A stretch of DNA of 27,595 bases from the IMG/VR virus record IMGVR_UViG_3300047300_000804, positions 1 to 27,595 of that record; one strand, 5' to 3'. This stretch comes from a virus. The notes below the pieces were generated by a model. It was not told where the DNA came from. It worked only from the letters and a program-made list of their open reading frames with translations, and did not search any database. Below are positions 1 through 27,595 of the stretch, piece after piece. A program made the translations under genes and the position numbers. Position 1 is the first letter of the stretch, and each line of letters begins with the position of its first letter.

Positions 1-105
1 GTCGTAACTGCCCAAGTCGGAGTAAAACTTATGATAAAGGTAACGGCTATTTTACCCTCTGGAAGCACTGTAGTTGGTACTATTCAATACGAAGGAACTC
101 CATAA
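1..105 (+). CDS. C-terminal fragment of an unidentified protein
   Basis: The first 34 codons of the window are open and end at TAA (103-105), so this is the 3' end of a gene that starts outside. The residues (VVTAQVGVKLMIKV, then ILPSGSTVVGTIQY) alternate hydrophobic and polar positions as in a beta-sandwich edge, so a tail, fibre or Ig-like structural protein is possible. Nothing more specific can be said from 34 residues. It converges on the minus-strand glycosyltransferase gene ending at 232. Confidence 0.55.
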   Translation, partial: VVTAQVGVKLMIKVTAILPSGSTVVGTIQYEGTP

Positions 106-231
106 GGTACTAAATATAGCATACTGGATACCTTGATTTTGCTGGTTAATGTACAAAAGACTACGTACATACATGTTGTATAAACTTAGGTCTAAGTTTG
201 TATAAACTTAGTAAGTTTTGTCTAGTCGGCA
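106..231. other. Intergenic region between convergent genes
   Basis: This 126-base AT-rich stretch separates a plus-strand gene end from a minus-strand gene end. I see no gene in it. Its right half holds a tandem 14-base repeat with two palindromes, listed separately. The left half has short self-complementary words (tacgta, acatgt) but no convincing stem followed by a T-run. Confidence 0.5.
176..219. repeat. Tandem 14-bp repeat with two palindromes (terminator or operator)
   Basis: TTGTATAAACTTAG occurs at 176-189 and again at 198-211, a period of 22 bases. Each copy is the left arm of a palindrome: AAACTTAG-GT-CTAAGTTT (182-199) and AAACTTA-G-TAAGTTT (204-218), the second followed by TTTTG. 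Lying between two gene ends, a bidirectional terminator is the simplest reading. The two-turn spacing of identical half-sites also fits a repressor operator. Confidence 0.5.
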
Positions 232-1050
232 CTAAATCACTAAGTCGTAGTAAGCTAACCAAGAATTTCTTAGGTTGTGCTTAAACTGCTCGGATGATGG
301 TAGTTGCTTTTTTGGCTGCTCGACTGGAATCCATGGCTTATTTGGACCTAAAAAGTGGAAAACTACTGAGTCTTTATATACAAGCAAGTATGGATTCTCG
401 TCTACAAAACAGTTGAATCTTGGAGTCATGGCTGACCATGTATCGTGGAATATTGCATTCATAGCGGTTTGTTCGATACATGGGCCAGGGTCATTAGATG
501 AGATCCACTCGGCTAGTGTCTTCTCGATGTCATTATCTCTCCAGTAAGAGAGGTCAGTTATGAATACCCCGTTATTAAAATAGGCTCTAGATGTAGTGTC
601 ATAAGACCCTGTGTCTGGTATTACTAACTCTTGGGTCGCTAGAAGTGCTCTGCCATTTAGCTGGAATTCTATGAATTCAGTTGCATCCCGAGTAAATAGG
701 CAGTCTGTGTCTACATATACTGCTTCGTCGTACCCCGTGCAGTAGGTAGGAATCCAGCACTTTGCTAACGCCATTGACGATATATGCTTCGGGTATAGCT
801 CGGCTTTCTGCACTAGTGCAGCTATGGAGTAATCCACGTCCCTACTGCTAACTACTACTGGGTTTAGTGTGCTAGCAGCTAATACATCTTGTAATTTATC
901 TTCTAGCCATTTGGTATGTAGCTCGACTGGGACAGCGCATACTATATCTAGGTGTTTAGTGTAGTTGTCAGCTAAATTACGTAGCATCACTAGGGCTGGG
1001 TTGATATTAGCTGCATCAAATATCACGACCAAGCATCTTGATTTTGTCAC
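232..1050 (-). CDS. GT8-like glycosyltransferase
   Basis: Likely transfers a hexose from a nucleotide-sugar donor with retention of configuration. The 272-residue protein has the family pattern: a metal-binding DxD (YVDTD, D114/D116) after an aromatic strand, an acceptor-loop block (YFNNGVFITDLSYWR, 158-171), and the C-terminal FHFLGPNKPW signature (231-240), where His and Lys contact the diphosphate and metal. No membrane segment is visible. The GTG start lies one base after the TAA of the upstream oxygenase, so the two are probably translated together. A second GT8 enzyme sits at 24675-25496. The acceptor is unknown: virion protein glycan or modified DNA base are both possible. Family call is confident, substrate is not. 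Confidence 0.88.
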   Translation of the reverse strand: MTKSRCLVVIFDAANINPALVMLRNLADNYTKHLDIVCAVPVELHTKWLEDKLQDVLAASTLNPVVVSSRDVDYSIAALVQKAELYPKHISSMALAKCWIPTYCTGYDEAVYVDTDCLFTRDATEFIEFQLNGRALLATQELVIPDTGSYDTTSRAYFNNGVFITDLSYWRDNDIEKTLAEWISSNDPGPCIEQTAMNAIFHDTWSAMTPRFNCFVDENPYLLVYKDSVVFHFLGPNKPWIPVEQPKKQLPSSEQFKHNLRNSWLAYYDLVI

Positions 1051-1051
1051 G

Positions 1052-1615
1052 TTAGCTTGGTAGATAGTCTCTAAAGAAGAAAATAAAATTAAATCGACGC
1101 CCAGATGTGATCCGTCGAACCCCGTGCAGGTTTTCGGCGTTTCCTCGGAACATGATGAGGTCGCCTTCTTCTAGCTTCACCTGAAGGCCGTGGTGCTCGA
1201 AGTAAAGCTCTCCGCCCTCGTAGTCACTGTTCAACATGAGAATACATGAGTAGTGCTTCTCTATCTGAGGCTTACCTTCATAGTAATCACCGTCATCATC
1301 ATGCGCTGGATTGATTGATCCAGTGTCCATGATATTTCCATACATACGCTTCATGTCAAAAGTATGTTCCATGGTGTAGTTAGATGTGAAGTACTTAGAC
1401 GCCTTCTGAAGTACTACCTTTAATGGCTGCAAAAACGTATTTTCATCGTTTTCGATATCTGCGGGCGGGATAGACGCTAGTCTATAGCCTGGTCGAAACT
1501 GGTCCTTTATCGCATACCGCTCTATCCAGTCACGGTAAGCAGCGCACTGCTCGGGAGAGAGTACGTTTTTTACGAGCTTATAAGGTAGATTACTTGTCTC
1601 TGACATGTCACTCAT
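1052..1615 (-). CDS. 2OG-Fe(II) dioxygenase, prolyl-4-hydroxylase-like
   Basis: A 187-residue double-stranded beta-helix oxygenase that should hydroxylate its substrate using 2-oxoglutarate, O2 and Fe(II). The iron triad is visible: H105-D-D107 (in NPAHDDDGDYY) and H164 (ENLHGV). The 2OG-binding Arg is R173 or R174 in ITSGRRFNF. The usual GGELYF (134-139) and GDLIMF (151-156) strands are present. This arrangement resembles prolyl/lysyl hydroxylase-type phage enzymes (P4Hc). It starts at ATG 1615, 26 bases from the divergent carbamoyltransferase gene, and precedes the GT8 gene by one base. Co-transcription with a glycosyltransferase suggests that it makes the hydroxyl group that is then glycosylated. 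That functional link is inference. Confidence 0.9.
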   Translation of the reverse strand: MSDMSETSNLPYKLVKNVLSPEQCAAYRDWIERYAIKDQFRPGYRLASIPPADIENDENTFLQPLKVVLQKASKYFTSNYTMEHTFDMKRMYGNIMDTGSINPAHDDDGDYYEGKPQIEKHYSCILMLNSDYEGGELYFEHHGLQVKLEEGDLIMFRGNAENLHGVRRITSGRRFNFIFFFRDYLPS

Positions 1616-1625
1616 TCTACCAGTT

Positions 1626-1642
1626 GGTATAGACTTTTAGAG
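1626..1642 (+). promoter_or_regulatory. Probable near-leaderless promoter of the carbamoyltransferase gene
   Basis: The 26-base gap between divergent genes contains TTGGTATAGA: a -10-like TATAGA at 1628-1633, preceded by a TGG extended element. Only 8 bases separate the hexamer from the GTG start at 1642, leaving room for a leader of about two bases. No Shine-Dalgarno is present. The same TTGGTATA word precedes the GT8 gene at 24675. Confidence 0.4.
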
Positions 1643-3084
1643 TGAGGATCTTAGGTATAAATGAAACGTCGCATGATGCTGCTGTTTGCGTTATTGAAGA
1701 TGGTGCTATACTTTTCGCTGCTCACGCGGAGAGATACTCCAAAAAGAAAAATGACTGGTACACGAATAGCGAGATTCTTTCAGAGGCGCTGAAATACGGT
1801 AAGCCAGATAAAATTGCCTACTATGAGGATCGCTGGCTTAAGAAGTACCGAATATGGAAACATGGCGGACTAGGCGGGGGAAGGCCATTCTATAAAAGCT
1901 TCCCTCTACTAAAAGACGTTCCTACGTATGTCGCGTACCATCATCACTCTCATGCTGCAGCTGGATACTATACATCTCCGTTTGATGAAGCTGCTGTAGT
2001 TGTTATTGACGCTATTGGTGAATTTACTACTACATCTATATGGCATGGTAAGGGTAACTCCCTAAGGCAGGTTAAACGCTGGAAGTATCCGTTCAGCTTT
2101 GGTCTCTTCTACTCTGCCTTTACTAAGTTAATTGGGCTTAAGCCAAATGAAGAAGAATATATTCTCATGGGGATGGCTGCTTATGGTGATGCTGATCGAT
2201 ACTCGAAGAAAGTAAATGACTACTTCCCCTGGGTATCCAAGCAGAAATATAACTTCCACGCTGGCATAACCGACTGGGATGAGCCAATTGATGATCGAGC
2301 TAAGTTCGATATCGCTGCTGCAGTCCAGAGAGTATATGAAGCTAGACTCTGGGATTTAATGTGCCATACAAAGATGTCATTAATTCCTGGAGTCGAGAAT
2401 TTAGTATTCATGGGAGGCTGTGCGCTAAACAGTAAAGCTAATACGATGCTGTGGAAAATCTATAAAGATGTGTGGATTATGCCAAATCCTGGTGATGCTG
2501 GCTCGGCGCTAGGTGCTGCGGCTACAGTCTTTGAAGAGAAACTTAACTGGAAAGGCCCCTACTTGGGGTCCGACATCCCTGGTGACTACCCTGTAGACAA
2601 AATAATAGACGCCCTTATGGATGGAAAGATTGCCGCTGTAGCTAGTGGTAGAGCTGAATATGGTCCGAGGGCACTTGGTAACCGCAGTATATTGGCAGAC
2701 CCTAGAGATCCAGAGATCAAAGACTTGGTCAATGATGTTAAGCAGCGTGAGAGGTTTAGGCCATTTGCCCCTGTAGTGATGGAGGAGTATGCAAGTGAAT
2801 GGTTTGATATGGCGTATACATCTCCATATATGCAATACACTCCGAAATGCTTAAAGCCTAACTTGATCCCTTCGGTAGTCCATCGTGATGGGACATCTAG
2901 AGTACAGACTGTTAATAAGTCGCAGCATCCTGGGCTGTATGAAGTGCTGCAACGATGGTATGAGTTGACTGGTGTTCCAGTTCTTTTAAACACCAGCTTA
3001 AATATAAAAGGCAGCCCTATGGTGAATGACCTAGACGATGCTCGTGATTGGGAGAAGCTATATGGGAAGAGGGTTATCACATGA
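1642..3084 (+). CDS. NodU/TobZ-family carbamoyltransferase
   Basis: Transfers a carbamoyl group from carbamoyl phosphate, via carbamoyl-adenylate, to a hydroxyl of a sugar or other small moiety. Visible marks: N-terminal MRILGINETSHDAAVCVIEDG (Kae1-like ASKHA fold), the metal-binding His cluster YHHHSHAAAGYY (99-110), GMAAYG (177-182), GGCALNSKAN (258-267), and the C-terminal nucleotide/carbamoyl block GRAEYGPRALGNRSI (336-350) followed by RFRPFAPVV. At 480 residues it is shorter than NodU (about 560), lacking some C-terminal residues after the NTSLNIKGSPMV strand. GTG start; the stop overlaps the next ATG. One phage-encoded member of this family is reported to carbamoylate 5-hydroxymethylcytosine in DNA. 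Here a sugar substrate is equally possible because glycosyltransferases are nearby. Confidence 0.92.
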   Translation: MRILGINETSHDAAVCVIEDGAILFAAHAERYSKKKNDWYTNSEILSEALKYGKPDKIAYYEDRWLKKYRIWKHGGLGGGRPFYKSFPLLKDVPTYVAYHHHSHAAAGYYTSPFDEAAVVVIDAIGEFTTTSIWHGKGNSLRQVKRWKYPFSFGLFYSAFTKLIGLKPNEEEYILMGMAAYGDADRYSKKVNDYFPWVSKQKYNFHAGITDWDEPIDDRAKFDIAAAVQRVYEARLWDLMCHTKMSLIPGVENLVFMGGCALNSKANTMLWKIYKDVWIMPNPGDAGSALGAAATVFEEKLNWKGPYLGSDIPGDYPVDKIIDALMDGKIAAVASGRAEYGPRALGNRSILADPRDPEIKDLVNDVKQRERFRPFAPVVMEEYASEWFDMAYTSPYMQYTPKCLKPNLIPSVVHRDGTSRVQTVNKSQHPGLYEVLQRWYELTGVPVLLNTSLNIKGSPMVNDLDDARDWEKLYGKRVIT

Positions 3085-3182
3085 GCACTGCCATCATGTA
3101 CTACATAGAGAAACTATGTAAGTACATAAAAACTAAACTGTCTTCAACTAAAAATAAAAAGAAAAAGGACTATATCTACTAA
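3081..3182 (+). CDS. 33-residue Lys/Tyr-rich small protein
   Basis: A short frame that is open from ATG 3081, overlapping the carbamoyltransferase TGA by four bases (ATGA), to TAA 3180-3182, which overlaps the next ATG by one base (TAATG). Both junctions are the type used by accepted genes throughout this window, which is the main evidence for translation. The product begins MSTAIMYYIEKLCKYIKTKL and ends with a run of seven basic residues among nine (KNKKKKD), so it has an amphipathic N-terminal helix and a basic tail. No family is recognised. It could bind nucleic acid or membranes, or simply couple translation of its neighbours. Confidence 0.6.
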   Translation: MSTAIMYYIEKLCKYIKTKLSSTKNKKKKDYIY

Positions 3183-3826
3183 TGAAGAGCTACTCTAAGC
3201 CAGGGCCTAACGGGGAGACTGGTGAGCAAATGCCCCCTATATATGATGGGTCAAATGATCATGAGGAGAGGAAGGTAGACCTACTTAGCGGAGTCATCAG
3301 TCAATCAGAGGCAGATGCACTATTGGAATTCATACTAAATAAATTTGCTAAAAGTGCTAGCACTACCTCTATACCTTTAAGTTATAGGCCTGAAGATTGG
3401 GATGTCAACGGGGTAATAGATAAAATTCATAATGTAGCTAAGGCTTACATACATGATACCTATCCAATTAAAGGTGACTTAAACCCTAGAAGCTTTACGT
3501 TACTTAAGACTGATGATGGTAGGACTTACTCAGAGACTTATGGTAAGTATCGAAATGGTAATGAGATTCTCTACACTGCAGTAGTAACTCCAATCTCTCC
3601 TGCTGAGTACTATTCTGGAGAGACTCTGTACTCAGTTAATGGTGAGGGGTTGCGCCCTAATCCTTGCGACATGCTAGTTCATCGAAATGAACGCCTCAAT
3701 ACTTGGGAGATTGTCGAAGTGCTCACTGGGGTTAGGTATGACCTACTAATTGTATTTGAAGAGATAGACCGAGCTGTCTCGTACGATTACCCTATAAAAA
3801 CTCTAGAATATGGTGATGACTTTTAA
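3182..3826 (+). CDS. Degenerate 2OG-oxygenase-like protein lacking iron ligands
   Basis: Function unknown. The 214-residue protein follows the strand order of the P4H-like oxygenase at 1052-1615: SGETLYS matches GGELYF, PCDMLVHRNE matches GDLIMFRGN, and IVEVLTGVRYDLLIVF matches RRITSGRRFNFIFFF, so R185 would be the retained 2OG Arg. At the HxD position it has E118-T-Y120, and the distal His is replaced by W175. All three metal ligands therefore seem lost. It may be a pseudoenzyme that pairs with an active oxygenase, or a cofactor-free repurposed fold. It is translationally coupled on both sides (TAATG). The alignment was done by eye, so the fold is inference. Confidence 0.6.
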   Translation: MKSYSKPGPNGETGEQMPPIYDGSNDHEERKVDLLSGVISQSEADALLEFILNKFAKSASTTSIPLSYRPEDWDVNGVIDKIHNVAKAYIHDTYPIKGDLNPRSFTLLKTDDGRTYSETYGKYRNGNEILYTAVVTPISPAEYYSGETLYSVNGEGLRPNPCDMLVHRNERLNTWEIVEVLTGVRYDLLIVFEEIDRAVSYDYPIKTLEYGDDF

Positions 3827-4515
3827 TGGACGCCCCTACTGGTAAAGCGTTACTCTATGCGCGAGTCTCTACCACTATGCAGGTTGAGGATGGAGTATCC
3901 CTAGATGTACAGGAACGAACACTCAAGCAAGCTGGCGAGATGTATGGATTCTCTGAAAGTGAGTTAGTTAAAGAAGAAGGGCGTTCTGGTAAGAATGTCT
4001 CTGGACGACCTAAACTAATAGACGCCCTTAAGCGGTTAGACGCTGGAGATGCTGATGCCCTAATTGTAACTAGAATCGACCGACTTGCTAGATCTACGAA
4101 GGACTTCTTAGATATTGTCGATAGGGCGAATAAGAACAACTGGCGACTAATCCTCTTAGATCTAAACCTAGATACTTCCACGTACCAGGGAAGATTTGTA
4201 GTTACTATCATGTCAGCGCTCGCTGAGATGGAGCGAGGCATTATTGCTGAACGAGCTAAGGATATTCATAAAGATAGGCGCGAGCGTGGAGTGGTTTGGG
4301 GAGTGGATATTGGCCCTAAGCAGGTAGTTAGTCCTATCCTGAGAGAGAAGGTTCTAGTTCTAAGAAAACTCGGCTATTCCTACAAAAATATAGCTGATAC
4401 CCTTAATAGACAAGGAATCCAAACCCCTAGGGGGAAGTCGTGGTACCCTTCAAGCGTTAAAAATATCCTAGACGCTACTACTGGAGACTCTAATGATCTG
4501 CCCGAAGAAAGTTAA
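3826..4515 (+). CDS. Small serine recombinase (resolvase/invertase family)
   Basis: A 229-residue site-specific recombinase. The catalytic N-terminal domain shows LLYARVST (nucleophile S15, R13), GRSGKNVSGRP (52-62) and TRIDRLARS (82-90, with R86 and R89), followed by the long E-helix around SALAEMERGIIAERAKD. The C-terminal part (about 170-215, GYSYKNIADTLNRQG then TPRGKSWYPSSVKNIL) is the helix-turn-helix typical of resolvases. It lacks the zinc-ribbon and coiled-coil of large serine integrases, so it is not a typical phage integrase. It could invert or resolve a local segment or be a domesticated mobile-element enzyme. I found no convincing inverted crossover sites. Start ATG overlaps the upstream TAA (TAATG). 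Confidence 0.9.
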   Translation: MDAPTGKALLYARVSTTMQVEDGVSLDVQERTLKQAGEMYGFSESELVKEEGRSGKNVSGRPKLIDALKRLDAGDADALIVTRIDRLARSTKDFLDIVDRANKNNWRLILLDLNLDTSTYQGRFVVTIMSALAEMERGIIAERAKDIHKDRRERGVVWGVDIGPKQVVSPILREKVLVLRKLGYSYKNIADTLNRQGIQTPRGKSWYPSSVKNILDATTGDSNDLPEES

Positions 4516-4837
4516 AATTGCTGGACAAACCTTCTCTATAGAGGAGCGTGACTCCAAGCAGGACGGGCTGCTCAATGAGAATAATTACGGATATACGCTA
4601 GACCAGGGGAATCTTATCGTTATCGATAAGTCGCTCGCCCTAGGGAAAAAGCAACAAACTCTTCTGCATGAAGTTATGCATGTCATACGTATGATCAATG
4701 ACGGGCCAAAAAAGCCAAATAAAAAAGATGAGTACGAAGTATGGGAGCATCACTTTATTGGAATTTTGGAAGCTGATATGCTAGGGTTCTTAAAAGACAA
4801 CCCAGAAGTGGTTGCTTGGCTCACTAGCGAGGACTAA
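4493..4837 (+). CDS. Putative zinc metallopeptidase (HExxH), ImmA/IrrE-like
   Basis: A 114-residue protein with a gluzincin-type motif LLHEVMHVIRM, giving H59-E60-x-x-H63; a third ligand may be E82 or E85 in DEYEVWEHH. The N-terminal part (VKIAGQTFSI, then DGLLNENNYGY, then LIVIDKSLA) matches a small phage metallopeptidase family related to ImmA/IrrE in layout. Such proteins may cleave regulators or act during host takeover, but no substrate can be named. The ATG lies 23 bases inside the recombinase gene in another frame, and the stop overlaps the next start (TAATG). Confidence 0.75.
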   Translation: MICPKKVKIAGQTFSIEERDSKQDGLLNENNYGYTLDQGNLIVIDKSLALGKKQQTLLHEVMHVIRMINDGPKKPNKKDEYEVWEHHFIGILEADMLGFLKDNPEVVAWLTSED

Positions 4838-5190
4838 TGGCAAGAAAAAAGAAGGCTGCAATTGATGCAGGCCCTCGCCCCAATGACTCATGGGTATATA
4901 AGACAGAGATGCAAATAAATGGCAGGAACGTCTCTAAGGGAACAGAGTTAAAAATCTCTGGAGAGCGCGGCAGGTTTAGATTCGTACAACACGTAACTAA
5001 TCACAATGGTGTTGAATGGATCGACGTGTGGGGCGGACCGAAAGGCGCTGATGCCATGAGAAGTTTTCGCATTGATCGCGTTAAACGTGTACACTATAAA
5101 AACCAAACAGTGGCTAATCTAGCCATTGAGCACAAAGAAAAGCTTGCTGCTAAGCGAGCGGAGTTAGAAGATACAGAAAATGACGAATGA
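4837..5190 (+). CDS. Conserved-type small phage protein, unknown function
   Basis: A 117-residue basic protein with no recognised catalytic motif. It starts with MARKKKAAIDAG, has a beta-rich middle (VSKGTELKISGERGRFRFVQHV, residues about 33-54, then VEWIDVWGG) and a charged helical C-terminus ending in EDTENDE. The middle resembles small SH3/OB-like barrels, and the pattern is one I associate with actinophage early regions, but I cannot name a family. ATG overlaps the upstream TAA, and its TGA overlaps the next small gene by 11 bases. Confidence 0.75.
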   Translation: MARKKKAAIDAGPRPNDSWVYKTEMQINGRNVSKGTELKISGERGRFRFVQHVTNHNGVEWIDVWGGPKGADAMRSFRIDRVKRVHYKNQTVANLAIEHKEKLAAKRAELEDTENDE

Positions 5191-5296
5191 CAAGGACTGC
5201 TGCCATAAATGTGGCTGCTGGTACTCAATTAGAGATCTATTTAGTGGACTATGTCCATTCTGTAGAGGAACTGTAGGAGCAAGCCAATGGGCGTAA
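5180..5296 (+). CDS. 38-residue zinc-ribbon protein
   Basis: A short frame from ATG 5180 to TAA 5294-5296. The product has two CxxC-type pairs, CHKCGCW and LCPFCRG, separated by about 15 residues: the spacing of a zinc ribbon. It overlaps the end of the preceding gene by 11 bases and the start of dUTPase by 10, consistent with the tight packing here, and the region would otherwise be a 96-base gap. A zinc-binding role is inferred from the cysteines; the partner is unknown. It may be a nucleic-acid-binding or transcription-modulating peptide. Confidence 0.65.
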   Translation: MTNDKDCCHKCGCWYSIRDLFSGLCPFCRGTVGASQWA

Positions 5297-5715
5297 AAAT
5301 TGAAATTGTAGGTAATGCACCTATTTATGCTAAGCCAGGAGATGCTGGCTGTGACTTAATTGCCAGCGAAGAAGTGCGTATTCCAGCGCATCAGTGGTCG
5401 CTAGTTCCAACTGGAATTAAGATTGCCATCCCTGAAGGCTATGTCGGTCTTGTCCACCCACGCAGCGGTCTAGCACTAAAGCAGGGCATTACCGTACTGA
5501 ATACTCCTGGCACTATTGATGCTGGGTATCGTGGCGAGGTTGGCGTTATCCTCTATAACGCTAGTCCTATCGACTTCACCGCTAAGGTCGGAGATCGAAT
5601 TGCTCAGTTGGTTATTCAAAAGGTAGAGACTGCAGAGTTTATTGCGGTAGACGTCCTTACTGATAGTGCTAGAGGCGATGGTGGATTTGGATCTACTGGA
5701 GTGACTAGTAACTAA
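5287..5715 (+). CDS. dut: dUTP diphosphatase
   Basis: Hydrolyses dUTP to dUMP and pyrophosphate, keeping uracil out of DNA and feeding thymidylate synthesis by the ThyX encoded at 10165. At 142 residues it has the normal length of the trimeric family. All five motifs are present: DAGCDL (19-24), PRSGLA (58-63), GTIDAGYRGEVGV (75-87, catalytic D78 and substrate-stacking Y81), GDRIAQLVI (102-110) and the C-terminal RGDGGFGSTG (129-138). The ATG start overlaps the zinc-ribbon gene by ten bases. It is the last gene before the tRNA array. Confidence 0.97.
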   Translation: MGVKIEIVGNAPIYAKPGDAGCDLIASEEVRIPAHQWSLVPTGIKIAIPEGYVGLVHPRSGLALKQGITVLNTPGTIDAGYRGEVGVILYNASPIDFTAKVGDRIAQLVIQKVETAEFIAVDVLTDSARGDGGFGSTGVTSN

Positions 5716-5741
5716 CAAATAAGTAAATTACTATTTCTAAT

Positions 5742-5770
5742 TTGATTTAGATGTAGTTTATGTATATGCT
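5742..5770 (+). promoter_or_regulatory. Sigma70-type promoter ahead of the tRNA array
   Basis: TTGATT (5742-5747), a 17-base spacer and TATGCT (5765-5770) lie in the 85-base gap between dut and the first tRNA. The same -10 word, TATGCT, occurs in the stronger promoter at 12673. Transcription would begin about 5777, 24 bases before tRNA-Thr. Confidence 0.5.
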
Positions 5771-5800
5771 AAATACACAACTCAATAAGAAATAGTAAAT

Positions 5801-5873
5801 GCCCTTGTAGCTCAGTTGGTAGAGCGCAGCCTTTGTAACGCTGATGTCGCAGGTTCGATTCCTGTCGGGGGCT
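5801..5873 (+). tRNA. tRNA-Thr (TGT)
   Basis: Complete cloverleaf. The acceptor stem GCCCTTG/CGGGGGC contains G-U pairs, the D arm is GCTC...GAGC, the anticodon loop is TTTGTAA (anticodon TGT), and the T arm is GCAGG-TTCGATT-CCTGT. The 31:39 pair of the anticodon stem is a C-C mismatch. No CCA is encoded. It is the first gene of the array. Confidence 0.92.
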
Positions 5874-5877
5874 CTTA

Positions 5878-5965
5878 GGTGGAGTGGCCGAGCGGCCTAA
5901 GGCGGCAGTCTTGAAAACTGTTGACGTGAAAGCGTCCGTGGGTTCAAATCCTACCTCCACCGCCA
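5878..5965 (+). tRNA. tRNA-Ser (TGA)
   Basis: Class II tRNA with a long variable arm. The acceptor GGTGGAG pairs perfectly with CTCCACC, the anticodon loop is CTTGAAA (TGA, reads UCN mainly UCA), and the T arm contains GGTTCAAATCC. Discriminator G and an encoded CCA (5963-5965) end exactly one base before the next tRNA begins. Confidence 0.93.
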
Positions 5966-6047
5966 CCCCCGATGGTGAAATTGGTAGACACGCTGGATTT
6001 AGGTTCCAGTGCCTAACGGCATCCGAGTTCGAGTCTCGGTTGGGGGA
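5966..6047 (+). tRNA. tRNA-Leu (TAG)
   Basis: Class II tRNA. Acceptor CCCCCGA pairs with TTGGGGG (one G-U), D loop contains AAATTGGTAGA, anticodon stem-loop is CTGGA-TTTAGGT-TCCAG (anticodon TAG, reads CUA/CUN), and the T arm is built on GTTCGAGTC. Discriminator A is followed by CGA, so CCA is not encoded. It abuts the tRNA-Ser CCA with no spacer. CTA is a frequent Leu codon in the neighbouring genes. Confidence 0.93.
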
Positions 6048-6051
6048 CGAT

Positions 6052-6128
6052 CGAGAGTTAGCTCAGCAGGTTAGAGCAGCGGACTCATAATCCGTCGGTC
6101 GTGGGTTCAAGTCCCACACTCTCGACCA
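6052..6128 (+). tRNA. tRNA-Met (CAT) (elongator-type; Ile2 not excluded)
   Basis: Acceptor CGAGAGT pairs with ACTCTCG including the 1-72 pair, so it is not an initiator. Anticodon stem-loop is GCGGA-CTCATAA-TCCGT (CAT), T arm GTGGG-TTCAAGT-CCCAC, discriminator A, encoded CCA (6126-6128). A CAT anticodon could also be lysidine-modified tRNA-Ile2 reading AUA. Because a true tRNA-Ile(TAT) lies 230 bases on, Met is preferred. Confidence 0.9.
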
Positions 6129-6151
6129 AACCTACACACACAAAGGATAGA

Positions 6152-6343
6152 ATGACTAAAGCATCAAAGCTTGCTCTTATGAAAAGCTTAAGTTGGCATA
6201 TCGTACATACTGGAATTCTCAGCGTTACTGTATTTGCGCTAACTGGAGAACTAAATCTAGTCGCTGGGATCATATCTATCCACGTAATTTCCGAGACAGT
6301 TGTGTACTATATACACGAGCGGATATGGCAAAAGCGTAAGTAA
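6152..6343 (+). CDS. DUF2061-type small membrane protein inside the tRNA array
   Basis: A 63-residue predicted inner-membrane protein. It matches the DUF2061 pattern by eye: KSLSWHIVHTGILSVTVFAL (first membrane helix, about 16-31), TGELNLVAGIISIHVISETV (second helix, about 35-52) and the terminal YYIHERIWQKRK, where the family usually has YYxHERxW. I chose ATG 6152, which follows AAAGGAT at 6143-6149. An upstream in-frame start at 6101 lies within tRNA-Met and is rejected. It sits between tRNA-Met and tRNA-Ile. The family's function is unknown; in a phage it could alter the envelope. Confidence 0.8.
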   Translation: MTKASKLALMKSLSWHIVHTGILSVTVFALTGELNLVAGIISIHVISETVVYYIHERIWQKRK

Positions 6344-6356
6344 CTTGCCTATTCGC

Positions 6357-6430
6357 TCTCTAGTAGCTCAGTCGGTAAGAGCGCCACTCTTATAAAGTGG
6401 AGGCCATGGGTTCAATCCCCATCTAGAGAA
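6357..6430 (+). tRNA. tRNA-Ile (TAT)
   Basis: Acceptor TCTCTAG pairs with CTAGAGA, D arm GCTC...GAGC, anticodon stem-loop CCACT-CTTATAA-AGTGG (anticodon TAT), T arm ATGGG-TTCAATC-CCCAT, discriminator A, no CCA. This isoacceptor reads AUA directly; many bacteria use a lysidine-modified CAT tRNA instead. AUA is common in the modification-type genes of this window. Confidence 0.92.
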
Positions 6431-6445
6431 CTAACAACTTCATAT

Positions 6446-6529
6446 CTCGGTGTGGCGGAATGGTATACGCAGCTGACTTAAAATCAGCCGTCGCAAGACT
6501 TGCGGGTTCGAGTCCCGCCACCGAGACCA
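6446..6529 (+). tRNA. tRNA-Leu (TAA)
   Basis: Class II tRNA. Acceptor CTCGGTG pairs perfectly with CACCGAG, anticodon stem-loop is GCTGA-CTTAAAA-TCAGC (anticodon TAA, reads UUA/UUG), variable arm about GTCGCAAGACT, T arm GCGGG-TTCGAGT-CCCGC. Discriminator A and encoded CCA (6527-6529). Confidence 0.93.
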
Positions 6530-6530
6530 A

Positions 6531-6603
6531 GCCTTCGTAGCTCAGTGGATAGAGCAAGAGCCTTCTAATCTCTTGGTCGTAGGTTCGATTCCTACCGAGG
6601 GCG
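6531..6603 (+). tRNA. tRNA-Arg (TCT)
   Basis: Acceptor GCCTTCG pairs with CGAGGGC (one G-U), anticodon loop CTTCTAA (anticodon TCT), T arm GTAGG-TTCGATT-CCTAC, discriminator G, no CCA. The 31:39 pair is a C-U mismatch, the same position as in the tRNA-Thr of this array. It decodes AGA/AGG, the dominant Arg codons of the SGNH and GT8 genes. Confidence 0.92.
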
Positions 6604-6606
6604 CTA

Positions 6607-6612
6607 TATAAT
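6607..6612 (+). promoter_or_regulatory. Isolated TATAAT between tRNA-Arg and tRNA-Asp
   Basis: An exact TATAAT lies 10 bases upstream of tRNA-Asp. No acceptable -35 is found 16-18 bases before it, since that position is inside the tRNA-Arg T arm. It could be an internal promoter for the last two tRNAs, or chance in an AT-rich spacer. Confidence 0.25.
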
Positions 6613-6621
6613 TTAATACAT

Positions 6622-6698
6622 GGTCCTGTAGCTCAGTTGGTTAGAGCGCCGCCCTGTCACGGCGGAGGTCGACGGTTCAAGCCCGTTCAGGATCGCCA
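6622..6698 (+). tRNA. tRNA-Asp (GTC)
   Basis: Acceptor GGTCCTG pairs with CAGGATC (one G-U), D arm GCTC...GAGC, anticodon stem-loop CCGCC-CTGTCAC-GGCGG (GTC), T arm GACGG-TTCAAGC-CCGTT, discriminator G with encoded CCA (6696-6698). Confidence 0.94.
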
Positions 6699-6702
6699 CC
6701 TT

Positions 6703-6774
6703 GGTCCCATAGTTTATCGGTTAGAACGCCGCCCTTTCACGGCGGTAGGACGGGTTCGATTCCCGTTGGGACTG
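6703..6774 (+). tRNA. tRNA-Glu (TTC)
   Basis: Acceptor GGTCCCA pairs with TGGGACT, with a G-U at 1-72. D arm GTTT...GAAC, anticodon stem-loop CCGCC-CTTTCAC-GGCGG (TTC), T arm ACGGG-TTCGATT-CCCGT, discriminator G, no CCA. Its anticodon stem is identical to that of the preceding tRNA-Asp. Last tRNA of the array. Confidence 0.92.
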
Positions 6775-6792
6775 CTCTGCTAAACTTGTATA

Positions 6793-7086
6793 GTGAATAG
6801 AGAAGATTTCCCTAACGAGTTAGACTCCGACTATCTACTACTATTAGCTAAATTCTCGTCGCTACTAGATCAGATGGTGCTGCTTGGGGAGGAAAAAGCT
6901 CGGGTAACTATCTTTGCAACTATCAGAGAGCTACTTACCGAAAAAGATATGGCTGGCGATGAAATCGCTGCAGAGGTAATTAACTGGGTATGGTCTGAGC
7001 TCGCTACTCGCTATCAGATATCGGCAGCTAATGAGTATAAGTACTGGCCACCAAAAAACTTTAGGGATATTGCTAACGGAGAGTAG
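6793..7086 (+). CDS. Small acidic helical protein, unknown
   Basis: A 97-residue protein with no recognised family. It is mainly helical with an acidic N-terminus (NREDFPNELDSDYLLLLAKF) and an aromatic C-terminus (INWVWSELATRY, then EYKYWPPKNF). The only usable start is GTG 6793, 18 bases after tRNA-Glu. No Shine-Dalgarno precedes it, and a -10-like TATAGT overlaps the GTG, so that hexamer cannot drive this start. Its TAG directly precedes the next TTG start, so it heads a tightly packed run that continues to 10133. Confidence 0.6.
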   Translation: MNREDFPNELDSDYLLLLAKFSSLLDQMVLLGEEKARVTIFATIRELLTEKDMAGDEIAAEVINWVWSELATRYQISAANEYKYWPPKNFRDIANGE

Positions 7087-7503
7087 TTGACAAGCAGAGA
7101 AGTGTCTGCTACGTTTCTCTATATGACTACATTACCTATTGAATCTATGGTTGGCTGGGCAGCTTCTAAGTTGCCAAATGATAATGATGTTATCTACATT
7201 CGACGTAAGAATGATCGTCTGTTCTGGATTGAGGGGAACAATATGGGCGGTAACAGCTGGAAAGAGATTGACGGATCTGCAGTACTACCTACTGGACTAA
7301 AGCAGCAGATTATAGAGGGTCCAGACGGCAGTTCTGTCATTGAGGATGTTGTCACTACCCATATTCCTTCTGGTTGGTATCAGGATGCGTCAGCTAGTTT
7401 GTATCTACATGAAGGACTAGGTCAGTGGGCTGATGTGTCCAACACTCAGGGGAGAAAGCTGACGGCGCTCGCGGAATCTGGAAAGATGGAATATCTTGGC
7501 TAG
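7087..7503 (+). CDS. Unknown 138-residue protein
   Basis: No family recognised. The start is probably TTG 7087, adjacent to the upstream TAG and preceded by GGAGAG at 7079-7084. An internal ATG at 7123 would give a protein 12 residues shorter. The product has beta-rich segments (DVIYIRRKNDRLFWIEG, VVTTHIPSGWYQ, ASLYLHEGLGQW) with many aromatic residues. There is no signal peptide, membrane helix or catalytic motif. It sits with small genes of unknown role just before the second 2OG oxygenase. Confidence 0.65.
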   Translation: MTSREVSATFLYMTTLPIESMVGWAASKLPNDNDVIYIRRKNDRLFWIEGNNMGGNSWKEIDGSAVLPTGLKQQIIEGPDGSSVIEDVVTTHIPSGWYQDASASLYLHEGLGQWADVSNTQGRKLTALAESGKMEYLG

Positions 7504-7666
7504 GAAAAAGGAAGTTACTAAAGTAGACGTCCCTACTTATAGTGGTCCTGAAAAAGTAGTTTTATTCGGATGGTGCATGACAGGCCACCATACTGGTTGT
7601 GTAGTAGAATTTACTGGTCATAGATGTTCCTGCAAGTGCCATGGAAGTGTAGTTAGCGATGAATGA
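7496..7666 (+). CDS. 56-residue Cys/His-rich protein
   Basis: A short frame from TTG 7496 to TGA 7664-7666. The product starts MARKKEVTK and carries WCMTGHHTGC followed by GHRCSCKCHG, that is C, HH, C and then a CxCxCH cluster. Similar tiny proteins with a closing CxCxCH are common in actinophage genomes as I recall them, and a zinc site is likely. It overlaps the previous gene by 8 bases and the next by 8, and it fills what would be a 155-base gap. The TTG start is the weakest point, but no ATG would keep the conserved part complete. Confidence 0.6.
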   Translation: MARKKEVTKVDVPTYSGPEKVVLFGWCMTGHHTGCVVEFTGHRCSCKCHGSVVSDE

Positions 7667-7847
7667 TTTTTCCCCTAATATGGGTATGTGGGCAACTGTA
7701 ATTGTTTCGGATTTTCCTGCGTATGAGGGAACTGTTGTAAGTGAGACTCAGTATGGGATATACCTATATATTGGTGGAGACCAAAATAGGCTGACCCTAT
7801 TTCCTTGGCATAATGTAGTTCGTGTGTCCTATAAGGACCAGCGCTAA
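7659..7847 (+). CDS. Small beta-barrel-like protein, unknown
   Basis: A 62-residue protein: MWATVIVSDFPAYEGTVVSE, then YGIYLYIGGDQNRLTLFPWH and NVVRVSYKDQR. The alternating strands with a final short helix-strand look like an SH3/Sm-type small barrel (modification of a KOW-like theme), but no family can be named. ATG 7659 overlaps the Cys-rich gene by eight bases, and the TAA is directly followed by the ATG of the 2OG oxygenase, so it probably shares a transcript with that enzyme. Confidence 0.6.
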   Translation: MNDFSPNMGMWATVIVSDFPAYEGTVVSETQYGIYLYIGGDQNRLTLFPWHNVVRVSYKDQR

Positions 7848-8570
7848 ATGTCTCTACTATTTGAGCCCGTACATCTGCAGAATATTTTTACACCTGAGCA
7901 GGAGTCTGAGCTTAGGGGTGTAGTTGAAGAATACTTAGCTGACGACAAAAAGTTTTACTTTGATACCATTAGTGATAGAGAAGTACGCAGGTCAAAAAAG
8001 CTAGCAAAGTTCAATGAACTACTTGTTCCGCTAGCTAAAGAAATATTTAAAGATGAGACACTGAAAGCTACCTATAGCATTCTTCTTTCATATGACTCTA
8101 ATTCTCATCTGGTATTCCACCATGACACTAATGCAAATATCTATACGATTAACTATTGCGTTAAATCAAATGTAGAGTGGCCCCTAATCTTTGGTCGTGA
8201 AGAGCCTAGAGTGGGAATAAATATTCCCGAGGGCGAGGCTCTTGCATTTATGGGGTGTGATGATTATCACGGCAGAGAGCATATAGATAAGCCAGATGCT
8301 GAGCTTGTAAATATCATGTTCCACTTCTGTCCAGAAGATCATTGGTATTTCACTAAGGGGCCTGCTCACTTCAAAAAAGTGCAGGATCATTTTGAGAAAA
8401 CTGCTGATGTCCGTAAGGCTGCTGAAGACTTAGAGTGGATTAGAGATAATGAATCCTCTAAGTTATCTAAAGATGAATTGGCTGACTTAACCTCTAAGAT
8501 AGTTGAACTACGCTCCGAGGTATCAAGACTAGAGGCTATGCATGACCGAATTCAAGGAATGGTTGGATAG
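7848..8570 (+). CDS. 2OG-Fe(II) oxygenase-like protein with C-terminal coiled coil
   Basis: A 240-residue protein. Residues about 70-165 form a 2OG oxygenase core: YSILLSYDSNSHLVFHHDTN contains H91-x-D93, followed by the strands YTINYCV and WPLIF, GEALAFMG (129-136) and the distal His in DDYHGREHI (H141 or H145), then LVNIMFHFC. The usual Arg for 2OG is not obvious in the last strand, so the co-substrate contact may be unusual. Residues about 195-238 (ELADLTSKIVELRSEVSRLE) are a coiled coil, which suggests oligomerisation or docking on a large substrate. ATG follows the previous TAA directly, and its TAG overlaps the next GTG. The substrate is unknown. Confidence 0.72.
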   Translation: MSLLFEPVHLQNIFTPEQESELRGVVEEYLADDKKFYFDTISDREVRRSKKLAKFNELLVPLAKEIFKDETLKATYSILLSYDSNSHLVFHHDTNANIYTINYCVKSNVEWPLIFGREEPRVGINIPEGEALAFMGCDDYHGREHIDKPDAELVNIMFHFCPEDHWYFTKGPAHFKKVQDHFEKTADVRKAAEDLEWIRDNESSKLSKDELADLTSKIVELRSEVSRLEAMHDRIQGMVG

Positions 8571-9574
8571 TGCGTATCCTAGTTCTTGGATTCAATGAAC
8601 GTGCTAGAGAGTTAATAGACACTATTAAGCATTTCCCAGGGTATGGGCTGCACAACCAGGTATTTATCTACCACGTGTATGTGCCGCGTAACTCGCTGAG
8701 CTACGGGAAAGAGTTAGTAGTTGAAATACCAGATCCGCATGGTGATGGATATCGAACTTATAAAGACGGATTTCAAGCTCTTGATGAATACAGTACAACA
8801 ATAAGTAACTATACTCCTTGGTTATTAGAGCAAGCTGAGGCAGGGGCATTCACTCTTGTTGTCGACTTTCTGGAAAACTCTAGTGAAATAGACCTACTAA
8901 GAGAGCAGCTATCTGACGCACTAGTCTCTGGGTCCAAATGGCTATCTGCTGTAAATAGATCTAACCAGGAACTAATTGAATCAATTAGATTCTCTATCGA
9001 TGGTGGGATGCCTTGGACTCCAGTTATCTACAGTAGTCAGTTTCTAGCTAACGCAAATGATTTATGGGAAGCAGCTAGATTGAAGATGATTGAAAATCAT
9101 CGGAAAAATACACTCAGGGATATCGAGAGACGAAAGACTCTTGGATCATTTGATTCCCCGATATATCTGCCAGCTATACCGAAAGGTGACATACATATAT
9201 TATTTGATGATGTAGTCGCCAATAGTACGGACAATGTGATTGAAGATCCGTTATTAAAGGACTTCTTTGGTTGGCACCATACTCAGCAGATGGTTGCAGC
9301 TGCTTTTTTAAATCCAAATATAGTGATCGATACAGCTACATATGTTAGACATCATCATGGGTATATAGACGCTGCTCCAAACTATAAATATAAATTAGAG
9401 CGTATTGTTTCTGGAACTATGACGGTGCACACTGACCGTGGAGATATGGTTATATCACCTGATGACTTGCATAATTCTTATGCTTGTAGCTCTGAGACAG
9501 CGCCTAGGCATGTATCTATATCTGAAGGGGCCGAGACTTTAGTGTTCACATATAAGGAGAGCGATGCTTCTTAG
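8570..9574 (+). CDS. Rossmann-like domain plus cupin-like C-terminus, unknown
   Basis: A 334-residue two-part protein. The N-terminus (MRILVLGFNERARELIDTI) and residues about 95-150 (FTLVVDFLEN, then SGSKWLSAVNRSNQELIES) follow the order of homoserine-dehydrogenase-like NAD(P)-binding domains, though the glycine motif is degenerate. The C-terminal 90 residues look like a cupin: HHHGYIDAAPNYKYKLERIV, SGTMTVHTDRGDMVISPDD, LHNSYACSS. Cupins in sugar pathways are often epimerases or isomerases, so an activated-sugar substrate is possible. GTG overlaps the oxygenase TAG (TAGTG). The next gene encodes a similar Rossmann-like domain. Fold calls are by eye. Confidence 0.5.
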   Translation: MRILVLGFNERARELIDTIKHFPGYGLHNQVFIYHVYVPRNSLSYGKELVVEIPDPHGDGYRTYKDGFQALDEYSTTISNYTPWLLEQAEAGAFTLVVDFLENSSEIDLLREQLSDALVSGSKWLSAVNRSNQELIESIRFSIDGGMPWTPVIYSSQFLANANDLWEAARLKMIENHRKNTLRDIERRKTLGSFDSPIYLPAIPKGDIHILFDDVVANSTDNVIEDPLLKDFFGWHHTQQMVAAAFLNPNIVIDTATYVRHHHGYIDAAPNYKYKLERIVSGTMTVHTDRGDMVISPDDLHNSYACSSETAPRHVSISEGAETLVFTYKESDAS

Positions 9575-10133
9575 TGCTTGTGTGCTTGGCTATACAGACT
9601 TAAGTATGGAGTTTATCTCTAAATTTAAGGGACTGCCTTATTACAAAAAGCGTGACTCTGACACTGAAGGTGTCCGTATTCATGTAATACATGTCGAAGA
9701 CTCGGCTTTTCTTGAACGCCCCTACGTGTATAGATACCAAAAAGGTGACAACTACTCTAATGTATTAAATGACGGTGATCAGGGTAGTACTAGGGAGGTC
9801 TGCATCGGGAATGATCGAGACTGGTTACTAGAGTCTAATGGTCATGATTTAATAGTTGAGATGACCGAGGATCCAGATAAATACCTTGATGTTTTATTAA
9901 ATCTAATATCTAAAGGCTACTGGACTATTATCACATCTGATAAGTTTAAGACTCAATACCTGGCTCAGATCACCGAAGCTGCTAGTACTAGCGGTGCCAA
10001 ACTGTCTATAGTGTCGGACCTAGACTCGGTGTTCGAGCTATTAGATACCGAGTACATCACTAGGTTAGCTCATCATAGAAAAGTATTGATGGAGCAAGCT
10101 GCGCTAGCTAAACCTTGTGGATTCCCCGACTGA
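9564..10133 (+). CDS. Second Rossmann-like protein, possible paralogue of the upstream gene
   Basis: A 189-residue protein. It begins LSACVLGYTDLSMEFISKF, a strand-turn-helix like a Rossmann start, and contains DLIVEMTEDPDKYLDVLLNL, then SKGYWTIITSDKFKTQYLAQ, which parallels the homoserine-dehydrogenase layout in which a VVVE strand is followed by a helix and a TAnK strand. The upstream protein has the same order (LVVDFLEN, then GSKWLSAVNRSN), so the pair may be diverged duplicates forming a heteromer. The start ATG 9564 has a perfect AAGGAG (9554-9559) four bases upstream and overlaps the previous gene by 11. No catalytic residues can be assigned. Confidence 0.5.
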   Translation: MLLSACVLGYTDLSMEFISKFKGLPYYKKRDSDTEGVRIHVIHVEDSAFLERPYVYRYQKGDNYSNVLNDGDQGSTREVCIGNDRDWLLESNGHDLIVEMTEDPDKYLDVLLNLISKGYWTIITSDKFKTQYLAQITEAASTSGAKLSIVSDLDSVFELLDTEYITRLAHHRKVLMEQAALAKPCGFPD

Positions 10134-10146
10134 AGTTTTAGCTAGC

Positions 10147-10165
10147 TTGTAGTAAGCTATCGGTA
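10147..10165 (+). promoter_or_regulatory. Possible leaderless promoter of thyX
   Basis: The 31-base gap before thyX has no Shine-Dalgarno. It contains TAAGCT (10153-10158) exactly six bases before the ATG, which would put the transcription start on the A of the start codon. TAGCTT-GTAGT-AAGCTA (10143-10159) is also a small inverted repeat that could regulate the site. Confidence 0.35.
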
Positions 10166-10857
10166 TGACAATTAAGTTTAGATCAGATGTAACTGTAAAT
10201 CTCATCCAATCAATGGCTTCTGATGATGCCGTTGTTATGGCTGCCCGTGTCTCTACTGGTGCAGAGCCTAATGAGAAGCGCGATGCTGGTCTGATCAACT
10301 ACCTGATGCGTGACCGTCACGGGTCTCCTTTCGAGCACAATGCCTTCACCTTCTACATTGAGGCACCAATCTTCGTGTTTCGCGAGTTCATGCGCCACCG
10401 CATCGCGAGCTACAACGAAGAATCAGGTCGCTATAAGGAGCTAGAGCCTGTGTTCTATGTTCCTGGAGCAGATCGTAAACTTCAACAAATCGGTAAGCCT
10501 GGTGCGTATGTGTTTGAAGAAGGTACATATGAGCAGAAGATGTCGGTACCTGCGACTACCATGCGACTCTACGACGAAGCATATTCTGCCTACACCTCGA
10601 TGCTAAATAAAGGTGTTGCTCGAGAGGTTGCCCGAACTGTCTTGCCAGTTGGTATCTACTCATCCATGTATGTGACTATGAATGCTAGATCACTGATGAA
10701 TTTTTTGAGCCTACGAACTACTCGTGAGGGTACCCACTTTCCTAGTTTCCCTCAGCGGGAGATCGAAATGGTTGCGGAGAAGATGGAAGAGTTCTTTGCG
10801 GAGAAGATGCCAGTAACCTACGAGACTTTCAATAAGAATGGCCGCGTGGCACCGTAA
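10165..10857 (+). CDS. thyX: Flavin-dependent thymidylate synthase
   Basis: Makes dTMP from dUMP using methylene-tetrahydrofolate, NADPH and FAD, downstream of the phage dUTPase. The 230-residue protein has the ThyX signature RHRIASYNEESGRY (77-90, family pattern RHRxxSxNExSxR) and the conserved C-terminal block ARTVLPVGIYSSM, then MNARSLMNFLSLR. Length is normal. It uses almost only CGN Arg codons (16 of 18) and no ATA, unlike the SGNH and GT8 genes of this window. Its stop overlaps the next ATG (TAATG). ThyX normally makes plain dTMP; nothing here shows a hydroxymethylating variant. Confidence 0.97.
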   Translation: MTIKFRSDVTVNLIQSMASDDAVVMAARVSTGAEPNEKRDAGLINYLMRDRHGSPFEHNAFTFYIEAPIFVFREFMRHRIASYNEESGRYKELEPVFYVPGADRKLQQIGKPGAYVFEEGTYEQKMSVPATTMRLYDEAYSAYTSMLNKGVAREVARTVLPVGIYSSMYVTMNARSLMNFLSLRTTREGTHFPSFPQREIEMVAEKMEEFFAEKMPVTYETFNKNGRVAP

Positions 10858-11099
10858 TGGTTGAATACCCACTTGATTTATCTAAGGTAATTGAGCTTCG
10901 AGAAGCTGCTCATGATGCTATAGGTAAGCTAGTAGATGCCGCTGGTAGTACATGGTTTGATCTCGGAGAAAAGCTTGCCGAGAGAAGATTTTTAGACATA
11001 CTTGACAAACTAGAGAATAGTCTGCTAGATTCTGAGGAGGACGCCATTATGACGATCCACCTAATAAGGAAGATGGTAGAAAGCGATGACCGAGAGTAA
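10857..11099 (+). CDS. Small acidic helical protein, unknown
   Basis: An 80-residue, strongly acidic, all-helical protein (LSKVIELREAAHDAIGKLVD, then RRFLDILDKLENSLLDSEED). No family is recognised. ATG overlaps the thyX TAA (TAATG), so it is translationally coupled to thyX. Its TAA overlaps the next small gene by 14 bases. An all-helical adaptor or inhibitor is possible, but nothing in the sequence identifies a partner. Confidence 0.65.
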   Translation: MVEYPLDLSKVIELREAAHDAIGKLVDAAGSTWFDLGEKLAERRFLDILDKLENSLLDSEEDAIMTIHLIRKMVESDDRE

Positions 11100-11256
11100 C
11101 GGATTCAAATACTCAGATGACCAGGTTGCGGAAATTTATGCAAAGCTGGAAGTTGCTAAGATGCTTACTCAGCTTGGTGCCGAGATGGCTAAGCAGGCTG
11201 AGACTGACATTAAGTTCTATAGAGTAACTAATGGTATCCCTGAAGGTGACATTTAA
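11086..11256 (+). CDS. 56-residue helical small protein
   Basis: A short frame from ATG 11086 to TAA 11254-11256. The product (MTESNGFKYSDDQVAEIYAK, then LEVAKMLTQLGAEMAKQAET) is a long amphipathic helix pair. It overlaps the previous gene by 14 bases and shares TAATG with the next, and it fills an otherwise empty 156-base gap, so translation is likely. The function is unknown. Confidence 0.65.
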   Translation: MTESNGFKYSDDQVAEIYAKLEVAKMLTQLGAEMAKQAETDIKFYRVTNGIPEGDI

Positions 11257-11795
11257 TGTCTTGGCAAGAGGAGCTTAACGAGAAGCGTCTAAAAACTCGT
11301 GGATGGTATGGGTGTATTGCACCTGACGGTTGGCGATGGATCATTGAAGACCTAGATGCGCAGTTGTCATACCTTGACCCAGATTATCAGATTCAGCAGG
11401 TTAAAGAAAAATTTGGTACTCTTCGCTACTACTATGAACCAACTAAAGGTGGAGTAGTTCAAGATTTAATGGACGCCGCTATTAGTCGAGCAGAGTATCT
11501 ATCTGCTAGAACTTGTGATGTATGCGGTAACTCTAGTGCTGTGAGTGACCCTAAGCGTGGAATTAAGTATGACTCCACTGCTGTAGTTAAAGTCCGTGGT
11601 GGTTGGTATAAGACCATCTGCAGCACATGCGATAAAGATTCTGCGTACAGCTCGCAGGAGAGACTCAATGCTATCGATCAAATCGAAGACCTGAAGCTTT
11701 ACATCAAATGGACAAGAGAAAAACTAGAAGAGGGTCAGGATCCACTTGATCTACTCCTAGCAACTGCAGAGAAAGACATATTTAGAAACTTATGA
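11256..11795 (+). CDS. Zinc-binding phage protein of unknown function
   Basis: A 179-residue protein of a type I recognise from actinophages without a known role. The first half has GWYGCIAPDGWRWIIEDLDA and the QQVKEKFGTLRYYY block. The middle holds two cysteine pairs, CDVCG (around residue 88) and CSTCDK (around 122), making a zinc ribbon. The C-terminal 40 residues are a charged helix. ATG overlaps the upstream TAA (TAATG) and its TGA overlaps the next ATG (ATGA), so it lies in a coupled chain of small genes. It is probably an early regulator or nucleic-acid binder, by the zinc site alone. Confidence 0.75.
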   Translation: MSWQEELNEKRLKTRGWYGCIAPDGWRWIIEDLDAQLSYLDPDYQIQQVKEKFGTLRYYYEPTKGGVVQDLMDAAISRAEYLSARTCDVCGNSSAVSDPKRGIKYDSTAVVKVRGGWYKTICSTCDKDSAYSSQERLNAIDQIEDLKLYIKWTREKLEEGQDPLDLLLATAEKDIFRNL

Positions 11796-11986
11796 GTGGA
11801 AAAATTATTAAAGAGATTGCTCATAGCGGGCATGTTTGTAGGGGCATCCCGTCTATTTGGCGATTCTTCAAACTTCGCTACGAGATTGGCACTCAGTGGC
11901 AGTGTGACCAGTGTTCTGGAATCTGGGAAGTTAGACGTACATATGACGGTATGACTGCTGGACGAGAGTGGCAGAGGGCTATCTAA
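11792..11986 (+). CDS. Small zinc-ribbon-like protein
   Basis: A 64-residue basic protein. One cysteine pair is in WQCDQCSGIWEVRR, and a possible second half comes from SGHVCRG, with His-14 and Cys-16. The CxxC-x2-WEV shape recalls the zinc knuckles of small phage proteins. ATG 11792 overlaps the upstream stop by four bases, and the TAA overlaps the next start (TAATG). The function is unknown. Confidence 0.65.
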   Translation: MSGKIIKEIAHSGHVCRGIPSIWRFFKLRYEIGTQWQCDQCSGIWEVRRTYDGMTAGREWQRAI

Positions 11987-12324
11987 TGAGCTACGCACGC
12001 ATGAGTGATGAGAGCGATGTTTATGTTTACGAGCACTACGCTGGATTTATCGAGTGCTGTGGTTGTCGACTAACTGCTCCTGATGATTGGGAAGACGTTG
12101 GTTTTGCTCGTCTAAACACTGCGCGTGAAGCTCTGGAGCATCTCGAATGGCACGTGCGTGAAGGGGATAAAGTTCCGCGGCGGGCTTTCGATAGAATTCG
12201 TGAAGAGCATCCTGATCTAGATAAGGCCATCGAGCCTTACGTGACTCCACCTGAAGTACAGGCACGTCGACGTAAACGCATGCAAGAACTATTTGGGGAG
12301 GTATCTGATGAAGATAACAACTGA
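11986..12324 (+). CDS. Conserved-type actinophage protein with CCGC motif, unknown
   Basis: A 112-residue protein. It begins MSYARMSDESDVYVYEHYAG, followed by FIECCGCRL, then an AREALEHLEWHVREGDKVP stretch. I know similar phage proteins with the order YVYE, ECCGCRL and HLxxHxxxGxxVP from actinophages, with no known function. I chose ATG 11986, which overlaps the TAA of the upstream gene; a GTG six codons earlier is unnecessary. The C-terminus is rich in Arg/Glu and helical. Cysteine and histidine positions could form a zinc site. Confidence 0.7.
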   Translation: MSYARMSDESDVYVYEHYAGFIECCGCRLTAPDDWEDVGFARLNTAREALEHLEWHVREGDKVPRRAFDRIREEHPDLDKAIEPYVTPPEVQARRRKRMQELFGEVSDEDNN

Positions 12325-12556
12325 GACTGGATCTGTATACGAGATTGATGAGCATGGGCTTTGTCGTAAGTATGATGCTTCTGGCGATCATATCGATACT
12401 TTTAAAGTTTGGTACATGGTCCCTGTACCAGATGAAGTGACCACTACAAAAGAACTTTATGACCTCCCTAAGGGTGATCCTGAGATTGGAAAGCGCCTCT
12501 ATATCGGAGGTAGAGATAATTGGTGGATAAGTACAAAGGTAGTGTCAATTGAGTAA
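12308..12556 (+). CDS. Small phage protein, unknown
   Basis: An 82-residue protein: MKITTETGSVYEIDEHGLCR at the N-terminus, then WYMVPVPDEV and RLYIGGRDNWWISTKVVSIE. A beta-rich fold is likely. ATG 12308 is chosen because GGGGAGG (12295-12301) lies six bases upstream, while an in-frame TTG at 12293 would lie on the ribosome-binding site itself. It overlaps the upstream gene by 17 bases. Its end overlaps a TTG start in the next small frame. Confidence 0.7.
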   Translation: MKITTETGSVYEIDEHGLCRKYDASGDHIDTFKVWYMVPVPDEVTTTKELYDLPKGDPEIGKRLYIGGRDNWWISTKVVSIE

Positions 12557-12728
12557 GTTCATTCGATTTCGCTGGTATGACCTAACTAAAACCAATCCAC
12601 GCTCTGTATATTTTGGTTGGACACTCGATGGGGTGAAATTAAACGGAGTTAGAGGTCATAGAACTTGGACACTTGACATTTACCTAAAAACGCGTATGCT
12701 AGTAATACTCTTTGGAAGGAGATATTAA
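12549..12728 (+). CDS. Possible 59-residue basic protein
   Basis: A frame from TTG 12549 to TAA 12726-12728. The product is MSKFIRFRWYDLTKTNPRSV, then FGWTLDGVKLNGVRGH, RTWTLDIYLKT and a final VILFGRRY. It is strongly basic and beta-rich. The start junction TTGAGTAAG overlaps the upstream TAA exactly as in the gene at 18071. The 3' end contains a consensus promoter and the ribosome-binding site of the next gene. If not translated, this would be a 174-base gap, longer than any other within the transcribed block. Confidence 0.5.
   Translation: MSKFIRFRWYDLTKTNPRSVYFGWTLDGVKLNGVRGHRTWTLDIYLKTRMLVILFGRRY
12673..12700 (+). promoter_or_regulatory. Strong sigma70-type promoter
   Basis: TTGACA (12673-12678), a 16-base spacer and TATGCT (12695-12700) form the best promoter inside the long plus-strand block. 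It is followed by AAGGAG (12716-12721) nine bases before ATG 12731. It would boost expression of the genes from 12731 through the Pnk and RNA-ligase genes. The -35 and -10 both lie within the possible 59-residue gene. Confidence 0.75.
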
Positions 12729-12730
12729 AA

Positions 12731-12964
12731 ATGGAACCAGTAAATGTAAATGGCCTGCCGATGGCAGAGTTTAGGTTCAAGCGCAACTGGGAGACTCGCC
12801 GTGCTGGCTGGGTTCAGGGGCGCAGTGAGGTAAGTAATGGCTGGCACTCACTGAAGTACTGTTCTAGCGTAAAGGCTGCCGACCGTTTTGTGAGAAAGAT
12901 TATTGCTCGCCGCGACGAGCCAGTTCAGTACGTGGAGCTTCCACTAATCAATAGGAGTATCTAA
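12731..12964 (+). CDS. Small basic protein expressed from a strong promoter
   Basis: A 77-residue basic protein, unknown. Segments are MEPVNVNGLPMAEFRFKRNW, ETRRAGWVQGRSEVSNGWH and VKAADRFVRKIIARRDEPVQ. The Arg/Lys/Trp content suggests nucleic-acid binding, but no motif proves it. It is the first gene after the consensus promoter at 12673 and has a full AAGGAG, so it should be well expressed. TAATG joins it to the next gene. Confidence 0.72.
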   Translation: MEPVNVNGLPMAEFRFKRNWETRRAGWVQGRSEVSNGWHSLKYCSSVKAADRFVRKIIARRDEPVQYVELPLINRSI

Positions 12965-13299
12965 TGCCTTGCCAAATGTATAGCGGTGATGAAATCCGTG
13001 CTATGAATGCTGAAGATAAAGCGGCAACGTTTAAGCGAGCTGCAGATAAATTGACTCACGAGAATGATATGTTGCGTGAAGCAATCCTTGAAGCTGCAAT
13101 TAAAGCACCGCGAGCTTTCTCAGCTGCATTCCTAAAGAAGATTGGTATTGAACAGACCAAGCACCGCAAGGAAGACTTAGCTCGATTGGAGAAGGTGTTC
13201 CGTGCATCGAAAGATGCAGAGAAGCTCGGTAAGGTAATGTTGGCTGATCCGACCAAGCCGCTCGCCAAGCAACTCGGGTTTGATCCAGATGATTACTAA
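12964..13299 (+). CDS. Helical, partly coiled-coil protein, unknown
   Basis: A 111-residue protein dominated by charged helices (DKAATFKRAADKLTHENDML, then REAILEAAIKAPRAF, then KEDLARLEKVFRASKDAEKL). The heptad-like spacing around residues 20-45 suggests a coiled coil. No enzyme motif. ATG overlaps the previous TAA, and the gene overlaps the next by 11 bases. It lies between the strong promoter and pnk, but there is no sign that it takes part in RNA repair. Confidence 0.68.
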   Translation: MPCQMYSGDEIRAMNAEDKAATFKRAADKLTHENDMLREAILEAAIKAPRAFSAAFLKKIGIEQTKHRKEDLARLEKVFRASKDAEKLGKVMLADPTKPLAKQLGFDPDDY

Positions 13300-13420
13300 A
13301 TTTAAATACAAATTTCGTGGCTACGTTAAACGCCAAAAAGATGAAGCAATGTATAAAGGCTTTATTGCTGGAATGCAGTATGGCAAATACTTAGCCGAAA
13401 AGGAAGCAAAGACAAAATGA
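13289..13420 (+). CDS. 43-residue Lys/Tyr-rich small protein
   Basis: A short frame from ATG 13289 to TGA 13418-13420. The product (MITKFKYKFRGYVKRQKDEA, then MYKGFIAGMQYGKYLAEKEA) is highly basic and probably one or two helices. It overlaps the upstream gene by 11 bases and the pnk start by four (ATGA), which supports translation. It fills a 117-base gap. It may bind RNA or DNA, judged only by charge. Confidence 0.65.
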   Translation: MITKFKYKFRGYVKRQKDEAMYKGFIAGMQYGKYLAEKEAKTK

Positions 13421-14328
13421 AAAAGGTACTCCTGCCTCGAGGAATCCCTGGTTCTGGTAAGAGTACTTGGGTTAAAGAGCAGCTGGCTATGCATCCTGCG
13501 GGTACCGCAGTACGTCTCAACAATGACGACTTGTCGGTTATGCTCTATGGACAGCTTTGGGGCGCTATGTTTAATAACGCTTCTAAGGAGCTGTTGCACC
13601 ACTTGCGTCTTGCGATGTTAGAGACTTTCCTCAGGCAGGAGTACATCACACACATCTACGTGGACAATACCAACCTTGCAACTAACACTGTCAAGGCATT
13701 GCAGGATGTTGCTTTATTGCATGGGGCCGAGTTTGTCGTTGTAGATGACTTCTTGGACGTCCCTATTGAAGTTTGCATTGAGCGAGACTCTAAGCGTGAC
13801 CGCGTTGTTGGTGCTGATGTTATCCGTAAAATGGCTAAGCCAGTAGCTGGACTGAAGCCTTGGACTATTCCAGAGATTCCAATTATTGAGAAGTACGACA
13901 ATGATCAGGATTTGCCAGAGGTAATTATTTGCGACATCGATGGGACGTTGGCTCTTATGGATGGCCGAACTCCTTACGACTACTCTTTGGTTCACACCGA
14001 CAAGCCATATGAGGCCGTAGTAGATTTGGTCTACGATATGTGGAGCCTGGATGTACCAGTAATCTTTATGAGCGGACGTAGTGATGATAGCCGTGAGCAG
14101 ACTCTAGCTTGGCTGAATACTCATGTTCTTGCTGGTGACCTTGACTTGTATATGCGAAAGACTGGCGACTACCGTCCTGATTGGATTGTTAAGTATGAGC
14201 TATTCCAAGAGCACGTTGCTGGTAAGTATCGTGTGAAGTTTGTGTTAGATGACCGTAACCAGGTTGTAGAGCTTTGGCGTAACAAGCTTGGGCTTCCTAC
14301 ATTTCAAGTTGCTAATGGTGATTTCTAG
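13417..14328 (+). CDS. pseT: T4 Pnk-like polynucleotide 5'-kinase / 3'-phosphatase
   Basis: Heals broken RNA or DNA ends: it phosphorylates 5'-OH ends and removes 3' or 2',3'-cyclic phosphates. The 303 residues match the T4 enzyme (301). The N-terminal kinase has a P-loop GIPGSGKST (9-17) and NNDDL (35-39). The C-terminal HAD phosphatase has ICDIDGTLAL (171-180, nucleophile D173, acid D175), FMSGRSDD and a late FVLDDRNQVVELW. With the RNA ligase encoded 0.8 kb downstream it makes a complete heal-and-seal pathway, known in T4 to reverse anticodon-nuclease (PrrC) damage. ATGA overlap with the previous gene. Nearly all Arg codons are CGN (15 of 16). Confidence 0.94.
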   Translation: MKKVLLPRGIPGSGKSTWVKEQLAMHPAGTAVRLNNDDLSVMLYGQLWGAMFNNASKELLHHLRLAMLETFLRQEYITHIYVDNTNLATNTVKALQDVALLHGAEFVVVDDFLDVPIEVCIERDSKRDRVVGADVIRKMAKPVAGLKPWTIPEIPIIEKYDNDQDLPEVIICDIDGTLALMDGRTPYDYSLVHTDKPYEAVVDLVYDMWSLDVPVIFMSGRSDDSREQTLAWLNTHVLAGDLDLYMRKTGDYRPDWIVKYELFQEHVAGKYRVKFVLDDRNQVVELWRNKLGLPTFQVANGDF

Positions 14329-14528
14329 TGGTAATTAAAAATTTTTGCACCATGTTAATTACTGACACTAGTAAGTCAGGAAATACTGCATGTTGCCTGG
14401 CTCAAGCAACCGTAGTAATCAAGTTGGAAGATAGCACTACCTACATCCACTGCGATAAGCATGCAACCTATCGAAAGATTTGGATAGGTAAAGAGAAGCT
14501 AGAAAAGGCAGTAATCACTTATGTCTAA
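14328..14528 (+). CDS. Small Cys/His-containing protein
   Basis: A 66-residue protein starting at GTG, which overlaps the pnk TAG (TAGTG). It contains NFCTMLITD, NTACCLAQATV and YIHCDKHATYRKIW. The cysteines and the CDKH cluster could form a single zinc site of a zinc-ribbon type seen in short phage proteins. It lies between pnk and the RNA ligase, and an accessory role in RNA repair is only suggested by position. Confidence 0.62.
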   Translation: MVIKNFCTMLITDTSKSGNTACCLAQATVVIKLEDSTTYIHCDKHATYRKIWIGKEKLEKAVITYV

Positions 14529-14733
14529 GAAAAATTATGGTCCAGACTGTGAGCGTACTGCTCACACAAAGTGGGAAACCTTTCGCTGCGAACTATCTAT
14601 GTATTGGTTTGAATATCGTAGCGGATTTAAGTTACGTTTGATTTTTAATGAGATCTATGGTAGATTGACTAAATACTACTTTGGTGGAACTACGCATAGG
14701 CGTCTGTTTGAATTCGATAAGGATAAAAAATAA
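14521..14733 (+). CDS. Small basic aromatic protein, unknown
   Basis: A 70-residue protein (MSKKNYGPDCERTAHTKWET, then CELSMYWFEYRSGFKLRLIF and a basic-acidic tail FEFDKDKK). It overlaps the upstream gene by eight bases, and its TAA is directly followed by the next ATG. No family, signal peptide or membrane helix is recognised. It lies in the pnk to ligase interval. Confidence 0.6.
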   Translation: MSKKNYGPDCERTAHTKWETFRCELSMYWFEYRSGFKLRLIFNEIYGRLTKYYFGGTTHRRLFEFDKDKK

Positions 14734-15099
14734 ATGAGTGAAGCATGGGATACTGACTCTTTATATGAGCTATGTCTATTCATGAGTGAATATGAGCTCT
14801 ATGAATCTCCGCTTAGCTTTGGAGTGACTGCTAAGAAGACTCCAGATCTTTCATGGAACTGCTCTGACTTCTTTTTCTGGGCATGTGCTGATGCCGAGAG
14901 TGTTTTGCCGTCTGATATCCCAGAACTTAGAAAAGCTGCTGAAGATCTAAAGGCTGCTGATGAGTATGGTGAAGTTTATGCCTTTGAACTTTGGGTTAGC
15001 CGTAAACGTGGTAGAACTCCTATGGGACCGTGGTTAGATAAAGAATGTTTTGATAATGCTCCTCTTCGTCTATTATTTGAAGAAGCGGGTAAAAAGTAA
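14734..15099 (+). CDS. Acidic protein of unknown function
   Basis: A 121-residue acidic protein. It begins MSEAWDTDSLYELCLFMSEY, contains SWNCSDFFFWACADAESVLP, and continues ELRKAAEDLKAADEYGEVYA, FELWVSRKRGRTPMG. I recall similar FFWACADAE-type proteins in actinophages without a known role. ATG follows the previous TAA, and its own TAA overlaps the RNA-ligase ATG (TAATG), so the two are translationally coupled. Confidence 0.68.
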   Translation: MSEAWDTDSLYELCLFMSEYELYESPLSFGVTAKKTPDLSWNCSDFFFWACADAESVLPSDIPELRKAAEDLKAADEYGEVYAFELWVSRKRGRTPMGPWLDKECFDNAPLRLLFEEAGKK

Positions 15100-16193
15100 T
15101 GCACTTATTCAATGCTATTGATCGTGCAACATATAAGAAGGCTGTAGAAGCTGGGTATATCAAAACTCAGTCGCACCCCGATATTGCTGGCTACACTATC
15201 CACAACTACACTGATGCCTGCACCTGGGACCAGGCTTGGGATGAGGCTACGCTTAATTGTCGTGGACTTATTACTAATGACGACGGTGAAATCATTGCCC
15301 GAGGTATGCCTAAGTTTTTTAACTCTGACCAAGAGCAAGCTCCTAAGTTTTCTCTAGATGATGAAGTTATCGTTTCCGATAAGGCTGATGGCTCTCTAGG
15401 CATTCTCTACTACACTCCTGATTTTTTGGAAGCTATTGCTACTCGTGGTTCTTTCACTTCTGATCAAGCGGTATGGGCTACTGAGTGGTGGCGAAAGAAC
15501 CGTCCTGATATTGCTCTTGAGGCTGATAAGACCTACCTGTGGGAGATTATTTATCCTGAAAACCGTATCGTAGTTGACTACAACGGTAAAGAAGGATTGG
15601 TATTCCTAGGAACTGTAGACAACGAGACTGGTCTGTTTGAGCCTGGATGGGTTACTGGAGTTGACTGCGCTAATCGCTACAGCTATGAAACTTGGGCTGA
15701 GGTACTTGAGTCTCCTGACCGCCCTAATGCTGAAGGTTTTGTTATAACTCGTGTGTCTGATGGTGCGATGGTTAAGATCAAGTACGAAGACTATAAGCGT
15801 CTGCATAAGTATATGACTCGAGTTACTGAGCGTCATGTATGGGAAGTTCTTGCAGCTGAGCGTTCTTTGGATGAAGAGTTTGCTGGGGCACCAGACGAGT
15901 TCCACGTTTGGATTCGTCAGGTGGCCGATGATTTATGGGCTCAGTTTGAGAAGCGTCACCTTCAGATTATTCTTGACTACCGAGCTATTCGCTTCGGTGA
16001 GGGTGAGGATTCGTTCGAAGTAGAAGACGCCCGTGAGGCCAAGAAGAATTTTGCGCTCGCGGTAAAAGACGAGAAGGATAAGGCATACTACTTTGCTTGC
16101 TTTGGTGACGGCAGTATTGCCCCTGCTGTATGGAAAGAACTAAAGCCTACTGGCGGAAAAACGTTCCGTGTGGTAAGCTCTGACTCTGATTAG
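15099..16193 (+). CDS. rnlA: T4 RnlA-like RNA ligase
   Basis: Seals 3'-OH and 5'-phosphate RNA ends through a lysyl-AMP intermediate; the pnk product supplies those ends. The 364-residue protein (T4 RnlA is 374) shows the nucleotidyltransferase motifs: motif I SDKADGSLG with Lys95, an upstream NCRGLI (53-58), LWEIIYPENRIVVDY (motif III/IIIa region), AEGFVIT (motif IV) and VKIKYEDYKRLH (motif V). The C-terminal 120 residues are helical, as in the Rnl1 tRNA-specificity domain. All 20 Arg codons that I counted are CGN. Likely substrates are host or phage tRNAs cut in the anticodon loop, which makes sense beside nine phage tRNAs. Confidence 0.93.
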   Translation: MHLFNAIDRATYKKAVEAGYIKTQSHPDIAGYTIHNYTDACTWDQAWDEATLNCRGLITNDDGEIIARGMPKFFNSDQEQAPKFSLDDEVIVSDKADGSLGILYYTPDFLEAIATRGSFTSDQAVWATEWWRKNRPDIALEADKTYLWEIIYPENRIVVDYNGKEGLVFLGTVDNETGLFEPGWVTGVDCANRYSYETWAEVLESPDRPNAEGFVITRVSDGAMVKIKYEDYKRLHKYMTRVTERHVWEVLAAERSLDEEFAGAPDEFHVWIRQVADDLWAQFEKRHLQIILDYRAIRFGEGEDSFEVEDAREAKKNFALAVKDEKDKAYYFACFGDGSIAPAVWKELKPTGGKTFRVVSSDSD

Positions 16194-16201
16194 GAGATTT
16201 A

Positions 16202-16483
16202 ATGAAAAAGCATAAGACATACAAATCCCTCACTTTAGATGAGTACGATGAGCTTACCTTATCTCAGCAGTCAGTCGGAGCTGCCAATGAGCGTGGCAAG
16301 ATAGTGTCTGAGTTAGAGCGATGCGCCGCGCAGATGGCTGAGTTCGCTGAGTGTATGGAGTCCACTAAGGATAGAAATGCGTATGCTAGATATGCCTTTG
16401 GGCTTCAAATGGCAGTGCGTCTAATCAATGAACTACCTGCCTATGAGGATAACGTCGGTTGCCGTGAGTGTGGTGTAATATAG
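16202..16483 (+). CDS. Small helical protein with C-terminal CxxC
   Basis: A 93-residue protein, unknown. It has a basic start (MKKHKTYKSLTLDEYDELTL), long helices (KIVSELERCAAQMAEFAECM, then YARYAFGLQMAVRLINEL) and ends NVGCRECGVI. The terminal CxxC and C59/C66 might bind a metal. A good ribosome-binding site, TAGGAG, overlaps the RNA-ligase stop codon eight bases from the ATG. Probably in the same transcript as the ligase. Confidence 0.68.
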   Translation: MKKHKTYKSLTLDEYDELTLSQQSVGAANERGKIVSELERCAAQMAEFAECMESTKDRNAYARYAFGLQMAVRLINELPAYEDNVGCRECGVI

Positions 16484-16484
16484 C

Positions 16485-16616
16485 GTGGAGCGATTTCAAA
16501 TCTGGCTGTGTACTCAGTACAACTTACCTAACAGTTGGGCATTTCGATATAAGGTAACATGTTGGTTTTTCTTTAAGTTACATGAGAAGATTTGTTTAGA
16601 TAATAGAGAGGACTGA
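16485..16616 (+). CDS. Possible 43-residue aromatic small protein
   Basis: A frame from GTG 16485 to TGA 16614-16616: MERFQIWLCTQYNLPNSWAF, then RYKVTCWFFFKLHEKIC, ending DNRED. It is rich in Trp, Phe and Cys and could be membrane-associated through WAFRYKVTCWFFF. It begins one base after the preceding TAG and ends two bases before the next GTG, which is the local packing pattern. There is no clear ribosome-binding site and the initiation codon is GTG, so confidence is moderate. Confidence 0.45.
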   Translation: MERFQIWLCTQYNLPNSWAFRYKVTCWFFFKLHEKICLDNRED

Positions 16617-16618
16617 TC

Positions 16619-17023
16619 GTGAATGATCTAGAGAAGCTACAAGAGATTAGCCGTCTACTAGACGAGGCATATAAGCACTACTTTTCCTACGAGGGTCATT
16701 GTAAAAGCAGCGAGGGTTATATCCACGTCGAGTATGGAACCTACTGGGACCGTCAAGAGAGCCCGTCTTCGATACCAATTAAGTCTGTACATATCTACTC
16801 TTATGTATTTTGTAGTCAGGGGCGCTCGCAGGATTTTGACTCTATAGATGAGGCACTAGAGACTGTTCGTGAGTGGCATGCTAATGAGATGGCATATGAC
16901 CCGAACGCGCCAGAGGAAGTTGCAGCACGAGCTGAAATGGATGCTTTCGCTGTCTCTTGGGTGGAGCAAATGATGAGTGACGGTAAACTCACTATTGTTG
17001 ATGTATTAGATGAGGAGGCTTAG
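16619..17023 (+). CDS. Acidic protein, unknown
   Basis: A 134-residue acidic protein beginning with GTG 16619, preceded by GAGAGGA (16605-16612). Segments: MNDLEKLQEISRLLDEAYKH, YIHVEYGTYWDRQE, VHIYSYVFCSQGRSQDFDSI and a long acidic helix to the end. The GTYWD...VHIYSYVF strands suggest a small alpha/beta fold. No family is recognised. The following gene starts within five bases of its TAG. Confidence 0.66.
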   Translation: MNDLEKLQEISRLLDEAYKHYFSYEGHCKSSEGYIHVEYGTYWDRQESPSSIPIKSVHIYSYVFCSQGRSQDFDSIDEALETVREWHANEMAYDPNAPEEVAARAEMDAFAVSWVEQMMSDGKLTIVDVLDEEA

Positions 17024-17025
17024 TG

Positions 17026-17427
17026 ATGAGCGATTGGGACATCACTCCTGAAGAGTACCAGCAAGAGTGGGATAGCTGGCAAGAAGAGTATAAGATAACG
17101 GACAGCTTCATCGAATTTTCTGATGAAAATTGGGAAAAGGTCCAGGCTATGGATCCGCATTATGTTTGGACTAATCACTCTACCTGCGAGGATGAGAAGG
17201 TCACCGCTGGTGCAAAACTGTTCAAGAGTAGCTGCTGCTGGGATACCTTTGGTTGGTATATAGCGGAAATCCCTTGGGTCGGAGATCCAGAGACATTCTA
17301 TGAGAGTATAGATGCCAGTGCGTATCTGCCTTGCACTACCTGCAATGCTGACGGTGAGGATGAGAATATTGATGAGGAATGTCAAGAATGTAAAGGTGAA
17401 GGGTTTGTCCACCACTACTTCGACTAG
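17026..17427 (+). CDS. Acidic protein with DnaJ-like zinc finger
   Basis: A 133-residue acidic protein. The C-terminus has CTTCNADGEDENIDEECQEC, followed by KGEG: two CxxC pairs with a CxGxG-like end as in half of a DnaJ zinc finger. The N-terminus (MSDWDITPEEYQQEWDSWQE) is Trp-rich. A further CCW pair and a HST-C segment (about residues 50-72) may bind another metal. I chose ATG 17026 because GAGGAGG (17012-17018) lies seven bases away; the adjacent GTG 17023 would leave only four. No function is known; the finger suggests protein or nucleic-acid binding. Confidence 0.7.
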   Translation: MSDWDITPEEYQQEWDSWQEEYKITDSFIEFSDENWEKVQAMDPHYVWTNHSTCEDEKVTAGAKLFKSSCCWDTFGWYIAEIPWVGDPETFYESIDASAYLPCTTCNADGEDENIDEECQECKGEGFVHHYFD

Positions 17428-17515
17428 CCTAATCGGTAAGGCCGCGTGTTCTCACGTATTTTTATGTTCGTGTGATGTTAAACTTAATCCTGTAACTAAA
17501 GACAAGGAGAAATAA
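17405..17515 (+). CDS. Possible 36-residue Cys-containing small protein
   Basis: A frame that ends with TAA 17513-17515, sharing TAATG with the next ATG. The start is uncertain. TTG 17405 follows AAAGG (17392-17396) and gives MSTTTSTSLIGKAACSHVFL, CSCDVKLNPVTKDKEK with a 23-base overlap. GTG 17396 or ATG 17372 would extend it by 3 or 11 residues. The CSHxxLCSC cluster could bind metal. It fills the 87-base gap after 17427, whose only other notable sequence is the AAGGAG of the next gene. Confidence 0.42.
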   Translation: MSTTTSTSLIGKAACSHVFLCSCDVKLNPVTKDKEK

Positions 17516-17796
17516 TGAAGGTACTAGTAAATCGATGCCCTCATGGTTTTACACTATCTGAGGCTCAGAAGGAACTTTTCCCTGAGCTAAAGGAAAACCC
17601 TAACATGCAGGTCTCTGATGTTAGCCGCAATGATCCTCGACTAATTGCTTCATTTGAAGCTGGAGATAATCGTGGTGATGGTGGGTCTACACTAACTCTA
17701 GTAGAGATCCCAGACGGTGCTCATTTTGTGATTGTCCCTCGTGGCGGTCACGAAGAAGTAGTGTATAGCGTAAACGGTCCGCTACAGCGAGCCTAA
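17515..17796 (+). CDS. Small protein, unknown
   Basis: A 93-residue protein: MKVLVNRCPHGFTLSEAQKE, then acidic NPNMQVSDVSRNDPRL, a GDNRGDGGSTLTLVEIPDG turn-strand stretch and a final FVIVPRGGHEEVVYSVNG. Two beta-alpha units are likely. A perfect AAGGAG (17503-17508) lies six bases before the ATG. No catalytic motif is recognised. It is followed by 15 bases carrying the ribosome-binding site of the next gene. Confidence 0.7.
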   Translation: MKVLVNRCPHGFTLSEAQKELFPELKENPNMQVSDVSRNDPRLIASFEAGDNRGDGGSTLTLVEIPDGAHFVIVPRGGHEEVVYSVNGPLQRA

Positions 17797-17811
17797 TTAG
17801 GAGGACCTATC

Positions 17812-18078
17812 ATGGGTGTTCAACAGATCAGAGATAATGCTTGGGTAGATGATTTTAACCAAGTTATTGTAAATGTGCATAGATCAGATCAGTGTAGGAA
17901 TCACTTCTGCACTATTCATAATCACTCTGAGCACCACATGATAGGCTTTCCTCAGAAGTGGCGTCAAGATCGTCACTTTATGGAGCGAGTGTGCCCTCAT
18001 GGTATTGGGCACCCAGATCCAGATGAGATTATCCAAAATACAATTCATGCATGTGATGGGTGTTGTTCAGTTGAGTAA
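17812..18078 (+). CDS. His/Cys-rich phage protein, probable zinc binder
   Basis: An 88-residue protein of a type I recognise in actinophages: a late CPHGIGHPDPDE segment and a C-terminal HACDGCCSVE. Together with CRNHFCTIHNHSEHH these give many metal ligands, so one or two zinc sites are very likely. TAGGAGG (17798-17804) precedes the ATG by seven bases, a strong ribosome-binding site. Its end overlaps a TTG start of the next frame. The function is unknown. Confidence 0.75.
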   Translation: MGVQQIRDNAWVDDFNQVIVNVHRSDQCRNHFCTIHNHSEHHMIGFPQKWRQDRHFMERVCPHGIGHPDPDEIIQNTIHACDGCCSVE

Positions 18079-18283
18079 GAAGAATCCCTTTGAGCCTGGT
18101 ACTCCAGAGCACCAAATTTTTGAAGATGGTGTAGCTTATGAGAGAGCTAGACTTGTAAAGGTGCTCGATCGCTATCACGATATGTTCTGTGGTGGCCCGT
18201 TGGAGCAGCACCCAGATTGTGTTAAGACTATGGAGATCCGCTACCTCTACGACTTCATATCTGAGAGTAAAACTCTAAAGTAG
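18071..18283 (+). CDS. Small helical protein, unknown
   Basis: A protein of about 70 residues: MSKKNPFEPGTPEHQIFEDG, VAYERARLVKVLDRYHDMF, then CGGPLEQHPDCVKTMEIRYL. I place the start at TTG 18071, where TTGAGTAAG overlaps the upstream TAA; the same nine bases occur at the 12549 junction. An in-frame ATG at 18056 would add five residues, and neither has a strong ribosome-binding site. A Cys/His pair (C and H in CGGPLEQHPDC) might bind metal. No family is recognised. Confidence 0.62.
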   Translation: MSKKNPFEPGTPEHQIFEDGVAYERARLVKVLDRYHDMFCGGPLEQHPDCVKTMEIRYLYDFISESKTLK

Positions 18284-18284
18284 T

Positions 18285-19367
18285 ATGGGCTCAAACAGCT
18301 CTAATATAGAAGTTACTACTGATTCTGCTGGGTCTGTATCATTCAGCGGTAAGTTTAAAGATCAAATATTTAATCCTGGGATGACCAGGATGAGGTTCCC
18401 GAGGGGTTGGGATACTAATGATGTATCAAAAAATTGGGACTCATATAATTCATACTCTCTAAATAACTATGGATATAGGGGACCTGATTTTAGACGCGGG
18501 ATTGACATCCTAGCTGCTGGATGCTCTCTGACATACGGAGTTGGGGTGCCAGAGAATGGTACTTGGGCTAGCCATCTAGCTGCACTTGCTGACCGTAGTT
18601 ACTGTAACTTATCTGCACCTGGTGTCTCGATTGATTGGATTACCAATCAGATATATAGATTTATATACACCTTCGGTCCCCCAAAAAATCTGTTTGTAGT
18701 ATTTCCTGACCTGATTCGGGGTGAGGATGTCATAGATGATTGGTCTAGGGTATCTCCAGAGAGCTCTGGCTCTATGGATTTTAATCAACAAAGTTGGAAT
18801 CTTGAACAAACTGCTGCCTCAATTACTAGGCAGTTTATTCGATCGACAAAAGGGGATCTACCTAAATATATGCGTAGGCCGTATGAGGTCGAGTACACTA
18901 GTTCAGTTGCTAATGCCATCCGTGTATCAGTGCGTGAGATTAGGCAACTAGAGCTTTTCTGCAAGCATGCTGGTATAAACCTAGCTTGGTCTACCTGGTC
19001 TGACGATTTGGCAGTGCTAGTGCAAGACTTACCAGCAGAGTATGAGTTTGATAACTTTGTATTCTTAGAGGGCCTACATTCGTGGGAATCTCATATAACA
19101 GATTTGATGCCAACCACTGATGCTCCTGATGTCATTGTGGATAGAAAAATAGTACATAAGCCAGACTGGTCAAATTGTCAATGTAGCATCACCAAAATTG
19201 AAGACTCTTGTGTAGAATATAGCATGTGCCACTTCGATCTAGAGAAAAATTATGGGCTATCGTTCCATGCTGGAACTGATAGGTTTAGACCTGGCAACTC
19301 AACCGCACATATTGGAGTGCATAAGCATATCCATATAGCCGAAACATTTATAGATAGGGTTGTATAA
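18285..19367 (+). CDS. SGNH/GDSL-family hydrolase
   Basis: Probably an esterase or acyl-transferring enzyme acting on a glycan or lipid-like substrate. Block I is AAGCSLTYGVGVP (78-90), where the GDS of the family is GCS and Ser81 would be the nucleophile. Block II is NLSAPGVSIDWI with Gly113, followed by the strand LFVVFPDLIRGEDV. The C-terminal HIGVHKHIHIAETF offers His346 or His350 as the catalytic base; the block-V Asp is not clear. It is not preceded by a signal peptide. ATG follows the previous TAG by one base. Of 21 Arg codons, 14 are AGA/AGG, and ATA is frequent, unlike the surrounding genes, so it may have been acquired separately and joined to the modification genes. Substrate unknown. 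Confidence 0.75.
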   Translation: MGSNSSNIEVTTDSAGSVSFSGKFKDQIFNPGMTRMRFPRGWDTNDVSKNWDSYNSYSLNNYGYRGPDFRRGIDILAAGCSLTYGVGVPENGTWASHLAALADRSYCNLSAPGVSIDWITNQIYRFIYTFGPPKNLFVVFPDLIRGEDVIDDWSRVSPESSGSMDFNQQSWNLEQTAASITRQFIRSTKGDLPKYMRRPYEVEYTSSVANAIRVSVREIRQLELFCKHAGINLAWSTWSDDLAVLVQDLPAEYEFDNFVFLEGLHSWESHITDLMPTTDAPDVIVDRKIVHKPDWSNCQCSITKIEDSCVEYSMCHFDLEKNYGLSFHAGTDRFRPGNSTAHIGVHKHIHIAETFIDRVV

Positions 19368-19370
19368 CTT

Positions 19371-19604
19371 ATGGACTATGACGAACGATACAGTGAGAAA
19401 CTAGATATCGACATCCCAGACGAGGCCATTGAGCTAGTCACCCGTATCTTTATGAAAAATGGCGAACTTAAATACAGGGACTCACTGAGTGCCTTTATGA
19501 AAGAAATCCTTGATGAGGGAGATCCTGGCTCTGAACTATCGTGGCGAGACGGGGTAGAGTATATCTATAAGATTGTACGTGAAGTCGAGTTTGATAATGA
19601 GTAA
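19371..19604 (+). CDS. Small acidic protein, unknown
   Basis: A 77-residue acidic helical protein (MDYDERYSEKLDIDIPDEAI, ELVTRIFMKNGELKYRDSLS, and a tail VEYIYKIVREVEFDNE). It begins three bases after the SGNH hydrolase TAA and overlaps the next gene by eight bases. No motif points to a role. Confidence 0.62.
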   Translation: MDYDERYSEKLDIDIPDEAIELVTRIFMKNGELKYRDSLSAFMKEILDEGDPGSELSWRDGVEYIYKIVREVEFDNE

Positions 19605-19926
19605 CTCAGATCAGCCAATGTGGTTTGACCAGCCTAATGCGGATCAAGATAGATTTCGTGACGGATTTATAGACGGATTCACTAGAGCCCGTGAAATCTT
19701 TTGGCGAGATTTAATGAGACGAGCTGGTGAAGCTAGGCTAATGGCGGATAATGCCGAAAGTCAGTCAGTTAAAGATAGTATGTCTGCTATTGAAGTAGCC
19801 TATCGAAACGCAGCCGATATGGTATCTAGATCGCATACTCTATATCCTGGTGCCATTCGAAGTGACGCTGATCCAGAGGACCCACGGTTTACTGTAAATT
19901 ATGATGCTAATTTATTTAAGTACTAG
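19597..19926 (+). CDS. Helical protein, unknown
   Basis: A 110-residue protein with start ATG 19597, overlapping the upstream TAA by eight bases; an in-frame TTG eight codons earlier is not needed. Segments: MSNSDQPMWFDQPNADQDRF, RDGFIDGFTRAREIFWRDLM and RRAGEARLMADNAESQSVKD. Strongly helical with aspartates and aromatics in the first third. I recall similar FxDGFxxG-type short proteins in phages without a function. It is followed by a possible leaderless promoter. Confidence 0.65.
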   Translation: MSNSDQPMWFDQPNADQDRFRDGFIDGFTRAREIFWRDLMRRAGEARLMADNAESQSVKDSMSAIEVAYRNAADMVSRSHTLYPGAIRSDADPEDPRFTVNYDANLFKY

Positions 19927-19939
19927 TACAATTACTATA
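19927..19939 (+). promoter_or_regulatory. Probable leaderless promoter
   Basis: TACAAT (19927-19932) is followed by exactly six bases and then ATG 19939, so transcription would start on the A of the start codon. There is no Shine-Dalgarno in the 12-base gap. The -35 region is poor (atgcta). Confidence 0.45.
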
Positions 19940-20427
19940 TGAGCATCAGTGATAAAGATGAACACCTATATAGATTTGAATTTATAGATGAAGATGATCT
20001 AGCATCAATTCAATGGGTGTGGTTGAAAGAGCATGAAGTTGATTCGTATTGGGAGTCACTGCGTGGTCCAGTAGTCTGCAGACAGGCTACTCAGGATGAA
20101 GAAGAGCTATATGAAGAAGCCTATGCTGATGGCTATGGAGTAGCGGCATTCTTAGAGTTTGAATCTAAAAATGATGGAGTTACTTTTCGAGTAGAGTTAG
20201 ATCAGTTGGCGGGAGATACTGATTTTAACTACACTAAAATGTTCCAATGCGCCATCTGTCAAAAGCATAAAGATTTTGACGAAGATGTTGCTACTGCTGG
20301 AGGATTCTTTTTAACGGAATTGAAAAATGACATTCTATGGCATATATGTTACGATTGCGCGTCACTAGAGTCGGCAGTAGGTGAGATTGAGTTTGAGTTT
20401 ACAGAAGAGGGCGAAGCAGATAGCTAA
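19939..20427 (+). CDS. Acidic protein with CxxC pairs, unknown
   Basis: A 162-residue strongly acidic protein. The middle has FQCAICQKHKDFDE and, later, WHICYDCASLESAV, so two CxxC pairs separated by about 35 residues form a likely zinc site, with intervening strands GGFFLTELKNDILW. The N-terminus is EDLASI-type and acidic. It may be an early regulator or a host-protein-binding mimic, inferred from charge only. The start codon seems leaderless. Its last 35 bases overlap the next gene in another frame. Confidence 0.68.
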   Translation: MSISDKDEHLYRFEFIDEDDLASIQWVWLKEHEVDSYWESLRGPVVCRQATQDEEELYEEAYADGYGVAAFLEFESKNDGVTFRVELDQLAGDTDFNYTKMFQCAICQKHKDFDEDVATAGGFFLTELKNDILWHICYDCASLESAVGEIEFEFTEEGEADS

Positions 20428-20665
20428 GCCATTTATTGCTCAGTACGGGAGAGCTCCTGTATGGGTTAAAGCTGCTACATGGATATTGATTGCCTTAATA
20501 CTTTTGCCAGATCCTTTTGATTGGATTCCTGGGCTAACATTGGCTGATGAAGTCCTGTATGCTTCTATATTGCTACACCTTTTACATAAATATGGTGCTC
20601 TTCCTGATGAGGACAAGAGAAGTGCAAAAGATTTAGTCAAAGAGATCCTCGGAAAGAATAAATAA
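20393..20665 (+). CDS. Small membrane protein, DUF1232-like
   Basis: About 90 residues with one clear hydrophobic helix, WVKAATWILIALILLPDPF, then DWIPGLTLADEVLYASILLH. The pattern of a hydrophobic helix, PDPFDWIPG and an LxDE strand resembles DUF1232/YkvA proteins (normally SPIDLIPD), with a basic N-terminus and charged tail. The start is uncertain: TTG 20393 lies eight bases from AGGTGA (20379-20384), while GTG 20381 and TTG 20387 are alternatives. It overlaps the upstream gene, and its TAA shares TAATG with the next. Membrane localisation is likely; function unknown. Confidence 0.6.
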   Translation: MSLQKRAKQIAKPFIAQYGRAPVWVKAATWILIALILLPDPFDWIPGLTLADEVLYASILLHLLHKYGALPDEDKRSAKDLVKEILGKNK

Positions 20666-20952
20666 TGGATATTGAAGAATTTAAAGTAGTCTCTAAGGAC
20701 TTCTATAGCGAGACATATCAGGTGCTAGTAAAGAAGCAGATGGACTACGGGCCATTCAATATTGCCCGTTCTCCTGGCGGTCCAGTTAATGGTCTTCGCG
20801 TTCGTATGCATGACAAGCTTGCTCGCATTAACCATCTAATTGATAGCGGTGTAGATCCGCAGAATGAAAGTCTTCGTGACTCGTTCTTGGACTTAGCGAA
20901 CTACGCAATTATTGGTATGATGGTTATTGATGGTAAGTGGCCAACAGAATAA
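20665..20952 (+). CDS. DUF1599/Nmad1-like protein
   Basis: A 95-residue all-helical protein that matches DUF1599 by eye: QMDYGPFNIARSPGGPVNGL, RVRMHDKLARINHLID, then NESLRDSFLDLANYAIIGMM, the order of the family (YGPxN, LxRxxDKxxRxxxL, ESxxDTxxDxxxYxxI). The family is also called nucleotide modification associated domain 1 because it turns up beside base-modification genes; MazG-like NTP pyrophosphatase folds are related in spirit. If functional it might clear or select a nucleotide. ATG overlaps the upstream TAA (TAATG). Confidence 0.75.
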   Translation: MDIEEFKVVSKDFYSETYQVLVKKQMDYGPFNIARSPGGPVNGLRVRMHDKLARINHLIDSGVDPQNESLRDSFLDLANYAIIGMMVIDGKWPTE

Positions 20953-21115
20953 CGATGACTCCGAGAAGTATCGCCAAGAAGGACGAGAAGAAGTCCTAAA
21001 TTGGCTAATGTCCCATGGGATTGTTCAGTACAGTTCTTGGGATAAGTTCTACTTCATATACAACAGATTTACTGATATATTACTTCAACTCCCGTGGGGT
21101 AGAGGTAAAAAATAA
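20930..21115 (+). CDS. Small protein, unknown
   Basis: About 61 residues, with start ATG 20930 inside the DUF1599 gene (23-base overlap; TTG 20927 is an alternative). Sequence: MVSGQQNNDDSEKYRQEGRE, EVLNWLMSHGIVQYSSWDKF, then YFIYNRFTDILLQLPWG and a basic tail. No ribosome-binding site is evident, so it may depend on coupling. It is the last gene before the terminator at 21119. Confidence 0.5.
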   Translation: MVSGQQNNDDSEKYRQEGREEVLNWLMSHGIVQYSSWDKFYFIYNRFTDILLQLPWGRGKK

Positions 21116-21118
21116 TAA

Positions 21119-21158
21119 AGATCGCCCGCTGGTAAACTTAACTGGTGGGCGATTTTTT
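21119..21158 (+). terminator. Rho-independent terminator
   Basis: ATCGCCCGC (21121-21129) pairs with GTGGGCGAT (21145-21153) in a nine-base stem with one G-U, followed by TTTTTT (21153-21158). It ends the long plus-strand transcription block. Confidence 0.9.
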
Positions 21159-21183
21159 ATACCATTTGTGCTAGGGTAGAGGG

Positions 21184-21189
21184 TACAAT
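21184..21189 (+). promoter_or_regulatory. Possible -10 of the next gene
   Basis: TACAAT lies 21 bases before ATG 21211 and directly after the terminator. The -35 region (accatt) is poor, as expected if an extended or atypical promoter is used. GAGG (21202-21205) before the ATG is the ribosome-binding site, so this gene is leadered. Confidence 0.35.
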
Positions 21190-21210
21190 CTCGCATAGAA
21201 GTAGAGGAAC

Positions 21211-21504
21211 ATGAGCAGCATTCGAGCAACTGAACGCCAACTACGTAAGCTGCAAAAGCAGCGTCATATGTATGACATTCAGCAGATGATCCTTGCTAAT
21301 CCGATGCTAAAGAACCTTGGTTCGAAGGATCAGAAGACCCTTCAGCGCCTAATCTACAAGGCCGAAATGATCGAAATGTTTATGCGTGATAAGCAGATTA
21401 TCCGTATCAATGAGTCATTTGAGGACATTGTCAATAATGTGGCTGACATGATTAATGACGCTCTGGATGCAGACCGCGACGGGGATGACGAAGATTTTAG
21501 ATAA
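21211..21504 (+). CDS. Helical basic-to-acidic protein, unknown
   Basis: A 97-residue protein: a basic N-terminal helix (MSSIRATERQLRKLQKQRHM), QQMILANPMLKNLG, LQRLIYKAEMIEMFMRDKQI, and an acidic end DALDADRDGDDEDFR. It has its own promoter region after the terminator and is followed by an inverted repeat that overlaps its 3' end. It could bind nucleic acid or act as a scaffold, but no family can be named. Confidence 0.68.
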   Translation: MSSIRATERQLRKLQKQRHMYDIQQMILANPMLKNLGSKDQKTLQRLIYKAEMIEMFMRDKQIIRINESFEDIVNNVADMINDALDADRDGDDEDFR

Positions 21505-21516
21505 ATTCTAAAATCT
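21492..21516 (+). terminator. Nine-base inverted repeat (weak terminator or operator)
   Basis: AGATTTTAG (21492-21500) and CTAAAATCT (21508-21516) are perfect inverted repeats with a seven-base loop. The T-run after it is too short (ATTTGAC) for a standard terminator. It covers the stop codon of the 97-residue gene and abuts the -35 of the next promoter, so an operator is equally possible. Confidence 0.45.
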
Positions 21517-21518
21517 AT

Positions 21519-21547
21519 TTGACAAATACATTTATATGTAGTACTTT
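21519..21547 (+). promoter_or_regulatory. Promoter of the secreted FnIII protein
   Basis: TTGACA (21519-21524), a 17-base spacer and TACTTT (21542-21547) precede the FnIII gene. The -35 is perfect and the -10 is weak. An inverted repeat ends two bases upstream of the -35. Between promoter and ATG, the Shine-Dalgarno AAAGG sits in a five-base hairpin loop (GAGAT 21560-21564, ATCTC 21571-21575). Confidence 0.6.
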
Positions 21548-21578
21548 TATCTCATACACGAGATGAAAGGATCTCCAA

Positions 21579-22724
21579 ATGAAAAAGGCAATAACTACTC
21601 TAGTAGCACTCGCATTGGCTGCTGGAGTCTCTGTACCCGCTGAAGCAGCTACTGGATCTCAGGTTGTATCTGGTGTTAGCGCATACTATCGAGTAGACCT
21701 TGGATACAAGGTTGGGTGGCAAATCCCAGCTAACCGATTGAATATCTCTGGCTACACTGTCACTTCTAACACTGGCAAAACCTGTGTAACTAAAGGCGCT
21801 ACTGCGAATAACTGCACCTTTTCCGCCTCTACTCTTGGATACACTGGTAGCTACTCTTTCAAGGTAACAACCAATCTATCGTCTGGAATTGGCGGTGTAT
21901 CAGACGCATCTAATGTTGTCGGTGCTCGATCGATTCCTAGTGCACCACTAGCTGTAACTGCTAGCACTGCCTCGAACACTCAGATTGATGTTGCATGGAT
22001 TCCTGCATCTGGCACTGGCAACCTACCACTTTATGGCTATGAGGTGTCTTATTGGAAGACTGATCAGAGTGGTCAGCCAATTACTTCTACTAAAAAGAGT
22101 GTTGTAGTTTCAAATACTGTAACTTCGCTTACGGTAAATGAAAGCACCATGTATACCATTAACGTTGCTGCATGTAACGCTCTTGGATGTAACTCGGCTA
22201 ACTACTGGGTACACACTGCTACTACGCCAATTACTCCAGAGATTACATCAATTGTGTTCCCTACCGTAGTCGGTGGCGGTTCAGCTGATACTACCTGTTT
22301 CGATAGCATCTATGATGCAAATACTGGTGAGACCGCTCTAGGTTCATGTGGTTCTGTAGTTGCAGACCCAAGTACCTATCCTGTAGTTGTTCCGACTGCT
22401 ACTTCAGTCGCAGATCCAGTGCTTGCAACTAAGTTCTCTCAGACTGCGATGTTTAGTAACTTCTCCACTAGCTACTCTTTGAGTACATGGGGGTCCATCG
22501 GTCTACCATGGGTCTCTAGACTAACTGCAAGTAGTAAGTCAGTTACATCAGGATTTACCACTACTGTGGCCATCTACACTACTACTCCTGCAGTCTGCGC
22601 TGTAGTGGCAGATAAGATCGTACTAAAGTCGACTGGGTATTGCGATGTGGCAGCTCAGGTTGGTGGAGACAATACTTGGCTACCAAGTAACCTCACTACT
22701 AAGCGGTTTACTGTAGTCAACTAA
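21579..22724 (+). CDS. Exported fibronectin type III-repeat protein
   Basis: A 381-residue secreted protein. It begins with a Sec signal peptide: MKKAITTLVALALAAG, then VSVPAEA with likely cleavage near residue 23. Residues about 25-118 and 119-215 are two FnIII-like domains (SGYTVTSNTGKTC, then TGSYSFKVTTN; SAPLAVTAS, IDVAWIPASGTGNLPLYGYE, YTINVAACNALG). The last 80 residues (TTTPAVCAVVADKIVLKSTG, then QVGGDNTWLPS, ending FTVVN) are an Ig-like domain of actinobacterial surface proteins. Cysteine pairs suggest disulfides outside the cell. It has its own promoter and is followed by a bidirectional terminator, so it is an independent transcription unit. It may alter the infected cell surface, for example to exclude other phages, or be a decorated virion component; neither is shown. 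Confidence 0.88.
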   Translation: MKKAITTLVALALAAGVSVPAEAATGSQVVSGVSAYYRVDLGYKVGWQIPANRLNISGYTVTSNTGKTCVTKGATANNCTFSASTLGYTGSYSFKVTTNLSSGIGGVSDASNVVGARSIPSAPLAVTASTASNTQIDVAWIPASGTGNLPLYGYEVSYWKTDQSGQPITSTKKSVVVSNTVTSLTVNESTMYTINVAACNALGCNSANYWVHTATTPITPEITSIVFPTVVGGGSADTTCFDSIYDANTGETALGSCGSVVADPSTYPVVVPTATSVADPVLATKFSQTAMFSNFSTSYSLSTWGSIGLPWVSRLTASSKSVTSGFTTTVAIYTTTPAVCAVVADKIVLKSTGYCDVAAQVGGDNTWLPSNLTTKRFTVVN

Positions 22725-22736
22725 TCTAAATAAAAG

Positions 22737-22766
22737 AAAAGCCCCCTGTGATTGGCAGGGGGTTTT
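22737..22766. terminator. Bidirectional terminator
   Basis: CCCCCTG (22742-22748) pairs with CAGGGGG (22756-22762). A-rich sequence flanks on the left and TTTT (22763-22766) on the right, so it can end transcription from both the FnIII gene and the endolysin gene. Confidence 0.88.
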
Positions 22767-22783
22767 CTCTTACCTTGTCGGGA

Positions 22784-23638
22784 TTAGTCTAGGAAAGCCC
22801 ATGTCTTTGGTCCAACGATTCCGTCAACCAATAGGTGGTGCTTCTTCTGTAGAGCTTCAACGGCTACGTGAGTCTTCTCGCCAAACTCTCCATCAATCTT
22901 TACACCTGTCTGCTGCTGAATATATTTAACAGCATCTCCGTGATCACCCTTCTTGATGTAGTGACCAGGATATCCAGGGTTTGTGATCTTAGCTACTACA
23001 GCAACTGGTGCAGTGGGAGTAACAATTGGAGTTGTAGCTGCAGGAGTCTTTGCAGCTTGACGAGCTGCTTCTACTACAGCTGCCTGATTCTCATTGTGCT
23101 CTGGTGCTTCAGCTACTGGATCATCTTCAGTGGCTATAACTGCTGCAGAAGCAATGGCCTTTTCCTTGGCAATAAGAGCCTTGAAGAATGCAATTGGCTC
23201 GATGTAGTTCTTACCATTAGCATCCCAGATGTGTGACTTGCCGAGACGAAGCTCCCAGTGAAGGTGCTTACCCGTGGACATACCAGTAGTTCCCATCTTG
23301 CCAAGCATCTGACCAGCGGTAACCTTGTCGCCCTTCTTTACCTTTAGCGAGCCATCCTTCATGTGAGCATAAAGAGTGGTGTAGAACTTGCCATCAATCT
23401 TGTGAAGAAGGATAACGTAGTTACCAAAACCGCCGCCTGGAGCAGTTGACTTCTTGGCTTCTAGGACCTTGCCATCGTATGGAGCCTCGATGATACATGG
23501 TTCATGTGGTGACCAGATGTCTGTTCCGTTGTGGTGCTTCTTCTGCTTGGTGACGGGGTGTATACGCATACCCATGTATGACGTCACCTTAAAGTCTTTG
23601 CCAAGCTTTCCGTCGATTGGAAATTGTGCTTTTGCCAT
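22784..23638 (-). CDS. Endolysin: M23 peptidase with peptidoglycan-binding domain
   Basis: Cuts peptidoglycan cross-links at the end of infection. The 284-residue protein has an N-terminal M23 (LytM-like) domain with the zinc ligands H36-N-G-T-D40 (motif HHNGTD), the catalytic HLHWEL with H125 and H127, and YAHM (H92 region) in between. A Pro/Ala-rich linker (about 160-215, TPAATTPIVTPTAPVAVV) leads to a C-terminal peptidoglycan-binding domain of the PG_binding_1 type: GDHGDAVKYIQQQTG, then DGEFGEKTHVAVEALQK, ending VDGIVGPKTWAFLD. There is no signal peptide, so it needs the holin encoded 2.5 kb away on the same strand. AAGGA precedes the ATG. Confidence 0.94.
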   Translation of the reverse strand: MAKAQFPIDGKLGKDFKVTSYMGMRIHPVTKQKKHHNGTDIWSPHEPCIIEAPYDGKVLEAKKSTAPGGGFGNYVILLHKIDGKFYTTLYAHMKDGSLKVKKGDKVTAGQMLGKMGTTGMSTGKHLHWELRLGKSHIWDANGKNYIEPIAFFKALIAKEKAIASAAVIATEDDPVAEAPEHNENQAAVVEAARQAAKTPAATTPIVTPTAPVAVVAKITNPGYPGHYIKKGDHGDAVKYIQQQTGVKIDGEFGEKTHVAVEALQKKHHLLVDGIVGPKTWAFLD

Positions 23639-23668
23639 TGTGATTCCTTATGGTTGGGGGTTAGTTAA

Positions 23669-23684
23669 ATTTTACCGCGGGTAT
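23669..23684 (-). promoter_or_regulatory. Putative endolysin promoter element (TAAAAT after GCGG)
   Basis: On the minus strand CCGCGGTAAAATT places a -10-like TAAAAT (23674-23669) about 30 bases before the endolysin ATG, leaving a leader with AAGGA. A near-identical word, CTGCGGTAAAATT, precedes the next minus-strand gene (23929). The two copies agree over TAYCYGCGGTAAAATT with two differences, so this is likely a repeated promoter or operator. Confidence 0.4.
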
Positions 23685-23929
23685 TTTTCTGCTAGTTTGG
23701 CACTTGCAATATCGCTACAACGTTGATTGATATAGCCACGTTGGAAGTGCCTAAAGTCTTCCAATCTTTGCTGATAGGCGATGACTCTTGGGTATGGATT
23801 TGCACTAGTACGTAGTGGCTTCTTTCCATAGAAAACGCGGGCTGCCTGTAGTGCCTCTTTTCGCAGGGCTGGCGTCTCTGCCTGGAAAAAGTAAACCAGG
23901 TACCAGAAAAGGCGGGAGAGTCCTCTCAT
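23672..23929 (-). CDS. Small basic protein, unknown
   Basis: An 85-residue basic protein between endolysin and nucleotidyltransferase. It starts with MRGLSRLFWYLVYFFQAETP, where RLFWYLVYFF is hydrophobic enough for a membrane or amphipathic segment, and continues ALRKEALQAARVFYGKKPLR, then YQQRLEDFRHFQRGYINQRC. There is no recognised family; a lysis accessory protein (a short membrane-bound partner) is possible because of its position, but this is inference. Its start seems leaderless: TAAAAT lies exactly six bases before the ATG. Confidence 0.55.
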   Translation of the reverse strand: MRGLSRLFWYLVYFFQAETPALRKEALQAARVFYGKKPLRTSANPYPRVIAYQQRLEDFRHFQRGYINQRCSDIASAKLAEKYPR

Positions 23930-23945
23930 ACGGTAATTTTACCGC
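23930..23945 (-). promoter_or_regulatory. Leaderless promoter element with CGGTAA-TT-TTACCG palindrome
   Basis: On the minus strand GCGGTAAAAT (hexamer TAAAAT 23941-23936) is followed by TACCGT and then ATG 23929, a six-base spacing. The same bases form a perfect palindrome CGGTAA-TT-TTACCG (23931-23944), so a repressor could bind here. Confidence 0.45.
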
Positions 23946-23975
23946 AGATATATGATGCTTATTATTAGGCAGATA

Positions 23976-24656
23976 TTACCGTGACTTATTTGACTGTGTA
24001 TCGAGTAGAAGATCGGTGTAGCTGGCCAAATCGCATACATCGTAGTATTTACCAGGCATTTGTACTTCTGCTATAGCAGTCCCAGAGTTGATGGCTCTCA
24101 TTAGTGCCTGTCCTAGGTGGGCGTCCGTGTTATGTATAAAGTGCAGAGCTGACTTATTTAGGAGAAGCATCCCCCAAAATCTGGACAACCTGCAGGTACT
24201 GTCTTTATCAACTATGTTGGTAATTTGGTTGTTCTTGGAAGCGATCTGCCCGACCCTACCAATTAGGTTTTCGGTCATCTCCCATGAAGCTGCTACTATA
24301 TCTGAACCGCTGATTGCTTCTGCTTCGACCAATCTTTGGATAGGGGATTCATCAATATATGTATCTGGCATCACTATTACATAGTAGTCAGATGGCATTA
24401 GGGAGGCTGCAACTAGTACTGCATCTGGCATAGTTGATGGCTCTAACGAGATAATATGCACTCGGCTGTCAAATGTCGGCAGTAGTGCTAACCATCTACT
24501 ATTTACTGTCAGTACGACTTGGTCGCAGAACTGTAGGGCATTCTCGATGTGTAGCTCTAAAAGGCTTAGATTAGAGTCTCTCACTGGAAGCAAGAATTTA
24601 GGCAGGCCATTGAATCTGGTTGCTGCCCCGCTCGCTGTGATAATTCCAGTCAACAT
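23976..24656 (-). CDS. Sugar-phosphate nucleotidyltransferase-like protein
   Basis: Likely activates a sugar as NDP-sugar for the two phage glycosyltransferases. The 226-residue protein has the NTP-transferase start GIITASGAATRFNGLPKFLL (4-23), where GAATRF and PKFLLPV match the G-x-G-x-R...PK signature, then DQVVLTVN (45-52) and YVIVMPDTYI (92-101, metal-binding D98). A late GKYYDVCDLASY matches the xxDVxtpedY end of the family. The length is that of the short single-domain members, with no acyltransferase tail. ATG 24656 lies 18 bases from the divergent GT8 gene, and the two may be controlled together. Confidence 0.82.
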   Translation of the reverse strand: MLTGIITASGAATRFNGLPKFLLPVRDSNLSLLELHIENALQFCDQVVLTVNSRWLALLPTFDSRVHIISLEPSTMPDAVLVAASLMPSDYYVIVMPDTYIDESPIQRLVEAEAISGSDIVAASWEMTENLIGRVGQIASKNNQITNIVDKDSTCRLSRFWGMLLLNKSALHFIHNTDAHLGQALMRAINSGTAIAEVQMPGKYYDVCDLASYTDLLLDTQSNKSR

Positions 24657-24675
24657 TGGTATAATTAGTTTACTA
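24657..24675 (+). promoter_or_regulatory. Extended -10 promoter of the GT8 gene, near-leaderless
   Basis: The 18-base gap between divergent genes contains TGG-TATAAT: a consensus -10 (24660-24665) with an extended TGn. Only nine bases separate it from ATG 24675, so the predicted leader is three or four bases. There is no Shine-Dalgarno. It is the best -10 in the window. Confidence 0.7.
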
Positions 24676-25496
24676 TGTCTAAAGTCTGTCTTGTCACTCT
24701 ATTTGACAGGAACTATATGCAGCAGGCGGCTGTGTTGATACAGTCACTACATGACAACTACCCTACTGCTCGTGGGAGTATTGACTTTATATGTTTGACG
24801 GATTCAGAAGACCTTAATGTCATTAAGACTATATCTAATTGGGTAGTGGCACCTAACTTCAATATTAAATATAGAGAAGTAGTTGCTCCAGATTCTGCCA
24901 ACATTAAATCACTTGGTGACTCTAACTGGAGAACTAATATCTCTTGGTACAGATTGTTTTTAGGGTCTACGTTGTATGACTATGACAAGGTAATTTTCTT
25001 TGATGCAGATATGATGGCAGTATCTGATTTGTCATATATTTTAGATTTCCCTATGTATGGGAAATTCTTAGCTTGTGTAGATGCAAGTGACGATGCCGCA
25101 TTTCGTGGTATGGATGATGTGACTACATTTCACACTGGGATGTTTATTGCTGACCTAGATTGGTGGAGAGAGTCTGGTGTAGAGGAAGTGTTCTCTCTAC
25201 ATATGCAAACGGTCCCTCCTAGTTTGTATGTAGAGGAAGAACTATTCAACATCTATATGCGGGATGTTTGGTATGCCATACCCTTTACGTTTAACTTCTA
25301 CTATTTCTACAGAGACGATGACGGTGACTGTATTTGGGATAGGTCGTATCTGCCGTTCTATTTAGAAAAAGCTATAGTCATACACTTTTTCGGTAGAGCT
25401 AAGCCGTGGAATCAACTTCAGGTTAAGGGAACTAGAGATACATCAAAGCTTGGAATTAAGTGGCGCATGTATAGAGATAATTTAAGAATTACTTGA
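24675..25496 (+). CDS. GT8-like glycosyltransferase, second copy
   Basis: A 273-residue retaining glycosyltransferase. The metal-binding DxD is FFDADMMAV (D110/D112), the acceptor-loop block is FHTGMFIADLDWWRE (152-166) and the C-terminal signature IHFFGRAKPW (236-245) has the diphosphate-binding His and Lys. The N-terminus KVCLVTLFDRNYMQQAAVLI is the first strand-helix of the GT-A fold. It is a diverged paralogue of the enzyme at 232-1050 with the same length. It uses AGA/AGG for 11 of 15 Arg residues. It lies divergent from the nucleotidyltransferase that may make its donor. The acceptor is unknown. Confidence 0.9.
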   Translation: MSKVCLVTLFDRNYMQQAAVLIQSLHDNYPTARGSIDFICLTDSEDLNVIKTISNWVVAPNFNIKYREVVAPDSANIKSLGDSNWRTNISWYRLFLGSTLYDYDKVIFFDADMMAVSDLSYILDFPMYGKFLACVDASDDAAFRGMDDVTTFHTGMFIADLDWWRESGVEEVFSLHMQTVPPSLYVEEELFNIYMRDVWYAIPFTFNFYYFYRDDDGDCIWDRSYLPFYLEKAIVIHFFGRAKPWNQLQVKGTRDTSKLGIKWRMYRDNLRIT

Positions 25497-25521
25497 CATA
25501 ATATCTTTATCTATGTATATT
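25493..25521 (+). promoter_or_regulatory. Strong promoter of the macrodomain gene
   Basis: TTGACA (25493-25498), a 17-base spacer and TATATT (25516-25521). Transcription would start about 25528. This is after an in-frame ATG at 25524, which therefore cannot be the start. AAGGAG (25530-25535) then lies six bases before ATG 25542. Confidence 0.85.
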
Positions 25522-25541
25522 AGATGCAGAAGGAGTTACAT

Positions 25542-26084
25542 ATGTCAGTACACATTGTTCGCGGTGATATAACTAAAATCCCTGTTGATGCCATTGTTAA
25601 TGCAGCTAACCAAGAGATGGCTGGTGGTGGCGGTGTGGATCATGCCATTCACTCGGCTGCTGGTCCAGAGCTAGTTAAGGAGACTGTAATCTATGCTCCG
25701 CTATACACTGGCCAAGCCGTGAAAACTAAGCCGTACAACCTCCCTGCCAAGATGATTATCCATACTGTCGGTCCTGTTTGGTATGGTGGTAAATCGGGGG
25801 AATACTTGGCACTAGAAGCTTGCTATAAAAATGCCATTAAGCTGGCCTATAATGAAGGCGCTCGCAGTATTGCGTTCCCTGCGATTGGTGCTGGAGTTTA
25901 TGGGGTACCAGCAAAGCAGTCAGCAGAGATGGCACTTAAATCAGCTTGGGAGTCGGTGTTGGCATTTCCAGGTATGGAAGTGTTCTTAGTCTGCTATGAC
26001 AAGGCTATGGAGCAGGAATACCTATCGCACTATGAGCGAGCTAAAGTTAGAGCATTTGGTATAGCTGAAGCCCTGTCTATATAA
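25542..26084 (+). CDS. Macrodomain protein (ADP-ribose binding/hydrolysing)
   Basis: A 180-residue MacroD-type domain that binds ADP-ribose and may remove it from protein or DNA. It begins HIVRGDITKIPVDAIVNAAN with Asp and the NAAN motif, then MAGGGGVDHAIHSAAG (GGGVDxAIH), IIHTVGPVW and SIAFPAIGAGVYGVP, the catalytic-loop signature. This set of residues is that of MacroD-like hydrolases rather than the inactive forms. It has a consensus promoter at 25493 and a terminator at 26089, forming a one-gene unit. A role against ADP-ribosylating host defences such as DarT is possible. I chose ATG 25542 on the promoter and ribosome-binding site. Confidence 0.9.
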   Translation: MSVHIVRGDITKIPVDAIVNAANQEMAGGGGVDHAIHSAAGPELVKETVIYAPLYTGQAVKTKPYNLPAKMIIHTVGPVWYGGKSGEYLALEACYKNAIKLAYNEGARSIAFPAIGAGVYGVPAKQSAEMALKSAWESVLAFPGMEVFLVCYDKAMEQEYLSHYERAKVRAFGIAEALSI

Positions 26085-26086
26085 AA

Positions 26087-26127
26087 AATCTCCGCCCCTA
26101 CTGTTTCGTGGAGGCGGAGACTTTTTT
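26087..26127. terminator. Bidirectional terminator
   Basis: TCTCCGCC (26089-26096) pairs with GGCGGAGA (26113-26120). AAAAAA lies to the left and TTTTTT (26122-26127) to the right, so it serves the macrodomain gene and the holin-like gene on the opposite strand. Confidence 0.92.
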
Positions 26128-26134
26128 ACGGTAA

Positions 26135-26347
26135 CTACTCTGAGTCTTCGTTCTTTTCTTCCTTTTCAGGTTTTTCGTAACGGAAGATCGGGAATGTAAT
26201 TACCCAGAAGCCGAGTGTAACCATAATCATGTTACCAACTAATTCGCGGGCTGATCCTTCTAGTAGAACCCATGCTGTGCCTAGACCTAGCAAGGTCCAA
26301 GCCTGATCAACTAGGTCCTGGAAGAGCGCCTTTAAAAAGTGCTTCAT
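26135..26347 (-). CDS. Holin-like membrane protein
   Basis: A 70-residue protein with two predicted membrane helices: AWTLLGLGTAWVLLEG (about 16-31) and LVGNMIMVTLGFWVITFPIF (about 36-55). A basic/helical N-terminus (MKHFLKALFQ) and a highly charged C-terminus (YEKPEKEEKNEDSE) complete the small class-II holin profile. It lies next to the thermonuclease gene and 2.5 kb from the endolysin, on the same strand. It would form pores that let the signal-less endolysin out. The function is inferred from topology and position only. Confidence 0.7.
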   Translation of the reverse strand: MKHFLKALFQDLVDQAWTLLGLGTAWVLLEGSARELVGNMIMVTLGFWVITFPIFRYEKPEKEEKNEDSE

Positions 26348-26352
26348 GTTTC

Positions 26353-26748
26353 CTACTTTCTCTTGTTTAATAGTTCGTCAAAGTTTTTGACTTTAGTGTC
26401 TCCCAGATATGACCATGCGTAGCCTGTCGCGATCATTGTTTCATTGAATGATGTAGGTTCCCCGTCGAGGAATAACCATCCAAGTACTCGACCGTATTTT
26501 TCGGACGAGTCAGGTTTTTCTGTTTTAATCAGAATTGTTTCAGCAGCTGATAATCTTTGCTTAAGTACAGCCTTCGATTCCAGGCCGAGAGTCTTCTCGA
26601 ACTTATCGGAAGTACGTGACTCTGGGGTATCAATTCCAGCTAGACGAACTCGCTTGGTGATAGAGATGTCAAAACCTAGATCTATCTCTACATCTATAGT
26701 GTCGCCATCTACAACTGCAATTAGCTTTTTTACTCGATATTCGTACAT
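26353..26748 (-). CDS. Thermonuclease (SNase) family protein
   Basis: A 131-residue single-domain nuclease of the staphylococcal-nuclease type. The signature VVDGDTIDVEIDLGF (12-26) is followed by KRVRLAGIDTPES (32-44) with R35, D40 and E43, and EKYGRVLGWLF (83-93) with R87, the same residue set as the Ca2+-dependent enzyme. It has no signal peptide, and may degrade host DNA or act inside a virion or lysed cell. ATG overlaps the TAA of the Pro-Thr repeat gene (TAATG), so the two are co-translated, and the holin gene starts five bases after its stop. Confidence 0.92.
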   Translation of the reverse strand: MYEYRVKKLIAVVDGDTIDVEIDLGFDISITKRVRLAGIDTPESRTSDKFEKTLGLESKAVLKQRLSAAETILIKTEKPDSSEKYGRVLGWLFLDGEPTSFNETMIATGYAWSYLGDTKVKNFDELLNKRK

Positions 26749-27595
26749 TACTTGTTCCTCCTTGAAGCTGCAGAAGGTGCAGCGGCTGATGCAGTTGCAG
26801 CAATTGCTGAACCTGCGATTTGTCCTACGATGACAGCGGCAACGGTTGCCTTCTGGGCTTCTTCTCGAACCGCTGGGTTCATGTCGGCACCAACGTTTCC
26901 AAGTAGGTTGATGACGTCAGCGATTGCCTGAGCCCCAGGGATTGCTGCAAGCTCTGGGCTAAGAACAATGTCGTCCTGCTGAGCTGCGACCATAAGAGCA
27001 TCGAGTGCTTGCTCGTAAGCCTCTGATCCTGGCTCTGCAGTCTTAAAGGTCTCAAGAGCTGCCTCTTTTAGAGCTTCTGCTTGTGCCTCTGTTAGATCAG
27101 TTGCGACAATTGCTGTTAGATCAACTGCTAGAAGTTCTTCAGCAGAGATGTCAGTTGGTAGATCCTTAGCCTCTGTGATAACCTCTGGAGTAGGTTCAGG
27201 TTCAACAATAGGAGGTTCAGGTGTCGGTTCAACAACAGGTGGGACAGCTACTTCTGCTGTCGGTTCTGGTGTCGGCTCTACCGTTGGTTCTGGTGTTGGG
27301 TCTACTGTTGGCTCTGGAGTGGGAGTCGGTGTTGGTGTTGGCTCTGGTGTTGGGGTTGGGGTGGGCGTCGGTTCGACGGTCGGTTCAGGCTCTGGTGTCG
27401 GGGTCGGAGTCGGAGTAGGTTCAGGCACTACAACAGGGTCTGGAGTAACGACAGGGTCTGGTGTAGGAGTAGGAACTGGTGTTGGAGTAGGAGTAGGTTC
27501 AGGTGTTGGTTCTGGGTTTGGTACTGGTGTTGGGGTTGGTTCTGTGGTCGGGGTTGGTTCAGGGGCAGGAGATGGCTCTGGCGTTGTGGTTGGGG
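26748..27595 (-). CDS. Pro-Thr repeat stalk protein, 5' end outside the window
   Basis: The frame is open from the window edge through 27428 (an internal GTG, not the start) to TAA 26748-26750. At least 280 residues are visible. The N-terminal part is a low-complexity repeat of [16 protein letters not shown] and DPTPE units, as in extended glycosylated stalks. It is followed by acidic helices ([19 protein letters not shown], then [16 protein letters not shown]), IGADM-like [20 protein letters not shown] and a C-terminal hydrophobic helix ([17 protein letters not shown]) ending in RRNK. The layout suggests a membrane-anchored or virion stalk exposed at the surface. Thr- and Pro-rich segments are natural targets for hydroxylation and glycosylation. 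The 5' start, and any signal peptide, cannot be seen. Confidence 0.8.

Follow-up and report, generated by a model that had tools for sequence, protein, structure and literature searches.

What does a phage keep when it keeps a protein with the fold of an iron-dependent oxygenase and, apparently, none of the histidines that hold the iron? The question is raised by an intact open reading frame at 3182-3826 on the plus strand of the window (the whole stretch of 27,595 nucleotides analysed here), which gave a single match, within its own 27.6-kb virus record. Its product is called the pseudo-P4H below. The surrounding part of the locus is organised as follows:

1052..1615, minus strand: intact P4H-like oxygenase (H105-x-D107, H164, R174; PF13640, E 2.9e-8), the proposed partner of the pseudo-P4H
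1616..1641, no strand: 26-bp intergenic region (length from the coordinates), with the intact P4H and the carbamoyltransferase operon diverging on either side
1642..3084, plus strand: full-length Nol/NodU/TobZ-type O-carbamoyltransferase (PF16861, 1e-53; PF02543, 1e-41; phrog_1601, 4e-102; cf. novobiocin carbamoyltransferase, GdmN and TobZ)
3081..3182, plus strand: basic microprotein of 33 aa with stop/start overlaps on both sides and homologues in every W-type pseudo-P4H operon examined (W-type as defined below)
3182..3826, plus strand: pseudo-P4H, 214 aa, with a double-stranded beta-helix but lacking the 2-His-1-carboxylate iron triad (profile homology, AF2, Foldseek, family of ten members)

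Elsewhere in the window, nine tRNA genes (Thr, Ser, Leu, Met, Ile, Leu, Arg, Asp, Glu) are clustered at 5801-6775, and a long Pro/Thr/Glu-rich repeat (PTPTPEPT) at 26748-27593 on the minus strand runs off the end of the record.

Pfam and PHROG searches with the 3182-3826 protein returned no significant match, nor was its BLASTP alignment with the P4H at 1052-1615 significant (E 2.4). Since none of the three was significant, the alignment made by eye in an initial annotation, which had paired the two proteins at GGELYF, GDLIMF and the terminal strand, had to be tested. Single-protein scans by exact 8-mer patterns and by tblastn in named phages found no relatives of the protein because these searches were too strict, nor did any turn up when bacterial and archaeal genomes were scanned with A1. 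Relatives were gathered among IMG/VR phages via the neighbours of carbamoyltransferase genes, and in three phages an orthologue 51-52% identical to the target was located directly 3' of the carbamoyltransferase. A profile built from 48 intact P4H-like proteins of related phages, with the pseudo-P4H family left out, recovered all five distinct members then known (E 5.6e-10 to 3.7e-7, 27.5-36.7 bits); the target itself scored 27.5 bits, while 1000 shuffled copies of it reached at most 9.9 bits. Profile-profile comparison of the pseudo-P4H with intact P4Hs gave a probability of 97.4% (E 1.2e-11) over 171 columns, nearly the full length, and the resulting alignment pairs GETLY with GGELY, a strand with -D- with the GDLIMF strand, and TG-x-R, which bears out the pairing made by eye. 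On this sequence evidence, the 3182-3826 protein is homologous to the P4H-like 2OG/Fe(II) oxygenases.

Structure prediction and fold comparison had been proposed as the check on this assignment, with a structure lacking the double-stranded beta-helix as the contrary outcome. The AF2 model obtained with a 49-row alignment (pLDDT 80, pTM 0.75) combines a double-stranded beta-helix with two helices at the N-terminus; it is not independent of the homology, because 44 of the 49 rows are intact oxygenases and the pLDDT without the alignment is 33. In a Foldseek search of the PDB, the top match of the model was vCPH of PBCV-1 (5c5t; E 4e-10, probability 1.0), followed by bacterial P4Hs and human PHD2, with the N-terminal domain of vaccinia C16 (8ag3) at rank 9. 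The matches in BFVD were viral 2OG oxygenases, mostly from phages.

The pseudo-P4H family comprises ten distinct members, the target and nine proteins of other IMG/VR phages, all with an intact ORF and known from environmental contigs alone. It splits into a W-type (seven members, including the target) and a V-type (L032, L033, L058), and one motif runs through the whole family:

3386..3403, plus strand: RPEDWD motif (RPxxWDxxGxxxK), with R69, P70, W73, G77 and K81 invariant, absent from the aligned intact P4Hs

In the tree, 11 rows (the ten distinct members and one near-copy) form one clade (support 98/96) with two deep subclades, and the simplest account puts the loss of the histidines before the split of the subclades. 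Between L002 and L003, the closest pair, for which synonymous sites are unsaturated, dN/dS was 0.064 for the pseudo-P4H, 0.023 for the P4H and 0.030 for the carbamoyltransferase; the pseudo-P4H is under purifying selection and is not a decaying copy. The loss of the iron ligands would also be expected of a functionless oxygenase copy in decay, a reading contradicted by this selection, by the open frame in all ten members and by their descent as one old clade, and its probability is accordingly negligible. Measured from the window sequence, dN was 0.44-0.52 for the pseudo-P4H and 0.21-0.22 for the P4H, the pseudo-P4H thus evolving faster. Fast evolution is unusual in core subunits and common in adaptors.

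The state of the iron site depends on three short stretches of the gene:

3527..3535, plus strand: codons of Y116-S117-E118, the HxD position (His to Tyr, Asp to Glu) in strand bII (bridge alignment via V-type members; DSSP strand 116-118)
3704..3706, plus strand: codon of W175, which replaces the distal iron-binding His at the start of strand bVII (ungapped, +10 to R185; W invariant in the seven W-type members)
3734..3736, plus strand: codon of R185, where the Arg for binding the 2OG C5-carboxylate is still present (invariant in the 49-row alignment)

The segment from W175 to R185 aligns ungapped with intact P4Hs and keeps the +10 spacing, so the Trp-for-His replacement is unambiguous and both residues had been correctly placed in the initial annotation; at the R185 position eight of the ten members have Arg and two (L032, L033) have Lys. 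For the HxD, direct alignments disagree on whether the His corresponds to S117, E118 or T119, and the register is set by the V-type members, which in profile-profile comparison match both the intact P4Hs (99.1% probability, E 1e-18) and the W-type members (98.8% probability, E 5e-17). Bridging through them places H on Y116, x on S117 and D on E118, which fits the model, where residues 116-118 form a strand. Once the V-type members were aligned, the register E118-T-Y120, first proposed for the HxD and probably two residues off, was dropped. V-type members read F/T-V-E at the HxD and V or T at the distal His, and L035 reads Y-V-D at the HxD, with Asp instead of Glu. The iron triad HxD...H is absent from all ten members, in which no His occurs at either ligand position whichever register is chosen, and an acidic residue at the Asp position and an Arg or Lys at the 2OG position are kept in all ten. 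The earlier statement that all three iron ligands had been lost therefore holds for the two histidines (replaced by Tyr and Trp) but not for the Asp position, which is most likely the conserved Glu118. A substitute triad was sought by conservation; there was no invariant His or Cys in a five-member alignment and no invariant His in the ten-member one. As read from these alignments, the pseudo-P4H is left without any 2-His-1-carboxylate site.

The retention of the acid and of Arg or Lys in every member goes beyond the needs of a free scaffold, and could be explained if the protein were a repurposed enzyme whose new, non-2OG active site is built from Glu118, Arg185 and the conserved Tyr and Trp. 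However, the residues at both His positions differ between the subfamilies (Tyr/Trp in the W-type; Phe or Thr/Val or Thr in the V-type), which speaks against one conserved catalytic set, and we consider this explanation quite improbable. Among 129 P4H-like ORFs of the same contigs there is only one other truly degenerate case, a second, unrelated P4H-like protein at 8659-9237 on the minus strand of L074, whose HxD aligns to Asn (NNHR) and whose distal His and Arg are intact.

If the protein does not catalyse, the genes that travel with it may point to its function. Whole-contig searches covered 38 records, some of them fragments, of which 28 are carbamoyltransferase contigs without a pseudo-P4H in the nearby region. 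Exactly ten of the 38 contigs, and none of the 28 others, contained the orthologue of the 1052-1615 P4H (at least 308 bits, next score 220), and exactly these ten contained the pseudo-P4H (at least 235 bits, next score 62), although the carriers may all be related phages and ten out of ten are therefore not ten independent events. A search with the P4H alone, which is independent of the choice of the 38 contigs, gave 13 contigs, and the pseudo-P4H was present in all 13. The pair was also in step when carbamoyltransferase clusters at 95% identity were counted (9/9 versus 0/40), with a Fisher p of 5e-10 that is overstated because the carrier phages are related. On the carbamoyltransferase tree, in which a few of the tips scored as absent (L066, L051) are truncated contigs, the P4H/pseudo-P4H pair shows at least four gains or losses, each of them affecting both genes at once, and the clade of the V-type pseudo-P4Hs is matched by a clade of the P4Hs that accompany them. 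In L032, L039 and L041 the two genes are adjacent and divergent, 55 bp apart, with the carbamoyltransferase about 12 kb away. The spacing between the P4H and the operon is similarly short to that of the window in L005 and L023, and in L029 the starts overlap.

The P4H at 7848-8570, the other oxygenase considered, was rejected as an obligate partner, as four of the ten pseudo-P4H contigs, these four being 34-109 kb long, had no match to it. In the window it is followed at 8570-10133 by a pair of ORFs (334 and 189 aa) that overlap and lack a significant match in Pfam or PHROG, an order conserved in L002, L003 and L005. Together, the co-occurrence, the adjacency in contigs with a distant carbamoyltransferase and the absences of the 7848-8570 P4H indicate that the linkage is primarily to the P4H at 1052-1615. 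The initial annotation had suggested that the protein might be a pseudoenzyme paired with an active oxygenase of the window; this is supported, the co-occurrence favouring 1052-1615 over 7848-8570, and we infer that the two proteins bind each other. With slightly better than even confidence, the pseudo-P4H can be proposed as a non-catalytic P4H-fold subunit of the 1052-1615 P4H. As the two genes lie on opposite strands, stoichiometric co-translation is not implied.

The second set of neighbours is the operon itself. The translational coupling of the target to the carbamoyltransferase and the 33-residue protein, noted earlier, was confirmed by the overlaps of stop and start codons: ATGA between the carbamoyltransferase and the 33-aa ORF, TAATG between the latter and the target, and TAATG between the target and a recombinase. 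The slot 3' of the carbamoyltransferase is often taken by an oxygenase in other contigs (L009 4806-5426, L012 9152-9844, L014 11410-12054, L016/L018/L019), which is an intact P4H-like protein in some and a 279-aa protein resembling the TauD type (by eye) in others. The microprotein is a basic protein of 28-38 aa with the pattern YYxE[KR]...K[IV]K...[FY]IY-stop. Whether or not a pseudo-P4H is present, it is conserved in the vicinity of phage carbamoyltransferases (window 3081-3182; L052 9437-9532; L016 6547-6642; L035 5498-5590), and in most cases it overlaps the start or stop codons of its neighbours. It was considered as a dedicated partner of the pseudo-P4H and rejected because it also occurs beside carbamoyltransferases that lack one.

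This arrangement raises the possibility that the pseudo-P4H is a binding module of the carbamoyltransferase pathway, holding an acceptor sugar, nucleotide or protein or the enzyme itself, and that its link to the P4H reflects a shared pathway. The stop/start overlaps joining carbamoyltransferase, microprotein and target recur in the window, L002, L003, L005, L023 and L029, and intact oxygenases fill the same slot in L009, L012 and L014, both in keeping with such a role. Against it, about 40 carbamoyltransferase clusters have no pseudo-P4H, the pseudo-P4H of L032, L039 and L041 stays next to the P4H at a long distance from the carbamoyltransferase, and in L035 the carbamoyltransferase and the pseudo-P4H are separated by a ThyX gene and a further P4H gene. 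The carbamoyltransferase and the 33-residue protein are thus frequent but non-obligate neighbours, and we regard the binding module as possible but rather doubtful.

Regarding the substrate of the carbamoyltransferase, a phage enzyme identified by MetaGPA, of the same family as the operon neighbour described here and as Nol/NodU/TobZ, acts on 5hmC in DNA and is linked to a hydroxymethylase gene, and carbamoyltransferases near glycosyltransferases sat in unmodified contigs (PMC8670742). Unlike in this 5hmC context, no PF00303-type thymidylate synthase/hydroxymethylase was found in the 27.6-kb window; family 8 glycosyltransferases are present in the window, and the thymidylate synthase seen is ThyX, closest to Streptomyces phages. 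The glycosyltransferase 8 neighbours and ThyX make a sugar/glycan or a protein a more plausible target than a DNA base.

Returning to the reading of a non-catalytic subunit, the pseudo-P4H would have arisen among the P4H-like 2OG oxygenases, which these phages carry in abundance, and would have lost both iron histidines before the two subfamilies split; selection has kept it since. It most probably acts by binding the divergently encoded 1052-1615 P4H, aiding its folding, regulation or substrate finding. Its old cofactor cleft is probably plugged by the Tyr and Trp, with the 2OG-binding Arg or Lys still in place, and may bind a small anion, peptide or glycan. A bolder version, which we think unlikely, is an obligate heteromeric prolyl-hydroxylase-type enzyme, with catalytic and dead double-stranded beta-helix subunits from divergent genes, that would hydroxylate a substrate subsequently carbamoylated by the neighbouring enzyme, the microprotein of about 30 aa tethering the complex. 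These phages hold many P4H-like oxygenases without an assigned role, with seven to ten profile matches in each of several contigs. A conserved dead protein linked to one P4H offers a direct way into the control or targeting of such an enzyme, in the form of a small, testable gene pair. In L002, L003, L005 and L007, where up to ten matches to the P4H-related profile A6 were counted per contig, the 2OG oxygenases are unusually expanded.

A few eukaryotic and animal-virus proteins with dead 2OG-oxygenase folds are known, and no report of a stand-alone phage family of this kind was found in the open-licence literature. With the P4H-like dioxygenases (PF13640; vCPH, 5c5t) the pseudo-P4H shares the double-stranded beta-helix, an alignment over nearly the full length, the two N-terminal helices, strands of the GGELYF and GDLIMF type and the +10 Arg or Lys, but it differs from them in lacking both iron histidines and a significant Pfam match and in carrying RPxxWDxxG. 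One domain of vaccinia C16 has the P4H fold but lacks the cofactor residues (PMC9674614), and C16 binds PHD2 and blocks the hydroxylation of HIF-1alpha (PMC4298679). The resemblance of the modelled pseudo-P4H to the C16 N-terminal domain (8ag3), likewise a viral P4H fold in which the cofactor residues are not conserved, is a predicted structural one, and would suit a decoy that inhibits a host P4H or another host protein. C16, however, has two domains, comes from an animal virus and acts on a host enzyme, whereas the pseudo-P4H is a single-domain phage protein strictly linked to a phage P4H and never found alone in the searched contigs, which leaves the decoy as improbable as the repurposed enzyme. 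Of the features expected of a dead partner, a predicted P4H fold with lost cofactor residues, maintenance by selection and linkage to one particular intact P4H are found here. In this respect OGFOD1 provides a parallel, as the double-stranded beta-helix of its C-terminal domain has no metal site and packs against the catalytic one (PMC4396695); the pseudo-P4H is likewise predicted to be a double-stranded beta-helix without a metal site, although in OGFOD1 both domains are fused in one chain, while the pseudo-P4H and its P4H are encoded by separate genes on opposite strands.
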